From contig NZ_QXIW01000027.1 of assembly GCF_003570985.1 (NCBI RefSeq), positions 89,158 to 153,157 of the forward strand: a stretch of 64,000 nucleotides of DNA, given 5' to 3'. Shown here piece by piece: positions 1-64,000 of the stretch. The notes under the pieces are model-generated. The model was given only the letters and a program-made list of their open reading frames with translations. It ran no database searches and was not told the DNA's origin. This stretch comes from Candidatus Cryosericum hinesii. Lineage in GTDB: Bacteria > Caldisericota > Caldisericia > Cryosericales > Cryosericaceae. Every line of letters starts with the position of its first letter. The first letter of the stretch is position 1. Position numbers and translations under genes: made by a program.

Positions 1-2
1 TC

Positions 3-980
3 GTGGACGGCGACCGACTTAGAAAGTTGCTTGGCCGAGGCTTCCTGCTGAGCCAGGCGGTCGAACGCTGGCAGACCCGCGCCATCTGGGTTGTCACGAG
101 TGCGGACGCGTCATATCCGCACCGGCTCAAGGAACGGTTGAAGGAAAACGCGCCAACGGTGCTGTATGGCTGTGGAGACGCCCCGATTCTGGAGACAGGG
201 GGATTGGCTGTGATCGGTAGCCGCAATGCGACCCTGGAACTGCTGGCGTACACAGAACGCATCGGACAACTGGCGGCCAATGCACAGCAGACGGTTGTAT
301 CGGGCGGAGCACGCGGGATCGACCAAGCGTCCATGCGCGGTGCACTGGAAGCCGGTGGAACGGCTGCAGGCATGCTTGCCGACAGTCTGGAACGGGCAGC
401 CCTCAACCGCGAGTATCGTTCCCCGCTCATGGAGGGCCAGCTGGTCCTCGTGTCATCCTACGATCCGATGGCCGGGTTCAATGTGGGCAACGCCATGCAG
501 CGCAACAAGCTGATCTACGCTCTGGCTGATGCAGCATTGGTCATCAGCTCCGACTATCAGAAAGGCGGGACGTGGGCCGGTGCGGCGGAACAGCTGACCA
601 CCTTGAGGTTGGTGCCGGTATTTGTCCGCTCGCAGGGCGAAATCGACAAGGGACTCCAGGAACTGCAGAACATGGGTGCACTGCCGTGGCCAAACCCGAG
701 CAACGCCGAAGACTTGGTTCGCACCCTCAGACCAGAACAGGATCCGACCACGCACAACGAAGAACAGGCGCCTGCCCCCGTGCATGAATCGATTCCGGAA
801 CCACCGGCCACAACCAAGACCAAACCCGCTCCGGCGAAGCGTCGTTCCAAACCGAGGAAGTCGGCAGGGGGTATTGCCGAGCCGACCCTCTTCGACGCCG
901 TACCGGAAAAAACAGTTTCGAACAAACGTGCAACAACACGACATGAGAAAACTGAAGGCACAACCGATGCAGATGGGTAG
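3..980 (+). CDS. DprA/Smf-like DNA-processing protein (possibly 5'-truncated by window edge)
   Basis: The central Rossmann region carries the DprA/Smf landmarks: a GSRN turn near residue 72, SGGARGID near residue 100 and a MQRNKLI stretch near residue 165. DprA proteins bind single-stranded DNA and load RecA during natural transformation. The C-terminal 80 residues are Pro/Lys/Arg-rich and look disordered instead of forming the usual winged helix. The GTG at position 3 is the first start visible, and the window edge hides whether an N-terminal helix-hairpin domain precedes it. The fold is sure; a role in competence is inferred, because the sequence is divergent and no other com genes are visible. 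Confidence 0.7.
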
Positions 981-1140
981 AACGGCCATGTTGAAGACTG
1001 ACGGGCGCAACAAGGGACCAGGAGCACTTCCTGAATTCGCCGGTGGCGACATCTTCTGGAAGCCCGCACAAGTCATCGCGGGCGGAGAGAGCGCCACTCT
1101 GCGGGTTCTGCCACATATCTTGGAGAAGCTGCAGCGCTAG
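967..1140 (+). CDS. Small hypothetical protein (57 aa)
   Basis: A short open frame starts at ATG 967, overlapping the 3' end of the DprA-like gene by 14 bases, and stops 17 bases before the DUF255 gene. A GAAGG stretch lies eight bases upstream of the start. The product is basic with no signal peptide, membrane segment or motif that I recognise. Overlap with its neighbour and tight spacing to the next gene favour a real coding sequence in an operon, but nothing else supports it. ATG 988 is an alternative start. Confidence 0.35.
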
Positions 1141-1157
1141 CGCCGCAGGACCGGCCC

Positions 1158-3188
1158 ATGTCCAATCACCTTGACGGCTCCGTGTCACGGTATCTGCTGC
1201 AACACGCAGACAACCCTGTCGACTGGTATCCGTGGGGAGACGAGGCGCTGGCACGTGCACGGACCGAGGACAAGCCCATTTTCCTGAGCATCGGCTACGC
1301 AGCGTGCCACTGGTGCCACGTCATGGCCCATGAGTCTTTCGAAGACCCGGACACAGCCACCACCATGAACGCCCACTACGTTTGTATCAAGGTGGACCGC
1401 GAGGAGCGACCTGACCTCGATAGCGTGTATATGGCGGCTGTCGTCGCTTTGACTGGCCAAGGCGGCTGGCCGTTGTCAGTCTTCCTGACGCCGGACCTGC
1501 AGCCGTTCTATGGTGGCACCTACTTCCCTCCCGAGCCGCGTCAGGGCATGCCTGGCTTCCCACAGCTCCTGCACACACTGGCTGATGCCTGGAGGAACCG
1601 ACGAGCAGACATCACACGTGCCGGTGCTCAGGTCGTAGCGCAGCTCGTCAGTCAGTCCACTTCAGGCACGGCCGAAGGGACCTTCGACGTCGGCACACTA
1701 ACAACTGCAGTACACGACCTGGTCGAACACTACGACTGGGACAGCGGCGGCTGGGGCATGGCGCCCAAGTTCCCTCAGCCGATGGCCATCGAGTTCCTTC
1801 TGCGACGCCATCTCGCTGGTGATACGACAGCGCTTGCACCCGCCGTGCATGCTCTGCGAGCGATGGTGCGGGGCGGCATGTGGGATGTGATCGGCGGAGG
1901 GTTTGCGCGCTACTCGACGGATAACTCGTGGCATGTCCCGCACTTTGAGAAGATGCTGTACGACAACGCACAGCTGGCGCGCGCGTATTTGCACGCCTGG
2001 CAGGTGACCAGCGAGGCGTCCTTCCGGCACGTGGCCGAGGAAACGCTGACGTTCGTCACGCGGGAGATGACGACCCCGCAGGGCGCCTTCCTGTCGAGCC
2101 TCGACGCCGACTCGGAGGGCGCGGAGGGCCGATATTATGTCTGGAGCCTCGAGGAGATTCGTGCGACGCTTGGGAAGGACGCCGACCTGTTCACCGAAGC
2201 CTATGGTGTGACGGCCGGGGGTACGTGGGAGGGGACAAACGTGTTGCAGCGCTCTGTTGATAACGCGACGCTTGCAGCCCATCATAGTATTGTCCAGGGC
2301 GACGTCGACGCGCTGCTGGACAACTGCCGTACCAGACTCCTCAAAGTTCGGGGCAAGCGGGTGCGCCCAGCCGCTGACGACACGGTGCTGACAGCTTGGA
2401 ACGGCTTGATGCTGGCCTCGTTTGCCGAGGCGGCACGTGCCCTCGGGGACCAGAGGTACCTTGATGTCGCCATTCGCAACGCAGACTTCCTGCTCACAGC
2501 GCTGCGACCCGACGGACAACTGCGGCGCACCTGGCGTGAGGGCACAACAGGTCCGAAGGCGTACCTGGACGATTATGCTTCGCTGATTCTTGGATTGCTG
2601 GAGCTGTACCAGACGGACTTCAACAACCGCTGGTTCGTGGCCGTGCGGCTTCTCGCCGAAGAGATGCTGGCCCGCTTCACTGACCCCGCCGGAGGGTTTT
2701 TTGATACGCCCGACAGAGCGGAGCAGCTGCTTATACGTCCAAAGGACCTGCAGGACAACGCTGTCCCATCGGGAAATGCGCTCGCCGCGGAGGCCCTGCT
2801 GACCCTTGCCGCCCTCACGGGCCACACGGAATGGCGCAAGTTGGCAGAAAAGAGTCTTGACCTCGTGACTGATCTCGTGACACGCTATCCGACCGGCTTT
2901 GGACGCTGGCTGTGCGCTGGCGATTTCGACCTGGCGAAGGAGATGCAGGTCGCCATCGTCGGCGACCCTGCCGACAAGCGAACGATGGAGCTGGTCGGGG
3001 AGGTTCGCATGGCGTGGCGACCCAACCTGGTTGTGGCAGCTTCACCGACGCCCCTGCCCCCTGGGGTCCCTGACCTGCTTGCTGACCGTCCGATAGTGGA
3101 CGGCCAACCCACCGCCTACGTCTGCGAAGGATTTGCCTGCCACCAGCTAGTGACGCGACCGGAGGATTTGAGGGAACAGCTGAGATGA
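1158..3188 (+). CDS. YyaL/SSP411-family thioredoxin-domain protein (DUF255)
   Basis: The 676 residues match the YyaL/spermatogenesis-associated protein 20 family in length and layout. The N-terminal thioredoxin-like domain opens with [18 protein letters not shown] and carries the redox motif ACHWCH near residue 50. It is followed by an alpha/alpha six-barrel similar to N-acylglucosamine 2-epimerases, with motifs such as [11 protein letters not shown] and LDADSEG. There is no signal peptide, so it is cytoplasmic. The family's substrate is not established. The start is the first ATG after the preceding small frame. Confidence 0.9.
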
Positions 3189-3216
3189 AACGCGACGGTA
3201 AACGATCATGGCACCA

Positions 3217-3258
3217 ATTGTGAATCCCAATAGTACCTGGTACAATGGGATTCACAAT
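3217..3258. promoter_or_regulatory. Inverted repeat overlapping a consensus promoter
   Basis: A 13-base arm ATTGTGAATCCCA (3217-3229) is matched by its reverse complement at 3246-3258, with an inner GTAC/GTAC pair. Embedded in it is a near-consensus plus-strand promoter: -35 TTGTGA (3218-3223), 17-base spacer, -10 TACAAT (3241-3246). Transcription would start near 3253 and read the kinase gene at 3307. The arms could form a transcript hairpin or a large operator; either would make the promoter controllable. Confidence 0.55.
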
Positions 3259-3306
3259 TCACGGGGGAGGTGTTGTGCAGCTGGCTTCGCCTCGTAGACT
3301 GATTGC

Positions 3307-3834
3307 ATGAACGCATATGTTATCCTGATCACTGGTCCGCGCGCAAGCGGCAAGTCGACGTTCGCGGCTGAAGTCCACCGGGCACTGGTGGGCTCAGTCC
3401 TCCTGCACGTGGACGACCCGTTCCATGAGGTACTGGTGCAGGACCGCAGCCGGTGGAACGGCCAGGAGATCGATCTGTATGCCGTGATCCTGCGCCACGA
3501 GCTGGGTCTTGCGCGCGACCTCGCCCTGGCAGGCAGCTGCGTCATCGTCGACGCGACCGTCCTGCCGGGCCAGCTTGCCCCTCTTGTCGACAACCCGCCC
3601 GCACCCGGACTAGACATCGTCGTGCTGCTTCCCTCTCTTGAGGACTGTCTGGCAAACGAGCACCGTCCGACGCGTACCGTGCCGGTTCGAGAGGAGAAGG
3701 TGACCGCTACGTGGCAAGAGATGCAGGAATGGCGCAGGGTGACAGGAGCCTCCATCCAGGCCGTCGACGGGTGTGAAGTCGAGCGCAGAGAAACGTTGTC
3801 CGTGATCGTGAAACAGTTGCAGCAGGCGCCCTAA
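3307..3834 (+). CDS. Predicted P-loop kinase (AAA/CPT-like)
   Basis: A 175-residue protein opens with a hydrophobic strand and a Walker A loop GPRASGKST (residues 10-18), typical of small nucleotide-dependent kinases of the chloramphenicol phosphotransferase/zeta-toxin-like group. A second acidic strand (CVIVDATV, residues 78-85) fits the Walker B or nucleophile-positioning strand. The substrate is unknown. It is a single-gene unit with its own promoter and converges by four bases on the ABC permease gene. No antitoxin-like partner is present, so a toxin role is not supported. Confidence 0.6.
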   Translation: MNAYVILITGPRASGKSTFAAEVHRALVGSVLLHVDDPFHEVLVQDRSRWNGQEIDLYAVILRHELGLARDLALAGSCVIVDATVLPGQLAPLVDNPPAPGLDIVVLLPSLEDCLANEHRPTRTVPVREEKVTATWQEMQEWRRVTGASIQAVDGCEVERRETLSVIVKQLQQAP

Positions 3835-4844
3835 TCCCAGTCCGAGCGGCTCCGGCGCAATAGTAGCGCGAAGACGGGCGCACCAACGATCCCGGTCAGG
3901 ATACCCAGCGGGATTTCCGCCATCGTCAGGGTGCGCGCCACATCATCGATGATCATCATGTAGATTGCCCCCAGGGCGATGGAAGCCGGGATGAGCCTGC
4001 GGGAATCCGGCCCAACGATGCCGCGTGCCAGATGTGGTACGACCAGCCCCACCCACCCGATGACACCGGAGAGCGCTACGCTGACAGCGGTGGTCATAGT
4101 CGTCAATCCGATGAGAACAACCCTCATCACCGCTGGGTTTTCGCCCAGTGACCGCGCCTCGTCGTCGCCCATGGAAAGAATGTTGAGCTTCCAGCGCAAC
4201 ACCGTGATGGCCACCAGGCATGGCACGATCACGACAACCGCCCTGAGAAGGTCTGACCATTGCACAGACGCAAGCGAACCCATCAGCCAGAAGACGATCT
4301 GCGGCAGCTTCGTCGACGGGTCAGCCACATATTGCGCGCCAGCCACCAGCGACGAGAACAGGCTGCCGACGACGAACCCGGCGAGCACGAGGGTCACATG
4401 TGACCGGTCACGCCCGGACCTGGCGATCAGCCATGTCAACGACACGGCCACAGCTCCTGTCGCAAAAGCTGAGGCTTGTGTGACTGCTGCGCTTGCGCCC
4501 AGCAGGATAGCGACCGCTGCCCCGAACCCTGCGCCCGAGGAGACACCAAGTACATAGGGCGAGACCAGTGGGTTGTGAAACAGCCCTTGGAAGACTGCTC
4601 CGCCAGAAGCGAGCGCGGCGCCGACCAGGGCAGCTGCCAGCGCGCGGGGGAGGCGCACCTGCCAGACCACCGTATCAACGGTCGGATCCCATGTGCGGGC
4701 GATTGGTACAAACCGGGAGACCAGCACCCGCAGGACTGTTTGTGGAGTGATGGGATAGCGACCCAGGCAAAGCGACGCAAGGAGCACCACCAGCACTCCC
4801 ACCCACATAAGGAGCAGAGTCGGCAGGAACCGCCTGCGCTTCAT
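3831..4844 (-). CDS. FecCD/BtuC-type ABC transporter permease
   Basis: The 337-residue polytopic protein has the family signature in its middle (LGVSSGAGFGAA, GVIGWVGLVVPHLAR) and ends with the conserved LGILTGIVGAPVFALLL helix. It forms the channel of a type II importer for iron-siderophore, haem or cobalamin. It is the third gene of a receptor-ATPase-permease operon read on the minus strand, and its ATG overlaps the ATPase gene's stop by four bases. The substrate cannot be told from the permease alone. Confidence 0.93.
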   Translation of the reverse strand: MKRRRFLPTLLLMWVGVLVVLLASLCLGRYPITPQTVLRVLVSRFVPIARTWDPTVDTVVWQVRLPRALAAALVGAALASGGAVFQGLFHNPLVSPYVLGVSSGAGFGAAVAILLGASAAVTQASAFATGAVAVSLTWLIARSGRDRSHVTLVLAGFVVGSLFSSLVAGAQYVADPSTKLPQIVFWLMGSLASVQWSDLLRAVVVIVPCLVAITVLRWKLNILSMGDDEARSLGENPAVMRVVLIGLTTMTTAVSVALSGVIGWVGLVVPHLARGIVGPDSRRLIPASIALGAIYMMIIDDVARTLTMAEIPLGILTGIVGAPVFALLLRRSRSDWD

Positions 4845-5632
4845 GAACCGATCCCCGCGACAATCACGTGCCGTGTGCCGTCAGTCAGGACCTCGATGGG
4901 CATGCCATACAATTGTCCCAGGTTGTCTGCAGTCAGGACCTCTTGTGGAGTCCCGAGGGCCACCAGCGCTCCGCCGCTCACCAGCCCAACCCGGTCGGCG
5001 TACTGCATGGCATCGTTTGGGTCATGGACGGTCATGATGACGGTCAGCCCACGGCGGACGGCAAGATCGCGTATCCTGCCCAGGACCAGATGCCGGTTCC
5101 GGAAATCCAGGTGCGCCGTCGGCTCGTCGAGCAGCAGGACCTGTGCCTCCTGCGCCAGCGCGCGGGCAAGCAGGACCAATTGAAGCTGTCCACCGGAGAT
5201 CTGTGTGTAGGGTCGGGCGGCGATCGCACGTATGCCGAGTTCGTCCATGGCCTCCTGTGCCACCGTCACGTCATGCGGACCGGGCTGAGAGGCAGCACCC
5301 AGATGGGGATTGCGTCCCATGAGCACAATGTCCTGGACGGCATACGGGAACGCAGGGGTATGAGACTGTGGAACGGAAGCCACACGTCTGCTCACGTCAC
5401 GTGCAGACAGTGACTTCAGGTCGCGCCCGTCGATGTAGATCGTCCCGGCTCGGGGGCTCAGGACCCGCTCAACACAGCGAAGGAGCGTCGTCTTACCGGC
5501 CGCGTTCGGTCCCACGATGGCGAAGACCTCGTGGGGACCCACAGCCATGGTGAGGTCGTGGAGGATCCTGGCCTCGCCGTAGGAGAAGCCAAGACCCTGG
5601 ATGTCAACGACTGACGGACGCGCTTGTTCCAT
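4841..5632 (-). CDS. ABC transporter ATP-binding protein (FecE/BtuD type)
   Basis: The 263-residue ATPase has Walker A GPNAAGKTT, the ABC signature SGGQLQLVLLARALAQ, Walker B VLLLDEPTAHLD and the switch histidine in TVHDPND, in the usual order. It powers the adjacent FecCD-type permease. It starts three bases after the receptor gene's stop codon and overlaps the permease by four bases, so the three are surely co-transcribed. Confidence 0.95.
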   Translation of the reverse strand: MEQARPSVVDIQGLGFSYGEARILHDLTMAVGPHEVFAIVGPNAAGKTTLLRCVERVLSPRAGTIYIDGRDLKSLSARDVSRRVASVPQSHTPAFPYAVQDIVLMGRNPHLGAASQPGPHDVTVAQEAMDELGIRAIAARPYTQISGGQLQLVLLARALAQEAQVLLLDEPTAHLDFRNRHLVLGRIRDLAVRRGLTVIMTVHDPNDAMQYADRVGLVSGGALVALGTPQEVLTADNLGQLYGMPIEVLTDGTRHVIVAGIGS

Positions 5633-5635
5633 GCT

Positions 5636-7075
5636 CTACTGGGAAAGCGCTGCGAGGTCGGCCGCTGGGACCGTGAATCCATAGAACTGCTGGTAGAAGT
5701 GCGCGATCTCGACAGACATATCGAACCGGACCTGATCGGGATAGAGTTTGTGGGCCAGCCACATCGTGCCCAGAAATGACTCAGGGACCGGCATATCCCA
5801 CGAGACGACATATTTCGGCATCACATAGACCCTGTGGTCCCGCACAGCCGCCACATTCTGCAGCTGGGGGTTGGTAAGGACGTCACTCACAGTGTCCTTG
5901 GTATAAGATGTGAGGATGATGACGTCTGGGTTCCAGACGAGCACCTGCTCGGGAGAAACGTCAATCTTGCCGCCGGTCAGCTGCTCGGAAACGCTCACTC
6001 CTCCCCCGTTCCTCACCATGAACGTCTGGAAGAAGTCGCCGGCAAAGGTCTTGAAGATGCCCGTCCCGGCGACGTAAACTCTCAGGCGTCTCGCAGGTTC
6101 CACTGCGCTGACCGCGTCCGCAATCTCCTTCATCTTCGTCGTCAGCAGGTTGAGCGATGAAGTCGCCTCTGCGACATGCCCGGTCAACGCACCCATCCGC
6201 TTGATGGCGTCGGTGAGCTGACCCGGCTGCTCTGCCGAGAACGCGTACGCCGGGAGGCCGACTGCTTTCATCTGCTCCAGCGCAGGGCCCTCTTCCGTCA
6301 GGACGATGTCCGGACGGGCCGCAAGCAGGGTCTCGATGTTGGCCGCATTCTGGTTGCCGGCTTCAGGGATCTGGTTCATCCGTGGGTAGATCGCTCCCAT
6401 GGCCTTCCCTTTGACAGCCGACCCGAAGCTTGCGACGACGAGCTGGTCCTGTGCTCCGACGGCAAAGACAAGCTGTGTGGCAGTCGCGGAAAGGGTTGCG
6501 ATGCGTACGACGCGACGTGGCACAGTCACGGTGTGCCCCATCATGTCGGTAACCTGCTCCATCTGTTTGGGCAGCGTCAGCGTGATCGTCCTGCTCTCAG
6601 CATTCCAGTTTGCAAGCCCTCCGAGCGACTGTGCGGCAAACCGGACAGGGATCATCACATGATCGAGAATGATGGTCGGCGCCACCCTGTGGTCCGTGTC
6701 GATCCAGACCGTGCGCCCGTCGACGCGCGCATTGGCATTCCCGACCGTCAGATCCACCACGTGCGACTCCAGCGACAGGCGGACCATTTTGGCAGCAGGC
6801 GTCCACTTCACGCTGCCACCGGTCAGTTCCACGACGTTACGGATCGGCACGAGGGCTCTGTCCCAGACTGCTTCGACAACAGGGACGACCTTCGAGTTTG
6901 CAACATCGATCGGGAAGCTGAAACCATTTACGGTCATCGTCGGACTCCCCACGGTGAGAACGACGGATGACACTGGTTGGTAAGCCGCCCGTACAATCGC
7001 AGACGGGAAACCGGCCACAAGCATAATAGTGACGATCAGGACAAGGCAGATGGAACGATGAACTCTGGTGTGCAT
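5636..7075 (-). CDS. Metal-chelate/cobalamin ABC receptor with N-terminal stalk domain (copper amine oxidase N type)
   Basis: The 479-residue exported receptor has three parts. A signal peptide (residues 1-28, no lipobox cysteine) is followed by about 125 residues with two repeats of the copper amine oxidase N-terminal-like domain (motifs ALVPIRNVVELTGGSVKW and MIPVRFAAQSLGGLANW). The rest is a TroA/FepB-type binding module (residues 170-479; AARPDIVLTEEG, VLVWNPDVIILTS). ATG 7075 is chosen because a GGAGG lies at correct spacing, whereas the upstream ATG at 7102 would put nine residues ahead of the signal. Such stalk domains occur in exported proteins that bind the cell wall or self-associate. 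The fusion may replace a lipid anchor. Confidence 0.85.
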   Translation of the reverse strand: MHTRVHRSICLVLIVTIMLVAGFPSAIVRAAYQPVSSVVLTVGSPTMTVNGFSFPIDVANSKVVPVVEAVWDRALVPIRNVVELTGGSVKWTPAAKMVRLSLESHVVDLTVGNANARVDGRTVWIDTDHRVAPTIILDHVMIPVRFAAQSLGGLANWNAESRTITLTLPKQMEQVTDMMGHTVTVPRRVVRIATLSATATQLVFAVGAQDQLVVASFGSAVKGKAMGAIYPRMNQIPEAGNQNAANIETLLAARPDIVLTEEGPALEQMKAVGLPAYAFSAEQPGQLTDAIKRMGALTGHVAEATSSLNLLTTKMKEIADAVSAVEPARRLRVYVAGTGIFKTFAGDFFQTFMVRNGGGVSVSEQLTGGKIDVSPEQVLVWNPDVIILTSYTKDTVSDVLTNPQLQNVAAVRDHRVYVMPKYVVSWDMPVPESFLGTMWLAHKLYPDQVRFDMSVEIAHFYQQFYGFTVPAADLAALSQ

Positions 7076-7144
7076 AGCGCAATCCTCCGAGGCAGGTGGC
7101 AAATAAGGGCGACAACACGCCCTATCTTACCGGAGGCACAGCGC

Positions 7145-7225
7145 ACGACGGCGCAGAACCTGAAGCCACACGCACGACGGCGTACAGCCACAGCGACAGT
7201 CCACGACGGAACTGAAGCCGGTTTA
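7145..7225 (-). repeat. Repeated leader elements ahead of the ABC importer
   Basis: Seen on the plus strand, ACGACGG occurs three times (near 7145, 7174 and 7203) and TGAAGCC twice (near 7161 and 7213), inside the transcribed leader of the importer operon. I looked for a cobalamin riboswitch and did not find the B12 box, so if this region regulates, it does so by another route. Confidence 0.4.
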
Positions 7226-7240
7226 CTCTTGACCACGAAT

Positions 7241-7268
7241 AGTATAAGTTCTGGAGGCCTGGTGTCAA
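7241..7268 (-). promoter_or_regulatory. Promoter of the chelate ABC importer operon
   Basis: On the minus strand a perfect -35 TTGACA (7263-7268) is separated by 16 bases from -10 TATACT (7241-7246). Transcription would begin near 7234, leaving a leader of about 160 bases before ATG 7075. The leader contains repeated elements described separately. Confidence 0.7.
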
Positions 7269-7482
7269 AGCCTGAAGCACATACGCACAGGCTGCCCTGG
7301 TACGTGGGTTCCTGTCTGCGCCGAGGAACGCCACTCGCATTACAGAGAAATGCTCGTGAGGAGCACCCCTCAGAAGCACCCCTCGCCTTACACTAAAAGG
7401 CTCGGGGGAATTGATAAGAAATGCTCAGGGGGGAACGACAAACAAGAACCTCCTTGGGGAACGGTGGCATTCCACGACATGC
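7269..7482. other. Intergenic stretch with short degenerate repeats
   Basis: No convincing gene is visible in this part of the gap. The sequence AGAAATGCTC occurs twice (near 7348 and 7421) and AGCACCCCTC twice (near 7363 and 7374), with a short TGCTC/GAGCA hairpin. It could be decayed repeat material. Confidence 0.3.
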
Positions 7483-7510
7483 AGAGCGGCCGCAAGTTCG
7501 CGGCCGCTCT
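7483..7510. repeat. GC-rich hairpin, copy 1 of 3
   Basis: A perfect 11-bp stem AGAGCGGCCGC/GCGGCCGCTCT with a 6-base loop lies about 50 bases beyond the stop of the first minus-strand OppA gene. Two further copies follow the next two paralogues. Each is followed on the plus side by the same CTTCAYTTCTGAT tail. Position suggests a transcript-end structure, but there is no U-tract on the minus strand. Confidence 0.75.
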
Positions 7511-7557
7511 CTTCACTTCTGATGTGTTGGGCTGTGGTCTTCAGAGACTCCTGAAGG

Positions 7558-9267
7558 CTACGCCATGTAGGTAGGCTTCCAGTCGACAATTCCCAGCGCC
7601 GACTCGTAGAAGTTCTTGATGTGCTTGCTCAAAAGTACCGGGTTCGTGTAGAAGTAGACTGGAGCAATGGGCATATCGGTCATGAGGATCTTCTCTGCGG
7701 CATGCAGTACTGCCATGCGAGCCTTCGGGTCGACAGTGGCCTTTTCCTTTGCAATGAGAGCGTCATAGGCCTTGTTGCTGTAGCCAGTCATGTTCCTTCC
7801 ATTGCCCGTCACGAACAGCTCCAGGTACGTATTCGGGTCCATGTAGTCAGCAGTAGGGGACCTACGAACAACGTCGTAGTTGAGGCTCGCCTCGTCAGCC
7901 AGGTAGACACCCCACTCTTCACTCCCGAGGCTGCACGTGATACCGAGGTTCTTCTTCCACATCTGCTGAACTGCCTCAGCGATGGATTTGTGCAGGTCCG
8001 AGGTGTTGAAGAGCAATGTAAAGGCAGGGAATCCTTTGCCATTGGGATAGCCGGCCTGAGCCAGCAGGGCCTTTGCAGTCGCGATATCGTTGTCCTTGAA
8101 GTATGAACCACCCACAGTGCGGAAATCGCTGCCAGGAAGTGCGTCCGGAATACCGTTGGAAACCATACCCAGCGCGGGAGTTTCTCCACCTTTCGTGATG
8201 GACTTCGTGATCTGCCCACGATTGATTGCGAGTGTCAAAGCCTTGCGCACGCGGACATCGTTGAACGGCTTCTTGGTCGTGTTGAACATATACAAGTATG
8301 TCGCAAGCATCGGAAGGATCTTTACATCGCCGGAGGCGACCAGCTTAGGCAACTCTGAGCTGGGTACGGTCACCGCAGAGTCCAACTGACCGCTCTGATA
8401 CATCGAAAGAGCAGTCGAACTATCCTCGACCATGAGGAACGTGACCTTGGTCAGCTTGACATTGTTCTTGTCCCAGTATGTCGGGTTCTTGACGAAGACC
8501 ATCTTGTCGTTGTGCGACCACTGTGTGAGCTTGAACGGTCCATTTGTCACATATGTCTTGACATCGGAGGCCCACTTGTCATTCGTGCTGACAACAGCCT
8601 TGCAGACTGGATACAGCGTATTGAACGCCGTCAACGCGAGGAAGTAGGCGGTGGGCGACTGGAGGTAGACCTTGAGTGTTTTGGCATTCAGTGCTTTGAC
8701 GCCGACGTTCTTGCTGGGGTCGATCGGCTTCGCCATGTTGGGCTGAGCGACTTGCTTGCCTCCAACGGTCTTCATAACAGGATTACCTTTGGCGTCGACA
8801 GCCTGGGCATAGTACTTGGTGCCGACCTTGATGGATGTGTTGAATGCTTCACCGCCATACACGTAGTAGAGCTGGGTGGCGTATTGGGCAGCCAACTCCG
8901 GGCTGAGCACGCGCTTCCAGGCATACTCAAAATCGTATGCGGTGACAGGGGTTCCGTTTGTCCAATATGCATCACGCAGCGTGAAGATGTACGTCTTGCC
9001 GTCCTTGGAGATCGTCCAGCTCTTCGCGATCGCCGGCTGCGGCACATTTTTGCTGTCGAGACGCGTCAACCCATCGAAGACCTGCATCTCGACAGTGGAT
9101 TCTGGAACGCCAATGGTAACGCCTGGATCGATTCCAGGTGGCTCAGCCCCCAGGTTGTACGTTACCTCCTGAGCAACTGCTGCCTTTGCTGACGGTATAA
9201 CAGACAGTCCACCAGACAACGAGACCAGAAATACAGCTACCAAGACAAGTGACAGTGCTTTCTTCAT
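7558..9267 (-). CDS. Oligopeptide ABC transporter substrate-binding protein (OppA-like), paralogue A
   Basis: A 569-residue family-5 extracellular solute-binding protein. The signal peptide ends in PSAKA (signal peptidase I type, no lipobox). The mature part carries the family's YNLGAEPPGIDP opening, the GLTRLD and SWTISKDGKTYIFTLRDA signature region and the YDFEYAWKRVLSPELAA stretch. It would deliver peptides to an Opp/Dpp permease, but none is encoded nearby. ATG 9267 is chosen for its GGGAGG; an upstream ATG at 9288 lacks one. It resembles its three neighbours closely, so the cluster grew by duplication. Confidence 0.93.
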   Translation of the reverse strand: MKKALSLVLVAVFLVSLSGGLSVIPSAKAAVAQEVTYNLGAEPPGIDPGVTIGVPESTVEMQVFDGLTRLDSKNVPQPAIAKSWTISKDGKTYIFTLRDAYWTNGTPVTAYDFEYAWKRVLSPELAAQYATQLYYVYGGEAFNTSIKVGTKYYAQAVDAKGNPVMKTVGGKQVAQPNMAKPIDPSKNVGVKALNAKTLKVYLQSPTAYFLALTAFNTLYPVCKAVVSTNDKWASDVKTYVTNGPFKLTQWSHNDKMVFVKNPTYWDKNNVKLTKVTFLMVEDSSTALSMYQSGQLDSAVTVPSSELPKLVASGDVKILPMLATYLYMFNTTKKPFNDVRVRKALTLAINRGQITKSITKGGETPALGMVSNGIPDALPGSDFRTVGGSYFKDNDIATAKALLAQAGYPNGKGFPAFTLLFNTSDLHKSIAEAVQQMWKKNLGITCSLGSEEWGVYLADEASLNYDVVRRSPTADYMDPNTYLELFVTGNGRNMTGYSNKAYDALIAKEKATVDPKARMAVLHAAEKILMTDMPIAPVYFYTNPVLLSKHIKNFYESALGIVDWKPTYMA

Positions 9268-9319
9268 ACACCAACCTCCCTTTTCCAAATACGATTTGTC
9301 GCATCTTGTGGCTACCGAA

Positions 9320-9347
9320 ATAATAACAATACGCCAGGAAAACGCAA
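9320..9347 (-). promoter_or_regulatory. Promoter of OppA paralogue A
   Basis: Minus-strand -35 TTGCGT (9342-9347), 16-base spacer, -10 TATTAT (9320-9325). The spacer core TTTTCCTG is shared with the promoters of paralogues B and C at the same position, which supports the call and hints at common regulation. Confidence 0.65.
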
Positions 9348-9420
9348 TACGACCTAGTCTGGGTGGTGACCCAAGAGTGTCCTCTGTTTCTGCAGCGGTT
9401 ACGGTATCCTGTAAACATGC

Positions 9421-9448
9421 AGAGCGGCCGCGAACTTGCGGCCGCTCT
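9421..9448. repeat. GC-rich hairpin, copy 2 of 3
   Basis: The same 11-bp stem as at 7483, with loop GAACTT, downstream of OppA paralogue B. The flank TGCAGCGGTTACGGTATCC on its left is also duplicated beside copy 3, so a longer segment was duplicated along with the genes. Confidence 0.75.
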
Positions 9449-9495
9449 CTTCACTTCTGATGTGCTGGGCTGTGGTCTTCAGAGACTCCTGAAAG

Positions 9496-11202
9496 CTACA
9501 CCATGTAGGTGAGCTTCAAGTCGATGAAGCCCATTGGGGACTGGTAGAAATTCTTAATGTGCTTGCTGATCAGGACATCGTTGGTCCGGAAGAAGATCGG
9601 CATCACGGGCATGTTCGCCATAAGCATCGTCTCTGCGTCATGCATGGCCTTCATGCGCACCTTCTGATCACCGGTGCTCTTCTCCTTCATAATAAGAGCA
9701 TCATACGCCTTGCTGGTCCAACCGGTGTCGTTGTTGCCGCTGCCTGTCTGGAAGATGTCGAGGAACGTGTTTGCATCCATGTAGTCGGCGCTCCACTGTG
9801 CAAAGCCTACATCGTAGAACCCGTTGTTCCGGTCATCCATGTAGACGCCGCTCTCTTCAGGACGGAGTGTGCATGTGATGCCAAGGTTCACTTTCCACAT
9901 CGCCTGGATTGCTTCGCCAAGGGACTTCAACTCTTGCGATGTCCCGCTCACAATGGCGAATGCCGGGAAGCCCTTGCCATTCGGATAGCCGGCCTGTGCA
10001 AGCAACGCCTTCGCCGTGGCGATGTCGTTGTCCTTGTAATATGAGCCACCCGTAGTGCGGAAATCTTTGCTGCTGGTAGCGTCGGGCATGCCGCTGGCGA
10101 CAAAGCCAAGAGCAGGGATTTCTCCGCCTCTCGTGACGGACTTAGTGATCTGCTGACGATTGATTGCGAGCGTCAAAGCCTTGCGAACGCGGACGTCGCT
10201 GAATGGTTTCTTGGTCGTGTTGAACAGCATGTAGCGCGTCGCGAGGAACGGCTCCGCCGTGGCGTCGCCGGAGGCAACCAATTTACTCGCCTCGGAGAGA
10301 GGCACGGACACGGCAGAATCAAGCTGACCACTCTGGTACATGGACAGAGCCGTCGCTGCGTCTTCGACCATGAGGTAGGTGATCTTGGTGAGCTTGACCT
10401 TATCCCTGTCCCAATAGGTCGGGTTCTTGACAAAGGTCATCTTGTCATTGTGTGACCACTGCGTGAGCTTGAATGGCCCATCGGTCACATAGGTCTTGAC
10501 GTCGGAGGCCCACTTGTCATTCGTGCTGACAACGGCCTTGCAGACCGGCATCAGGGTAGGAAACGCCGTCAGGCTGAGGAAGTACGGGGTCGGGGACTGG
10601 AGGTAGACCTTGAGCGTCTTGGCAGTTAATGCCTTGACGCCGATGTTCTTGCTGGGGTCGATCTCTTTCTTCAGATCCGCAACGGGGACGTCCTTGCCCC
10701 CAACACTCTTCGTAAGAGGATTGCCTTTGGCATCAACAGCCTGGACATAGTACTTGGTGCCGACCTTGATGGACGTATTGAATGCCTGACCACCATAGAC
10801 GTAGTACAGCTGATAGGCATATTCTGATGCAAGGTCCGGGCTGAGAGCGCGCTTCCAGGCATACTCAAAATCGTATGCAGTGACAGCGGTTCCATTCGTC
10901 CAGTACGCATCGCGAAGCGTGAAGATATAGGTCTTGTGGTCATTGGAGATCGTCCAGCTCTTCGCAATTGCGGGCTGTGGCACACCTTTAGCGTCCAGAC
11001 GAGTCAATCCATCGAACACCTGCTCCTCGATGTTCATTTCTGGAAGCCCTACGGTAATAGCCGGGTCGATACCTGTCGGCTCGCCTCCCAGATTGTAGGA
11101 AATCTCCTGAGCGACGGCCTTGGCCGATGGCACCCTCGACAATCCACCAAAGATTGAGACGACAAAAAGCAGTACCAGGACAAGTGACAGTATTTTCTTC
11201 AT
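9496..11202 (-). CDS. Oligopeptide ABC transporter substrate-binding protein (OppA-like), paralogue B
   Basis: A 568-residue family-5 solute-binding protein, the closest relative of paralogue A across its length (shared signal peptide ending PSAKA, YNLGGEPTGIDP, YDFEYAWKRALSPDLAS). It too lacks a lipobox. Differences cluster in the second lobe (for example FAIVSGTSQELKSLGEA), where peptide contacts usually lie, suggesting changed specificity. ATG 11202 follows GGAGG; the upstream ATG at 11226 has no ribosome binding site. Confidence 0.93.
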   Translation of the reverse strand: MKKILSLVLVLLFVVSIFGGLSRVPSAKAVAQEISYNLGGEPTGIDPAITVGLPEMNIEEQVFDGLTRLDAKGVPQPAIAKSWTISNDHKTYIFTLRDAYWTNGTAVTAYDFEYAWKRALSPDLASEYAYQLYYVYGGQAFNTSIKVGTKYYVQAVDAKGNPLTKSVGGKDVPVADLKKEIDPSKNIGVKALTAKTLKVYLQSPTPYFLSLTAFPTLMPVCKAVVSTNDKWASDVKTYVTDGPFKLTQWSHNDKMTFVKNPTYWDRDKVKLTKITYLMVEDAATALSMYQSGQLDSAVSVPLSEASKLVASGDATAEPFLATRYMLFNTTKKPFSDVRVRKALTLAINRQQITKSVTRGGEIPALGFVASGMPDATSSKDFRTTGGSYYKDNDIATAKALLAQAGYPNGKGFPAFAIVSGTSQELKSLGEAIQAMWKVNLGITCTLRPEESGVYMDDRNNGFYDVGFAQWSADYMDANTFLDIFQTGSGNNDTGWTSKAYDALIMKEKSTGDQKVRMKAMHDAETMLMANMPVMPIFFRTNDVLISKHIKNFYQSPMGFIDLKLTYMV

Positions 11203-11252
11203 ACACGATCCTCCATTTTTCCACAAGAGCGTGCCGCTTTGCGGTTGTCGGA

Positions 11253-11280
11253 ATCATAGCAATACTTCAGGAAAACACAA
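11253..11280 (-). promoter_or_regulatory. Promoter of OppA paralogue B
   Basis: Minus-strand -35 TTGTGT (11275-11280), 16-base spacer containing TTTTCCTGAAGTATTG, -10 TATGAT (11253-11258). Geometry and spacer sequence match the promoter of paralogue A. Confidence 0.65.
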
Positions 11281-11353
11281 CACGACCCTGTCGATGCGGC
11301 GACCCAACAGGGTTCTCCGTTTCTGCAGCGGTTACGGTATCCTGCAAACATGC

Positions 11354-11381
11354 AGAGCGGCCGCGAGTTCGCGGCCGCTCT
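11354..11381. repeat. GC-rich hairpin, copy 3 of 3
   Basis: The same AGAGCGGCCGC stem with loop GAGTTC, downstream of OppA paralogue C, flanked on the left by the segment also found beside copy 2. Confidence 0.75.
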
Positions 11382-11428
11382 CTTCATTTCTGATATGCTG
11401 AACTGATATCTTCGGCGTCTCCTGAAGG

Positions 11429-13135
11429 CTACTCCATGTAAGTGGTCTTCCAGTCGACAAATCCCAGCGTCGACTGGTAGAAGTTCTTGACGTGCTTGGT
11501 AATGAGCACAGGGTTCGTGTAGAAGTAGATTGGAATAATGGGGAAGTCTGTCATGAGGATCTTCTCTGCGTCATGCAGCGTCGCCATACGTGCCGCCGGG
11601 TCGGTAGTCGCCTTGGCTTTTGCGATGAGAGCATCATACGTCTTGTTGGCGTAGCCGGTGCCGTTGTTTCCACCATCCGTGACCCACATGTCCAGGAACG
11701 TGTTGGGGTCCATATAGTCACCGATCCAGCCTGCACGGGCAACCTGGTAGTTGAGATTGTTCCGGTCATCCAGGTAGACGCCCCACTCCTCGACCTTGAG
11801 GGTGCACGTGATACCAAGGTTCTTGTTCCACATCTGCTGGATCGCCTCGGCGATGGATTGGTGTGCGTTGGAGGTGTTGAAGAGCAGGGTGAAGGCAGGG
11901 AATCCCTTGCCTCCCGGATATCCTGCGTCTGCCAGCAACTTCTGCGCAGTTGCAATATCGTTGTCCTTGTAGAATGTACCACCAACAGTGCGGAAATCGC
12001 TGCCGGCAGCCGCGTCTGCAATGCCACCGGGAACAAAAGCCAGCGCGGGAATCTGTCCACCCTTCGTGACGGACGTCGTGATGGCGGCACGGTCGATGGC
12101 CAGATTCAAGGCTTCGCGAACGCGGACGTCGTCGAATGGCTTCTTGGTGACATTGATCTGATAGTAGTATGTTCCAAGGTACGGAAGGATTTGTGCATCG
12201 CCTGAGGCGACCAACTTGGGCAACTCTGCAATGGGTACAGTGGAACCTACATCCATCTGACCGCTCTGGAACATGGACAGAGCCGTCGATTCATCCGTGA
12301 CCATGAGGTACGTGATCTTTGTAAGTTTGACAGCAGCCTTGTCCCAGTACGTCGGGTTGTTGACAAAGGTCATCTTGTCGTTGTGTGACCACTGCGTGAG
12401 CGTGAACGGTCCATCGGTGACGTAGTTCGTCACGTCGGCGGCCCACTTGTCATTTGTGCTGACAACAGCCTTACAGACCGGCATCAGGGTAGGGAACGCC
12501 GTCAGGTTGAGGAAATAGACGGTGGGCGATTCAAGATCAACCTGGAGCGTCTTGGCATCCAGCGCCTTGACACCGACGTCCTTGCTGGGGTCGATTTCTT
12601 TCGCCATGTCTGCAACGGGGACATCCTTGCCCCCCTCTTTCTTTGTAAGAGGATTGCCTTTGGCATCGACAGCCTGAACATAGTACTTGCTGCCGACCTT
12701 GATGGACGTGTTGAATGCCTGACCACCACGCACGTAGTAGAGCTGATAGGCGTATATAGCAGCCAGTTCCGGGCTGAGAGCACGCTTCCAGGCATACTCA
12801 AAATCGTATGCGGTGACAGGTGTTCCGTTCGTCCAGGACGCATCGCGAAGCGTAAAGGTATACGTCTTCAGGTCCGCAGAGATCTTCCAACTCGCCGCAA
12901 TCGCCGGCTGTGGCATATTCTTGTTGTCGATACGTGTCAATCCGTCAAAGGTCTGCAATATGATATTGGCTTCCGGAATGCCCTGAGAAAGGGCTGGATC
13001 GATCGTGGCGGGCTCGGTCCCCAAGTTGTACGTTACTTCCTGCACGTTGCCTTTGCTTGTGGTGCAAGAGACGGTCCCCAAAAGAGCGACAGCAAGGAAT
13101 ACCGATATTAAGACAAACGAAAATGCTTTTCTCAT
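11429..13135 (-). CDS. Oligopeptide ABC transporter substrate-binding lipoprotein (OppA-like), paralogue C
   Basis: A 568-residue family-5 solute-binding protein with the same body plan as paralogues A and B, but with a signal peptide ending LLGTVSC and so a probable lipid anchor. The second-lobe segment (AFTLLFNTSNAHQSIAEAIQQ) is like A, not B. ATG 13135 has GGGAGG seven bases upstream; the ATG at 13171 would add twelve residues before the signal. It faces away from the plus-strand paralogue D. Confidence 0.93.
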   Translation of the reverse strand: MRKAFSFVLISVFLAVALLGTVSCTTSKGNVQEVTYNLGTEPATIDPALSQGIPEANIILQTFDGLTRIDNKNMPQPAIAASWKISADLKTYTFTLRDASWTNGTPVTAYDFEYAWKRALSPELAAIYAYQLYYVRGGQAFNTSIKVGSKYYVQAVDAKGNPLTKKEGGKDVPVADMAKEIDPSKDVGVKALDAKTLQVDLESPTVYFLNLTAFPTLMPVCKAVVSTNDKWAADVTNYVTDGPFTLTQWSHNDKMTFVNNPTYWDKAAVKLTKITYLMVTDESTALSMFQSGQMDVGSTVPIAELPKLVASGDAQILPYLGTYYYQINVTKKPFDDVRVREALNLAIDRAAITTSVTKGGQIPALAFVPGGIADAAAGSDFRTVGGTFYKDNDIATAQKLLADAGYPGGKGFPAFTLLFNTSNAHQSIAEAIQQMWNKNLGITCTLKVEEWGVYLDDRNNLNYQVARAGWIGDYMDPNTFLDMWVTDGGNNGTGYANKTYDALIAKAKATTDPAARMATLHDAEKILMTDFPIIPIYFYTNPVLITKHVKNFYQSTLGFVDWKTTYME

Positions 13136-13206
13136 ATGATAGCCTCCCGTTCTCAACATGATTCGTGGCATCTTACGGCTACCATAAAAGTAATGCAGCT
13201 ACCATA

Positions 13207-13234
13207 AGGATAGCCGTACATCAGGAAAAAACAA
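13207..13234 (-). promoter_or_regulatory. Promoter of OppA paralogue C
   Basis: Minus-strand -35 TTGTTT (13229-13234), 16-base spacer with TTTCCTGATGTACGGC, -10 TATCCT (13207-13212). Related to the promoters of A and B, with a weaker -10. GCTACCATAA is directly repeated just downstream (near 13187 and 13199). Confidence 0.5.
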
Positions 13235-13257
13235 CTCGATCCTGTCTGCGTATGGTC

Positions 13258-13285
13258 TTGCAAAAACCTGTAAGCATTATACAAT
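13258..13285 (+). promoter_or_regulatory. Promoter of OppA paralogue D
   Basis: Plus-strand -35 TTGCAA (13258-13263), 16-base spacer, -10 TACAAT (13280-13285). It lies 24 bases from the oppositely directed promoter of paralogue C, so both could answer to one regulator. Confidence 0.55.
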
Positions 13286-13336
13286 CGCTCTTACGTCAGG
13301 TTTTGCTCGGTAGACGAAATACACGGGAGGAATCAC

Positions 13337-15070
13337 ATGACAAGAAAAGTTGTTGTATTCCTAGTTCTATGTATGCTGGCCGCTACGTTCGCCGGTTGTG
13401 GAACCAAGAGCACGGGTGGTGTCGCTACATCCGGCATGGCAGCCGATCAGACCGTACGGTACAATCTTGCTGTTGAGCCGGCCAGTCTCGATCCTGCGCT
13501 TGCAGACGGCAATCCAGCGCTGGGAACAGTGCTCCAGCTGTTTGATGGTCTAACACGCAATGACAAGAACAACGTGCCCCAACCGGCTATCGCAACCAGC
13601 TGGGACGTGTCGACCGACAAGCTGACCTATACGTTCCATCTTCGTGACGCCAAATGGAGCAACGGCGATCCTGTGACCGCACAAGACTTTGAGTATGCCT
13701 GGAAGCGGGCGCTGGCTCCTGAGACAGCAGGTGCTTTTTCCTATCAGCTGTACTATATCAAGAACGGCCAGGCATTTAACACATCCCTGGTGCAGGACGG
13801 CAAGTACTACGCCGCGAAGGTGGACGCGAACGGCAATCCCGTTACAACGACAGCCAACGGCAAGACCGTCCCCGTCGTCGATACGACCAAGCCGTTTGAC
13901 GTCGCCTCTGTCGGTGTCAAAGCAGTAGACGACAAGACGCTGCAGGTGACCCTGGAAGGGCCTACCCCGTATTTCATCGACCTCACAGCCTACCCCACCT
14001 TGGCTCCTGTCGACAAGAAGGTGGTTGAGGCAAACGCGCAGTGGGCTGGCAATCCATCGACCTACGTCTGCGACGGTCCCTTCAAGCTCACGGAATGGGG
14101 TCACAACGATCACCTGACAATGGTCAAGAACGACACATATTGGGATGCCGCCTCGGTGCGTCTTGCTACTGTGATCTATGATATGGTTCAAGACCCGTCG
14201 ACAGCCCTGACGATGTACCAGACTGGCCAGCTCGATGCCGCAGCTGAGGTCCCCTCGTCCGAACTGAAAAGCCTTATTGCTTCAGGCGATGCTCAGGTTC
14301 TCCCCTTCCTTGGCACCTACTATCTCCTGTTCAACAATAGCAAGAAGCCGTTCAACGACGAGCGTGTGCGCCAGGCCCTGACGCTGGCGATCAATCGCCA
14401 GCAGATCGTGGACAACATTACCAAGGGCGGCGAGTTGCCTGCGATGGCGTTCATCCCGTATGGCTTCGCCGATGCCACTCCAAACAGTGACTTCCGCAAA
14501 GTCGGCGGTGAAACGTACTTCAAAGACAATGACATTGCGACCGCACAGAAGTTGCTGGCAGATGCAGGATACCCTGGAGGCAAGGGATTCCCTGCCTTTA
14601 CGTATCTGATCAACACCTCCCCCACACACCAGGCGATTGGTGAGGCGATCCAACAAATGTGGAAGAAGAATCTGGGCATCACGTGCTCGATCCAGAGTGA
14701 GGAGTTTGGCGTGTTCCTGCAGGACCGCAGCAGTCTCAACTATGACGTTTCTCGTGCGGGATGGACTGCGGACTACATGGACCCTAATACATTCCTCGAT
14801 CTGTATATCACAGGTGGCGGCAACAATGATCTGGGATGGACCAGCAAGGTGTATGATCAGGCTATTGCAACTGAGAAAGCGACTGCTGATCAGACCGCTC
14901 GTCTCACGGCTATGCATCTCGCCGAGGATACACTGATGAAGGACTTCGCCATTTGCCCGATATACTTCTACACGAACCCTATTCTGCTGAGCAAGAGGGT
15001 CAAGGACTTCTATCAGGGCAGCATCGGGTTTCCCGACTGGAAGTACGCGTATATGGCATCAGGCAAGTAG
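13337..15070 (+). CDS. Oligopeptide ABC transporter substrate-binding lipoprotein (OppA-like), paralogue D
   Basis: A 577-residue family-5 solute-binding protein with a clear lipobox (ATFAGC, cysteine 22), so anchored to a membrane. It keeps the landmarks of the set (YNLAVEPASLDPAL, LFDGLTRNDKNN, QDFEYAWKRALAPETAG) but is the most divergent copy and the only one on the plus strand. GGGAGG precedes the ATG at good spacing. No permease genes follow; it must share an Opp/Dpp permease encoded elsewhere. Confidence 0.94.
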   Translation: MTRKVVVFLVLCMLAATFAGCGTKSTGGVATSGMAADQTVRYNLAVEPASLDPALADGNPALGTVLQLFDGLTRNDKNNVPQPAIATSWDVSTDKLTYTFHLRDAKWSNGDPVTAQDFEYAWKRALAPETAGAFSYQLYYIKNGQAFNTSLVQDGKYYAAKVDANGNPVTTTANGKTVPVVDTTKPFDVASVGVKAVDDKTLQVTLEGPTPYFIDLTAYPTLAPVDKKVVEANAQWAGNPSTYVCDGPFKLTEWGHNDHLTMVKNDTYWDAASVRLATVIYDMVQDPSTALTMYQTGQLDAAAEVPSSELKSLIASGDAQVLPFLGTYYLLFNNSKKPFNDERVRQALTLAINRQQIVDNITKGGELPAMAFIPYGFADATPNSDFRKVGGETYFKDNDIATAQKLLADAGYPGGKGFPAFTYLINTSPTHQAIGEAIQQMWKKNLGITCSIQSEEFGVFLQDRSSLNYDVSRAGWTADYMDPNTFLDLYITGGGNNDLGWTSKVYDQAIATEKATADQTARLTAMHLAEDTLMKDFAICPIYFYTNPILLSKRVKDFYQGSIGFPDWKYAYMASGK

Positions 15071-15099
15071 AAGAGCAGTTCAGACAGGTTTCATGCAAG

Positions 15100-15128
15100 A
15101 ATGCCGGGCACATCATGTGCCCGGCATT
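15100..15128 (+). terminator. Hairpin downstream of OppA paralogue D
   Basis: A perfect 13-bp stem AATGCCGGGCACA/TGTGCCCGGCATT with a TCA loop, 30 bases after the stop. The following bases are only mildly T-rich. It also lies just downstream of the convergent D-aminopeptidase gene and may serve both. Confidence 0.7.
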
Positions 15129-15154
15129 GTCATCAACTGATAGGACGCAGTTGG

Positions 15155-16012
15155 CTACAGGTCTTTGTCGTACTTCCCTGCGACGGTGCAGCTCATGAGG
15201 AACCGGTAGAGCTCAATCGGGTCAGCCGAGGTGTACGAAAGTTCACGGCCGCCGGAACGCCGGGAGCCGGGGATCCAGGCAGCGACGTCGCAGGCGCTGG
15301 TCGTCAGGAAGCGCACGGTCCAGGTTGACGGCGAAGTCGCCAGAATCTCGTGCTGGACGGTCCCCTGAAGCTGCTCGTCTGCAAGTGTCGTGCGACCACG
15401 GGACATCAATTGACGCGTCGCATTGGCGGCACCATCACGGATCAGCGTCTTCGATGCCTCGGGCATCAGCGTCCGCTGGGAATATCGGCCGGTGGCCCAC
15501 TTGGTAGTGACAAAGACGGCGTGGGGGAAGAACTGCTGCGAGAACCCACAGTACTGCTCGTCACCGCTGCCGAAGATGAATGGGATGCCCAGGCGGGCCA
15601 GCAGGACCATGTTGAGTTCTGTCTCGCCCACGACGTGCCCGTTGGCCAGAACCTCGTAGATGGAGGCCGAGGAATAGGTGTGGTCCATGGACCCATTGCG
15701 CGTTCCGATGGGAGCATGGTAGCCGACAAACAGGGCTGCGTCGCAGGTTGCATCTGCTCCTTCGACCATGTACAGCGGGCGCGGGTAGCCCCGCACGACC
15801 TGCACATCCTGTGGAAGCCTGTCGAGCAGCAGGTTCTGCCCACGGCTGTGACTATCGGCGATGAGGATTGCAGCTTCTTTGTCGACACTCCGGATGCCTT
15901 CGATAGTGGCGCATGTCTCGCCCGTCATGAGCTCTCGCTGTTCCTGGCTGGTTTCCGACCATGACACAAGGCCGGCTATACCCTCCATATCCAGACTGAT
16001 GAAGTACTTCAT
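15155..16012 (-). CDS. M55-family D-aminopeptidase (DppA-like)
   Basis: The 285-residue protein has the zinc-site motifs of DppA in order: SLDMEG near residue 6 (Asp8, Glu10), ADSHSRG, VGYHAPIG and a conserved Glu in VGETELN. DppA removes N-terminal D-residues from short peptides and assembles as a self-compartmentalised decamer in the cytoplasm. Its place beside four peptide receptors suggests it processes imported D-amino-acid-containing peptides, such as peptidoglycan fragments. It is convergent with paralogue D. Confidence 0.9.
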   Translation of the reverse strand: MKYFISLDMEGIAGLVSWSETSQEQRELMTGETCATIEGIRSVDKEAAILIADSHSRGQNLLLDRLPQDVQVVRGYPRPLYMVEGADATCDAALFVGYHAPIGTRNGSMDHTYSSASIYEVLANGHVVGETELNMVLLARLGIPFIFGSGDEQYCGFSQQFFPHAVFVTTKWATGRYSQRTLMPEASKTLIRDGAANATRQLMSRGRTTLADEQLQGTVQHEILATSPSTWTVRFLTTSACDVAAWIPGSRRSGGRELSYTSADPIELYRFLMSCTVAGKYDKDL

Positions 16013-16228
16013 TTCAGATACCTCCCAGCGGCAACCGCCGCAGTAATCTACAGTTTCTCACGAGCGACATAAGTATATCCGGATTTCGCTGTTGCATGTC
16101 GCAAACATCTGCGTTGCACGCACCCATGGCGGTTTTCTGCGCCCCGCGTCCTGCATCGTGTTCATGGAACTGCATCAGCATGGCAGAAACCCGCAGTACC
16201 CAAACATGCACGTCATCGGCTCAGGCGC

Positions 16229-16257
16229 TTGCACCACAGTGCCCTTTTGGGTATGCT
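16229..16257 (+). promoter_or_regulatory. Promoter of the acetyltransferase-aminopeptidase operon
   Basis: -35 TTGCAC (16229-16234), 17-base spacer, -10 TATGCT (16252-16257), about 23 bases ahead of the ribosome binding site of the next gene. Confidence 0.55.
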
Positions 16258-16286
16258 GGTCTCATCGATTCTGAGGAGGTCGTACG

Positions 16287-16856
16287 ATGGAAAACCTGCC
16301 TGTCATCATGACTGGAACCAAGGTCGTCCTGACGCCTGCCTGCCGCGAAGACGTCCCAGCGTATTTGCGCTGGATCACGGACCCGGAACTGAATGTCTTT
16401 CTCCTCGACTATGGCAACGTATTCACACTGGAACAGGAGTATGCCTGGTATGAGGAGGCCGTCGCCAAGGCCGACAGCCACGCGGTCCACATGGACATCC
16501 GCCTGGTTGGCGATCAGAAGCTCATCGGCGACTGCGTTCTGTTCGATATCAACCACAAGGAAGGTACCGCCGAGGTCGGCATCCTGGTGGGCGAGAAGGA
16601 GTATCACAGCAAGGGGTACGGCAGCGAAGCGCTGTTCCTGCTGTGCCGGTACGGGTTCGACAAGCTGAACCTGCACAGCATCCTCCTGCGCCACCTGTCC
16701 ATCAACGCCCGCGGCGACAAGGCGTACCGCAAGGTCGGCTTCCGAGAACTCGGCTGCTTCCGCGAGTCCGTCGTCCGCGACCGCGTGCGCCACGACATGG
16801 TCTACATGGACCTGCTCGAGCCCGAACTGCGCAATCCAGCAACCGGAGAGAAGTGA
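16287..16856 (+). CDS. GNAT-family N-acetyltransferase (RimJ/RimL type)
   Basis: The 189-residue protein has the GNAT core: a beta strand leading to VGILVGEKEYHSKGYGSEA, which holds the acetyl-CoA pyrophosphate loop, then HLSINARGDKAYRKVGFRELG. Relatives acetylate N-termini or small amines. The acceptor is unknown. Its stop overlaps the GTG start of the aminopeptidase gene (GTGA), so the two are translationally coupled and the pair may act on the same peptides. Confidence 0.85.
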   Translation: MENLPVIMTGTKVVLTPACREDVPAYLRWITDPELNVFLLDYGNVFTLEQEYAWYEEAVAKADSHAVHMDIRLVGDQKLIGDCVLFDINHKEGTAEVGILVGEKEYHSKGYGSEALFLLCRYGFDKLNLHSILLRHLSINARGDKAYRKVGFRELGCFRESVVRDRVRHDMVYMDLLEPELRNPATGEK

Positions 16857-18571
16857 CGCTCCGCGAAGATCTGCTCCGGGAATTTTGCCCACAGAATGCG
16901 CTCGAGCTGGAGCGCGACCTTGCCCTCCTGCATCGTTCAAAAGGCGGGCAGGGATTTGTCGACGCCATCGTCAGGTTGCAGGAATTCGTGGGGACAGGGA
17001 CAGTACGCCACTATCCCTGTGGCACCACGTGCCAGGGGTATGTCGTTCCACGCCCGTGGAACCTCAAGGGCGGCTTCCTGCGCCTGTCCACCGGCGAATG
17101 GCTGGCCCCCGACCTGAGGATGGCCCCCATTGGAGGCATCTTCCTGTCCGGAGCAAGTCACGGCACCGAACGTCTCCGCGTCGTCGACGTCGGGGCAGGA
17201 ACAGAGGACACCGAGTATACTCAGTCGGTCGAGGGCTGTGCCGTCCTTGCCACGGGCAAACCTCCCGTCGTCTACCGCGAAGCGGTCGCCAAGCACGGCG
17301 CGCGCTGTGTCATCACCGACTTCATGCCTACGCAGGACGCACGCATCGGCCGAACACCTGAAGAGATGCCCGATACTGTGAACTATACTTCCTTCGGCTC
17401 TGAGTCACAGGGCGAGGGCTTCGGCTTCAACGTCAGCCACCGTACGTTCAAACATCTGCAGGACATAGTCGGGAAGGAAGTCATCGAGGTCGACACCTTC
17501 TTCGACGCTGACGCCGGCACGGGCGATCTGCAGGTACTGGAAGCTCACATAGGTACACCGGGAACACAGAAGCCCATCCTCCTTCTGGCGCACCTGTGTC
17601 ATCCTCGGCCGGGCGCAAACGACAACGCCAGCGGGGCTGCCCTGCTGGCCGAACTGGTGCGTGTCCTCCATACCGTGCCGCTGGAGCGAGAGGTCATCGC
17701 CCTCTGGATGCCCGAGTTCTACGGCACAATCGCGTGGTTTGTCGACCAGAAGCCCGATCTGGCATGCGCCATCAACATGGACATGGTCGGCGAAGACCAG
17801 GCGAAAACCGGCTCCACTCTGGAAGTCACAGCGACCCCATGGTCACTGCCCTCGTTCATTGCGGACCTTATGGCCGTCAACTTGACCACTCACGACTTCC
17901 GCCTGACACTCACCGGGTTCACATGGGGCTCCGACCACGCCATTCTCAACGACGCGAGCGTCCACGTCCCTGCTCTCTCGCTGACCCAGTGGCCCGACCG
18001 CTATTATCACTCCAGCGACGACACGCCGGACAAGTCCAGCGTCCAGTCCTTCGAGTGGGTGGGCCGTGGCGTTCTGGATACTCTCGCGGACCTTATCGCC
18101 GGGATCCCGGACGAGCGCGCCGCAGTAGTCGCAGCCCGTATACGTGAACAGGGACTGACAGACAGCGTACGGTACAGCGATCCATTGATACGAGACTGGG
18201 TGGCTCGGCGTACCCGTGCCGCGCTCCTCGCGCTGCAGGAGACCACCGACACGCCGGTCGTCCGCGCTGAACTGGCTGCGGCGGGCGCGACCGCTCCCAT
18301 GCCGGCATTCCAGCCAAGGGTCCCTGTCATCGGCCCCATTGAGGAGGTGTGGATGACCCCGGACGACCTCCAGTGGAATGACCGTCTGATACGCGACTTC
18401 CCCTGCTGGTACCACCTCAAGGCAGAAGTTGTCAACTTCATCCAGCTGGGCGTAGAACGCGAAGACGCCCTGAAACTGGCCACCGCAGAATTCGACGCGC
18501 CGGCCGCCGCTGTCCACGCAGCACGGCACTATCTCGATCTTTTGATAGCAAAGGGGTACCTTCTTCCATGA
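16853..18571 (+). CDS. M28-like zinc aminopeptidase (DUF4910-type)
   Basis: The 572-residue cytoplasmic protein contains a zinc peptidase core with HLCHPRPGANDNASG (metal His and bridging Asp), MPEFYGT (catalytic Glu region), INMDMVGED and HSSDDTPDK (last metal ligand). An N-terminal substrate-selecting domain and C-terminal winged-helix-like extension resemble DUF4910 aminopeptidases. The start is GTG 16853; the open frame extends upstream only as a shadow of the acetyltransferase gene. The four-base overlap with the next ATG continues the operon. Confidence 0.85.
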   Translation: MTLREDLLREFCPQNALELERDLALLHRSKGGQGFVDAIVRLQEFVGTGTVRHYPCGTTCQGYVVPRPWNLKGGFLRLSTGEWLAPDLRMAPIGGIFLSGASHGTERLRVVDVGAGTEDTEYTQSVEGCAVLATGKPPVVYREAVAKHGARCVITDFMPTQDARIGRTPEEMPDTVNYTSFGSESQGEGFGFNVSHRTFKHLQDIVGKEVIEVDTFFDADAGTGDLQVLEAHIGTPGTQKPILLLAHLCHPRPGANDNASGAALLAELVRVLHTVPLEREVIALWMPEFYGTIAWFVDQKPDLACAINMDMVGEDQAKTGSTLEVTATPWSLPSFIADLMAVNLTTHDFRLTLTGFTWGSDHAILNDASVHVPALSLTQWPDRYYHSSDDTPDKSSVQSFEWVGRGVLDTLADLIAGIPDERAAVVAARIREQGLTDSVRYSDPLIRDWVARRTRAALLALQETTDTPVVRAELAAAGATAPMPAFQPRVPVIGPIEEVWMTPDDLQWNDRLIRDFPCWYHLKAEVVNFIQLGVEREDALKLATAEFDAPAAAVHAARHYLDLLIAKGYLLP

Positions 18572-19854
18572 CCACACAATTCTCAGGGCCCAGCATCGTG
18601 CAGGGGGCGCTCGTCGTCCTCATCGGCCCGTCCGGATCCGGCAAGTCGACCTTTGCACAGCAACACTTCAAGCCGGCCCAGATTGTGTCGTCCGACGCCT
18701 GCCGCGCCATGGTCGCCGACGACGAAGCGGACCAGGCCGCAACCACAGCCGCATTTGCGGTCCTGCACTGTATCGTCGAACAACGCTTGCATGCCGGCCG
18801 CCTCACGGTCGTTGATGCCACGAACGTGCAGGCAAAGGCACGCCGGCCACTGCTGGAGCTCGCAGCCCGCTATCACCGTCCATCTATGGCTATCCTGTTC
18901 GAGCTTCCACCCCAGGTGTGCAAGGAGCGCAACCGGCAACGGCTGGACCGCGTCGTAGGCGACTTCGTCGTGGACCGCCAGCACGCTCAGGCGCCTGTCA
19001 GCGAGGGTGTGTTGAGTCATGAAGGATTCGATCACGTCATCGTGTTACATTCCGTGGAAGAGGCAGACGCCTTTGGAATGCCCTCTCATCCCTCGCCGAC
19101 CCTGTGGCGTGACAGAGCAGGCTCCTTTGACGTGATCGGCGACCTCCACGGGTGTTGTGATGAACTCCTCTCACTGCTCAGGATCATGGGCTACAAGGTT
19201 GAGAACCCGAGCTCCCTGATTCCCCATATTACGGCGCCAGAAGGCAGGACGGCGGTTTTCGTCGGCGACTTCACGGACCGCGGACCTGACAACGTCCGTA
19301 CGCTCCTGGTCGTCATGGCGATGGTCCGCTCAGGCGCTGCCCTGACCGTGCTCGGCAATCACGACGACAAGCTGCTCAGGGCATTGCAGGGAGCCCCAGT
19401 CAAGATCAGTAATGGACTCGACCATACACTGCAGGAGCTGAACGCGGCTGGAGAGGAGATGCAGGCGCTTGTCCGCGAGTTCCTGGATGAACTGCCGTCA
19501 CACCTCGTCCTGGACGGTGGCAATCTGGTGGTCGCACATGCAGGCCTGCCCCAGGACCTCCACGGCATCGACTCGCCACGGGCGCGCGACGTTGCGCTGT
19601 TCGGCTCCCCGACCGGCCAGCGAGACGACTTCGGACTCAAGGTCCTCGCCGACTGGGCACATGCATACGAGGGCGACGCGGTCGTTGTCTGGGGACACCT
19701 GCCCATCGCCGAAGCGGCTTGGGTTGGGAACACCATCAACATCGACACCGGCTGCGTCCACGGAGGAAGCCTGACTGCACTGCGCTATCCCGAACGCGAG
19801 CTGGTCAGCGTGTCCGCCGCGCGCGTCTACTCCATCCCCATCAAACCTCTGTAA
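18568..19854 (+). CDS. Kinase-metallophosphatase fusion (Pnkp-like, without ligase domain)
   Basis: The 428-residue protein has two catalytic modules. Residues 1-170 form a P-loop kinase (Walker A GPSGSGKST) like the 5'-OH polynucleotide kinase of bacterial Pnkp. Residues 185-428 form a calcineurin-like phosphatase with GDLHGC, GDFTDRGPDN, GNHDDK, AHAGL and WGH. Bacterial Pnkp of the Pnkp-Hen1 RNA repair system has a further C-terminal ligase and is near 850 residues; that part is absent, as is a Hen1 partner. It could heal RNA or DNA ends without sealing, or act on other phosphoesters. It overlaps the peptidase gene by four bases. Confidence 0.8.
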   Translation: MTTQFSGPSIVQGALVVLIGPSGSGKSTFAQQHFKPAQIVSSDACRAMVADDEADQAATTAAFAVLHCIVEQRLHAGRLTVVDATNVQAKARRPLLELAARYHRPSMAILFELPPQVCKERNRQRLDRVVGDFVVDRQHAQAPVSEGVLSHEGFDHVIVLHSVEEADAFGMPSHPSPTLWRDRAGSFDVIGDLHGCCDELLSLLRIMGYKVENPSSLIPHITAPEGRTAVFVGDFTDRGPDNVRTLLVVMAMVRSGAALTVLGNHDDKLLRALQGAPVKISNGLDHTLQELNAAGEEMQALVREFLDELPSHLVLDGGNLVVAHAGLPQDLHGIDSPRARDVALFGSPTGQRDDFGLKVLADWAHAYEGDAVVVWGHLPIAEAAWVGNTINIDTGCVHGGSLTALRYPERELVSVSAARVYSIPIKPL

Positions 19855-19859
19855 CAGAA

Positions 19860-20735
19860 ATGGAACCGTCCCGAATGTTACAGGACAGGGTCTGCCTGGT
19901 GACAGGCGCCACACGCGGCATTGGCGCAGCCATGGCAGAAGCTCTTGCCCGTATGGGGGCGACGGTCGTCGTCACGGGACGCAGTGCGGAGCGCGGACAG
20001 GACCTGGTGTCTGCCATCACTCGACGCACAGCCAACGAAGACGTGCACTTCCTGTGCGCTGACCTGGCGTCGATAGCGGAGGTGAACGGTCTTGCCCGGG
20101 CATTCATGGCCCACTGGGATCGCCTGCACGTCCTGGTCAACAACGCCGGAACGGTGTTCCCGACACGGCGTGCCACCATCGACGGGTACGAGGAAGTCTT
20201 CGCCGTCAACCACCTGGCTCCCTTCCTGCTCACCAATCTACTGCTTCCCGTCCTGCTTGACAGCGCGCCGTCGCGCGTCATCGTGACCTCCTCCTACGAA
20301 CACCGGCGCGGGCGCATGCACTGGGACAATCTGCAGGGCGAGCGTTTCTACTTCTCGCAGCAGGCATACGCGCAGTCCAAGCTGGCAAACTTGCTGTTCG
20401 TCTATGAACTGGCGAGGCGACTGGAGGGAAGCGGGGTCACGGTCAACGCCATCAACCCCGGCCTGGTGCACACGAACATCTGCATGGACAGCGGCTGGCT
20501 CATCAGGACAGCCAAACGGATGATGGACCGGTTCTCTGCCGTGAGCCCGGAGGAGGGCGCGGATACCGGCGTTTGGCTAGCGTCATCACCTGATGTCGAG
20601 GGAGTCACCGGCCGATACTTCCAGCGCAGACACGCGGTCCGGTCCTCGCGCGCATCGTATGACGTCGCCGCTCAGCAGCGCCTCTGGCGCATCAGCGAGG
20701 AGCTGACGGGCCTGTTTGCGAAATCCGGCAGTTAG
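19860..20735 (+). CDS. Short-chain dehydrogenase/reductase
   Basis: Classical SDR of 291 residues with the NAD(P) motif TGATRGIGA, NNAG, the catalytic Ser/Tyr/Lys set (TSS, then YAQSK) and the INPGLVHT turn, resembling retinol dehydrogenase/WW-domain oxidoreductase-like enzymes. An Arg in the TGRS loop suggests NADP preference. Two starts are possible (19860, 19875); neither has a strong ribosome binding site. It follows the kinase-phosphatase gene by five bases, so it is the last gene of that run. Confidence 0.85.
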   Translation: MEPSRMLQDRVCLVTGATRGIGAAMAEALARMGATVVVTGRSAERGQDLVSAITRRTANEDVHFLCADLASIAEVNGLARAFMAHWDRLHVLVNNAGTVFPTRRATIDGYEEVFAVNHLAPFLLTNLLLPVLLDSAPSRVIVTSSYEHRRGRMHWDNLQGERFYFSQQAYAQSKLANLLFVYELARRLEGSGVTVNAINPGLVHTNICMDSGWLIRTAKRMMDRFSAVSPEEGADTGVWLASSPDVEGVTGRYFQRRHAVRSSRASYDVAAQQRLWRISEELTGLFAKSGS

Positions 20736-21658
20736 CAGTCGAACAGGAGCTCGGGAGCCGTGGGGATCCTGGGCAGCTCCAGCAGTTCGTAGTCCGTGGC
20801 GTTGATCGTCACGAACCCGCACCGCTGGTAAAGAGAGAGGGCGTTCCGATTCTCTGTCTCGACCTCGATGGTGATCCACTGGCTGCCGCTGTTTTGCAGG
20901 CCGCGGACAATGGCCATCAACATCTGTCGCCCGATACCCTGTCCCTGCATCTCGGGCCGCACTGCGAAGTGGATGATGAACACACGGCCATCACTGACGG
21001 CCGACTGAATGACACCGACGGGCCGCCCGTCCTGGGCCGCCAGGTAGGTCGTCCGCATAGGATCCTTCATCAGACGCACAAGGGCCTGTTCCTCTTCTTG
21101 AACCGGTTCTGCAAACGCTGAGGCAACAATCGCCGCCATGACGGGCACATCCTCGGCACCTGCAGGCCGGAGTTCCACCGCGTCGTGAATCGGCTCAAAC
21201 GGGGGAATCCGCCTCGTATCAAGGTCCATCGTGTACTCGCTGTGGGAGTGCCGCGTCCCCATCGCCGCGGCGAACGTAGGGCCTTCCCGCGACTCCTGCG
21301 GCACGACGATCAGCAGCCGTCTCACTTCGTGTTCCTGGCATTCCCGTACCACAACTCGCGCCATACGGCGGCCAATACCCTTCCTCCGAAAGTCGGGATG
21401 GACAAGGATAGTTGCTTCGACTTCCGAGGGGTCACCATAACTGTTCATGCCCGCAAACCCAACAAGCTGTCCACTCTCGTACCACAACACATCGCTGACT
21501 GAACCCTCCGGCCGTGTCTCCAGCGTGCCGAAGTCCAGCCGTGCCTCCATCGAGTAGCCGTCTCTTCCCTCACAGACGCCCGCGAGAGCCCGAACCTGGC
21601 TGACCTGCTGCGTCGAAAGCCAGACTGGTACCATTATGCCATCGTCGTCAGTCGGCAT
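20732..21658 (-). CDS. Tandem GNAT acetyltransferase
   Basis: A 308-residue protein with two GNAT modules. The first (residues 20-150) has FRRKGIGRRMARVVV and the second (160-308) has MQGQGIGRQMLMAIV followed by LYQRCGFVTI, so both keep an acetyl-CoA loop. Double-GNAT architecture recalls mycothiol synthase-like proteins, but the substrate is unknown. It is convergent with the SDR gene, overlapping by four bases. Confidence 0.82.
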   Translation of the reverse strand: MPTDDDGIMVPVWLSTQQVSQVRALAGVCEGRDGYSMEARLDFGTLETRPEGSVSDVLWYESGQLVGFAGMNSYGDPSEVEATILVHPDFRRKGIGRRMARVVVRECQEHEVRRLLIVVPQESREGPTFAAAMGTRHSHSEYTMDLDTRRIPPFEPIHDAVELRPAGAEDVPVMAAIVASAFAEPVQEEEQALVRLMKDPMRTTYLAAQDGRPVGVIQSAVSDGRVFIIHFAVRPEMQGQGIGRQMLMAIVRGLQNSGSQWITIEVETENRNALSLYQRCGFVTINATDYELLELPRIPTAPELLFDC

Positions 21659-21730
21659 GCGCTCCTCCAGTGCACGTCATGAGGCCGCCGCATACCCTGC
21701 AGCGGTCCGGAACTGCAACCATCAATCCGT

Positions 21731-22072
21731 CTACTTCGCTCTCAGACTGTCCAGGGCGGGTTTCGCCTCGGGACAGAACCCAAAGAACCCATTGATGGTC
21801 TTGCACTCGTTGTACTCGCCGCACTCGGCGCAGGTAGCGTAGCCCTTGCCATGGGCACATGCCCGCACGTCGCAGACGGCACAGTGCGAGAACAGTCGTG
21901 GTCCAGTCGACTGACACCCGTCACAGACGACGTCCTCGGGCTTGACCTCGATGCCGTAGCCTGCCGACCATTCGGCGGCCGTCTTCTCCTGCAATGGCCT
22001 GTCAGTCGTCCTGCCAGCCACATATGCCGGACAAGTCGTACAAACGAGACCACACGCTGCGATCATCTCCAT
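21731..22072 (-). CDS. DUF3795 cysteine-rich protein
   Basis: The 113-residue protein is full of paired cysteines: ACGLVCTTCPAY at the N-terminus, VVCDGCQ in the middle and CAVCDVRACAHGKGYATCAEC later, the pattern of DUF3795, probably binding metal or a cluster. Function is unknown. ATG 22072 is chosen because AAAGGAG precedes it by six bases; ATG 22099 has no site. Confidence 0.8.
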   Translation of the reverse strand: MEMIAACGLVCTTCPAYVAGRTTDRPLQEKTAAEWSAGYGIEVKPEDVVCDGCQSTGPRLFSHCAVCDVRACAHGKGYATCAECGEYNECKTINGFFGFCPEAKPALDSLRAK

Positions 22073-22142
22073 ATCCCTCTCCTTTGTCTGGTGAGTCATC
22101 TCACCCCGCCCTGTCCGACTAGATTCAAGAATAAGTGTCTGG

Positions 22143-22733
22143 TTACCAAGTAATGGGTGTATCAGGCTCAGTTCCTTTGCGAAGTCTTCTAATATTGTCC
22201 CTCAAAGCAAACACCAGGAAGGATGCTCCCAACAAAGCGAAGACAGCGTAGTATAATGGAAAGAAGATGTACATCAAAACTACCAGAACCCACGAGAATA
22301 CTAAGTTAGACAAACTCGTTTTCCTGGTCACAAGAAAGATGAGCAACAAGACAGGGAAAAAGCAGACAAAATACCGTGGCCCGATGAATGCGAGAGTCGC
22401 ACCATAGAAAGTAGAAGCGCCCTTTCCTCCTTTGAATCTAAGAAAGATTGGGAGGACCTGTCCAACGGTGGGAAGCAATGCGACAATCACAATCTGCCAG
22501 TGACTCGACAAGAGTGTCTTGGCTAAATATGCCGGCAAAAAACCCTTTGAGAAATCGAGGAGTGCCGAAACAACCCCCCATTTCCAGCCAAGCGCCCTTG
22601 AGACATTTGTCGATGAGGCAGATTTTGAGCCAATCGTCCTTACGTCCACTCCCTTCAATTTGCCCACCAGAAAACCAAAAGGAATAGAGCCCAGAAGATA
22701 GGCGGCAATCAAAAGCGCAATGAACACGATCAT
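22143..22733 (-). CDS. PlsY-like acyl-phosphate:glycerol-3-phosphate acyltransferase, divergent
   Basis: A 196-residue polytopic protein with PlsY layout. The second loop keeps GGKG (FKGGKGAST), but the first motif, normally GSGNIGATN, reads GSKSASSTN. PlsY transfers the acyl group from acyl phosphate to glycerol 3-phosphate in the membrane, the first step of phospholipid synthesis. The changed loop questions the usual substrate. It starts in an ATGA overlap with the dehydrogenase gene upstream. The pair is visibly poorer in GC (about 45 percent by eye) than its surroundings. Confidence 0.8.
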   Translation of the reverse strand: MIVFIALLIAAYLLGSIPFGFLVGKLKGVDVRTIGSKSASSTNVSRALGWKWGVVSALLDFSKGFLPAYLAKTLLSSHWQIVIVALLPTVGQVLPIFLRFKGGKGASTFYGATLAFIGPRYFVCFFPVLLLIFLVTRKTSLSNLVFSWVLVVLMYIFFPLYYAVFALLGASFLVFALRDNIRRLRKGTEPDTPITW

Positions 22734-23722
22734 CCCCTTGCCTTCATCGTTTGGCAAATCTTCCTATTCACCGGAGTATCAATGTTGAATCGCTCCCCAA
22801 TTTTTACGACTGCACCGTTATAGTAATCAATTTCGTCAATGTTGCCTTTTCCCTTCCTTCCTCTCCCTTTCGCAATTGCTTTGGCAATCCGCTTTCTGAA
22901 AAGGCTCAGAAGGGGCAAAGGAAGAGAGCCAAGCAAAGAAGCATACAGGCGCGTTGGATAGTGGTGCAAATTCAAAAATCTTCCTCCACTTTCTTTGACT
23001 GTTCTTGCATACTCTCTCAACGATTCAATTTCTTCCTCGAAAACCTTCTTGTCTGCAAAACCCTCTTCAATAGTCAACCCGTACGAAGAGGAAGACACTC
23101 CCAACAGATTCGTAAAGAGCTTCGAAAACTCCATGTTCTTGACATTTTCGGATGCAATTTCCTCGGCTTCAAGTTCGGCCTCGAGGAAAAGTTCTCTTAG
23201 ATCTTGTATCTTGTCAGGCCCAAACGCCACTCCGAAAGCCAATCTTATTGGTACAAAATACGAAATTACCGTATTGTCAGCGGTTTTTTCCATGGAAACG
23301 GGGTTAAACAGGGCAACCCTTATTATTCTGATCCTTTGGGCATTCGAACCGAATATTCTCTCAAGTTCGATTCTTGCCTCTTCCGCTGCAAAAACACCAT
23401 TTTGAGACAAGATCAAGTCAGGAGGGGTTTCTTGTCGTACTCTTTGGTAGTAGTACCTCACTGATGGGGCAACGGGATTTTTCGTTGTCAGAAGAATAAA
23501 ATCCGGGGCAGTTTCCTTGGTAAATGCATCTTCTTCAATGACATCACATTCAAATCTTGTCGGCTTGCTCCCTTGCCTTGCAATAAGGATGTTGCCATCC
23601 TTAATATTGTCCATTTGCGCATGCCTTGCAACTCCCAGTATTTGAGCAGAGTTCCGCATCTCATGGGCAAACAGCGTTCCCGTCCTCCCACCAACACCAA
23701 CAACAGCAATCTTCTTTGTCAT
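22730..23722 (-). CDS. Ketopantoate reductase-like NAD(P) dehydrogenase
   Basis: The 330-residue protein starts with a dinucleotide-binding GVGGRTG and ends with a helical domain whose motif (NIDEIDYYNGAVVKIGE, then IDTPVNRKI) is typical of ApbA/PanE enzymes; a Lys in FSKLFTNLLG matches the catalytic region. PanE reduces ketopantoate in coenzyme A synthesis, but glycerol-3-phosphate dehydrogenases share the fold. Being translationally coupled to a PlsY-like acyltransferase makes a lipid-backbone role plausible. A minus-strand -10 sits seven bases from its ATG, so its message may be leaderless. Confidence 0.7.
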   Translation of the reverse strand: MTKKIAVVGVGGRTGTLFAHEMRNSAQILGVARHAQMDNIKDGNILIARQGSKPTRFECDVIEEDAFTKETAPDFILLTTKNPVAPSVRYYYQRVRQETPPDLILSQNGVFAAEEARIELERIFGSNAQRIRIIRVALFNPVSMEKTADNTVISYFVPIRLAFGVAFGPDKIQDLRELFLEAELEAEEIASENVKNMEFSKLFTNLLGVSSSSYGLTIEEGFADKKVFEEEIESLREYARTVKESGGRFLNLHHYPTRLYASLLGSLPLPLLSLFRKRIAKAIAKGRGRKGKGNIDEIDYYNGAVVKIGERFNIDTPVNRKICQTMKARG

Positions 23723-23728
23723 GTCACT

Positions 23729-23734
23729 ATTATA
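23729..23734 (-). promoter_or_regulatory. -10 element of a leaderless promoter
   Basis: A perfect minus-strand TATAAT ends seven bases before the A of ATG 23722, so transcription would begin at the start codon. No Shine-Dalgarno sequence fits between them. No good -35 was found at 16-18 bases; a TTGAAA lies only 13 bases upstream. Confidence 0.5.
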
Positions 23735-23836
23735 TCCATGCGGACGTTTTCAATGGTCATTACAGCAGCTACTTCAGAACATTGCCCCCTGAAGGGTATG
23801 GATACTCCCTCCTTGACGCTGCGACATGTCCGTACA

Positions 23837-24880
23837 TTACGCTTTAATTCTTGATCGTGCGCCGTTGCTCCGGTCGACGATAGAGGGAATTACTCGGACA
23901 GGTCTGGAGCTTGCCTTCGGGGCTTCTTGACCACTGTGACGCTTGTAGTAGGGTGACATGGCTAGCAGTTTCCGACGGATAAATGGTCGTGCGATGGGGA
24001 CGAACAGCTTCTTCCATCCCAGGGTCCTCCGCTGCAGCGCCAGTGTCTCGTCAAAGCTGTAATGCTGGTAGTGCAGCAGTCGTTCGCTCTCCTCGGTGTC
24101 CATGAAGTCACAATGGAACGGCGTCTGCGAGAACGCCGACTCAGGCAGCATTCCTATGCCCAGTGCGTCGAACGAGCGCTGCATAAACTGCCGTCCGGTC
24201 ACCTGGCAGGACGGCCCGCCCGCGACCATCAGTGTTTTTCCTTCCAGTCCAGGCAGCATCGCTGCCGCCGCAACCGCTGCGCCGGCGTCCATGGGTGCCA
24301 GGTACTCCATACGGTCGTCCATCCTCACCTCAAACATGAGAGGGTCCAGCTCGCCGAATTCGATGGGAGGGACGGCGCCGAACCGGAGGATGACCCATGG
24401 CAGGCCCGACGCATGCAGCATGTGTTCGCAGGTCATCTTGTGATAGGCGTAGTCCTCATAGGGGTGAAGCAGTTCGTCAGCCTTGCGGGGTGGTGCGAGG
24501 TGCTGCGTACGACCATACAGGGCGATGGAAGAGCTGAAGACAATGCGAGGCCTGCTCTTCGAGGCAAGCGCTGCCTGCAGGAGATTCCATGTGCCACCGA
24601 CGTTGATGGTCTCAGCCCACGCGGGGCACTGCTCACTCTTGGGCGGGATGATGAAAGCCAGGTGGACAATGGCATCGACACCCTGCACGGCACGTGCGAC
24701 GGCCTCCGTGTTGCGGATGTCACCCCAGATGATTTCGACCTTGCCGGCATAGGGCCGGGCTTTCCGCTTCGACAGGGACGACGGGATGTCCAGACAACGG
24801 ACGGTCGCTCCACGGCTCAGCAGCTCATCGGCGGCATACGTTCCGACGTTTCCAAATGCGCCCGTTACGAGGACCTTCAT
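23837..24880 (-). CDS. NAD-dependent epimerase/dehydratase family protein
   Basis: Extended SDR of 347 residues with the nucleotide-binding TGAFGNVG at residues 6-13, a substrate region opening SSSIALYG and the active-site YAYHK. The closest general class is UDP-sugar epimerase-like. The C-terminal 35 residues are basic and low-complexity. It overlaps the TetR gene by four bases (ATGA) and is the likely target of that regulator. Confidence 0.85.
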   Translation of the reverse strand: MKVLVTGAFGNVGTYAADELLSRGATVRCLDIPSSLSKRKARPYAGKVEIIWGDIRNTEAVARAVQGVDAIVHLAFIIPPKSEQCPAWAETINVGGTWNLLQAALASKSRPRIVFSSSIALYGRTQHLAPPRKADELLHPYEDYAYHKMTCEHMLHASGLPWVILRFGAVPPIEFGELDPLMFEVRMDDRMEYLAPMDAGAAVAAAAMLPGLEGKTLMVAGGPSCQVTGRQFMQRSFDALGIGMLPESAFSQTPFHCDFMDTEESERLLHYQHYSFDETLALQRRTLGWKKLFVPIARPFIRRKLLAMSPYYKRHSGQEAPKASSRPVRVIPSIVDRSNGARSRIKA

Positions 24881-25479
24881 GGTTTCCCTCCGCTCATGGA
24901 CTCCATGAGCATCGACAATACACGTTGCATGAGCGCTCCCCAGTCCTGACCTTCGGGGTCCAGGATGCCCTGGAGCAGCAGCCCCAGCACGGCGCTGAGC
25001 ACGAGGGTTGCTGCCAGATTCGAATTCTCCACCCGCAGGCTTCCTTCAGACACGCCGCGGTCCAGCAACTGCTGGAAGAACCCCTGGTATCTGCGAATCA
25101 TCTCGACGGTGCTGCGTGCCACTTCGGGATCCGCCTTGGACTTGGCCCAGAATTCGAGCAAGATGTTCCACTTGGTACCGGCCACGTGGTAAATCTCGTT
25201 CACACCTGCTGCCATGGCCGCAACCTGCCGCGGCACGGATTCACCACCCGTCTGCGCTGCAGCAAACTGCCGATCGAGCTCTGCCAACCAGGCATTGAGC
25301 AGTGCCACAAACACCGACCCCTTGCTGGGAAAATGATGATAGAATGCGCCCTTGCTGACACCGGCGGCGTGACAGATAGTATCCACGCTGGTCACATCGT
25401 AGCCGTGTTCAGCGAAACTCTGCTCGGCAGCTGCAAGGATGCGGCTTCGTGTCTCCTGCGAACGTTCTTCCTGTTTCAT
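24877..25479 (-). CDS. TetR-family transcriptional regulator
   Basis: The 200-residue protein has an N-terminal TetR helix-turn-helix (ILAAAEQSFAEHGYDVTSVD, then AGVSKGAFYHHFPSK) and an all-helical ligand domain. The start at 25479 follows a GGGG ribosome binding site; the upstream ATG at 25491 does not. It is the first gene of a two-gene operon with the epimerase, and a candidate operator overlaps its transcription start, so autorepression is likely. Confidence 0.92.
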   Translation of the reverse strand: MKQEERSQETRSRILAAAEQSFAEHGYDVTSVDTICHAAGVSKGAFYHHFPSKGSVFVALLNAWLAELDRQFAAAQTGGESVPRQVAAMAAGVNEIYHVAGTKWNILLEFWAKSKADPEVARSTVEMIRRYQGFFQQLLDRGVSEGSLRVENSNLAATLVLSAVLGLLLQGILDPEGQDWGALMQRVLSMLMESMSGGKP

Positions 25480-25513
25480 GGTAACCCCCAACGGTTAAGC
25501 CTCAGACCCAGAA

Positions 25514-25527
25514 ACCGACCGGTTGGT
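25514..25527. promoter_or_regulatory. Candidate TetR operator
   Basis: ACCGACCGGTTGGT is a 14-base near-palindrome with one mismatched pair, of the kind bound by AcrR/TetR-type repressors. It begins four bases past the -10 of the TetR operon promoter, covering the transcription start. Confidence 0.55.
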
Positions 25528-25530
25528 CTT

Positions 25531-25558
25531 ATTATCGCCAGACGCAGGCAGCGGTCAA
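25531..25558 (-). promoter_or_regulatory. Promoter of the TetR-epimerase operon
   Basis: Minus-strand -35 TTGACC (25553-25558), 16-base spacer, -10 GATAAT (25531-25536). Confidence 0.65.
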
Positions 25559-25612
25559 GCCCAATGGTGGAGACGCTGTTCGCAGATGCGGTCGGTTTGT
25601 GTAAAGGAATCG

Positions 25613-25996
25613 TCAGCGCGGACGCAGGAAGATGTACCAGCCGGCGACGACCACGATCTGAACGGCGACGACCAGCCAGAACCGTTCCAGGAAGCTTTCT
25701 TTGCTGGTCTTGTGGTGAAACAGCCGCATGCCGAGGAGCGCGCCGACGGTACCACCCGCAAACGCCAGTGTTAAGAGGGCTCTTTCCGGTACACGGGTTG
25801 CTCCCGTCCCCGCAACCAGCTTGTCATAGCCATAGGTGAGAAACGTGATGCCCGTGACGGCCAGTAGCCACGACTGCACCCAGTCGAGTGCCGGCAGGTA
25901 CCCATGCAGCAGGAACATGCCCATGACGGCCAGCCCCAGTGTAAGAACCAACGCTCCGGTCATGGTACGACGACGGGCACGAGCAGCGACAGTCAC
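25613..25996 (-). CDS. DUF1294 membrane protein
   Basis: The 127-residue protein has about four hydrophobic segments and the DUF1294 core YGYDKLVAG, VPERALLTLAFAGGTVGALLGM and FHHKTSKESF. Many family members carry an N-terminal cold-shock domain; this one starts with a short basic stretch instead. Function is unknown. Confidence 0.85.
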   Translation of the reverse strand: MTVAARARRRTMTGALVLTLGLAVMGMFLLHGYLPALDWVQSWLLAVTGITFLTYGYDKLVAGTGATRVPERALLTLAFAGGTVGALLGMRLFHHKTSKESFLERFWLVVAVQIVVVAGWYIFLRPR

Positions 25997-26153
25997 CGCT
26001 CTCCGTGCTCCACGCCGCCCAGCGTCTCTAGGACTCTGGCTGTCAGAGTTTGCACGGTATGCGACTTTTCGATCAGGCTCGCCATAATCATCCTTATGCT
26101 CCTTTGCTCGCCGTGGCTCGGCCCGCTGGCACTCCAGATTATGATACGAAGAA

Positions 26154-26178
26154 CCCCGTCACGTGCAACGTGACGGGG
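26154..26178 (-). terminator. Rho-independent terminator of the pirin gene
   Basis: An 11-bp perfect stem CCCCGTCACGT/ACGTGACGGGG with a 3-base loop, followed on the minus strand by TTCTTCGT, 55 bases beyond the pirin stop codon. Confidence 0.75.
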
Positions 26179-26233
26179 AGCTCGCCGGCGTCTTCAGAAC
26201 AAGGGTGACGCCGTGAACAGAGATGGAGGGGGA

Positions 26234-26935
26234 CTAAGTAGCAACGTCTACAAGGACGAAGCTCCCGCCCGTTGCCGAAGAAAGGGAGAGCGCTGTGATT
26301 TCCCCGGTCACTCGTCCTTGATCTCCTTGTTCCAGGAGGGTGCCGTTGAGTGAAATGGACCCGGACGTCACATACAGCAGGACACACCGGTCGCCCGTAA
26401 TGGGGTACTCAAGCGCAAAGGCTGGAGAAAACGTCGACAGTGAGATGGAGGCGTCGGCATGCAGCGTCACTGCATCGGGCTGTCCCCTGCCAGAAGCCAC
26501 CGTCAGCAACCGATCCTGCCGCGACATCTGAGTGAAGTCCTTCTGTTCGTGCGACGGCATCACTCCGGGCTTGTCCGGGAAGACCCAGATCTGATAGTAT
26601 CGGGCTGGATCGCTCTCTTCGTTCCTCTCCGTGTGACGCGTCCCCGTACCTGCAGAGATGCGGTGCACCTCACCTGCGTGGACGGTCGTGCGTTCCCCGG
26701 CATCATCGGTGATAGTCAGTTGTCCCACGAGCATGATCGTGACGATCTCCAGCTCCTCGTGGAAGTGCATCCCGAAGCCTTCCTTCGACTGGATCAAGTC
26801 GTCGTTGAAGGCACGCAGCATTCCCAGGTGCACGTTATCCGGCACGAACCACTCGCCGTATGAAAAGAGCCAATAGGCCTGCATCCATGACAGGTCGACA
26901 AAATGGCGTTCCTGTGCCGGTATACGGGTAACCAT
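26234..26935 (-). CDS. Pirin-family protein (YhaK/YhhW-like)
   Basis: A 233-residue bicupin. The N-terminal cupin carries the metal-binding pirin signature (HFHEELEIVTIMLVGQLTI, then GEVHRISAGTGTRHTERNE). Family members bind iron and some have quercetinase activity or act as redox sensors. GGGGG precedes the ATG. The leader of about 95 bases starts from its own promoter. Confidence 0.9.
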   Translation of the reverse strand: MVTRIPAQERHFVDLSWMQAYWLFSYGEWFVPDNVHLGMLRAFNDDLIQSKEGFGMHFHEELEIVTIMLVGQLTITDDAGERTTVHAGEVHRISAGTGTRHTERNEESDPARYYQIWVFPDKPGVMPSHEQKDFTQMSRQDRLLTVASGRGQPDAVTLHADASISLSTFSPAFALEYPITGDRCVLLYVTSGSISLNGTLLEQGDQGRVTGEITALSLSSATGGSFVLVDVAT

Positions 26936-27036
26936 GTGAGACCCCCTTAAACCAACCGTAAAGAAACCTGCAGAATTCCTGTTATCCGACCCTGATGTCC
27001 AAGACGACCATTCCTCTCATGCCTTTGTCTGTCTCA

Positions 27037-27065
27037 GGTATAGACGAAACGCGCCCTTGAGTCAA
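27037..27065 (-). promoter_or_regulatory. Promoter of the pirin gene
   Basis: Minus-strand -35 TTGACT (27060-27065), 17-base spacer, -10 TATACC (27037-27042). Confidence 0.6.
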
Positions 27066-27105
27066 ACAAGTGCCCACGATGCGCACAATTGTGGAGTGAA
27101 CTGTT

Positions 27106-27801
27106 TCAGATCGTTCGGGGGGCTTTCTTCTTTCTCCTGCCGGTGACCTTGTAGCGCAGCCACACCAGGCCTTCACCCATTGTCTCAGCGCTGACAAGCG
27201 CGAGAGGAATGACGCCATCGGGAGATGCCAGGTCCAGCGCTCGGAACATGGAACGCTGGGACGTTCCACCAACCAGCGCAGGATGCACGAGGATACTGAC
27301 CTCATTCACGAGTCCGGCCCGGAGCAACACGCCGTTCAGAATGCCACCCGAGTCAACGCGCACGGTCTGGACGCCGTAGCGCATGTTCAACTCTTCCAGT
27401 GCGGCCCTCAGGTCGACCTTCTCGGGTCCGGCAACGATGCAATCGACTCCCACCTCGGCCAGGTACTGCAGATATTCGTCCGGCGTGCTATCCGAGCAGA
27501 TCGCCACGCCACCTCGCCAATAGGGCATCGCCAGCCACGTCCTCCAGCAGCGGACTCGCCCTCGACTGTCCACGATTGCCAGTAGTGGACGTGTGTCAGC
27601 CGGAAGGGCGGCCTGTGGTTCCCAAGGACCCTTGTCCCGCACCGCCGATTCAGGAGCCGCCAACACCGTGCTCGAGCCCACCAGCGTGCAGTCCTCATGC
27701 CATCTCCCCGCGAGGTCGTACAAAACCCCGACGTCGGCTTCAAACCAGTCGATACGTCCGTCAGCACTGACTGCATTGTGAATGATCACTCGAGGCAACA
27801 T
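27106..27801 (-). CDS. RibD C-terminal/dihydrofolate reductase-like reductase
   Basis: A 231-residue protein with the RibD_C fold: HNAVSADGRID near the N-terminus, VGSSTVLAAPE, and VDSGGILNGVLLRAGLVNEVSILVHP-type C-terminal half. Such enzymes reduce the ribosylamino ring in riboflavin synthesis or related pteridine-like compounds with NADPH. No other riboflavin genes are nearby, so the substrate is unknown. ATG 27801 follows GGGGGTG; the longer frame upstream has no site. The C-terminus is strongly basic. Confidence 0.8.
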   Translation of the reverse strand: MLPRVIIHNAVSADGRIDWFEADVGVLYDLAGRWHEDCTLVGSSTVLAAPESAVRDKGPWEPQAALPADTRPLLAIVDSRGRVRCWRTWLAMPYWRGGVAICSDSTPDEYLQYLAEVGVDCIVAGPEKVDLRAALEELNMRYGVQTVRVDSGGILNGVLLRAGLVNEVSILVHPALVGGTSQRSMFRALDLASPDGVIPLALVSAETMGEGLVWLRYKVTGRRKKKAPRTI

Positions 27802-27826
27802 GTGGCACCCCCTGTGTGTTGACTGC

Positions 27827-27854
27827 ATCATACTGCAGGAGTGAAAACGGTCAA
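27827..27854 (-). promoter_or_regulatory. Promoter of the RibD-like gene
   Basis: Minus-strand -35 TTGACC (27849-27854), 16-base spacer, -10 TATGAT (27827-27832). Confidence 0.65.
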
Positions 27855-28033
27855 CGCGCGACTCTGCCAAAGAGAGAAACGCGGCTGACGGTGCAACAGA
27901 TCGATTGCCGCCTGTGCAGGAAGGACAGACAAGGAGATCGGCTGATGAACTGCGTCACCCCCGTTGGAACCTCGTCCCCACAGTCCCGGCGAATCGGAAG
28001 AGCACTCTGAGCAAACAGCGCTATCATGATAAA

Positions 28034-29830
28034 ATGGAATCGCAGGAATGGACCTCATCCATAGTGCAGGACGGCGACAGCTGCTGGCTGGTCGTGGTTG
28101 GAAGCGACGTCTCGCCCTCAACCAGTGCACGCGTTCACGCGCTGCAACGCGCCGTCGAGACGCTGCATCCTGCCTGGCTGGTCGAGACGGTGCTGGGATA
28201 CTGCTCTCTGGGGCTGATCGTCCGGCCGCTGCAGGCCTCAGTGGAAGAGGTCGAGGAACTTGTGTCCACAGCCACAAAAAACGTCATGGTCGCCCCATCC
28301 GTTCACCCCAGGACCGTCACGATCCCAGTCTGTTATGGCGGCGCATGCGGCCCGGACATGGAGGTCGTCTGTCGGCAATCTGGACTGAGCGAACAGGAGG
28401 TCGTGCAGCGACATGTTGCAGCTGGCTACCAGTGCTCCATGCTGGGGTTCCTGCCTGGCTTCCCATACCTTATGGGCCTCGACCCACAACTGGCAACACC
28501 GCGCCTGGCAACACCGCGAACCGTCGTTCCGGCAGGGAGCGTGGGCATCGCGGGCACACAGACAGGCGTCTACCCGGTGTCCAGCCCGGGAGCCTGGAAC
28601 ATCATCGGCCGCACGCCTCTCACGTTGTTTGACCCGTCGCGCGAGCAGCATTCGCTGGTGCAGGCAGGAGACGTCGTTCGCTTTTCTCCCATCAGCCTTC
28701 AGGAATTTGAAGAGAAGCAGTCAGATGAATTCACATGTTATCCACAAATATGCGATGTTTCAGAGCAGGATGTTGGCGGATGTGACGTGCTCGAGCCCGG
28801 CATGTTGACGACAGTACAGGACGAGGGCCGCTGGGGACTGCAGAACATGGGGATCCCCGTTTCAGGAGCCATGGACCGACAGGCGCTGGCACTCGGGAAT
28901 TTTCTGGTTGGAAACGAGGAAGGGGCGGCGGCTCTGGAAATCACACTCTCCGGTCCATGTCTGGTGTTCACGACAGATGCGCTGGTGGCACTAACGGGCG
29001 CTGACATGGGCCTGCAGGTGGATGGGCGCGATATTCCGGCATGGACTGCGGTCCTGGTACGAACCGGCAGCGTCCTCTCTATGACCGGTTGCATCGGAGC
29101 CGGTTGCCGTGCCTGGCTATGTGTTGCCGGCGGTATCGACGTTCCATACGTGCTAGGCAGCCGTTCGACACTGCTCCGGGCTGCACTGGGAGGATTCAGA
29201 GGTCGAGCACTGCGTGCGAGAGACAGTCTGCATCTGCATCCTCTGACGCAACCGACAAGGCGTCTCGATGGCTTTTCCTGCCCACTCAGGTTGCGACCGT
29301 CGTATGCCATCGATACACCAGTTCCGGTCCTGCCGGGTCCACAGACAGAATCACTGACACCCGGCGCACGACAGGCATTCCTTGACGCGACGTGGACTGT
29401 GAGTGATGCCAGCGACCGCATGGGCTGCCGGCTGGAGGGGCCACAGCTTGCGCTCGGTCACGGTGCCGATATTATCTCGGAGGTCATCCCCGAGGGAGCT
29501 GTCGAAGTGACGGGCGCGGGTTTGCCTATCGTCATGCTGGCGGACCGCCAGACGACGGGAGGATATGTCAAGCCGTTCGTCGTCGCCTCAGCAGCAATCG
29601 GACGGCTGGCCCAGCGTCGACCGGGTGACAGTATCCGCTTTTGCATGTGCTCGCTCGCTGGCGCACAGGAGATGCTTGAGAAGCAATCCTCTGCAAGAAA
29701 GGAATTGACCCACCTGCGTGCCATCTGGCGCCAGTGCCACGCAGGTGGTACACTGTTTTTGACCGTGAACGATGTACGGTACGTGGTTGAATGGCAGGAC
29801 GTGACTCCTCTGGAGGTGGACCATGAGTAG
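28034..29830 (+). CDS. 5-oxoprolinase subunits B and C fused (PxpB-PxpC)
   Basis: A single 598-residue chain joins two subunits. Residues 1-225 are PxpB/KipI (QCSMLGFLPGFPYLMGL and AGSVGIAGTQTGVYP). Residues 245-598 are PxpC/KipA (VLEPGMLTTVQDEGRWG, GIPVSGAMDRQALALGN, DRQTTGGYVKP). With PxpA they form ATP-dependent 5-oxoprolinase, which opens pyroglutamate to glutamate. The start at 28034 is inferred from where homology begins. TATCAT lies seven bases upstream, so the transcript may be leaderless, but no matching -35 is seen. It overlaps pxpA by eight bases. Confidence 0.92.
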   Translation: MESQEWTSSIVQDGDSCWLVVVGSDVSPSTSARVHALQRAVETLHPAWLVETVLGYCSLGLIVRPLQASVEEVEELVSTATKNVMVAPSVHPRTVTIPVCYGGACGPDMEVVCRQSGLSEQEVVQRHVAAGYQCSMLGFLPGFPYLMGLDPQLATPRLATPRTVVPAGSVGIAGTQTGVYPVSSPGAWNIIGRTPLTLFDPSREQHSLVQAGDVVRFSPISLQEFEEKQSDEFTCYPQICDVSEQDVGGCDVLEPGMLTTVQDEGRWGLQNMGIPVSGAMDRQALALGNFLVGNEEGAAALEITLSGPCLVFTTDALVALTGADMGLQVDGRDIPAWTAVLVRTGSVLSMTGCIGAGCRAWLCVAGGIDVPYVLGSRSTLLRAALGGFRGRALRARDSLHLHPLTQPTRRLDGFSCPLRLRPSYAIDTPVPVLPGPQTESLTPGARQAFLDATWTVSDASDRMGCRLEGPQLALGHGADIISEVIPEGAVEVTGAGLPIVMLADRQTTGGYVKPFVVASAAIGRLAQRRPGDSIRFCMCSLAGAQEMLEKQSSARKELTHLRAIWRQCHAGGTLFLTVNDVRYVVEWQDVTPLEVDHE

Positions 29831-30599
29831 AGCAGTTGATCTCAACAGCGACGTAGGCGAAAGCTTTGGGGCGTGGACACTTGGCGATGACACACATGTC
29901 CTGGACCATGTCACCAGCGCCAATGTTGCCTGCGGCTTTCACGCAGGGGACCCGCAGATCATGCTGGCAACGGTGAGGGCGGCACGTGACCGTGGTGTCG
30001 CTGTCGGAGCACACCCGGGGTATCCAGATCTGGTTGGATTCGGACGCCGCGCCATGACGTGTACCCCCGATGAAGTCTACGCCCTCTGCCTGTACCAGAT
30101 TGGAGCTCTGGCGGCCCTCTGCCGTGCCGAAGGAGTCCCCCTGTGCCATGTCAAGGCACACGGAGCGTTGTACAACCAGTCGGCCAGAGATCCAGATCTC
30201 GCCCGCGCTCTTGCGCGAGCAACCCGGGACGCAGCCCCTGCACTGATCCTGCTTGGACTGCCCCGGTCACAGCACGAGGCTGCTGCCCGTGAAACAAGTG
30301 TCCCTTTTGCCGCTGAGGCTTTTGCCGATCGCGCCTACCAGGCGGATGGTTCGCTAGTCGCTCGTGCCCATGAGGGCTCCGTCCTGCACGATCCGGAAAC
30401 TATCGCCACGCGCGTCATCAGGATGGTGACCGAGGAAACCGTCGAGACAATGCAAGGAGAAGTCGTTACGATACGTGCCGACTCCATCTGTATTCATGGG
30501 GACAATCCGGCTGCGTGCCAGATCCTGGAGACGGTCCGTCGTGCGCTGGACAAGGCTGGCGTGCACGTCAGCCCGCTGCGGGAAGTGCTCAGCCTCTAG
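29823..30599 (+). CDS. pxpA: 5-oxoprolinase subunit PxpA (LamB/YcsF family)
   Basis: The 258 residues match the family's length. Motifs: VDLNSDVGESFG at the N-terminus, ANVACGFHAGD, VGAHPGYPD, VKAHGALYN, and ICIHGDNP near the C-terminus. PxpA is a deacetylase-fold subunit that completes 5-oxoprolinase with the fused PxpBC encoded immediately upstream. With the peptide receptors and aminopeptidases it fits recycling of pyroglutamyl ends. Confidence 0.95.
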   Translation: MSRAVDLNSDVGESFGAWTLGDDTHVLDHVTSANVACGFHAGDPQIMLATVRAARDRGVAVGAHPGYPDLVGFGRRAMTCTPDEVYALCLYQIGALAALCRAEGVPLCHVKAHGALYNQSARDPDLARALARATRDAAPALILLGLPRSQHEAAARETSVPFAAEAFADRAYQADGSLVARAHEGSVLHDPETIATRVIRMVTEETVETMQGEVVTIRADSICIHGDNPAACQILETVRRALDKAGVHVSPLREVLSL

Positions 30600-31071
30600 C
30601 AGCCAGAACCCTCCGTTCGTGCTCCAGCAGCCACTGCTTGCGGTCGAGACCGCCGGCGTAGCCGGTGAGCGAGCCGTCGCTGCCGATGACGCGATGACAG
30701 GGAACGATGATGGCGATGGGGTTGCGCCCTACTGCTCCGCCCACCGCGTGCGCCGACCTGGGACGGTCGATCGCCATGGCAACGTCCCGGTAACTTTTCG
30801 TCTGGCCAAACGGGATTTCCCGCAACGCATGCCAGACCAGTCTCCGGAACTCTGTGCCTCCCGGGTTTAGGAGGACAGAAAACCTCTTCCGCTTGCCACA
30901 GAAGTACTGGTTCAACTCTGCAATACACTGCTGTACAACCGGTGTCACACAGGCCGCTCCCGTGTCGACGTTCTCGACAAACGTCACCGACACGATGCCA
31001 TGTTCCGTGCCTGCGACCTCCAGTGCGCCGATGTCCGTGAAAAGATATCCCTTATCCAGCTGTGTCACCAT
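30589..31071 (-). CDS. Methylated-DNA--protein-cysteine methyltransferase
   Basis: A 160-residue Ogt/AdaC-type protein with the methyl-accepting PCHRVIG, upstream DNA-binding helix (IPFGQTKSYRDVA) and C-terminal LTGYAGGLDRKQWLLEHE. It removes O6-alkyl groups from guanine irreversibly. ATG 31071 follows GGGGGTCGT; ATG 31116 is less likely. Its 3' end overlaps pxpA by 11 bases in convergent orientation. Confidence 0.95.
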   Translation of the reverse strand: MVTQLDKGYLFTDIGALEVAGTEHGIVSVTFVENVDTGAACVTPVVQQCIAELNQYFCGKRKRFSVLLNPGGTEFRRLVWHALREIPFGQTKSYRDVAMAIDRPRSAHAVGGAVGRNPIAIIVPCHRVIGSDGSLTGYAGGLDRKQWLLEHERRVLAARG

Positions 31072-31120
31072 ACGACCCCCTGAACGACCAATCGGATACG
31101 TCGACACCCGTGACACAGGA

Positions 31121-31666
31121 TCAGTCCTCTACGGGCAGTTCCTTGACCCGCCGGGCAGGAACGCCGGCGTACATGCCATTGGGGGCGCAGTCTTTGTTGA
31201 CGACGGCTCCCGCGCCTATGACACAGCCGTCCCCGATCGTTACGCCTGGCAGAATGACTGAGCGCGCGCCGATCCAACAACCGTCCCCGACCGTGATGGG
31301 TTGGGGATTGACGTGCCCAGCCCTCTCGGTCGCCGACCCCATGATGTGCGTCGACGTGCAGAACAGCACTTCCATGCCAATGCCACATTTCTTCCCGATT
31401 CGAATGGGTGCCGAGCCGTCGAAGAAACAGCGATAGTTGACGAACGTGTCTGCGCCGATGACGACGTCACGGCCAGCAAAATAGCATCCGGGCCGAATCC
31501 CATTCGTTGTTGTCCGTATCCCATAGAGGCGCATCAATGATGCTCTGACTGGATTCACGAGAAGTGGACTGGATGCCAGCCAGTTAATGAAGAGGCCTCT
31601 CCACATGCGATCGGCAACCGTAATGATAACGCTCAGCCGGTCTGTGCCAGTATGCTGTGCTGCCAT
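31121..31666 (-). CDS. Hexapeptide-repeat O-acyltransferase
   Basis: The 181-residue protein has left-handed beta-helix hexapeptide repeats (ITVGDGCWIGARSVILPG, VTIGDGCVIGAGAVVNKD) after an N-terminal amphipathic stretch, and ends with the GVPARRVK tail of the maltose/galactoside acetyltransferase group. The catalytic histidine is in STHIMG. It probably acylates a sugar of a surface polysaccharide. ATG 31666 has AAGGAG seven bases upstream. Confidence 0.88.
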   Translation of the reverse strand: MAAQHTGTDRLSVIITVADRMWRGLFINWLASSPLLVNPVRASLMRLYGIRTTTNGIRPGCYFAGRDVVIGADTFVNYRCFFDGSAPIRIGKKCGIGMEVLFCTSTHIMGSATERAGHVNPQPITVGDGCWIGARSVILPGVTIGDGCVIGAGAVVNKDCAPNGMYAGVPARRVKELPVED

Positions 31667-31860
31667 GTCCACACTCCTTGTTCGTTCTTGACCCTGCCCT
31701 TGCGTTCCCTGCCACGAACGGATTCCACACATAGGCCCCAACTGCCCACGTCGACCATGCAGAATTGGGATTCCATTCTATGCAATTCACTCCCTGTGAC
31801 TACCCTGCAACTGACGAGAGGGCGCCGGCCTGCAACAGGAACGGCGCAGTTCCTGGCTGC

Positions 31861-31890
31861 TTGCTTTCTCTGACTGGTTTGTGCTAAACT
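31861..31890 (+). promoter_or_regulatory. Promoter of the MFS transporter operon
   Basis: -35 TTGCTT (31861-31866), 18-base spacer, -10 TAAACT (31885-31890), about 50 bases upstream of the MFS start. Confidence 0.45.
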
Positions 31891-31940
31891 CATGTTATTC
31901 TGTTTGTTACGCACGATCCCTGAGAAGAGAGGTTAGGTGG

Positions 31941-33245
31941 ATGGCTGACGAAAAGGTGAACAAAGATACTTCAGCGGAGTGCTTCGATACGCAGGCCATG
32001 GTTCCTGAACGGCGCATCAGCCCACGCGATACATTCGCAGCCATGCGGTACCGGAACTACCGCATCTGGTTCGCCGGACAGCTCGTTTCACTCTTCGGGA
32101 CCTGGATGCAGGTGACAGCACAGGGATACCTCGCCTACCAGCTGACCAAGTCAGTAGCCTTCCTCGGCTACGTCGCGTTCGCCAATGGCATCCCGGTCTG
32201 GCTGTTCATGCTGTATGCAGGTTCGGTCGCAGACCGCGTACCCCGCAAGACGCTGATGCTCTATACGCAGTCTGCCATGCTGGTACTGGCCTTTGTCCTG
32301 GCATTGCTGACGTTTACCGGCGCCATACGACCGTGGCACATCCTGGTCCTGGCGTTTCTGCTCGGAATCGCCAATACCTTCGACTCACCAGCGCGCCTGG
32401 CCTTGGTGGATCAGCTGGTTGACGACAGACGACACCTGCCCAATGCTGTCGCACTCAACGGTTCGATGTTCAATGTGGCCACGGCGCTTGGACCGGCGGC
32501 GGCGGGCGCCGTGTACGCCCTCCTCGGACCGGCCTGGTGCTTCACGATCAATGGCCTGTCCTTTGTCGCGGTCATCGCAGCCCTCTTGTTCATGCACCTT
32601 CGACCGGTGCCATTGTCTCCCAGGAATCAGAGCCCCATGGCAGGAATCGTGGAGGGGCTCAAGTACGTCTGGAGACACCAGAACATTCGCGCACTCATGC
32701 TCCTCATTGGCATCACGTCACTGCTCGGCCTCTCATTTGCTACGCTCATCCCCGCCTGGGCAATCAAGGTCCTTCACGGCAGCGCAACGACCGGCGCGAC
32801 CATCAACGGCCTGCTCCAGTCTGCACGAGGCATTGGCGCCCTGCTGGCAGCGCTGACCATCGCGACCATCAGCCATCTGAAGGTGAAGGGACGCATTGCC
32901 GCATTCGGAACATTTGCCTATCCCATCGCTCTTCTGGCCTTTGCCTTTGCTCGTTCGATGGCCTTTGAGCTACTTCTCTTGGCCTTGGTCGGATTTGCCA
33001 GCATCCTCGTCATCAATCTTTGTAACGTGCTGGTCCAGTCGCAGGTAGAAGACTCTTTGCGGGGGCGCGTCAGTGCTGTCTACAGCCTGATATTCTTCGG
33101 CGTGATGCCCATCGGCTCGCTCCTGATAGGTTGGCTGGCACAATGGGCAGGCGAACCCGTGGCCATCGTCATCAACGCCTGTGCAGCATTGGCGGGCGCA
33201 GCTCTCATCTGGATACTTGTTCCACGTATCAGGATCATGCCATGA
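31941..33245 (+). CDS. MFS transporter (EntS/MFS_3-like)
   Basis: A 434-residue protein with about 12 membrane helices. It begins cytoplasmic with FAAMRYRNYRIWFAGQLVSLFGTWM, the hallmark of the EntS-like exporter group, and keeps the loop motif GSVADRVPRKTLM and LGIANTFDSPARLALVDQLV. Relatives export siderophores or small drugs. ATG 31941 follows AGAGGTTAGGTGG. It is followed with an ATGA overlap, or a 38-base gap depending on the start, by the APH-like gene. Confidence 0.9.
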   Translation: MADEKVNKDTSAECFDTQAMVPERRISPRDTFAAMRYRNYRIWFAGQLVSLFGTWMQVTAQGYLAYQLTKSVAFLGYVAFANGIPVWLFMLYAGSVADRVPRKTLMLYTQSAMLVLAFVLALLTFTGAIRPWHILVLAFLLGIANTFDSPARLALVDQLVDDRRHLPNAVALNGSMFNVATALGPAAAGAVYALLGPAWCFTINGLSFVAVIAALLFMHLRPVPLSPRNQSPMAGIVEGLKYVWRHQNIRALMLLIGITSLLGLSFATLIPAWAIKVLHGSATTGATINGLLQSARGIGALLAALTIATISHLKVKGRIAAFGTFAYPIALLAFAFARSMAFELLLLALVGFASILVINLCNVLVQSQVEDSLRGRVSAVYSLIFFGVMPIGSLLIGWLAQWAGEPVAIVINACAALAGAALIWILVPRIRIMP

Positions 33246-33283
33246 ATGACGTGCCTGCTCAGGGTCATCACCAGGAGGATGTC

Positions 33284-34093
33284 ATGGAAGAACACATCGG
33301 CTCGGCAACATTGCTCGGTCATGGACGAACCGCAGAGGTGTATGCCTGGAAGGAAAATAGTGCCCTCAAACTTTTTGTCCCCGGGTTTCCTCCATCGCTC
33401 ATCAACCAGGAAGTGGAGGGAACAAAGGCCGCCAACGCCGCCGGCATCCCCTCGCCTCAACTCAGGAATGTCATTGTGGTGGACGGTCGCCGAGGGCTGG
33501 TACTGGAACGGCTGACGGGACACAGCATACTCACTCTACTCGGCCGTGAACCCGCGCGGATAGCGCACTATGCCGGTATCTTTGCCGAACTGCAGTCCCG
33601 CATGCATGACTGTCATGCACCAGGACTGGCATCTCGCCGCGAGGGCCTGGCGCGGCGCATCGCCCGGGCCGGCGTGGTTGCACGCGTCAAAGGTGACGCC
33701 CTGGCCGTCCTCGAGCGGCTTCCCGACGGAGATCGTCTGTGCCACTGCGATTTTCACCCGGACAATGTGCTCATGACGCCACAGGGTCCGTCTATCATCG
33801 ATTGGTCGTTTGCCGCTCGTGGAACACCCGCATCCGACGCCGCACGCACTGCGCTGCTGCTGCGGATCGCGGATGCCCCTCCCGGGTCTTTTCGCGTAGC
33901 ATGGGTTGAGCGCGAGGTAAGGGACCGGTTCTACAGAGCGTGGCTGAAACGTTACCGCGAGCTGCAGCCCGACGCAGCAGACGACATGTGGAGCTGGCTG
34001 CTTCCGGTGGCCGTCGCACGCCTCGCAGACGACATCCCCGAAGAGCGGCCACGCCTGATGGCACTCATCGAAGAACTGCAGCAGAAGCACTGA
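33284..34093 (+). CDS. Aminoglycoside phosphotransferase-like kinase
   Basis: The 269-residue protein has the protein-kinase-like APH fold: LGHGRTAEVYAW (nucleotide loop), catalytic CHCDFHPDNVLM and metal-binding IIDWSFAARG. The substrate may be an aminoglycoside, a choline-type alcohol or a metabolite. ATG 33284 has AGGAGG at optimal distance; ATG 33242 overlaps the MFS stop but has none. Pairing with an exporter suggests a detoxification unit. Confidence 0.82.
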   Translation: MEEHIGSATLLGHGRTAEVYAWKENSALKLFVPGFPPSLINQEVEGTKAANAAGIPSPQLRNVIVVDGRRGLVLERLTGHSILTLLGREPARIAHYAGIFAELQSRMHDCHAPGLASRREGLARRIARAGVVARVKGDALAVLERLPDGDRLCHCDFHPDNVLMTPQGPSIIDWSFAARGTPASDAARTALLLRIADAPPGSFRVAWVEREVRDRFYRAWLKRYRELQPDAADDMWSWLLPVAVARLADDIPEERPRLMALIEELQQKH

Positions 34094-34116
34094 CTGCACC
34101 AAGCTGCTCTCGTCGT

Positions 34117-34144
34117 TTGCTTTTCGCACGCGGCTTGGTACAAT
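34117..34144 (+). promoter_or_regulatory. Promoter of the P-loop kinase gene at 34224
   Basis: -35 TTGCTT (34117-34122), 16-base spacer, -10 TACAAT (34139-34144). Confidence 0.55.
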
Positions 34145-34223
34145 GGCGGGCTGCTCTGCATCCGTGCTTTTGGGGCAAGTTTTCATATGATGAAGCCGGG
34201 GCGTCACCCCACATGGAGGTATC

Positions 34224-34943
34224 ATGAAAAAACTGGATGTGATCCTGCTCATCGGTCGACCCGCAGCAGGCAAGAGCGAGACAATCGACTTCCTGAAACG
34301 GCTGCCCGACGAGAAGCGACTGCAGGAGTACCACATCGCCCCGTTCGAGGAACTGGACGACTTTCTTTATGTCTGGCAGACCTTTGAGAACGACGCAATC
34401 AGACAATCCATGGGCCTTGGCAGGCGGGATACAGACGATGCCCTGTACTTCCTGGACGACCGCATCTGGGACTTCTTCATTGAACGCATCGACCTGGATT
34501 TCCGCAAGAAGCTGGCGCGGGACCGGCTGTTTCTCGAACACCACACGGTCATGATGGAGTTCGCTCGCGGCGGGGAACACGGCTTTGCCAATGCGTTCCG
34601 GCATCTGTCGGACGATGTGCTCGGACACGCAGGCATCCTGTACATCGACGTCTCCTTCGAGGAGTCCCTGCGCAAGAACCGCCGGCGCTATCGCCCCGAA
34701 CAGGCCGATTCCATCCTGTACCATTCGCTCGAGGACGCCAAAATGGAGCGGTATTACAAGGACAACGACTGGGCACGCCTGTCTGAAGGACATGACGAGG
34801 GATTCATCGCAGTCAAGGGGCACCAGGTCCCCTTTGCCGTGTTTCACAACGAACCGGAGAAGACTCTCAACCCCGAGCTTCTGGGTGCTGCCTTGCGCGA
34901 TGCGACCGGCAGGCTTGTCAAGCTCTTCACACACAAGGGTTGA
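34224..34943 (+). CDS. Uncharacterised P-loop kinase-like protein
   Basis: The 239-residue soluble protein begins with a hydrophobic strand and Walker A GRPAAGKSE (residues 11-19). A central region is rich in aromatic and acidic residues (DDALYFLDDRIWDFFIERIDLDF), and a basic stretch, RKNRRRYRPEQADSI, may form a lid. I do not recognise its family beyond the adenylate-kinase-like P-loop class. It stands between its own promoter and that of the PLP enzyme. Confidence 0.6.
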   Translation: MKKLDVILLIGRPAAGKSETIDFLKRLPDEKRLQEYHIAPFEELDDFLYVWQTFENDAIRQSMGLGRRDTDDALYFLDDRIWDFFIERIDLDFRKKLARDRLFLEHHTVMMEFARGGEHGFANAFRHLSDDVLGHAGILYIDVSFEESLRKNRRRYRPEQADSILYHSLEDAKMERYYKDNDWARLSEGHDEGFIAVKGHQVPFAVFHNEPEKTLNPELLGAALRDATGRLVKLFTHKG

Positions 34944-34967
34944 ACAAGCCTTCGGGGGTGCTAGACT
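34940..34967 (+). promoter_or_regulatory. Promoter of the PLP-enzyme gene
   Basis: -35 TTGAAC (34940-34945), 16-base spacer, -10 TAGACT (34962-34967). The -35 overlaps the stop of the previous gene. Confidence 0.5.
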
Positions 34968-35033
34968 AAGAAGTTGGTTTCTATAAGTGTTTTCATGCCT
35001 GACATGCAGATTCTTTGATAAGAGGAGTACAAT

Positions 35034-36506
35034 ATGGCCGTATTTGATATGACCGTCCACGAAGACGTTCTGGCAAAAACCGTCAAACTGGCTCAGGACC
35101 GCAATATCATCATCCCCACTTTCGCACAGCAGAAGGACCCGTCGCTTGTCCCGGATAAGGTCAAGGCCAGACTCAAGGGTGTCGGCCTCTGGGACGTCAA
35201 CCCCATCAACCTGTTCCGCATCACGTGGCACAACGACGTGAAAACAGGCCTGTATGGCGACGTGAACTATATCGAACTCCCAAGTTCCATCACTGGCATC
35301 AAGGCTCGCGTCGTTGGCATCGTCGGCAAGTATTTCCCCACCGGCGCACACAAGGTCGGCGCTGCATTTGGCTGCCTTGTCCCGCGACTCGTGACCGGAC
35401 AGTTTGACCCGGCCCGACAGGCGGCTGTATGGCCATCCACAGGCAACTACTGTCGCGGTGGTGCCTTCGACTGTGCTCTGCTGGCCACGGATGCCGTCGC
35501 CATCCTCCCGGAAGGGATGAGCAAAGAACGCTTCGACTGGCTGCGTGAGATTGGAACCAAGGAGGTCATCGGCACTCCTGGAACCGAGTCCAACGTCAAA
35601 GAGATTTACGACAAGGTGCACGAGCTGAAGACCACCCGTGGCGACAACATCGTCGTGTTCAACCAGTTCGAGGAATTCGGCAACGCACTGTGGCACTACG
35701 ACATGACCGGCTCTGCATTCGAGCAGGTCTTCAACAGCATCAAGGGTCCAAGATCGCGCATGGCGGGATATGTCTCCGCCACTGGCTCTGCGGGGACCAT
35801 CAGTGCCGGCGAGTACCTGAAGAAGGTCTATCCGTACAGCCATATCACGGCTGTCGAGGCTCTGCAGTGCCCGACCCTCTATGCAAACGGGTTTGGCGCG
35901 CATCGTATCGAGGGTATCGGCGACAAGCATGTCCCCTGGATCCATAACGTCCGCAATACCGATGCTGTGGCCGCCATCGACGACGAGTATCCGATGCATT
36001 TGCTTCGTCTCTTTAATGAGGAAGCAGGCAAGGTCTACCTTGAGAAGAAGGGTGTCCCGCGCGAGATCATCGAGCAGCTCAACCTGATGGGCATCTCCTC
36101 TCTGGCAAACATGGTCGCGGCAATTAAGATGGCCAAATACGAGGAGATGGACGAGAACGACGTCGTCTTCACCGTGTTCACGGATTCCGCCGACCTGTAC
36201 CTGTCACGCATCGAAGAACTGCGCGCCGAGTATGGCCCCTATACCGAGATGGACGCGGCGCTCGACTATGCGAAGTATCTCGAGGGCATTCTGACGGACT
36301 GGTACCGCGAGCTCAACTATCGCGACCGCAAGCAACTGCACAACCTCAAGTACTTCACCTGGGTCGAGCAGCAGGGCAAGACTGCGGAGGAACTGCGTGA
36401 ACTGTGGGAGCCAGAGTTCTGGAATCAGATCTGGACTGCTGCCCCAGCGTTCGACAGACTCATCGATCAGTTCAACGAGAGGACGGGGTTGTTGGCAAAG
36501 CTGTAG
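35034..36506 (+). CDS. Fold-type II PLP-dependent enzyme (cysteine synthase/threonine synthase superfamily)
   Basis: A 490-residue enzyme. The Schiff-base lysine lies in FPTGAHKVGAAFG (residues 102-114), STGNYCRGGAF fits the substrate loop and SATGSAGTISAG the phosphate-binding loop. It is longer than O-acetylserine sulfhydrylases (about 310) and lacks the NPTGSFKDR motif of threonine synthase. The beta subunit of 2-amino-4-ketopentanoate thiolase is of similar size, but no alpha subunit is adjacent. Homoserine kinase is the next gene, on the other strand, which weakly favours amino-acid metabolism. RBS AGAGGAG. Confidence 0.8.
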   Translation: MAVFDMTVHEDVLAKTVKLAQDRNIIIPTFAQQKDPSLVPDKVKARLKGVGLWDVNPINLFRITWHNDVKTGLYGDVNYIELPSSITGIKARVVGIVGKYFPTGAHKVGAAFGCLVPRLVTGQFDPARQAAVWPSTGNYCRGGAFDCALLATDAVAILPEGMSKERFDWLREIGTKEVIGTPGTESNVKEIYDKVHELKTTRGDNIVVFNQFEEFGNALWHYDMTGSAFEQVFNSIKGPRSRMAGYVSATGSAGTISAGEYLKKVYPYSHITAVEALQCPTLYANGFGAHRIEGIGDKHVPWIHNVRNTDAVAAIDDEYPMHLLRLFNEEAGKVYLEKKGVPREIIEQLNLMGISSLANMVAAIKMAKYEEMDENDVVFTVFTDSADLYLSRIEELRAEYGPYTEMDAALDYAKYLEGILTDWYRELNYRDRKQLHNLKYFTWVEQQGKTAEELRELWEPEFWNQIWTAAPAFDRLIDQFNERTGLLAKL

Positions 36507-36551
36507 TCAGTTGTTCGTTTGTCTTACCAGTATCTTGATATGAAGAGAAAC

Positions 36552-36590
36552 AACAAACACCCCGGCGGGTTCATGCTGGGGTGTTTGTTT
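36552..36590 (+). terminator. Rho-independent terminator of the PLP-enzyme gene
   Basis: A 12-bp stem AACAAACACCCC/GGGGTGTTTGTT ending in a T-rich run, 46 bases after the stop codon. Confidence 0.85.
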
Positions 36591-36924
36591 ATGTCCTCCA
36601 CAAAATCGACTTTTCTCCACAGCCGCTGTTAATTATGTGGAAAACTGGTGGAGTCATGTACGATCGTATGGTGAACAACCTGTCGGAACCTGTGGAAAAA
36701 CCCCGGCAAGGCCGGGTTTCAGAGCGCCGTTCTGAAGTCCACATCCGAGGCTCATTCCAGTGAAATATGCTCATGGTGAGGCTGAATGAATCGAAAACGT
36801 GTAATGATACGGCATATTGTTTGAAATCGTCTGTCAGGGCCACTTTTCGTGATGCGATGCTCAGAACCCGCTTTTGAAGCCACTTTACAGGTCTTCGATA
36901 CAGGACAGACGGAAAAAGGAGAAT
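36591..36924. other. Gene-free stretch with DnaA-box-like sites
   Basis: No credible gene is seen; the only long frame here has no ribosome binding site or family likeness. The first 110 bases hold several TCCACA-type words, including TGTGGAAAA twice (near 36638 and 36689), one base from DnaA boxes. A CCCGGC/GCCGGG hairpin lies near 36700. Confidence 0.35.
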
Positions 36925-36946
36925 CGCCCACCTTTTGCAGTGGGCG
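36925..36946 (-). terminator. Terminator of the homoserine kinase gene
   Basis: Stem CGCCCAC/GTGGGCG with an 8-base loop, followed on the minus strand by ATTCTCCTTTTTCC, 27 bases beyond the thrB stop. Confidence 0.65.
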
Positions 36947-36972
36947 GTCATCAATTCTGAGAGGGAAAGGGA

Positions 36973-37902
36973 CTATGCTTTCACGTCTTCGCTGGTTTGC
37001 AGGATGACTCCCTGGGCTGAAATGTCGAGGATGAACGTTTCAGCCCCTGCATCCAGCTCGATCATCGCCTTCTGCATGGCCTTGGCAACCTTCTCCGCTT
37101 TGGCGGGTTCGGCGAGAGCGGCAATGCTGGGCCCGGCTCCCGACAGGAAACTGCCATAGGCCCCGGCTCGGTCGGCGGCATGCGACACTTCGCGGAATCC
37201 GGTGACAAGCTTCTCACGGTAATGCTCGTGGAGACGGTCATGAAGCGCAAACGACAGCAGGTCATAATTGCCGCTGAAGATGCAGGCAGACAGCATTGAG
37301 GCACGACCGATGTTGAAGACGGCGTCCTTGCGCGCATACATGTCAGGAAGACACGCTCGGGCCTTCTTTGTCGACAGGAAGCTGGATGGGACCGTGACGA
37401 CAACCTTGAGGTTCTGAGGAACGACCTTCATGTAGGCCACCTCGCTCTTGTCGCTCGAAGCGATGGTGAACCCACCGACCAGTGATGCAGTGACGTTGTC
37501 GGGGTGTCCCTCAATGGCGATAGCGTACTTGAGGATTTTTCCGGTATCGAACTGCGTGTTCATCAGGACCTCGAAGCATGACAGGAGACCCACGATAGCA
37601 CTGGCACTGGATCCAAGACCGCGCGTCAGAGGAATGCCGGTATGAACGTTGATGCTCAGCGGCGGCAGATGCACTGATTCGGCACGCTCGAAGTAGTCCA
37701 TGACCTCACTGACGAACTTGAAACCCTTTTCGTTGAGAACATCGGCGCCCATGCCTTCGAAGTGGACGCTCCACTTCTCTTCCGCAGGGAGGATCTCGAC
37801 AGTATACGTACTGCGCATGTCAAGAGCTAGCCCAAAAGCGTCAAACCCTGGTCCAAGGTTGGCAGTGCTTGCAGGAACGCTGACCGTTACTCTATTGATC
37901 AT
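36973..37902 (-). CDS. thrB: Homoserine kinase
   Basis: The 309-residue GHMP kinase has the ThrB N-terminus VSVPASTANLGPGFDAFG, the ATP loop PLTRGLGSSASA, the HPDNV motif and the C-terminal GAYGSFLSGAGPSIAAL. It phosphorylates homoserine for threonine synthesis. No hom or canonical thrC is adjacent, although a fold-II PLP enzyme of unclear identity lies across a shared terminator region. Confidence 0.95.
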   Translation of the reverse strand: MINRVTVSVPASTANLGPGFDAFGLALDMRSTYTVEILPAEEKWSVHFEGMGADVLNEKGFKFVSEVMDYFERAESVHLPPLSINVHTGIPLTRGLGSSASAIVGLLSCFEVLMNTQFDTGKILKYAIAIEGHPDNVTASLVGGFTIASSDKSEVAYMKVVPQNLKVVVTVPSSFLSTKKARACLPDMYARKDAVFNIGRASMLSACIFSGNYDLLSFALHDRLHEHYREKLVTGFREVSHAADRAGAYGSFLSGAGPSIAALAEPAKAEKVAKAMQKAMIELDAGAETFILDISAQGVILQTSEDVKA

Positions 37903-37978
37903 GTTTGCTTCCCCCGGCGCAGCTGCAATTCCTCGATGCAGGTGTTGGCAGCGCGCGAACTATCGCAAAGCGAATTAC

Positions 37979-38065
37979 TTGACATATCTTACCATGTCCA
38001 ATGCAATTGCAAGTTCCACTGTGAATGATCGAACCAAAACTTGACCAGTATACTCCAGAAGATAA
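37979..38065 (+). promoter_or_regulatory. Two distal promoters reading toward the decarboxylase gene
   Basis: The first has a perfect -35 TTGACA (37979-37984), a 17-base spacer and TGCAAT. The second has -35 TTGACC (near 38041), a 16-base spacer and TAAACT. Either would transcribe the leader peptide and the folded region ahead of the decarboxylase gene. The first faces the thrB start from behind, so it cannot serve thrB. Confidence 0.4.
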
Positions 38066-38089
38066 ACTGAGGAGGAGGTACACGACACT

Positions 38090-38125
38090 ATGAGGTGGAG
38101 GCCTCGACGAGCGCCCATTGCGTAG
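38090..38125 (+). CDS. Putative arginine-rich leader peptide (11 aa)
   Basis: A tiny frame with a strong GGAGGAGG eleven bases upstream encodes MRWRPRRAPIA: four arginines in eleven residues. It precedes a gene for a basic-amino-acid decarboxylase, so ribosome progress over the arginine codons could sense arginine supply. The fold region just after it supports attenuation. Chance cannot be excluded for so short a frame. Confidence 0.35.
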   Translation: MRWRPRRAPIA

Positions 38126-38126
38126 T

Positions 38127-38183
38127 CCTGGAACCCGGACAGACGTTCTGAACCAGGTGGCACCGGGCACCAGGATTCATCCT
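38127..38183 (+). promoter_or_regulatory. Folded leader with alternative pairings and a T-box-like sequence
   Basis: CCTGG (38128) can pair with CCAGG at 38153 or with a second CCAGG near 38170. CAGA/TCTG forms an inner hairpin and CCCGG pairs with CCGGG, so mutually exclusive folds are possible. AGGTGGCACCGGG (38155-38167) resembles the T-box core AGGGTGGNACCGCG, with one base missing and one changed. A full T-box stem I was not recognised. Confidence 0.3.
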
Positions 38184-38189
38184 CGCGCG

Positions 38190-38217
38190 TTGACAGCAGG
38201 GGTCCGGCCGGTACACT
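38190..38217 (+). promoter_or_regulatory. Proximal, leaderless promoter of the decarboxylase gene
   Basis: Perfect -35 TTGACA (38190-38195), 16-base spacer, -10 TACACT (38212-38217). The ATG at 38225 lies exactly where transcription should begin, and no ribosome binding site is visible. Confidence 0.65.
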
Positions 38218-38224
38218 CTTTTCC

Positions 38225-39685
38225 ATGAGAGATCAGAGTCGTACCCCATTTTTTGATGCTGTTCAGTCGTATATCGGCAAGCACCGCGCCGGTCTCCACA
38301 TGCCGGGGCACATGTCAGGTCAGGGCATTCATCCCCGCCTCAAGGAGTTCTGGGGCGAGAATGTGTTCCTTTCCGACTTGACGGAGGTCGAAGGACTCGA
38401 CTACCTCCATCGCCCCATCGGCGTCGTCAAGGAAGCACAGGAGCTAGCCGCTGAAGCCTATGGCGCTATCGAATCATTCTTCCTCGTCAACGGTTCGACG
38501 GTCGGGAACCAGGCAATGATCCTCTCGACCTGCGATCCCAACGACCGCGTCATCGTACAGCGCAACTCGCACCGCTCGATGTACGGAGCGCTCATCCTCA
38601 ACGAACTGCGCCCCATCTACCTTGAGGCCGAAGAAGACCGCCTGCTGCAGTTCCAGACGTTCCCATCCAAGAAAACGTTCGCACGCGTGCTCCGCGATCA
38701 TCCTGAAGCCAAGACCGTCTTCGTGACCAATCCCAACTACTTTGGCATCAGTTCGGACATCGACTACTACGTTCAGAAAGCGCACGCCACAGGACGTCGT
38801 ATCCTGGTCGACGAAGCCCATGGGTCGCACTTCCATTTTCACCCGGATCTTCCCAAGAGTGCTGTCGATGCGGGCGCCGACATGGTTGTCCAGAGCACGC
38901 ACAAGACGCTCTCCGGCCTTACTCAAACGTCCATGCTGCATCTGGGCTCACGGCGCGTGGACAAGGAACTGGTACGAGCCACGCTCACGATGCTGGAGAG
39001 CTCGTCGCCCTCGTACATCCTCATGACGGCGCTCGACGTCGCCCGCATGCAGATGGCGACGAACGGTCACGACCTTCTTCAGCGAGCCATCGACCTCGCA
39101 GAGGATGCTCGCCGGCGTATCAACAACATCGAGGGGCTCTTTGCCCCAGGCAGGGAACGCGCTCACACCGAGGCCGTCTATGATGTCGACCTCACGAAGC
39201 TGACTGTTCATGTGTCGAGGCTGGGGCTGACTGGATTCCAGGTCGAGGAGATCCTCAACAGAGACTACAACGTCGAAATCGAGTTGTCTGACCTTGAGAA
39301 CATCCTGGCATTCATCACGATCGGGACACCCAGGGAAGCGGTCGAAATCCTCATCAAAGCACTCGAGGATATCTCACGCAAACGCCACGGAAAGACCTCG
39401 ACCATCGCTCCGCCGCCGCCCATCCCCAATATTCCCGAGATGGTCCTCTTCCCGTTCGAAGCATACTATGCCAAGAGGGAGCGCGTCCGCATGGAAGATT
39501 CCGTCGGGCGCATCATCGCGGAGCTCGTGACTCCCTATCCACCCGGCATCCCGATCACGGTCCCCGGGGAAGTCATGACACACGAGTGCGTGGACTACAT
39601 GGTGTTCATGCGCGACCACGGCGCCGATCTGCAAGGGATCATCGACAAGACGGCCAGGTACGTGCAGGTCGTCAAGGAACGCTGA
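38225..39685 (+). CDS. Orn/Lys/Arg decarboxylase family protein
   Basis: The 486-residue PLP enzyme of fold type I has the short SpeA/YaaO-type layout: PGHMSGQG near the N-terminus, NGSTVGNQAMIL, HRSMYGALIL, and the lysine in STHKTLSGLTQTSML. The C-terminal domain has PYPPGIPITVPGE. Such enzymes decarboxylate arginine, lysine or ornithine toward polyamines. Size resembles Bacillus SpeA (arginine), and the upstream Arg-rich leader points the same way, but specificity is inferred. Confidence 0.9.
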   Translation: MRDQSRTPFFDAVQSYIGKHRAGLHMPGHMSGQGIHPRLKEFWGENVFLSDLTEVEGLDYLHRPIGVVKEAQELAAEAYGAIESFFLVNGSTVGNQAMILSTCDPNDRVIVQRNSHRSMYGALILNELRPIYLEAEEDRLLQFQTFPSKKTFARVLRDHPEAKTVFVTNPNYFGISSDIDYYVQKAHATGRRILVDEAHGSHFHFHPDLPKSAVDAGADMVVQSTHKTLSGLTQTSMLHLGSRRVDKELVRATLTMLESSSPSYILMTALDVARMQMATNGHDLLQRAIDLAEDARRRINNIEGLFAPGRERAHTEAVYDVDLTKLTVHVSRLGLTGFQVEEILNRDYNVEIELSDLENILAFITIGTPREAVEILIKALEDISRKRHGKTSTIAPPPPIPNIPEMVLFPFEAYYAKRERVRMEDSVGRIIAELVTPYPPGIPITVPGEVMTHECVDYMVFMRDHGADLQGIIDKTARYVQVVKER

Positions 39686-39718
39686 TCGGTCACTGGACTC
39701 GTTTGTTGCCTCTCATGA

Positions 39719-39747
39719 AAACGCCCTGGCTATACGCCAGGGCGTTT
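39719..39747. terminator. Bidirectional terminator
   Basis: A 12-bp perfect stem AAACGCCCTGGC/GCCAGGGCGTTT with T-rich ends on both strands, between the decarboxylase gene and the convergent IMPDH-like gene. Confidence 0.85.
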
Positions 39748-39770
39748 GACATTCCTGAGGAGAAACAGGG

Positions 39771-40658
39771 TCAGGCAGTGGACGGCGGGCGGATCCGGAT
39801 GAACTCGGCCTTTTCACGCAACTCCGCAATCGAGTGTGCGCCGACATAGCTGAGACTCTCACGCAACTGCGTCGCAACGTGCGCCATGACCTGGGAAGCA
39901 GTGTCCGGCGTCAGGGTATTGAGGACGACAGCTGCGGCCCCGGCCGCAAGAGCCTTGACGGCACTTGCGGCAGAGCGCACACCCATATTGCATATGATCG
40001 GCCTCCCGTAGAGAGAGGCGACATCCTCAACCTCCATGAGAGCGGACAGCTCGGGAACACCGACGCCGGACATCTCCGTCGCCTCTGCAAAGGAACTGAA
40101 CCCGCTGCCAACGGCGACGATGTCCGCGCCAGCATCGATGACGTCTTTGGCTCCGGCACGTGTCTGAACGTTGCCGACCATTAGCGGCAGCCAGTCATAC
40201 TCTGCTTTCACCGCCTGGATCTGGCGAAGAATCGCAAGGCGATCAGCATGCGACACATCCACGACAATGATGTCCGTCCAGACTTCCGCGAGCGAACCTA
40301 TCCATTCCAGCACGCTGTCCCGTTCGAGATCGACAAGAGCGCCAACCACTGGCCGGCCCTTGAGGTCGCAGGCCGCCTCGCCATCCTTGCACATGAGCTC
40401 CTTGACCTTGCGCACCTCATGCGCCTGGTCCTCGACGCTTCCGAACAGGGGGATGATGCCAATGCCGCCCGCGCGTGCGACGGTCGAAGCCAGACGATAA
40501 TCAGCCGCAGGCTGACGCGGCGATGTAACGAAGGGGGAGCGCAGCACGACATTGGTCGAGAGCCTCGATTCGAGGTTGACATCAGTTGCAGCGACCTCAC
40601 TTCGGCGAGGAAGAAGCATGACATCGTCAAAGAACAGCCCTTCCCGAAGTCCCGGCAT
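39771..40658 (-). CDS. IMP dehydrogenase-like protein lacking the catalytic cysteine
   Basis: The 295-residue TIM-barrel protein starts with LREGLFFDDVMLLP and keeps SPFVTS, the barrel strands VVDVSHAD and VGNVQT, and GVGVPE after the flexible loop. The loop that in IMPDH reads GPGSICTT is here GSGFSSFAEATE, with no cysteine, and no CBS module is inserted. It is thus unlikely to oxidise IMP by the known mechanism. It follows the DUF4388 gene by nine bases with an RBS AAGGGTGGG. Confidence 0.8.
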   Translation of the reverse strand: MPGLREGLFFDDVMLLPRRSEVAATDVNLESRLSTNVVLRSPFVTSPRQPAADYRLASTVARAGGIGIIPLFGSVEDQAHEVRKVKELMCKDGEAACDLKGRPVVGALVDLERDSVLEWIGSLAEVWTDIIVVDVSHADRLAILRQIQAVKAEYDWLPLMVGNVQTRAGAKDVIDAGADIVAVGSGFSSFAEATEMSGVGVPELSALMEVEDVASLYGRPIICNMGVRSAASAVKALAAGAAAVVLNTLTPDTASQVMAHVATQLRESLSYVGAHSIAELREKAEFIRIRPPSTA

Positions 40659-40667
40659 CCCACCCTT

Positions 40668-41288
40668 CTACTTCCGACTCCAGAGGCCGAAGAACCCACG
40701 ACGCTGCAACTGCTCCCGTTCCGCATCCTGACTGATGGCTGGAACATCCACCTCGGCGGCGAGCCCCGCCTCAATGAATCCGTAGAGCGCCTTCGAAACG
40801 GCGACGCTGCCCTTGCCGGTTTTCCTGGCGATCTCACGCAGTGATGCCTTGCCATCCAGGCTTGCCATCACCTGCCACTGCTCCCTGGTAAGAGTCAAGT
40901 CTTTTGTAGCACCGTCCGCCCGCAGGGCATACACAGCATCCAGAGAACCGAGTCGCTGGCGCATTGAATTCCACTCGTCGAGAGCGGCCGTCACCTGAAG
41001 GATAATGTCCGCAACCGGCACGGACTGATCCCTGTTTTTCACTGTCTCGCCGCTTGCGAAGGAGAAATTCCCTTCCCGGAGACTGAACAGGTCGACAAGG
41101 GAGCTGTATGCCGTACCAATACCAACCTCGACATGGACTATTCGCGAATCCTCGATGTAGAACGTCGCCTGGACGCGCCCGCCGAAGATCGACGTCCCCT
41201 CGAGGTTGAGGCGGCCAGTCCCCTTGCCCTGCACAATCGTCTGGAGGACTTCGTCCACCTGGCAGTTGCCGAACTTCCCCTCAAGCAT
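40668..41288 (-). CDS. DUF4388/PATAN-type protein
   Basis: The 206-residue protein opens with the DUF4388 pattern (LEGKFGNCQVDEVLQTIVQGKGTGRLNLEG-like layout, then SRIVHVEVGIGTAY and LREGNFSFASGE) and ends with a winged-helix-like segment (ASLREIARKTGKGSVAVSKAL). Such domains often accompany receiver domains and GTPase regulators. ATG 41288 follows GGGGGTCAAGG; upstream ATGs fall at the promoter. It leads an operon with the IMPDH-like gene. Confidence 0.78.
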   Translation of the reverse strand: MLEGKFGNCQVDEVLQTIVQGKGTGRLNLEGTSIFGGRVQATFYIEDSRIVHVEVGIGTAYSSLVDLFSLREGNFSFASGETVKNRDQSVPVADIILQVTAALDEWNSMRQRLGSLDAVYALRADGATKDLTLTREQWQVMASLDGKASLREIARKTGKGSVAVSKALYGFIEAGLAAEVDVPAISQDAEREQLQRRGFFGLWSRK

Positions 41289-41325
41289 CCTTGACCCCCA
41301 GTTCCACAGCGTATGACGCATGTCC

Positions 41326-41354
41326 ATTGTACTGTGGTGCTCGGCATTTTACAA
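41326..41354 (-). promoter_or_regulatory. Promoter of the DUF4388/IMPDH-like operon
   Basis: Minus-strand -35 TTGTAA (41349-41354), 17-base spacer, -10 TACAAT (41326-41331). Confidence 0.6.
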
Positions 41355-41362
41355 CGTTCGCG

Positions 41363-41390
41363 TTGCATCCTCGGAGGCCTCCGATATACT
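41363..41390 (+). promoter_or_regulatory. Promoter with a perfect palindrome as spacer
   Basis: -35 TTGCAT (41363-41368), 16-base spacer, -10 TATACT (41385-41390). The last 14 spacer bases, TCGGAGGCCTCCGA (41371-41384), are a perfect palindrome, a likely operator. The GTG at 41397 lies at the expected transcription start. Confidence 0.6.
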
Positions 41391-41396
41391 GGAAGG

Positions 41397-41870
41397 GTGC
41401 TCACACTCGTGCGAAATATCCTGCGTATTTTTCTCATCACCATCATCCCGGGCGTCGAAGTTCGTGGCGCGCTGCCGTATGCCATCGGTGTGCTCAAGAT
41501 GTCCGTGTGGGAGGCGCTGCTAGTCGCAACGCTCGCCAACCTGTGTATCGCGCCACTGTTCTATCTCCTGGAGAAACCGCTTCTTGCGGTCGCATCCCGG
41601 TGGACATGGTTCCGGCGATACCGCGGTCGCCTGGCGGCCCGCAGTGGAAGCATATTGGCAAAGTACGGACTTTTCGTCGGGCTCGCGGTGTTTGTCGCCA
41701 TCCCTTTGCCGGGGACTGGTGCCTACACGGGCTGTCTCATTGCCGAGATCGTGCGCATGAAGAAGCCCTTGGCCATTGCTTGTATCTCGTTGGGCGTCCT
41801 GGGAGCGTGCGCAATTGTTTTTCTCGCATCGGTTGGCGTCATCAAGGGCGTCCTGGCAAAGTGGCTCTGA
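41397..41870 (+). CDS. Small multidrug export family membrane protein (COG2426)
   Basis: A 157-residue protein of four to five membrane segments with the family pattern IIPGVEVRGALPYAIG near the N-terminus, RLAARSGSILAKYG and AIPLPGTGAYTGCL. Despite the family name, transport activity is not established. The open frame reaches back to 41313, but the promoter lies inside that part, so GTG 41397 or GTG 41409 is the likely start. Confidence 0.82.
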   Translation: MLTLVRNILRIFLITIIPGVEVRGALPYAIGVLKMSVWEALLVATLANLCIAPLFYLLEKPLLAVASRWTWFRRYRGRLAARSGSILAKYGLFVGLAVFVAIPLPGTGAYTGCLIAEIVRMKKPLAIACISLGVLGACAIVFLASVGVIKGVLAKWL

Positions 41871-41879
41871 ACATCAAAT

Positions 41880-41895
41880 TGTTCCACGTGGAACA
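41880..41895. promoter_or_regulatory. parS: parS centromere site
   Basis: TGTTCCACGTGGAACA is a perfect 16-base palindrome matching the chromosomal ParB-binding consensus. It lies between the COG2426 gene and rsmG, 1.5 kb ahead of parB, where parS sites are commonly found. It is the only exact copy I saw in the window. Confidence 0.93.
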
Positions 41896-41911
41896 GTAAC
41901 CGGAGGACCCC

Positions 41912-42661
41912 ATGGATATTGCTGGCAAGCTTGATCCGACGCAACTTCTTCCTGTCGTACGGAAGTCAATGAATGACTTCGCTGCCGCACTGCCTGTCGG
42001 GGAGAGGCCAGTGATATGCACCGACACGTTCTGCGCTGGGCTGGTATCGTTTCTGACCTTGCTTGCCCAGACCAACGAAGTTATGAACTTGACGTCTGAC
42101 GCCGATCCCGGACACCTGCTGGCGACACACATTCGTGACTCGCTTGCGCCTTTGCTTGTGGGTCTCGAGGCCCCACACTCGCTCCTTGACATCGGAACGG
42201 GGGGAGGCTTCCCCGCCGTTCCTCTTGCACTCGCCTGGCCGACCACGACGGTCACGATGTCCGAATCGATCGGCAAGAAGGCACATTTCCTGAAGAGCCT
42301 GGTGGGCGGCGTGCCCCTTCCCGGAACATGTGTTGTCCACGGACGTGTCGAAGACCACGCGAGCGCTCTGCCTGAACGAGCGTTCGACATGATCACTGCC
42401 AGAAGTGTCGCCCATATCGCGACTGTCCTCCAGTACGCTCTCCCTCTCCTTGCAAGCAACGGCAGACTAGTGCTGTGGAAAGGAGAAAAGGACCTCGCCG
42501 AACTCCAGGACCCACCATTCGTAGCTACGCTGCATCGCGTCCACTGTACGGCCACGGTTCTCGACTATACCCTGCCGGGTGTTGAACGCAATTCCAAGCT
42601 TGTCATACTGCAGGTGACCCCGACCCTCAGCGGCCGGTCGTCCAGGAGGAACGGCTCGTGA
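41912..42661 (+). CDS. rsmG: 16S rRNA (guanine527-N7)-methyltransferase RsmG
   Basis: The 249-residue protein has the GidB/RsmG SAM-binding motif LLDIGTGGGFPAVPLALAWP and the preceding NLTSDADPGHLLATHIRDSL. It methylates G527 of 16S rRNA. It precedes parA with an overlap of four bases, the classical gidB-parA-parB order near bacterial origins. RBS GGAGG. Confidence 0.93.
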   Translation: MDIAGKLDPTQLLPVVRKSMNDFAAALPVGERPVICTDTFCAGLVSFLTLLAQTNEVMNLTSDADPGHLLATHIRDSLAPLLVGLEAPHSLLDIGTGGGFPAVPLALAWPTTTVTMSESIGKKAHFLKSLVGGVPLPGTCVVHGRVEDHASALPERAFDMITARSVAHIATVLQYALPLLASNGRLVLWKGEKDLAELQDPPFVATLHRVHCTATVLDYTLPGVERNSKLVILQVTPTLSGRSSRRNGS

Positions 42662-43422
42662 GAATCATCGCCATTGCCAACCAGAAGGGCGGTGTGGGCA
42701 AGACGACCACCGCACTGTCGCTCGCCGCATCACTCGCCGAGCTCAACCACCACGTCCTGCTCGTCGACTTCGACCCACAGGCTAATGCAACCACAGGCCT
42801 CGGCATAAACGCAGCGCAGCTCACATCCAACATTTACACGTGCCTGTTGTCCGGGGATCCGATCGAGAAGGTCATCCAGCCCAGCCACGAACGCAACCTC
42901 TCACTGGTCCCCTCGTCGATCAACCTGGCGGGCGCCGAGCTGGAACTGGCCGGCATGGACCGCCGCGAGTACGTTCTTCAGACCCGCTTGGCTTCCCTGG
43001 ACGGGTCTTGGGATTATATCATCATCGACAGCCCTCCGTCGCTGGGCCTTCTGACTCTCAACACGCTGACAGCAGCCCACGAAGTCATCATCCCCATCCA
43101 GAGTGAGTACTACGCACTGGAAGGGCTGACGCACCTGCTACGGACGATCAGCCTGGTCAAGCAGCGCCTGAACCCAAACCTTGCCCTGCTGGGCATCCTG
43201 GTAACTATGTTCGACAAACGAACCATCCTGTCCGCACAGGTCAAGGATGAGCTCGTCAAGCACTTCGGAGAGACCGTCTTCACGGCCGTCATCCCCAGGA
43301 GCATACGCATGAGCGAAGCACCCAGCTATGGCAAGACCATCCTGGAATACGACACGCTTTCCACCGGTGCTGAAGCGTACCGGCAGCTCGCCAAGGAGGT
43401 AGAATCCCGTGAACAACAGTAA
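42658..43422 (+). CDS. parA: Chromosome partition ATPase ParA/Soj
   Basis: The 254-residue protein has the deviant Walker A KGGVGKTTT, Walker A' DFDPQANAT and DSPPSLGLLT of chromosomal ParA proteins. It binds DNA non-specifically in the ATP dimer state and moves ParB-parS complexes. The start is GTG, overlapping the rsmG stop; its end overlaps parB by 14 bases. Confidence 0.96.
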   Translation: MRIIAIANQKGGVGKTTTALSLAASLAELNHHVLLVDFDPQANATTGLGINAAQLTSNIYTCLLSGDPIEKVIQPSHERNLSLVPSSINLAGAELELAGMDRREYVLQTRLASLDGSWDYIIIDSPPSLGLLTLNTLTAAHEVIIPIQSEYYALEGLTHLLRTISLVKQRLNPNLALLGILVTMFDKRTILSAQVKDELVKHFGETVFTAVIPRSIRMSEAPSYGKTILEYDTLSTGAEAYRQLAKEVESREQQ

Positions 43423-44293
43423 GCGTCTTGGGCGAGGGCTTGACGCACTCTTCGCCAACGAACCGGCGCAGTCCGCCTTGTTGAGTGACAGGGGAGTTCG
43501 GATGCTTCGCTCTGACCAGATCGTCGCTTCGCCGCTTCAGCCACGCCGCCGCTTCGATGAAACAGCGCTCGCAACATTAGGTGAGAGCATCCGCAAACAC
43601 GGCATCCTCGAACCCATCATCGTGCGCCCACGAGACGATCGATTCGAGATCGTCGCTGGGGAACGCCGCTTCCAGGCTGCCGTTCAGCTTGGCCTGGAAG
43701 AAGTTCCGGTGACGATCCGCGACCTCGACGATCGTACAGCAATGGAGATCTCTCTCTCAGAGAACCTGGAACGCGAGGACCTGTCACCTATCGAAGTCGC
43801 CGTTTCCTTCAGCGACTACCTCACCAAGTTCGGGACGACCCAGGATGAGCTCGCACAGCGTCTCGGCAAGGACCGAAGCACTGTCGCCAACCTCATCCGC
43901 CTGCTGGACCTTCCGGAAGTCGCACGTACCGCCCTGGACAACAAGACCATCACCGCCGGACATGCCCGCGCACTCCTGCCACTCAAGGACCAGCGGCAGT
44001 TTGGTACGGTGCTGGCAGAGGTGATCCGCAAGCAGCTCTCGGTTCGCCAGACGGAAGCACTTGTCCGCCGCCTGCTGACGAAGAAGCCCCGTGCGGGTGC
44101 TGTGCATGACGAGGCACTGCGCAACATCCAGGAGACCATGCAGAAACTTCTGGCCACGCGCGTCAACATACGGGGACAGGTCAACAAGGGCGTCATCGAG
44201 ATCAGCTACTTCAATCAGGAGGACCTCTTGCGCATCCTCGGGATCCTGAACTCGCAGGAAGACGTCACAGACAAGGCTGGCCCCGCAAACTGA
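43409..44293 (+). CDS. parB: Chromosome partition protein ParB/Spo0J
   Basis: The 294-residue protein has the N-terminal LGRGLDALF box, the CTPase motif region GERRFQAA and ENLEREDLSPIEVA, a helix-turn-helix (TQDELAQRLGKDRSTVANLIRLL) and a C-terminal dimer domain ending ILGILNSQ. It loads at parS and slides as a CTP clamp. The start is a GTG inside parA. Confidence 0.96.
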   Translation: MNNSKRLGRGLDALFANEPAQSALLSDRGVRMLRSDQIVASPLQPRRRFDETALATLGESIRKHGILEPIIVRPRDDRFEIVAGERRFQAAVQLGLEEVPVTIRDLDDRTAMEISLSENLEREDLSPIEVAVSFSDYLTKFGTTQDELAQRLGKDRSTVANLIRLLDLPEVARTALDNKTITAGHARALLPLKDQRQFGTVLAEVIRKQLSVRQTEALVRRLLTKKPRAGAVHDEALRNIQETMQKLLATRVNIRGQVNKGVIEISYFNQEDLLRILGILNSQEDVTDKAGPAN

Positions 44294-44315
44294 CCGCGCG
44301 ACCACTGTCTGTGAC

Positions 44316-44341
44316 AACGCCCCAGCTCACGCTGGGGCGTT
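44316..44341. terminator. Terminator after parB
   Basis: An 11-bp stem AACGCCCCAGC/GCTGGGGCGTT with a TCAC loop, 22 bases past the parB stop and upstream of the convergent radical SAM gene's end. Confidence 0.8.
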
Positions 44342-44432
44342 CCAGTTTCAACAGCGAGAAGGCAGCTCAGGAGTAGAGTCTCTCCTCGGCCGCGCGGTAG
44401 TACTGGACGGCTCCCTTCTGCGCGTCGTCAGT

Positions 44433-45461
44433 TCATGTACCTGCGGCAGCGAAATCGAAGCCGTCTGCCTTGAGGTCCTCGATGAAGCGGTCGATCTCGG
44501 GGTCTACCGTCTCCAGTTGCACGTTTGGATAATTGAACATGGTGCCTCCGGGTGTCTCGTTGTAGAACGGGCGGTTGCATCCCGGACATCCATGTGTCAC
44601 AAACACGAAATGCCTGTGCAGGAATGACCGCACCTGGACTTCATTGAGGCCGAGGCTATGGATGCTTTTTCGGGCATCATAGGCGACACAGAAATGCTCT
44701 TCTTCCTGCCAATCCAGCAACCCTAGTAGTAACTGAAGCTTGCGGTAGGACATCAGCGCCGGCGGGGTGCCGTGCTCCATACGGGTGCCGCGAACCGGGG
44801 TAAAGGCGAACAGCGACACCAGGACGCCTGCCCGGTGCAGATCGAGCATCAGTTCGGCTGCCTCCATCTCGTCCTCCCCCAGCCCAATAATTAGGTGTGT
44901 CGAGATACGGCCGGGATACTGCCTGACCAGCCCCTTGACCAGCGCTATCGAATCGGCCAGAGACCCACCCCGAAGCTGAGGATAGAGGCGCTCGGAGCAG
45001 CAGTCGATCGCAACCCCAATACGTTGCACGCCAGCAGCAAACAGCTGGTCTGCCTCTTCGAACGTGGTCACCCTGTACGACACGGAGATCGGAACGTCGC
45101 TTGCCTGGCGGATCCGCGGCACAAGCGCGAGCAGTTGCTCCAGCACTCCGCGTGAAGCCGTTGTCTGGAAACAGACCCTCTGGAATGCCCCAGGATGGGC
45201 GACAAGCGCATCAACCAGCTCTTCCTCGCCGACCTCAGGCCAGCTGATGCGTGAAAGCCGGCTGTGATCACCGATGGCACCGCGTCCCTGTCCACAGTAG
45301 GCACAGTCGCTGGAACACTGTCCCCCGACCATGAGGTATGCCGTAGTGGGCGACGCAGCCATCCGGATATCCCTCAGGCCCAGGACAACCAGCGTGCCAA
45401 TGCTTGCCCGCAGACTCACGGGCTCACCTGCCTGCATTCGCGCGTCACTTGTAGAAAACAC
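44433..45461 (-). CDS. Radical SAM protein, BioB-like (candidate LipS2)
   Basis: The 342-residue protein has the radical SAM triad in CSSDCAYCGQG and a second Cys-rich patch near its end, GCPGCNRPFYNETPGG, that could hold an auxiliary cluster. This architecture and pairing with a second radical SAM gene recall the two-component lipoyl synthase LipS1/LipS2, although that assignment is inferred from memory of the family. The start is best placed at GTG 45461, which has GGAGG six bases upstream and overlaps the previous gene; ATG 45485 and 45437 are alternatives. Confidence 0.75.
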   Translation of the reverse strand: MFSTSDARMQAGEPVSLRASIGTLVVLGLRDIRMAASPTTAYLMVGGQCSSDCAYCGQGRGAIGDHSRLSRISWPEVGEEELVDALVAHPGAFQRVCFQTTASRGVLEQLLALVPRIRQASDVPISVSYRVTTFEEADQLFAAGVQRIGVAIDCCSERLYPQLRGGSLADSIALVKGLVRQYPGRISTHLIIGLGEDEMEAAELMLDLHRAGVLVSLFAFTPVRGTRMEHGTPPALMSYRKLQLLLGLLDWQEEEHFCVAYDARKSIHSLGLNEVQVRSFLHRHFVFVTHGCPGCNRPFYNETPGGTMFNYPNVQLETVDPEIDRFIEDLKADGFDFAAAGT

Positions 45462-46278
45462 AGCATTCCTCCACCTGTTCCACATCCTCTGCGCTCGGCT
45501 TCACGCCGACGACGCCACGGAACTGGTACTGTCTCGACAGATGCTCCAACTGCTCACCATAACTGTCAACTCTGGGATACATGCAGCCCAGGACAAGGTC
45601 TGTCGCCGGAAGCTTCAGCCTCGCATAGGCGAACACCGACTCCACAGCATCGATCGGAACAACAGGAACGTTGCCGTAGACCGTCCCCTCCGTGGGGATG
45701 AGGACCAGAAAGACCAGCGACGCCGGCTGAAACGCGATCAGTGAATCGATCGCCGCATACTCTCCGACAACAACGCCACCCTTGAGACCGATCGTGAGGT
45801 GAAGGTTGACCCTCTGCTTCGCAGACGTCAGTTCTTCCGAACTACCCGCTGCCGAGAACGCATCCACCCAGCCCTGGGCTGCGTGCAGGTAGTCGGCACC
45901 AGACCGCTGTAGATGGTAGACGTCATGGATGGTCCCATCATCCCATACATAGTCGAGGGAAACCTTGTCGAAATAGGGTGACAACGCACGGACATCCGCG
46001 TCCGACTGCAGGCCAACGTGAGCATTGATGCGTATTCCCTGCTCATGGACCCATTCGATGAATGCCAGATGTTCCATCAGGGGCAGGCAACCGTGGGAAT
46101 CACTTCCACCGGACAGAAGGATGCTCCGGTACTCTCCCGATTCCAACACGCGACGGGCTGCGGCAACAGGCACCATATGCTGGAGGTAGTGTCCGTTGCA
46201 GTGGTTGCAGTGCAATGCACATTCCTCGCCCGTGACGGACACGGAGAGTGTCCGCCTGGGGACGCAATTGAAGACCAC
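45445..46278 (-). CDS. Radical SAM protein (candidate LipS1)
   Basis: The 277-residue protein has the triad in ECALHCNHC near residue 20 and extra cysteines in LGCMYPR and the C-terminal ECCVFYK. A SGGSDSHG segment fits the SAM-binding GGE-like motif. It overlaps the downstream radical SAM gene and follows the 85-residue MTH1187-like gene by five bases, so three proteins are made together. Candidate sulfur insertion partner; substrate unproven. GTG start. Confidence 0.72.
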   Translation of the reverse strand: MVFNCVPRRTLSVSVTGEECALHCNHCNGHYLQHMVPVAAARRVLESGEYRSILLSGGSDSHGCLPLMEHLAFIEWVHEQGIRINAHVGLQSDADVRALSPYFDKVSLDYVWDDGTIHDVYHLQRSGADYLHAAQGWVDAFSAAGSSEELTSAKQRVNLHLTIGLKGGVVVGEYAAIDSLIAFQPASLVFLVLIPTEGTVYGNVPVVPIDAVESVFAYARLKLPATDLVLGCMYPRVDSYGEQLEHLSRQYQFRGVVGVKPSAEDVEQVEECCVFYK

Positions 46279-46283
46279 GTCTC

Positions 46284-46541
46284 TCAGGTCTTCCGCCCTA
46301 TCTGGGGCATGTCGTTGGCAATGACGAGGGAGATGCTGAGCTTGTCCGTAACCGCGATGGCCTGATACGCCTTGTTGATGGTGGAGAGAACCGTATCCAT
46401 CTCGCCGTAGCAGCTCACCGCCATGTTTCCGACGACACAGCGAACGCCGGCTGCCTCCAATGCACTCTCGAATTCCTTGATTACCACCGCCGTTCTCAAA
46501 CCATCGTATGGAAACAGGATTGCTTGGACCTCAACGTTCAC
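46284..46541 (-). CDS. MTH1187/YkoF-like small protein
   Basis: The 85-residue protein has the ferredoxin-like beta-alpha-beta pattern of the MTH1187/YkoF (thiamin-binding-like) family: AGVRCVVGNMAVSCYGEMDTVLSTINKAY matches the strand, GEMD turn and helix of that group. Members bind small ligands such as thiamin. It starts at a GTG behind AAGGAAGG and leads the operon of the two radical SAM genes. Confidence 0.6.
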   Translation of the reverse strand: MNVEVQAILFPYDGLRTAVVIKEFESALEAAGVRCVVGNMAVSCYGEMDTVLSTINKAYQAIAVTDKLSISLVIANDMPQIGRKT

Positions 46542-46577
46542 GAAACAGCCTTCCTTTCCAGCCCCGGCAGGGGTGAA

Positions 46578-47951
46578 CTACAGATTATCGAGATCGTCGA
46601 GAGAAGTGGACAGCACAGCGATGACCTCTGGATCCCAGCGTCCCTCGTCAGTCTCCTTATGAAGGATCTCCAGAGCCTGATCGCGCGTGAACGCCGGACG
46701 ATATGTCCGGTCACTTATCAACGCCTCATAGCTGTCGGCCACACTGACGATACGAACAAACTGGGAGACCTGATCCCCCTTCAGACCATCAGGATACCCC
46801 GAACCGTCCATCTTTTCATGATGATGCCGGACGATATCGGCCACCTCGCCGAATCCATGGACGGGTTTGATAATCTTCTCCCCGTACTCGCTGTGTCGTT
46901 GCATCTCGGCCCACTCTGAGGGATCGAGTTTGCCCGGCTTGAAGAGGATCTCTCTGCGTATGACCAGCTTGCCAACATCGTGCAGCGAACCGGCCATCTC
47001 CAGGACCCATAGTCCGTGCCCGTGGACGCCCATTCTCTTGCCAAGGATGACACTGATACTTGCGACCTTCTGGTTGTGACGTGGCTCCGTGGCCTCAGCC
47101 AGTTCAATGGCGTTCGTGATGACGCCAACGACCTCGGACAACGCGAAGCGCTGTTTGGTCATGCCCCTCAGCCGCATCAGGGAACGCATGCGCACGCGCA
47201 GTTCTTCCCACGACACAGGTTTGTTGAGAAACTCGTCAGCACCGCTCTCAAACCCCTTGAGCTTGTCCACGAGTCCCGACAGCACCGTCAACATGATGAC
47301 GGGCGTCGTGCCCAGACGCTCCGTCGCACGAATCTCCTTCACAACCTCGAACCCGTTGATGTCAGGCAGAAGCCCGTCCAGCAGAATGATGTCGAAGTTA
47401 TCGGTAGCAGCCTGCTCTATGCCTTCACGACCCGTCCGAACCCACGTCACCTGGTACCCCCAGCTGCTCAGCTGCTCCGACAGCGCCACCCCATCGATTG
47501 CGCTGTCCTCGACGATAAGCACGGGCGCCTGATCGCCCTCTCCCTGACGTTCGCGCGAGAAGAAAACCAGCTCGACCCTGCGAATCATGTCGTCGTAGGT
47601 GATGGGTTTGACGACATAGTCGAACGCCCCCATCTGCATCGCTTTCATGACGTCGTCGTCCTTGCTGATGGCAGACACGACGATGATGGGGATGTTCTTG
47701 GTCGACAGGGCGGTGCGAAGAGTCTCGAGGACCGTCAGGCCAGTGATGTCCGGGAGGCGGAGATCCAGCAAAATAAGGCCGGGCTGTTCCTTGACAGCCA
47801 AGTCAATGCCTTCCCAGCCAGTGCTTGCGGTGACGGCTGCATAGCCCGCTCGTCGCAACATGTCTCCATACAGATGCAGGCTCTCGATGTCGTCATCGAC
47901 TACCAAGACCTTTCGTTCCACCAGCGCACCCCCGGTTCTGTCCTTGTTCAT
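46578..47951 (-). CDS. Double-receiver HD-GYP response regulator
   Basis: The 457-residue protein has two CheY-like receivers (residues about 15-130, KVLVVDDDIE and DLRLPD; and 142-265, VLIVEDSAID and LDGLLPD) and an HD-GYP domain (HDVGKL, then HHEKMDGSGYPDGLKG) at 275-457. The second receiver keeps its phosphoacceptor Asp (ILLDG). HD-GYP domains hydrolyse cyclic di-GMP. No kinase is adjacent. The start may instead be GTG 47921, preceded by GGGGG. Confidence 0.9.
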   Translation of the reverse strand: MNKDRTGGALVERKVLVVDDDIESLHLYGDMLRRAGYAAVTASTGWEGIDLAVKEQPGLILLDLRLPDITGLTVLETLRTALSTKNIPIIVVSAISKDDDVMKAMQMGAFDYVVKPITYDDMIRRVELVFFSRERQGEGDQAPVLIVEDSAIDGVALSEQLSSWGYQVTWVRTGREGIEQAATDNFDIILLDGLLPDINGFEVVKEIRATERLGTTPVIMLTVLSGLVDKLKGFESGADEFLNKPVSWEELRVRMRSLMRLRGMTKQRFALSEVVGVITNAIELAEATEPRHNQKVASISVILGKRMGVHGHGLWVLEMAGSLHDVGKLVIRREILFKPGKLDPSEWAEMQRHSEYGEKIIKPVHGFGEVADIVRHHHEKMDGSGYPDGLKGDQVSQFVRIVSVADSYEALISDRTYRPAFTRDQALEILHKETDEGRWDPEVIAVLSTSLDDLDNL

Positions 47952-48105
47952 CGCCCGCTTCCAACAAACGCGCGGAAACAAATCGGCAACTGCACTCCCA
48001 ACAACGCTCTTATAGAGTATTATCTATGTATCCGGGCAAAAAGCAATTCCCGGCGCAAGGGCTGCAAGCTTTGGGAACACAGGAAGGCGGACCTCGGAGG
48101 TACCA

Positions 48106-48798
48106 ATGCGCACCTTTATCGAAACGGACTTGCAGGGCACAACTCGACAGAATGGAGAGTTCAGGGAGCAGGCGACCACTACCTCTGCTGCCCGTTCAAC
48201 CCTGGTCGTTCACTCGGCCTCCGGTCACTCGGGCAAGACAACGATCTGCCGATCGCTCGTACGGGACCTTCCTTTTGAGATATATATCAAGCTGTCGCGC
48301 CACAGCCTGCACCTCGCGACACACTCGCTGGCAGCTGGAACACTGCCTATCGAAGGAGGTGATACTGGACGCCTGAGTCAGTCGGAGCGCTCTCCATGGC
48401 TTCGGCCGTTGCGTGACATCATTCTCCTTGACGGACCTCATCAGGAGACAGAGGAGGCGGTGGCCACAGCCCTTCAGCAGTGGCCCCTGGAGACACGCGT
48501 CCTCATCGAAGGCAACTGCTCATCCGTCCCGGAAAGGTCGCGCTATATGTACGTCCTGCGCTGTCCCCTTCTGCAGAGTGCCAAGCCCAACATGGGCATC
48601 ATGGCTGCCCGGGCAGACCTGCTCGTTGTGAACAGGTTTCCTGGCTGTACGCCGGCCGAAGAAGCCGGCCTCCTTGCACTCCTCAGAGACTGGAACCCGC
48701 ACGCGAACCAGATCTCAGGATCCGTACAGGACGCGGTGTTCATCGAGACAGTCGAAGCGGCCGTCCTCGACCTTCTCCCGCTACTGCGCTCTGCTTGA
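48106..48798 (+). CDS. MobB-like P-loop NTPase
   Basis: The 230-residue protein has a P-loop SASGHSGKTT near residue 38, a LLDGP strand and an LIEGNCSS motif resembling the MobB/molybdopterin-guanine dinucleotide family, with a late NRFPGCTP motif that fits base recognition. It may act in metal-cofactor maturation. It is divergent from the HD-GYP gene and is followed 72 bases later by a 60-residue protein. Confidence 0.55.
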   Translation: MRTFIETDLQGTTRQNGEFREQATTTSAARSTLVVHSASGHSGKTTICRSLVRDLPFEIYIKLSRHSLHLATHSLAAGTLPIEGGDTGRLSQSERSPWLRPLRDIILLDGPHQETEEAVATALQQWPLETRVLIEGNCSSVPERSRYMYVLRCPLLQSAKPNMGIMAARADLLVVNRFPGCTPAEEAGLLALLRDWNPHANQISGSVQDAVFIETVEAAVLDLLPLLRSA

Positions 48799-48870
48799 AA
48801 ATGCGCTCCCACATGGCACACTGTACTGTTGGTGTCTGCTGCCGATAGAATCAGGAACCAGGAGGTTTCC

Positions 48871-49053
48871 ATGGAAGAAGTTGCACAGGAAGTCCGCGAT
48901 GAACTGCTCAAGGCAGCAACCGATGGATTTATCGATTGCGGCAAAGCCATAGCCATCGCCCGCAAGCTGAACATCGACCCCAGAGTCGTGGGCAAGGCCT
49001 GCGACTTGCTGCACATACGGGTTCGCTCCTGTTCACTCGGCCTGTTCGACTAG
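48871..49053 (+). CDS. Small helix-turn-helix-like protein (60 aa)
   Basis: A 60-residue protein behind AGGAGG. The central CGKAIAIARKLNIDPRVVGKA reads like a winged-helix recognition pair, and the end, RVRSCSLGLFD, has a cysteine before a conserved-looking LGLF tail. I do not know the family. It lies three bases before the DUF1461 gene and after the MobB-like gene, so it could be a regulator or subunit of that operon. Confidence 0.6.
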   Translation: MEEVAQEVRDELLKAATDGFIDCGKAIAIARKLNIDPRVVGKACDLLHIRVRSCSLGLFD

Positions 49054-49056
49054 CCA

Positions 49057-49689
49057 GTGCCGGCACTTATCGTCCTCGCCACTGCCACCGCAGTAGTGGC
49101 GGTCCTGCTGACGCCGTTTTCACTCCTCGTCAACTTTATGCCACTCCAAAGACTCGTACTTTTCATGGTCGGCACAACGGGAGGCACGGCGCCTCGCTTT
49201 GGTGTGGCTGAAGCCGCCCGCCGTGTGGCAGACCTGCTCAAATATCTTGCGTTCCGCAGACCTCTGCCGAACGACGCTTTCTACTCGCCCCTGGAGCTTG
49301 CACACATGGGCGACGTCCAGGCGATCTTCCAAGGTGTCTATCTGACAGCGCTTGTCTCATGTCTGCTGACAGTTGTCCTCATTATTCTCCTTCGCAGAAA
49401 TGGGCGCGACGTTCGCCGTGTTGCCCAGGCAGCCGGCATCACCGTGCTCGCTCTCGTTGCCGCTCTGGGCACCATCTCGGTCACCATCGGTTTTGATGCA
49501 CTGTTCATCGCCTTCCACGAGCTCGCCTTTTCGAACAACTTCTGGCTTCTCCCTGAAGACTCTGGACTCATCCGCCTGTTCCCCGAAAATTACTTCATGA
49601 GCTACTTCTTCATCGCACTCAGTGCGACCGTCGTTGTTGCCCTGATCCTCATGATTCTGTCACGCCGCAGGCGCACTCCCCGGCTTTAA
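49057..49689 (+). CDS. DUF1461 integral membrane protein
   Basis: The 210-residue protein has four membrane segments and the DUF1461 motifs: HMGDVQAIFQG before the second helix and FHELAFSNNFWLLPEDSGLIRLFPENYF in the extracellular loop (an HE pair and the NNFW stretch). Function unknown. GTG start three bases after the preceding stop. Confidence 0.85.
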   Translation: MPALIVLATATAVVAVLLTPFSLLVNFMPLQRLVLFMVGTTGGTAPRFGVAEAARRVADLLKYLAFRRPLPNDAFYSPLELAHMGDVQAIFQGVYLTALVSCLLTVVLIILLRRNGRDVRRVAQAAGITVLALVAALGTISVTIGFDALFIAFHELAFSNNFWLLPEDSGLIRLFPENYFMSYFFIALSATVVVALILMILSRRRRTPRL

Positions 49690-49703
49690 CCATCGCTCAT
49701 TGC

Positions 49704-49712
49704 TGATATAAT
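49704..49712 (+). promoter_or_regulatory. Extended -10 promoter of the mtnP operon
   Basis: TGATATAAT gives a perfect -10 (49707-49712) with an upstream TG. No good -35 is seen. A CACAGC/GCTGTG hairpin follows near 49731, just before the AAAGGAG of the gene. Confidence 0.5.
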
Positions 49713-49766
49713 CCTTAGGTAAGCAGCCATGCACAGCCCCTGCTGTGTATAACAAAGGAGACACTC

Positions 49767-50573
49767 ATGGAACAACGTGCTGAAATCGGGATCATCGGTG
49801 GTTCCGGATTCTACTCTCTGCTCGATAACGCTGAGAACATCAATGTCGAAACACCCTATGGAGCGCCATCGGACCTCATCTCACTTGGTGAGATCGCGGG
49901 CCGCAAGGTCGCGTTCCTGCCCCGCCACGGCAAGCACCACCAGCTGCCACCGCACATGATCAACTACCGTGCCAACATCTGGGCTCTCAAGTCTCTTGGT
50001 GTCCGGTACATCATCGCTCCTACCGCCGTCGGTTCACTGCAGCCGGACATTAAGGTGGGTGACCTCGTCATCACTGACCAGTTCATCGACCGGACACGCC
50101 GCGCCGATACGACGTTCTACAACGGGCCTGTCGTCACCCACGTCTCCACGGCCGATCCGTACTGTCCCGTCCTGAACAGGATCGCAGTCGCGACCATCAG
50201 GAGCCTGGACTTGCCGGTGCACGATGGAGGCACCTGTGTCGTCATCGAGGGACCACGGTTCTCCACCAAGGCCGAGAGCAACTGGTTCACCCGTATGGGC
50301 TGGCACACCGTCAACATGACACAGTATCCCGAGGTCGCCCTGGCCCGCGAGCAGGCGATGTGCTACTGCAATATCTCGGTCATCACGGACTATGACGCCG
50401 GGCTGGTCGCAGAGGGAGCAGTCGACCCCGTCAGCAACGAAGCGGTCATCAAGGCTTTCACAGCCAATCTCAAGAACCTTGTGACTATCATCGAGAAGAT
50501 GATCCCACAGATCCCCGGCCCCGACGAAGACTGCACCTGCTTCCATGCCCTGGACGGCGCCAGCATCGGCTAA
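49767..50573 (+). CDS. mtnP: S-methyl-5'-thioadenosine phosphorylase
   Basis: The 268-residue enzyme has the nucleoside phosphorylase type 2 pattern: IGIIGGSGFY, FLPRHGKHHQLPPHMINYRAN split by a variable loop, and IEGPRFSTKAES, followed by TQYPEVALARE. It cleaves methylthioadenosine, a by-product of polyamine synthesis, which fits the decarboxylase in this window. It heads the run mtnP, rhomboid, surE, RNase J-like. Confidence 0.92.
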   Translation: MEQRAEIGIIGGSGFYSLLDNAENINVETPYGAPSDLISLGEIAGRKVAFLPRHGKHHQLPPHMINYRANIWALKSLGVRYIIAPTAVGSLQPDIKVGDLVITDQFIDRTRRADTTFYNGPVVTHVSTADPYCPVLNRIAVATIRSLDLPVHDGGTCVVIEGPRFSTKAESNWFTRMGWHTVNMTQYPEVALAREQAMCYCNISVITDYDAGLVAEGAVDPVSNEAVIKAFTANLKNLVTIIEKMIPQIPGPDEDCTCFHALDGASIG

Positions 50574-50576
50574 CCC

Positions 50577-51260
50577 ATGCTTCCAATCCGCGACGACACG
50601 CCATCCCGCACGTTTCCTCTGGTTACGTTCCTGCTAGTCCTAGCCAACGGTCTCGTGTGGCTGTGGGAAGTGTCTCTTGGCGGGGGAGCGGCCCTGAACC
50701 ACTTCTACTACCAGTTCGGCTTTGTCCCCGGCGTCCTGACGGGGGGCTATAAGGCCCCATCATGGGCGATAGCCCCGTATTTCCTGACGATCCTGACATC
50801 GATGTTCATCCACGGCAGCTGGGGCCATATTCTGGGCAACATGCTGTTCCTGTGGATCTTTGGCAACAACATCGAGGATCATCTCGGCCACAGCAAATAC
50901 CTGCTGTTCTATCTGGCAGGCGGCGTGGTAGCCGCTCTGGTCCAACTGCTTTCCGGACCCACCTCCCAGGTCCCTACCATCGGGGCGAGCGGTGCCATCG
51001 CCGCCGTCATGGGAGCGTACTTCTTCCTGTATCCCAAAGCCAAGATTCAGACCCTGGTCTTTTTCATTTTTATCACCATCGTGCGTCTGCCTGCCTGGAT
51101 CTTCCTCGGCATCTGGTTCCTGATGCAGCTGTTCGAGGGTACGTTCGGTGCAGCTCAGGGAGTCGCTGTATGGGCGCACGTGGGAGGTTTCCTCTTTGGT
51201 GTTGTGATTGCGTGGATCAGCAGCAGACGAGGACGAACCCGCACAGAGTACGAGATCTAA
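50577..51260 (+). CDS. Rhomboid-family intramembrane serine protease
   Basis: The 227-residue protein has six or seven membrane segments. The nucleophile is in TIGASGAIAAVMGAY, the catalytic histidine in AHVGGFLFG, and the oxyanion helper region in HGSWGHILGNMLFLWIFG. It begins three bases after mtnP. Substrates are unknown. Confidence 0.93.
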   Translation: MLPIRDDTPSRTFPLVTFLLVLANGLVWLWEVSLGGGAALNHFYYQFGFVPGVLTGGYKAPSWAIAPYFLTILTSMFIHGSWGHILGNMLFLWIFGNNIEDHLGHSKYLLFYLAGGVVAALVQLLSGPTSQVPTIGASGAIAAVMGAYFFLYPKAKIQTLVFFIFITIVRLPAWIFLGIWFLMQLFEGTFGAAQGVAVWAHVGGFLFGVVIAWISSRRGRTRTEYEI

Positions 51261-51269
51261 GGGGGACAC

Positions 51270-52103
51270 ATGCACATCCTGGTTACCAATGACGATGGGT
51301 TGTGGGCGCAAGGGATCCAGGCTCTCGTCGCGGCCATCCCTGCGGAAAACAAGATATCAGTCGTCGCGCCTGCATCTCCCCAGAGTGCCAAAGGGCACTC
51401 CCTCACCATGCACAAACCTCTACGCATTACCAGCGTAGAAAACTATGTCCACCCCGGCGTCGACGCATGGTCGGTCTCGGGAACTCCCGTTGATTGCATG
51501 ATGCTGGCCCTCGACATGCTGGTGAAAGAGAAGGTCGACATTGTCTTCTCCGGTATCAACCATGGTGATAATCTTGGCGACGACCTGCCCTACTCCGGTA
51601 CAGTATCGGGCGCCTATGAGGCGTTTCTGTCCGGGTACCCCAGTGTAGCCTTCTCCACGGCATTCCCGCGGACGGGAAGCCCTGGATTCGATTTCAGCCC
51701 CATCACCTGGTTCCTGCAGAAGATGCTCCCTCTCATCCCGGAACTCATCGGGATCAACCAGCCTCTCACGAAGAGCTTCAGCCACGCTCTCAACGGGAGC
51801 CTGTTCCTCAATGTCAACGCGCCCAACTGTCCGGTTTCCGAGGTCAAGGGAATCCGGGTTGTCCCTCAGGGACGCCGCCGCTATGCGCATCGTGTCACCG
51901 CCAGCGTGGATCAGTTTGGAGCCCCCATCTACTGGATAGGGGGAGACATCCCGTCCATACCGCAGGAAGGAACCGATGTGACCGCCGTAGCCGACGGATA
52001 CATCAGTATCACGCCCCTGGGCATCGACCTGACGGACTATGTTCTCCTGGAGCGGCTGCAGCAACTTGGCACGTTCGCCGGCCTCACGTCGGCCCCGCAG
52101 TAG
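51270..52103 (+). CDS. surE: 5'-nucleotidase SurE
   Basis: The 277 residues show the SurE acidic N-terminus LVTNDDG (metal-binding Asp pair), VVAPASPQSAKGHSLT, SGTPVDCM and SGINHGDNLGDDLPYSGTVS region. It dephosphorylates nucleoside monophosphates under stress. RBS AAGGGGG. Slightly longer than the E. coli protein (253), as in thermophile and Gram-positive relatives. Confidence 0.95.
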   Translation: MHILVTNDDGLWAQGIQALVAAIPAENKISVVAPASPQSAKGHSLTMHKPLRITSVENYVHPGVDAWSVSGTPVDCMMLALDMLVKEKVDIVFSGINHGDNLGDDLPYSGTVSGAYEAFLSGYPSVAFSTAFPRTGSPGFDFSPITWFLQKMLPLIPELIGINQPLTKSFSHALNGSLFLNVNAPNCPVSEVKGIRVVPQGRRRYAHRVTASVDQFGAPIYWIGGDIPSIPQEGTDVTAVADGYISITPLGIDLTDYVLLERLQQLGTFAGLTSAPQ

Positions 52104-52141
52104 ACACATCGATAACTGGCACCACGAAGGAGGGCCACTTC

Positions 52142-53701
52142 ATGGCACAGTTTACAATGCTCGACGGCGCCACCACCATTGGCGGCACCAAGCTTCTGTT
52201 CGAGGCAAGCACGTCTCCTGATGCGACGCGTCTGCTGTTCGATTTCGGGCTCAACTATGCCACCATGGGCGCATACTTCGAGGAATTCCTTACGCCGCGC
52301 ACATCGGCGGGTCTCACCGACTACCTGACGACAGGGCTGCTGCCGAAGCTGCGATTCTATCGTTCCGACCTCACAGCACTCCTTCAGGAGATGCAGCCTG
52401 AACTGGCCAGACAGCTGGCGGATCCCCACCACATCAACGCCTGCTTCATTACACACGCACATGTCGACCACACTGGGTCGATATCGTTTCTGGACGAGAC
52501 CATCCCGCTGTATGCCACACCGGTTACGGCCGCCGTTCTGCGGGCCGTTGAGGAGACACAGTTCAGCTCCGGTCCAGAGAACGGCGTGACCGATTTCATC
52601 CTGCGCCCCAACCTGGGCGCCAACAAACACGGCCAGCACAGCATTGTCGACCTGGCCGGGCCCATGCAGTTTCCCGACTGCCAGGTGACACCCTTTCCGG
52701 TCGACCACAGTATCCCCGGCGCATGCGCCTATCTCATCGAGTATGACGGAGGGAAGCTGGTGTACACGGGGGACCTCCGGTTCCACGGCCGCATGGGTCA
52801 TGTCACGGAGAGCAGCATTGAGGGTCTCGCCGCAGCCCACCCTGATGCCGTCCTGATCGAAGGGACCAACCTTCGTTCGAATGAAGGCTCGTCAGATCAT
52901 GACACGGCATTCCGCCGCCGCTTCGCGTTCTGGTCCGAGCAGGGCGTCGAGGCGAAAGCACTCGAGGAGATTCATGGGGCCTCGGGGCTGGTCATGGCAG
53001 ACTTCGGTATGAAAGACTTGGACCGCCTCATGACCTTTCAGCGCGTCGCCCATGCCACAGGACGCAGGCTGGCCATCCTCCCACGTGACGCCTACATCGT
53101 CCGGCTGGCGCAGGAAGCCGGCTATCCCACCATCGACCTGGCAGATCCGGAGCTCGTCCTGTACGTCAAGCGCGCAGGCAGCGGTACCTATGACAAGGGC
53201 GACATCAAACAGGACTGGGCCCGGTCGACCCTTCTGCGGTTCGCCGGCAGCGACCCAGACTCCGTGGATCCAAAGGATCGGCGTGACGCTGTAGTGGACG
53301 TCCTGAACGGGTCATGTCCACGTATCGTCAGGGCCGCCGAGGTTGTTGCACATCAGTCGGACTATCTGCTTTCGCTGGGCTACTGGGACGTTCAGGAGCT
53401 GTGTGACCTGCACCCCTCACGAGGTTCCCTGTACATCCACTCCTCGGCGGAAGCATTCAACGAAGAGATGTCATGGAGTCAGGAGCGTCTCGCCCGCTGG
53501 CTGGACCTCACCGGCATGGACTCCGTGCATATCCACGCCTCAGGGCATGCTCCGCAGGAAGACCTCTTTCGCATCGTCGAGCGGCTTGCTCCCACGCATG
53601 TCTACCCCATTCATACGGAACATCCGGAACGGTATGCTGAGCAATTCGGGAGCCTGGTGACACTTCTTGCTAACGGTCAGATGGCCCCGCTCCACAGTTG
53701 A
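52142..53701 (+). CDS. Metallo-beta-lactamase/beta-CASP RNase J-like hydrolase
   Basis: The 519-residue protein has FITHAHVDHTGSISFL (zinc ligands), VDHSIPGACAYLI, VYTGDLRFHGR, and C-terminal IHASGHAPQEDLFRIVERL and PTHVYPIHTEHPE, the order in beta-CASP ribonucleases such as RNase J. It probably processes RNA 5' ends. It lacks the long C-terminal tail of RNase J1 and has an insertion ahead of the zinc motif (residues 50-95), so it may be a paralogue with another role. Confidence 0.85.
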   Translation: MAQFTMLDGATTIGGTKLLFEASTSPDATRLLFDFGLNYATMGAYFEEFLTPRTSAGLTDYLTTGLLPKLRFYRSDLTALLQEMQPELARQLADPHHINACFITHAHVDHTGSISFLDETIPLYATPVTAAVLRAVEETQFSSGPENGVTDFILRPNLGANKHGQHSIVDLAGPMQFPDCQVTPFPVDHSIPGACAYLIEYDGGKLVYTGDLRFHGRMGHVTESSIEGLAAAHPDAVLIEGTNLRSNEGSSDHDTAFRRRFAFWSEQGVEAKALEEIHGASGLVMADFGMKDLDRLMTFQRVAHATGRRLAILPRDAYIVRLAQEAGYPTIDLADPELVLYVKRAGSGTYDKGDIKQDWARSTLLRFAGSDPDSVDPKDRRDAVVDVLNGSCPRIVRAAEVVAHQSDYLLSLGYWDVQELCDLHPSRGSLYIHSSAEAFNEEMSWSQERLARWLDLTGMDSVHIHASGHAPQEDLFRIVERLAPTHVYPIHTEHPERYAEQFGSLVTLLANGQMAPLHS

Positions 53702-53772
53702 GCTTCGGCTAGAGGCTCATCACGGGAGCAATTGATATCATGGTGTAACGTGATACTATGAAATAGTAAAGC

Positions 53773-53857
53773 AATTGCGGGGGAACTCTTCGGAGTTGAG
53801 AAGGTTAAAACCTGACCCTTTGAACCTGTCAGTTCACACTGTCGTAGGGAAGCGAAT
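53773..53857 (+). ncRNA. TPP riboswitch (THI element)
   Basis: The leader has a P1 stem AATTGC/GCGAATT, the GTTGAGA loop, CTGACCCTTTGAACCTG and the GTAGGGAA motif of thiamin pyrophosphate aptamers in correct order. It is followed by a terminator and precedes thiD. Thiamin pyrophosphate would lower expression of the salvage operon. Confidence 0.95.
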
Positions 53858-53866
53858 TAACGTGAT

Positions 53867-53901
53867 AAAAGGCCCCGCTGAACTTGGCAGGTGCCTTTTT
53901 T
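53867..53901 (+). terminator. Riboswitch-controlled terminator
   Basis: AAAAGGC pairs with GCCTTTT, followed by a run of T. It ends 20 bases before the thiD start. Its place just after the aptamer suggests transcription-level control. Confidence 0.75.
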
Positions 53902-53920
53902 GTTATGTAAGGAGAGAGCC

Positions 53921-54727
53921 ATGAAAAAAGTTCTGACTATCGCTGGTTCGGATTGCAGTGGCGGCGCCGGTATCCAGGCCGATCTCAAAACCTTCGCAGC
54001 TCATGGCGTTTACGGCATGAGCGTGATTGTCTCGGTGGTTGCGGAGAATACGTTTCGTGTCATAGACATGCAGGATATCATCCCCGAACTGATCGAAAAG
54101 CAGATCGACGCGGTTTTTGAAGATATCGGAGTGGATGCTGTGAAGGTGGGCATGCTGTCGCACTCTTGCTGCATGGAAGCTGTAGAGCGCAAGCTCAGGG
54201 AATACAGACCGCAGCATATCGTGATCGACCCCGTGATGGTTGCCAAAAATGGCTGTCCCCTCATGGACCCGAATGCCGTCGACACGCTTATTCACATCAT
54301 ACTCCCGCTCGCAGATGTCCTTACTCCCAATATCCCGGAGGCCGAAAAAATCGCGGGATTTCAGATAACCTCCGCCGGAGATATGGAGCGAGCGGCAAAG
54401 TGCATTTATGAGCTGGGAGCAAAAAATGTCCTGGTCAAGGGCGGCCATGCCACCGGCGACGCACTGGACATCCTGTACGACGGCGAAAGGTTCTATCACT
54501 TCAGCGCAGAACGCATCAACACCAAAAACACGCACGGCACCGGATGCACGTATTCCTCTGCAATTGCTTCTAACCTTGCGCTGGGTCTTCCGTTGGAAGA
54601 GGCAGTGAAACGGGCAAAAGAGTATACTACAACAGCGATTCGGCATTCGCTTGCCATAGGAAAAGGCTGTGGGCCGACCCACCATTTTTACGACCTTTAC
54701 AAAGCAGCGGGCATTTCCGATGCATAA
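53921..54727 (+). CDS. thiD: Hydroxymethylpyrimidine/phosphomethylpyrimidine kinase
   Basis: The 268-residue enzyme has [22 protein letters not shown] at the start (key [14 protein letters not shown]), [17 protein letters not shown] and the C-terminal [13 protein letters not shown] (anion hole and catalytic Asp-like position). It phosphorylates HMP twice. ATG 53921 has GGAGAG upstream; the codon at 53891 lies inside the terminator. First gene of thiD-cytX-thiM-thiE-HAD. Confidence 0.96.
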
Positions 54728-55934
54728 CAACAAAAAACTCGGCACGTTCAGCCTTTTCAACCTCTGGGCAGGAGCAGCCATTTCGCTTGCAGAAATCATG
54801 ACTGGCGGCTTGTTCGCGCCATTAGGGCTGCTCAGGGGGATACTCCTGATCCTGGCGGGGCATCTCATCGGCTGCCTGCTCCTGTCGCTGACTGGCCTGA
54901 TCGGATTTCGGGAGAAGAAGCCCGCACTGATCGCCAGCCGCATGGCATTTGGCCGATACGGCTCCTACCTGATTTCTGCGGCTAACATTATCCAGCTGAT
55001 AGGATGGACAGCAATTATGCTCATCCAGTGCGCCAATTCGATCAGTGCCATCACATCAAAACTTGCCGGCTTCACGGGCTTCGCGTTGTTTGTGGTGATC
55101 GTTGGTGCCATTGTCGCGGTTTGGGTTTTTGTTGTCGATAAGGGTGGCAATGCCCTCAACAGCGCTGCAGTCATTCTACTTTTTGTGCTTTGCCTGCTGA
55201 TCCTGGGACTAGTGATCGGCGGTCGGGGCATGGTTTCGTCGCCGGGCACGAGGAGCGCCGCCACAACGCTTTCGGTCGGCGCAGCACTGGAAATGAGTAT
55301 CGTTATGCCGCTGACCTGGCTGCCGATAATTTCGGACTACACCATGTGGGCAAACAGTGCAAAAGCAAGTTTCTGGGGGAGTTTTTCTGGTTATTTCATA
55401 GCCAGTTCCTTTATGTACATTACCGGGCTTACTGCTGTCCTGTTTACCGGATCGTCCGATATTGCTACTATCATCCTGCATCTGAGCATCGGCGTCGCTG
55501 GACTGCTTGTGGTGGTGCTCTCGACGGTAACGACGACCTATCTGGACGTTTATTCGGCAGTCATGTCTATCCTGAACATCGCTCCGAAGATATCAAAGAG
55601 GCTGCTGATTCTTCTGATATCGGCGTTGGGAACGTTGATAGCACTGTTTTTCCCCATGGAGCAGTATGAAAATTTCCTGTACGCGATCGGCTCGATTTTT
55701 GCACCGGCCTTTGCAGTGGTGCTTCTCGACTATTTTGTTTTTCGCGCTGACCGTTCGACAACCACCTTCAACGTCCCTGGCATTCTTTCAGCCGTTATAG
55801 GTACAGCAACCTATTATTTCTTTATGAAGCTGGATCTTCCTGCTGGATCGACAGTGCCGTCGATGCTATTGACGGCAGTGGTCTACATCGTTTTTCGGAG
55901 CGTGTTGAAGGATCGAAACGCACAAAAATGTTAA
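54720..55934 (+). CDS. cytX: Hydroxymethylpyrimidine transporter CytX
   Basis: The 404-residue NCS1-type permease has about 12 helices, an early FSLFNLWAGAAISLAEIMTG and SDYTMWA near its middle. CytX proteins in TPP-riboswitch operons import the pyrimidine precursor. ATG 54720 overlaps thiD by eight bases, and the ATG at 54669 lies far inside it. Confidence 0.9.
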   Translation: MHNNKKLGTFSLFNLWAGAAISLAEIMTGGLFAPLGLLRGILLILAGHLIGCLLLSLTGLIGFREKKPALIASRMAFGRYGSYLISAANIIQLIGWTAIMLIQCANSISAITSKLAGFTGFALFVVIVGAIVAVWVFVVDKGGNALNSAAVILLFVLCLLILGLVIGGRGMVSSPGTRSAATTLSVGAALEMSIVMPLTWLPIISDYTMWANSAKASFWGSFSGYFIASSFMYITGLTAVLFTGSSDIATIILHLSIGVAGLLVVVLSTVTTTYLDVYSAVMSILNIAPKISKRLLILLISALGTLIALFFPMEQYENFLYAIGSIFAPAFAVVLLDYFVFRADRSTTTFNVPGILSAVIGTATYYFFMKLDLPAGSTVPSMLLTAVVYIVFRSVLKDRNAQKC

Positions 55935-55957
55935 CAATTCAGACCAGGAGCGTGAAC

Positions 55958-56776
55958 ATGATTCAGGACATCGTAGAAAATCTCAGAGCCGTCCGCGAAA
56001 AAAAACCGCTGGTCCACCATATCACCAACTATGTGACGGTCAACGACTGTGCGAACATCGTGCTTGCCATCGGTGCTTCCCCGATCATGGCAGACGACAT
56101 TGACGAGGTGGAAGCCATTACTGCTATTTCTTCGGCGCTGGTGTTGAATATCGGGACATTGAACAGCAGGACGGCGGCATCAATGTTTGCTGCCGGGAAA
56201 AAAGCCAACGAACTCAACATCCCTGTCATTCTCGACCCCGTGGGCGCAGGTGCATCAGAGCTACGGAACCGGACGATCGAAAGACTGTTGAAAGAAATAA
56301 ACATAGCCGTTTTGCGCGGGAACATGTCCGAGATCCGTTTTGTTGCGGGGCTCCAAGTCACCACAAGGGGCGTTGACGCCTCTGAAGCCGACCAGAAAAG
56401 CGAAAAGGAAATCGGGCGGAACACTGCGGAGAAAGTGGCAAAACAGTTCGGTTGCGTAGCGGCGATCACGGGCGCAACGGATATCGTATCGGACGGAAAA
56501 CGTACGGTTTACATCGAAAACGGGACAAATCTGCTTTCCAGTGTGACAGGAACGGGATGCATGTGTACCTCCTTGGTGGGCGCTTTTTGTGGAGCTGCTA
56601 CCGACTTCCTCATCGCAGCGACAGGAGGCATCCTCTCCATGGGCATTGCGGGCGAGCTTGCAGCAGAAAGCGCCGGCGACAAGGGAAATGGCAGCTTTCA
56701 CGTGGCCATCGTTGATGAAATCAGCAAACTGAACGCCGAAACCCTTGTGAAGAGAGCGAAAATCCATGAAGCCTGA
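55958..56776 (+). CDS. thiM: Hydroxyethylthiazole kinase
   Basis: The 272-residue enzyme has [21 protein letters not shown]-type N-terminus (key ITNYV, NDCAN), LDPVGAGAS, and [16 protein letters not shown] with the catalytic Cys/Gly loop. It phosphorylates thiazole for salvage. ATG 55958 follows AGGAGCG. Confidence 0.96.
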
Positions 56777-57413
56777 GATCGATTACAGCCTCTACCTTGT
56801 AACAGACCGCGATCTGATGAGCACGCCAACGCTGGAACAGGCAGTCGAACAAGCAATAGAAGGCGGGAGCACACTTATTCAGCTGCGGGAGAAAACAGCC
56901 TCCTCGCTGGAGTTTTATCAAATGGCGGTAACCATCAAACGACTGACCGACAGCCACCATATTCCGCTGATCATCAACGACCGGGTCGACATAGCCCTGG
57001 CGGTCGACACCACTGGTGTGCATATCGGGCAAAGTGATCTGCCAGCCGGGATCGTCCGCCAGATCATCGGGAAGATCAAGATCCTTGGCGTTTCCGTCTC
57101 TTCTGTAGCCGAAGCCGTGAAGGCGAAAAAGGACGGCGCGGATTATCTTGGCGTCGGTGCCATGTTCGCCACAGGGACAAAAACCGATGCTGAACTAGTG
57201 ACAATAAACGAATTAAGGGGCATAAGATCCGCCGTATCTTTGCCGATCGTTGTCATCGGCGGGATCAACCTCACGACCATACCGTCCTTCGCGAACACGG
57301 GGATCGATGGGATCGCTGTCGTTTCCGCGCTGATTGCCGCGAAGGACATTACCGAGGCGGCAAAACAGTTAAAAGCATCGTTTTCACGGACAAAAGGAGA
57401 GGAGGATGCTTGA
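56766..57413 (+). CDS. thiE: Thiamin-phosphate synthase
   Basis: The 215-residue TIM barrel has LYLVTDRDL, the phosphate-binding [16 protein letters not shown] and the [13 protein letters not shown] segment. It joins HMP-PP and thiazole phosphate. It overlaps thiM by 11 bases and the HAD gene by eight. Confidence 0.96.
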
Positions 57414-58050
57414 TTTTAGAGCGGCGATCTTTGACTTGGACGGGACACTGATCGATTCCATGGGAGTATGGGAGGATATCGACATCGATTTTCTGGCAAA
57501 ACGCCATTTATCCGTACCAGAGGGATATATCAGTGAAATTTCCGCAAAGAGTTTTAAAGAAGCTGCAGAATATACGATCTCCCTCTTTGGCCTAAAAGAG
57601 AGGGCAGAAGATATCATCAAAGAATTGAACCAGATGGCCATTGACGAATACGGTCATCATGTCCCATTAAAACCTTATGCAAAAGAATATCTCCTCTTTT
57701 TAAAGAGACAGGGGATCAAACTTGGCGTAGCTACCGCGTTGCCAAAGGTACTTTATGAGCCTGTATTGAAAAACAATGGCATTTATGTCTTGTTCGACGC
57801 GTTTGCTTCCACTGATGAAGTTGTCCACGGGAAAGGAAGCCCTGATATTTATCTGCTGGCAGCCAAAAAATTGGGTGTTCCCCCTTGTGACTGTATTGCC
57901 TTTGAAGATGTCTTGGCCGGTATTCAGGGGGTCGTATCAGCGGGCATGCGCGCATACGGCATATATGACAGATATTCAGAGCATGAGCAGGCGCAGATCC
58001 AAAAGTTATCAAAACAGTATATTTATAGCTTTGCAGAAGTGCTTCCCTAA
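57406..58050 (+). CDS. HAD-family hydrolase of the thiamin operon
   Basis: A 214-residue HAD protein with [10 protein letters not shown] (catalytic Asp pair), ATALPK and ECA-type [10 protein letters not shown]. As last gene of the thi operon it may be a thiamin-monophosphate phosphatase or precursor phosphatase, but other HAD substrates are possible. Base composition is lower in GC (about 43 percent by eye) than the chromosome. Confidence 0.82.
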
Positions 58051-58074
58051 CAGCGCCTCCAGAGCCGGTGAGAA

Positions 58075-58101
58075 ATCGGCTGGCCTTTTAGGCCAACCGA
58101 T
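58075..58101 (+). terminator. Hairpin after the thiamin operon
   Basis: An 11-bp stem ATCGGCTGGCC/GGCCAACCGAT with one mismatch and a TTTTA loop, 24 bases after the last stop. The U-tract is weak. Confidence 0.6.
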
Positions 58102-58259
58102 GTGCATAGGCATTGAGAAAATAGCCACCTCCACAGTTGAAGCAGTGCTTCGCTTCTTGTGGCGATTTCCTCACACTCTCTGTAACGAAATCAGGCATAG
58201 TTGCGTATATACAGATGTATATGACAAGTAAACACCTGTTACAGGTGAGGAGGCACGAT

Positions 58260-59558
58260 ATGATCGACGAGAATGGTTTCATCAAGCCAGATGCTGAAGA
58301 GACTGAATATCCGGACACATCAAACACCGTGGAGGGCTACGTCCCCCCCGAGACTCCCCCGACGACTTTTTCTCAATCCGAGGGGCACTTCCCCCCGACG
58401 GTTCAGGGGTATAGCACCCCTTCGCCCCAGCCTCAACCCGCCCGGCGTTCGAATTCCGGCCGCGTGTTCCTGGTATGGGGACTCATCATCGGCTTGCTGC
58501 TCGGCAGCGTCCTGGGTGGAATTCTGGGCAACTATGTCGTCATGTCCAACCCGGGGACGTTCCCCTGGGCACGCACGGTATCGGCTACGTACCCAGTAGG
58601 TACATCCGGTTCCGGCACGACTATCGTTACGACCGAAGAACAGGCCATCGAGAACGCTGTCAAGATCGCTTCCCCTGCCGTGGTCCAGATCAACATCACC
58701 TCGGTCAGCCAGAACCCGTTCGGCTTCTCGTCCGGAACGCAGGAAGGCCTCGGCTCAGGCTTCATCATCACTTCTGACGGTTACGTGCTGACCAACAACC
58801 ACGTCGTGGAGAATGCCACCAAAATCACCGTCATGCTCAAAGACGGCCGTGAGTTCAGCGGAAAAGTCGTGGGCACGGACACCACCAGCGACGTCGCCGT
58901 GGTGAAGATCAGCGGAACCAACCTCCCAACGGTACAGCTCGGCGATTCGTCCACGCTTGCCGTTGGCCAAAAGGTCATTGCCATCGGCAACCCCTACGGC
59001 CTGAGCCAGACGGTCACGACCGGCGTTATCTCGGCCCTCGAGCGAAACGTTCAGGCGTCAGCGACTGAGAACCTCGTCGGTGTTGTTCAAACTGATGCGG
59101 CCATCAACCCCGGCAACTCAGGAGGACCCCTGGTCGACCTGTCCGGCCGCGTCGTCGGCATGAACACGATGATCTACCAGGACGCACAAGGCCTCGGATT
59201 CTCGGTCTCCATCAATACAGCAAAAAAGGTGTATAACGCCATCATCAAGGATGGCAAGATCACGTGGCCGGCTCTGGGTATCCAGGGAGCCACGCTCACG
59301 ACCTCTATTGCTCAGCAGTACAACGTCAAGGCCTCCCAGGGCGTCTACATCGTCCAGATCACGTCCGGGTCCGGTGCAGAGGCTGCTGGGCTCAAGGCCG
59401 GGGATGTTATCACCACGATCGACGACAAATCGATGACCACGATCGACGAAGTCCTGAGCTACATTCGTTCCAAGAACGTCGGTGACACGGTCCAGGTCGT
59501 CGCTGACCGGGGCGGCACGACCAAGACGTTCTCCGTGGTCCTGAAAGCTCTCGGCTAG
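58260..59558 (+). CDS. HtrA/DegP-type serine protease
   Basis: The 432-residue protein has a Pro-rich cytoplasmic N-terminus (residues 1-62), one membrane helix (about 64-88), a trypsin-like domain with catalytic His (TNNHVVENA), Asp (TTSDVAVVKI) and Ser (NPGNSGGPL), and one PDZ domain (from residue 340). It acts in extracytoplasmic protein quality control. GAGGAGG precedes ATG 58260; the longer upstream frame is not coding. Confidence 0.95.
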   Translation: MIDENGFIKPDAEETEYPDTSNTVEGYVPPETPPTTFSQSEGHFPPTVQGYSTPSPQPQPARRSNSGRVFLVWGLIIGLLLGSVLGGILGNYVVMSNPGTFPWARTVSATYPVGTSGSGTTIVTTEEQAIENAVKIASPAVVQINITSVSQNPFGFSSGTQEGLGSGFIITSDGYVLTNNHVVENATKITVMLKDGREFSGKVVGTDTTSDVAVVKISGTNLPTVQLGDSSTLAVGQKVIAIGNPYGLSQTVTTGVISALERNVQASATENLVGVVQTDAAINPGNSGGPLVDLSGRVVGMNTMIYQDAQGLGFSVSINTAKKVYNAIIKDGKITWPALGIQGATLTTSIAQQYNVKASQGVYIVQITSGSGAEAAGLKAGDVITTIDDKSMTTIDEVLSYIRSKNVGDTVQVVADRGGTTKTFSVVLKALG

Positions 59559-59590
59559 TAGACTCCAGTACTTGCTCAGCCTTGAAGGAG

Positions 59591-59617
59591 AGACCCCGGC
59601 ACATTGTGCCGGGGTCT
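59591..59617 (+). terminator. Terminator of htrA
   Basis: A perfect 12-bp stem AGACCCCGGCAC/GTGCCGGGGTCT with a 3-base loop, followed by TCTCAT, 32 bases after the stop. Confidence 0.8.
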
Positions 59618-59708
59618 TCTCATGTCGTGCCCATCTTGTCAACAATAAAAAGGGGGCAATCCTGTACATGGATGCAGGTGAGTGCATCCGAATCTGCCGA
59701 GACGGAGG

Positions 59709-59754
59709 AATGGATGACAACGACACAGAACCTCAGGGCATGGGCTCATGAGTG
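59709..59754 (+). other. Two overlapping mini-frames leading into the 59748 gene
   Basis: Behind GACGGAGGA, ATG 59709 starts a 13-codon frame (MDDNDTEPQGMGS) ending in TGA at the ATGA of the next gene. ATG 59713 starts another 13-codon frame (MTTTQNLRAWAHE). The 59748 gene itself has no strong ribosome binding site, so one of these could couple its translation. Confidence 0.35.
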
Positions 59755-60203
59755 ACACGACACATCTGGTACGACCCGACCTTCATGTCGCACTCGACTG
59801 TCCTGTAGACTGGACCGTCATGGAACTGGACGAACAGGCAGGGCTGCGGGCATCCAATCCCACGGACCCACGTGTCGCCTTGCAGGTCACGTACGACGAG
59901 TCCAGCTCGCCGCTGGACGAAGTGTCTGAGCGTCTCCGCAACGGCTTGCCGGAAGACGCCTTGCGTGAACCGGGAACGCTGAGAAAGGGAAGGGTCGATG
60001 CAGACGGCCAAGCACACCCTGACGGTCCGCCTGTGGAAGCGCTGACATTCTCTGCGCGCGATGGCTCGTTCGTCTATCGGGTTCTGGTCGCAGAGGACGC
60101 AGGACACCGATGGACCGTTCGTCTCGAGACACTCCAGCGCAAGGAGTGGTGGCAGGAGAGCCGGACGCTGGAAACGATGCTCGCCAGTCTACTCTTGCTG
60201 TAG
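59748..60203 (+). CDS. Hypothetical protein, DUF1795/PsbP-like
   Basis: A 151-residue soluble, acidic protein without signal peptide. The alternation of short beta strands (HVALDCPVDWTVMELDE, VALQVTYDE, FVYRVLVAEDAGHRWTVRLE) and a C-terminal helix resembles the PsbP/Mog1-like alpha/beta fold of DUF1795 proteins. Function is unknown. Confidence 0.55.
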   Translation: MSDTTHLVRPDLHVALDCPVDWTVMELDEQAGLRASNPTDPRVALQVTYDESSSPLDEVSERLRNGLPEDALREPGTLRKGRVDADGQAHPDGPPVEALTFSARDGSFVYRVLVAEDAGHRWTVRLETLQRKEWWQESRTLETMLASLLLL

Positions 60204-60209
60204 AAGAAC

Positions 60210-60611
60210 CTACGTTGCAGGTGACTCTTCGATGCTCTGCAACTCCTTGAGGTGTCCGAGAACCAGCCTTGCCGTCGCGATGTTAGTGGCGAGGGGGACG
60301 TTATTGACATCACAGATCTTGAGCACGGCGTTGATGTCCGGCTCATGAGGATGTGCGGTCAGAGGGTCCCTGAGGAAGACGACTGCCTTGATTTCGTCGG
60401 AGGCGATCATCGAACCAATCTGGAGGTCCCCTCCTTTCTCTCCCGAATTCACCTTGGTGACGTGAAGGCCGGTCAATTCTCCGATGAGGCCACCTGTGCT
60501 CTTTGTGGCAACCAGCTCCTCCTGAGCCAGCATCTCCTGGAAATCCCTGCACAGTGCGATCATCTCGGGCTTCTTGCGGTCATGCGCGATCAATGCAACT
60601 TTTGTTCTCAT
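60210..60611 (-). CDS. mgsA: Methylglyoxal synthase
   Basis: The 133-residue enzyme has IALIAHDRKK-like start (ALIAHDRKK), NSGEKGGDLQIGSMI, and FLRDPLTAHPHEPDINAVLKICD, carrying the catalytic Asp and His residues. It converts dihydroxyacetone phosphate to methylglyoxal when phosphate is short. A -10 TAGAAT lies seven bases from its ATG, so its transcript may be leaderless. Confidence 0.95.
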   Translation of the reverse strand: MRTKVALIAHDRKKPEMIALCRDFQEMLAQEELVATKSTGGLIGELTGLHVTKVNSGEKGGDLQIGSMIASDEIKAVVFLRDPLTAHPHEPDINAVLKICDVNNVPLATNIATARLVLGHLKELQSIEESPAT

Positions 60612-60617
60612 GTGTCC

Positions 60618-60647
60618 ATTCTACCATACAAGAGTGTGAATCAACAA
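60618..60647 (-). promoter_or_regulatory. Leaderless promoter of mgsA
   Basis: Minus-strand -10 TAGAAT (60618-60623) with TTGTTG (60642-60647) at 18 bases or TTGATT at 15. The transcription start falls on the ATG at 60611. Confidence 0.5.
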
Positions 60648-60678
60648 GGCTGTTTTCAGGCGTCCTTCGCAGTTCAGG

Positions 60679-60861
60679 TTATCCACAGGATGTTGTGAAT
60701 ATCTGTGGAACACAATTCCGGATAAGTCTCAACTATAATATTGATGCCGGGTTCTCGTTGCACAGCAGTCCACAGGCCCCTATGGAACCTGCGATGACGT
60801 CAAACCCTCTGTGGACAACGCGTCTGCATCTCGAAAAGTTATCCACAGTGCCTGTGGATAG
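60679..60861. promoter_or_regulatory. DnaA-box cluster, left side of the replication block
   Basis: Perfect TTATCCACA occurs at 60679-60687 and 60839-60847. TGTGGATAG (60853-60861), one base from the reverse box, follows immediately. Between lie further TCCACAG and TGTGGAC words (near 60766 and 60811). The cluster fills the gap between mgsA and dciA. Confidence 0.75.
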
Positions 60862-60863
60862 TG

Positions 60864-61445
60864 TCAGTACTTCCTTGACGTCGCCCGGTTCGTCCGGCGT
60901 TTCTGCTGTTCCTGGTGTCGCCAGATGTCCCAGCGCAGCCAGGCCTCGTAGGCATGCAGAAACGAAAGTCGCAGGGCAGGGTTTTGAATGACCTGCACTG
61001 CTTTTTCGGCTCTCGCTTCCTGCTCCGGAGACAGCTGAATCGTGGCAGCCAGAGAGTCCGGGTCCTCCGGGGCAACAGAAGACGTGATCTGCGGCCGATG
61101 GATGCGGATCTCGTGGACGTTGTCGAGGCCAAAGGACAGATCTGTGACGAGCTTGCCACCCATGTGAGCATTCAAGCGTTCTATAATGAGAATTTTCTGC
61201 TCAGACAAGACCTGCATGATGGATGAATTGGCACAGAGAATCGTCAGCGTTCCATTTTTGAATTGGGCCGGATGAGAGTTACCGGCGATGTACGCGCCGA
61301 TGGTACGCTCACTCCACAGAGACTGGACCGCGGGCCAGACCTCTCCCAGTGACTGAACCTTGATGCCCTTGTCGAGGCGACCGGTACGCCGCATCTCGTC
61401 GATAACCTCTCCGATGCGCTCCATACTGTTATCGTTTCTTCTCAC
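60864..61445 (-). CDS. dciA: DciA-like protein (DUF721)
   Basis: The 193-residue protein has the DUF721 core (LGEVWPAVQSLWSERTIGAY, then NGTLTILCANSSIMQVLSEQK), the likely bacterial helicase-loader family that takes the place of DnaC. The C-terminus is a long basic helix. It follows recF with an overlap of four bases, as in many Gram-positive and actinobacterial origins. Confidence 0.85.
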   Translation of the reverse strand: MRRNDNSMERIGEVIDEMRRTGRLDKGIKVQSLGEVWPAVQSLWSERTIGAYIAGNSHPAQFKNGTLTILCANSSIMQVLSEQKILIIERLNAHMGGKLVTDLSFGLDNVHEIRIHRPQITSSVAPEDPDSLAATIQLSPEQEARAEKAVQVIQNPALRLSFLHAYEAWLRWDIWRHQEQQKRRTNRATSRKY

Positions 61446-62509
61446 AGCCGTACGGACGTAGCGTTCAGTCCGCCTCCAAGACGCGCAACATCAAAGGTTG
61501 TGATAAAGACCTGTTCGAACCTCGCCAGGAGATGAACCAGCCGATCAAGGTTCGGCATGTCGATATCGCCTTCCAGATCGTCCAGCAGGAGCACCGGGTA
61601 TTCTCCCGTGACCATCCGTATATATTCGGCACCTGCAAAGATAAGCAGCAGTGCCACCAGCTTCGCTTCGCCCAGTGACGCCGAGTCCCGCAACTGCTTT
61701 TTTCCTCGGAGCAGGACAAAATCGTCGAGGTGACACCCGGCCAGACACGCATGCCGCGCCAGTTCCTGGCCCCGGATAGCACGGATGGATTCGGCGGAAA
61801 TGGGCCGGGGATCATAGAGAATAGACACATCCGCTAGCGGTTCAAACAACCCGTCGGCAATCAGGCGTGTCATCGCCAGACCCACGGCGGCGAGAGCCGA
61901 TCGCCTCTTTGCACAAATGGTGGTTGTCAGAGCAACGATCTGCTCGTCGAACAGATCCAGCAGGGGCGCGTCGACGACGCCAGAGCCCGACTGCCGCAGC
62001 AGGGCGTTCTTGCGTGTCATGACGGTCGAGTATGCAGAGAGTGCTTCCAGGTAGGTGCGATCACACGACGCGATCAGGAGATTGATATATTGGCGTCTCA
62101 CCGAGGGCATGCCCTTGACCAGAAACAGCGAACTGAAGTTGAACTGGGCCACGCGAAGCCCACCGATAAGACGGATAAACCCATGATAGACAGTACCGTC
62201 GATACGAAGTTCCTTGCGCCCCTCCGTCGTGAACATGGCCTGCACCGCATGACTGACCGACCCCCCGGCGACCGGGTCACGCGTCCGATACCTGCCGCCG
62301 ACGACAAAATAGGATTCCCCGTCCCTAATAAGCTCTGCATTTGTCAGACTCAGGCATGATTTTCCAGAGGCCAGAAAATGCACGGCGTCGAGGAGCGTCG
62401 TCTTGCCGGCGCCGTTGCTGCCTTCGACAGCAGTAATGGGTGCAGTGATGTCGATACGCTGTTCAGCCAGCGCCCTGAATCCCTGTACCCAAAGCGATTC
62501 TAGATACAT
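61442..62509 (-). CDS. recF: DNA replication and repair protein RecF
   Basis: The 355-residue SMC-like ATPase has Walker A EGSNGAGKTT and Walker B YPVLLLDDLEGDID. The signature motif, usually SQGQ, reads SLGEAK. It helps RecOR load RecA at gaps. It begins 18 bases downstream of dnaN in the usual dnaA-dnaN-recF order. Confidence 0.95.
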   Translation of the reverse strand: MYLESLWVQGFRALAEQRIDITAPITAVEGSNGAGKTTLLDAVHFLASGKSCLSLTNAELIRDGESYFVVGGRYRTRDPVAGGSVSHAVQAMFTTEGRKELRIDGTVYHGFIRLIGGLRVAQFNFSSLFLVKGMPSVRRQYINLLIASCDRTYLEALSAYSTVMTRKNALLRQSGSGVVDAPLLDLFDEQIVALTTTICAKRRSALAAVGLAMTRLIADGLFEPLADVSILYDPRPISAESIRAIRGQELARHACLAGCHLDDFVLLRGKKQLRDSASLGEAKLVALLLIFAGAEYIRMVTGEYPVLLLDDLEGDIDMPNLDRLVHLLARFEQVFITTFDVARLGGGLNATSVRL

Positions 62510-62527
62510 TGCCTTCCGAGGGGGCGA

Positions 62528-63607
62528 CTACTCCATCTGCTTGTGTGGCATGACAAGGTACAGGAAATCTTCCTTCCCCTGGTCCTTGATAACCACCGGA
62601 TGAACAGCACTATTCATATGCAGTTCCGCATTCTCGGTACCGACGGAGGAAATGCCGTCCAGGAGTTTTGTTCCAAAGAACGAAACAGAAAGACCACCGG
62701 CTTCTCCCTCATAACCCAGCTCATCACTGGCATTGCCCTGATCCTGGGCCGTGCCCTGAACAGTCAACCGCCCTTCCTTGAATGAAAGTGTGATGACATC
62801 TGTCCCGCCAAAAACGACGGCACCGACCCGGCGCAATGCGTCCAGCAGTTCTGACTTCTTGACATTCACGGTATATTCCCACTCACGAGGCACGATGTCG
62901 TTGTAGTTGGGAAACTCGGCGCCAATGAGAAGAGAGATAATCTGCGTATCACCAGACGAAAACAGACACTCGTCTTCGGTAATAACACAATGAACGTCAC
63001 CCGCCGGCTTGAACGATTCGAAAACCTTTGTTGGAACAATCGCCCGCAGCGGTTCACGCTTGAAGTCAAACTGGACATATCCGAGGCGCCGTGAATCCGT
63101 CGCGACAAATCGGAAATAGTCTTTTGTCTGCTCAAGCAGGATTCCCTGAAACTCGAGGCGACGTTTCTCATTATGTTCTACACAGGGAAGAACACGGTCG
63201 ATGGCACTGGAATATTCATTCAGGCTGAACTGATACTCCCTACCTTCCTTGATCTCCGGGATGCTTGGAAATGTATCCATCTGATAGCATGCCAGATCAT
63301 AGTGCGCCTTGCCGGATGATATCTGGAGTTTCTTGTCGTCTCCTTCAATCATGAGTTCGCCAGACAAGGCTGAAACAATATCTTTTAAAAACTTGAAGGG
63401 AACCAGGGCGCGTCCAGCTTCTGTGACTTCAGCCGGTTCGGCATTTACCAGATATGTCGTCAGGTCAGTGCTCGTCAATTGAAGCGTCGTGCCGTCCGCA
63501 GAAAGGAGGACAGCATCCGACGTGAAGGTCGAGCTTTTCTGCTGGATGACCTTGGCGTGCTGTGCCAGTTTCTTGCTCAAACCTTCAGCTTTTGTCGTGA
63601 GTTTCAT
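62528..63607 (-). CDS. dnaN: DNA polymerase III sliding clamp, beta subunit
   Basis: The 359-residue protein has the three-domain clamp pattern: ALVPFKFLKDIVSAL, the middle domain RLEFQGILLEQ and FVATDSRRLGYVQ, and the C-terminal YLVMPHK ending, where bacterial clamps end with MPMR-like residues. Slightly shorter than E. coli (366). AGGAGG precedes the ATG. Confidence 0.96.
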   Translation of the reverse strand: MKLTTKAEGLSKKLAQHAKVIQQKSSTFTSDAVLLSADGTTLQLTSTDLTTYLVNAEPAEVTEAGRALVPFKFLKDIVSALSGELMIEGDDKKLQISSGKAHYDLACYQMDTFPSIPEIKEGREYQFSLNEYSSAIDRVLPCVEHNEKRRLEFQGILLEQTKDYFRFVATDSRRLGYVQFDFKREPLRAIVPTKVFESFKPAGDVHCVITEDECLFSSGDTQIISLLIGAEFPNYNDIVPREWEYTVNVKKSELLDALRRVGAVVFGGTDVITLSFKEGRLTVQGTAQDQGNASDELGYEGEAGGLSVSFFGTKLLDGISSVGTENAELHMNSAVHPVVIKDQGKEDFLYLVMPHKQME

Positions 63608-63793
63608 CCTTCCTCCTTTTAGTATGAAAAAACTCTCTTAATCATAATCATCAATATAAGGCGCTTGGTAGTGTTGGTATGTTCTGTGGAGATAGTTGCA
63701 AGGCTTTCGGCGCCTGTGGACACAGCTGTGGATAACTTGTGCGGGTTATCAACACTGTGCACATCCGGAACAGTTGGGATAACTCTCCACAGG
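63608..63793. promoter_or_regulatory. DnaA boxes and AT-rich stretch between dnaA and dnaN
   Basis: TGTGGATAA (63727-63735, perfect reverse box) and TTATCAACA (63746-63754) stand among several TGTGGA and TCCACAG words. On the dnaN side lies an AT-rich run (63630-63660) with repeated GAT/TAT triplets that could be the unwinding element with DnaA-trio-like sequence. Together with the left cluster it makes a strong origin candidate. Confidence 0.75.
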
Positions 63794-64000
63794 TTACACA
63801 CCTCTCTTCAACTGCTTTACCAAGCTGTCGAGCAGTGCTCTCAGTGTGTCGTCGTTCTTCAATTCCTGCTGGATTTTCTGACAGGCGTAGATGACCGTCG
63901 TGTGGTCGCGCCCGCCGAACTTCTCGCCAATATACGGCAGAGAGGCTTCGGTCAGGTCCCGGCTCAGATACATGGCAATCTGCCTCGGCATCGCGATATC
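63794..64000 (-). CDS. dnaA: Chromosomal replication initiator DnaA (C-terminal part, cut by window end)
   Basis: The last about 69 codons are visible. [22 protein letters not shown] and [15 protein letters not shown] form the DnaA domain IV helix-turn-helix and signature. The frame stays open to the window edge, so the gene continues beyond it. It heads the minus-strand dnaA-dnaN-recF-dciA set. Confidence 0.97.

Follow-up and report, generated by a model that had tools for sequence, protein, structure and literature searches.

The closest described counterparts of the locus studied here are the LipS1/LipS2 lipoyl synthases of T. kodakarensis and of sulfur-oxidising bacteria. The cluster ligands of T. 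kodakarensis LipS2 were experimentally identified as C39/C43/C46 for the radical SAM cluster and C85, C276, C279 and H178 for the auxiliary cluster, and those of its LipS1 partner are C27/C31/C34, H159, C230, C276 and C277 (PMC9585515). According to the main text of the survey that covers sulfur-oxidising bacteria, LipT occurs in about 53% of bacteria with LipS1/S2 (we therefore do not treat it as defining); the same main text names neither Caldisericota, Cryosericota, thiamine, MTH1187 nor YkoF, and its supplementary tables may list the lineage (PMC10332631). Candidatus Cryosericum is a permafrost-associated genus, lipoic acid is an essential cofactor, and the literature that we searched contained nothing on lipoate in Caldisericum or Cryosericum. 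No biochemical work on LipS1/LipS2 from Caldisericota is known to us.

In this work, we analysed a stretch of 64,000 nucleotides (the window) from a Candidatus Cryosericum genome (Caldisericota; 1.94 Mb in 39 contigs, 80% complete; G000), together with a class-wide comparison of 49 genomes, 44 of them outside family f5 and 5 within it, in which the Caldisericaceae correspond to family f3. Genomes of the class with at least 90% completeness and little contamination were considered of good quality (n=23), and gene absences are based on six-frame searches of the genomes. A sequence-only reading had proposed a candidate LipS1/LipS2 unit at this locus, made up of two radical SAM genes and an added MTH1187-like gene. 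The three open reading frames were all recovered (Table 1), as were the motifs GCPGCNRPF and CMYPR and, at residues 271-273, the C-terminal ECC. The LipS1/LipS2 assignment was upheld by profiles, ligands, phylogeny and genome context, and we consider, with a probability of roughly 0.93, that lipS1 and lipS2 encode a two-protein LipS1/LipS2 lipoyl synthase that replaces LipA, the common one-protein synthase, with the small gene as a conserved neighbour and not a catalytic subunit; this reading is carried by family membership, ligand conservation, the mutual exclusivity of LipA and LipS1/LipS2, and gene context.

Table 1. Features of the lipS1-lipS2 locus and of the nearby thiamine operon (positions within the window).
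Feature	Position	Strand	Description
lipS2	44433..45485	-	350 aa, radical SAM
lipS1	45445..46278	-	277 aa, radical SAM
YkoF-type single-domain ligand-binding-like gene	46284..46541	-	85 aa, 5-nt gap upstream of lipS1
Response regulator	46578..47981	-	two receiver domains and HD-GYP-like output; ORF translation, domains read by eye
Thiamine operon	53769-58050	+	TPP riboswitch (RF00059, 61.8 bits), then thiD, CytX-like permease, thiM, thiE, HAD phosphatase

In the profile search, the lipS2 product scored 320.8 bits over its full length against NF053743 (cut-off 270). In an alignment of 15 class proteins, C57/C61/C64 (radical SAM) and C105, H197, C300 and C303 (auxiliary) were invariant, at positions corresponding to all seven published T. 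kodakarensis LipS2 ligands; on profile and alignment evidence, we assign the gene to LipS2. The two radical SAM genes had been described as overlapping in frame, but their frames actually differ, and they share 41 nt only when LipS2 is taken to start at its first ATG (45485). Because LipS2 homology begins at residue ~24-25 in the class alignment, some Cryosericum congeners carry lipS1 and lipS2 without overlap, and the sequence AGGTGA (a possible ribosome-binding site) precedes a GTG at 45419, this GTG is the probable true start, in which case about 25 nt separate the two genes.

The 277-aa protein matched NF053742 as its sole family, over its full length, with 196.5 bits; this is below the curated cut-off of 230, which is an annotation threshold and not a biochemical feature. 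Its Caldisericota relatives score 245-274 bits, above that cut-off, and in the LipS1 tree the Cryosericum sequences make up a single long-stemmed clade (100), grouping with other Caldisericota LipS1, including those of Caldisericaceae (SH-aLRT 89). Since the class relatives exceed the cut-off and the tree places the sequence among them, we read this protein as a divergent LipS1. Furthermore, C20/C24/C27 (radical SAM) and H160, C232, C272 and C273 (auxiliary) were invariant in 42 LipS1 sequences from Caldisericota, Bacillota, Chloroflexota, Thermoplasmatota and one candidate phylum, and correspond to all seven published T. kodakarensis LipS1 ligands. Neither radical SAM protein had its best match in an unrelated family, and no canonical LipA was detected.

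This last result extended to the class, as LipA was not found in this genome or in any of the 44 class genomes outside f5; in f5, LipA was present in 4 of 5 genomes, LipS1 was not found, and no LipS2 exceeded the cut-off. Thus, LipA and LipS1/LipS2 are mutually exclusive in the genomes searched. An internal in-frame TGA suspected in an f5 LipA (L232) was not confirmed and looks like an ordinary stop. As a separate observation, family f4 carries a very divergent LipS1 located far from LipS2.

Of the 49 class genomes, 44 contain GcvH, among them every one of the 23 good-quality genomes; in Cryosericum, 11 of 15 have it. In the genome search suggested by the sequence-only reading, lipA was missing and an LplA/LipM-like candidate of 267 aa was located (G000:C8; L002), below the curated cut-offs. 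The genome, which is 80% complete, yielded no GcvH, and both of its good biotin/lipoyl domains are biotin carriers (EAMKMEN). The system comprises adjacent lipS1 and lipS2 genes and a missing LipA, with GcvH in congeners and across the class, though not in its own incomplete genome. In family f2 (L197), the genes gcvT-gcvH-gcvPA-gcvPB-lipS1-lipS2-lplA lie in one row (gcv and lplA were named from their translations and by the GcvH search), a strong context in support of lipoyl synthesis. LipS1-LipS2 gene pairs were also found in Bacillota, Chloroflexota and Thermoplasmatota.

Additional GcvH-like genes were observed in two families. In f4, three lie within about 1.3 kb (G021:C1:54413-55651 and its equivalents in G017, G029 and G033), and in several Caldisericaceae, second copies with an in-frame stop (G016:C13:42591, G043:C41:4936, G045:C34:317 and G046:C221:5342) are possibly decayed paralogues.

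Regarding the small gene, its dN/dS against other Cryosericum was 0.05-0.14 (0.11-0.17 for lipS1/lipS2); therefore, it is a real, functional gene under strong purifying selection, and not a chance open reading frame. The MTH1187-like label originally given to its product did not hold. The protein scored 19.3 bits against PF01910, below the gathering score of 24.9, and had no NCBIfam match in the profile search. Five of six other members of its group matched PF07615 (Ykof) at 24.4-56.6 bits (cut-off 21), the window protein itself having no PF07615 match, and a joint subfamily profile of the group matched both repeats of B. subtilis YkoF at 4.7e-20, better than MTH1187. In the family tree, where few columns were available and hence only the deep split was used, a single-domain YkoF-type clade was separated from the MTH1187/TM0486 clade (99 on both sides), and the window gene fell in the former on a very long branch (Cryosericum branch, 1.79). 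MTH1187 membership was rejected on the sub-threshold PF01910 score and on this placement, and the protein is classed, by sequence, as a single-domain YkoF-type protein. Its structural model (pLDDT 87.3) displays a ferredoxin-like fold that matches 1YQH, TM0486, MTH1187 and YkoF, with a TM-score of 0.80 to 1VK8. The PF01910 thiamine-binding family (MTH1187/TM0486) thus has the same fold; the small protein differs from it in its separate clade and in missing the C-terminal part.

The sequence-only reading had viewed the small gene as a new element of the synthase. Linkage, derived from gene coordinates, is indeed conserved in two families: the gene immediately precedes lipS1 in 12 of 12 Cryosericum genomes with lipS1 and in 9 of 13 assessable Caldisericaceae, several of which show the order methyltransferase-YkoF-type-lipS1(-lipS2). 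However, a methyltransferase is the usual companion of the YkoF-type gene, which also occurs in organisms without LipS1/LipS2. In f2, f4 and f5, the last of which uses LipA, the methyltransferase-YkoF-type pair lies away from lipS1, and the YkoF-type gene was absent from the flanks (up to 6 kb) of the LipS loci examined outside the phylum. In the genomes carrying those extra-phylum loci, six of the best nine YkoF-type matches adjoin a methyltransferase, and at least two lie with thiamine-precursor-type ABC transporter genes, assigned by reading the sequences. Class I SAM methyltransferase genes paired with a single-domain YkoF-type gene are widespread in Chloroflexota, Bacillota and Caldisericota (L245, L246, L247, L248, L251, L252; L182-L192), sometimes beside THI5-like transporter genes. 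In this genome, a class I methyltransferase gene (L002, 2147-2884, +) lies divergently beside the LplA/LipM-like gene, and it resembles the YkoF-adjacent methyltransferases of families f5 and f6. Most simply, the methyltransferase-YkoF pair would be a widespread module that has a thiamine-type ligand and that was joined to lipS1 in two families. The small protein is related to thiamine/pyrimidine-binding families; it most likely binds a thiamine-type or pyrimidine ligand in the cytoplasm, and it is most likely not a synthase subunit.

The response-regulator gene, which has the same orientation as the YkoF-type gene and lies 36 nt upstream of it, is possibly the first gene of the transcription unit and is not part of the lipoyl synthase. 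The order of the genes at the locus, including this upstream response-regulator/HD gene and a convergent downstream parB, is kept in the Cryosericum congeners examined, and in Caldisericum a methyltransferase gene stands in place of the response-regulator gene. The thiamine operon has a G+C content of 0.49-0.54 vs ~0.59 and, among six congeners compared, was found at the same site only in this genome and G008; for both reasons it is probably an acquired thiamine-salvage operon. A tie between the small gene and this thiD-cytX-thiM-thiE operon was considered and rejected, as the operon is present in G000 and one of six congeners, and the small gene always.

Regarding its role, the YkoF-type gene is quite likely a separate thiamine-precursor-handling gene that simply shares the lipS1-lipS2 transcription unit. 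YkoF, TM0486 and MTH1187 are its closest solved structures, Bacillota relatives neighbour a methyltransferase and genes for an ABC transporter whose binding protein is THI5/NMT1-like, and methyltransferase-YkoF pairs without lipS1 are conserved in f2, f4 and f5. This account fits less easily with a lipS1 linkage that survived in two families despite changes in the other neighbours; besides, neither the methyltransferase neighbour nor the C-terminal SNxCP motif seen in its relatives has been retained in the Cryosericum copy, whose present ligand may hence be a different one. The same linkage, kept in spite of different flanks, could instead point to a functional third component of the synthase, for instance a protein whose ligand binding gates LipS1, or one coordinating thiamine and lipoate supply for 2-oxoacid dehydrogenases, as could the strong purifying selection on a highly diverged, seemingly re-specialised Cryosericum version, and the pyruvate-dehydrogenase E1-like genes near lipS1 in one genus (L192). 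We regard this as unlikely: T. kodakarensis LipS1 and LipS2 are active in vitro without a YkoF-type protein (PMC9585515), the gene is not beside lipS1/lipS2 in f2, f4 or the extra-phylum flanks examined, the LipA-bearing family f5, which lacks LipS1/LipS2, has it as well, and it usually goes with a methyltransferase, also close to genes for thiamine-precursor transporters. A dedicated ligand-binding partner of LipS1/LipS2 in Cryosericaceae and Caldisericaceae, which would couple lipoylation to the supply of a thiamine-type cofactor, seems improbable; if true, the YkoF-type protein would serve a lipoyl synthase as a small-molecule-binding accessory. To our knowledge, no other such accessory has been described.

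Concerning the radical SAM pair itself, the AlphaFold model of LipS1 (mean pLDDT 95.5) found its best folds in biotin synthase, HydE and PylB, and lipoyl synthases (LipA) were matched too; a sequence-only search for solved structures gave nothing useful for LipS1. LipS1 was once annotated as a biotin synthase, and a biotin-synthase fold is expected for LipS1/LipS2. That the two proteins are enzymes of the biotin-synthase or HydE/PylB type, serving a different sulfur insertion or a rearrangement, as this fold and a weak BioB match of LipS2 might suggest, is highly improbable, since that match (51 bits vs a cut-off of 225) is far under the 320.8 bits of the LipS2 profile, the auxiliary ligands are exactly those of LipS1/LipS2, the pair is made of two different enzymes, and their relatives lie in a row with gcv genes; a biotin synthase, HydE or PylB identity was rejected on profile scores and ligands.

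Under the LipS1/LipS2 lipoyl synthase reading, the LplA/LipM-like transferase would attach octanoate to the GcvH lysine, an acceptor that for this particular genome is taken from its congeners. By analogy with the reaction order in T. kodakarensis, LipS2 would use SAM and [4Fe-4S] clusters to insert sulfur at C8 of octanoyl-lysine, and LipS1 would then add the second sulfur at C6 of 8-mercaptooctanoyl-lysine. The lipoyl group so formed would serve the glycine cleavage system, LipS1/LipS2 acting in place of LipA in the Caldisericota families with the pair. One bacterial class would then hold two lipoate routes, LipA in one family and LipS1/LipS2 in others, with GcvH kept throughout; therefore, automated pathway calls that rely on LipA would wrongly count both Cryosericum and Caldisericum among the lipoate auxotrophs. 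The conserved YkoF-type neighbour constitutes a concrete lead on a link between a thiamine-type ligand and lipoylation.

The enzymes are of a known kind, here with a divergent LipS1. Like T. kodakarensis LipS1/LipS2 (TK2109/TK2248; PMC9585515) and those of sulfur-oxidising bacteria (PMC10332631), the pair consists of two radical SAM proteins with CX3CX2C motifs, and it shares with both known systems the auxiliary-cluster ligands, the adjacent genes, the missing LipA, and a GcvH and an LplA/LipM-like gene in the lineage. By its subfamily profile, the small protein falls in the domain family of B. subtilis YkoF (PF07615; 1S99), and its model has the ferredoxin-like fold; YkoF is a tandem repeat, whereas the small protein is a single domain linked to lipS1, and the Cryosericum copies are very diverged, without the SNxCP present in other single-domain members. 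In sulfur oxidisers the cluster includes lpl(AB) and lipT, whereas at the Cryosericum locus neither lies beside lipS1/lipS2, the LplA/LipM-like gene being located elsewhere in the genome; the divergent LipS1 and the YkoF-type gene in front further distinguish the Cryosericum locus from the known LipS1/LipS2 systems.
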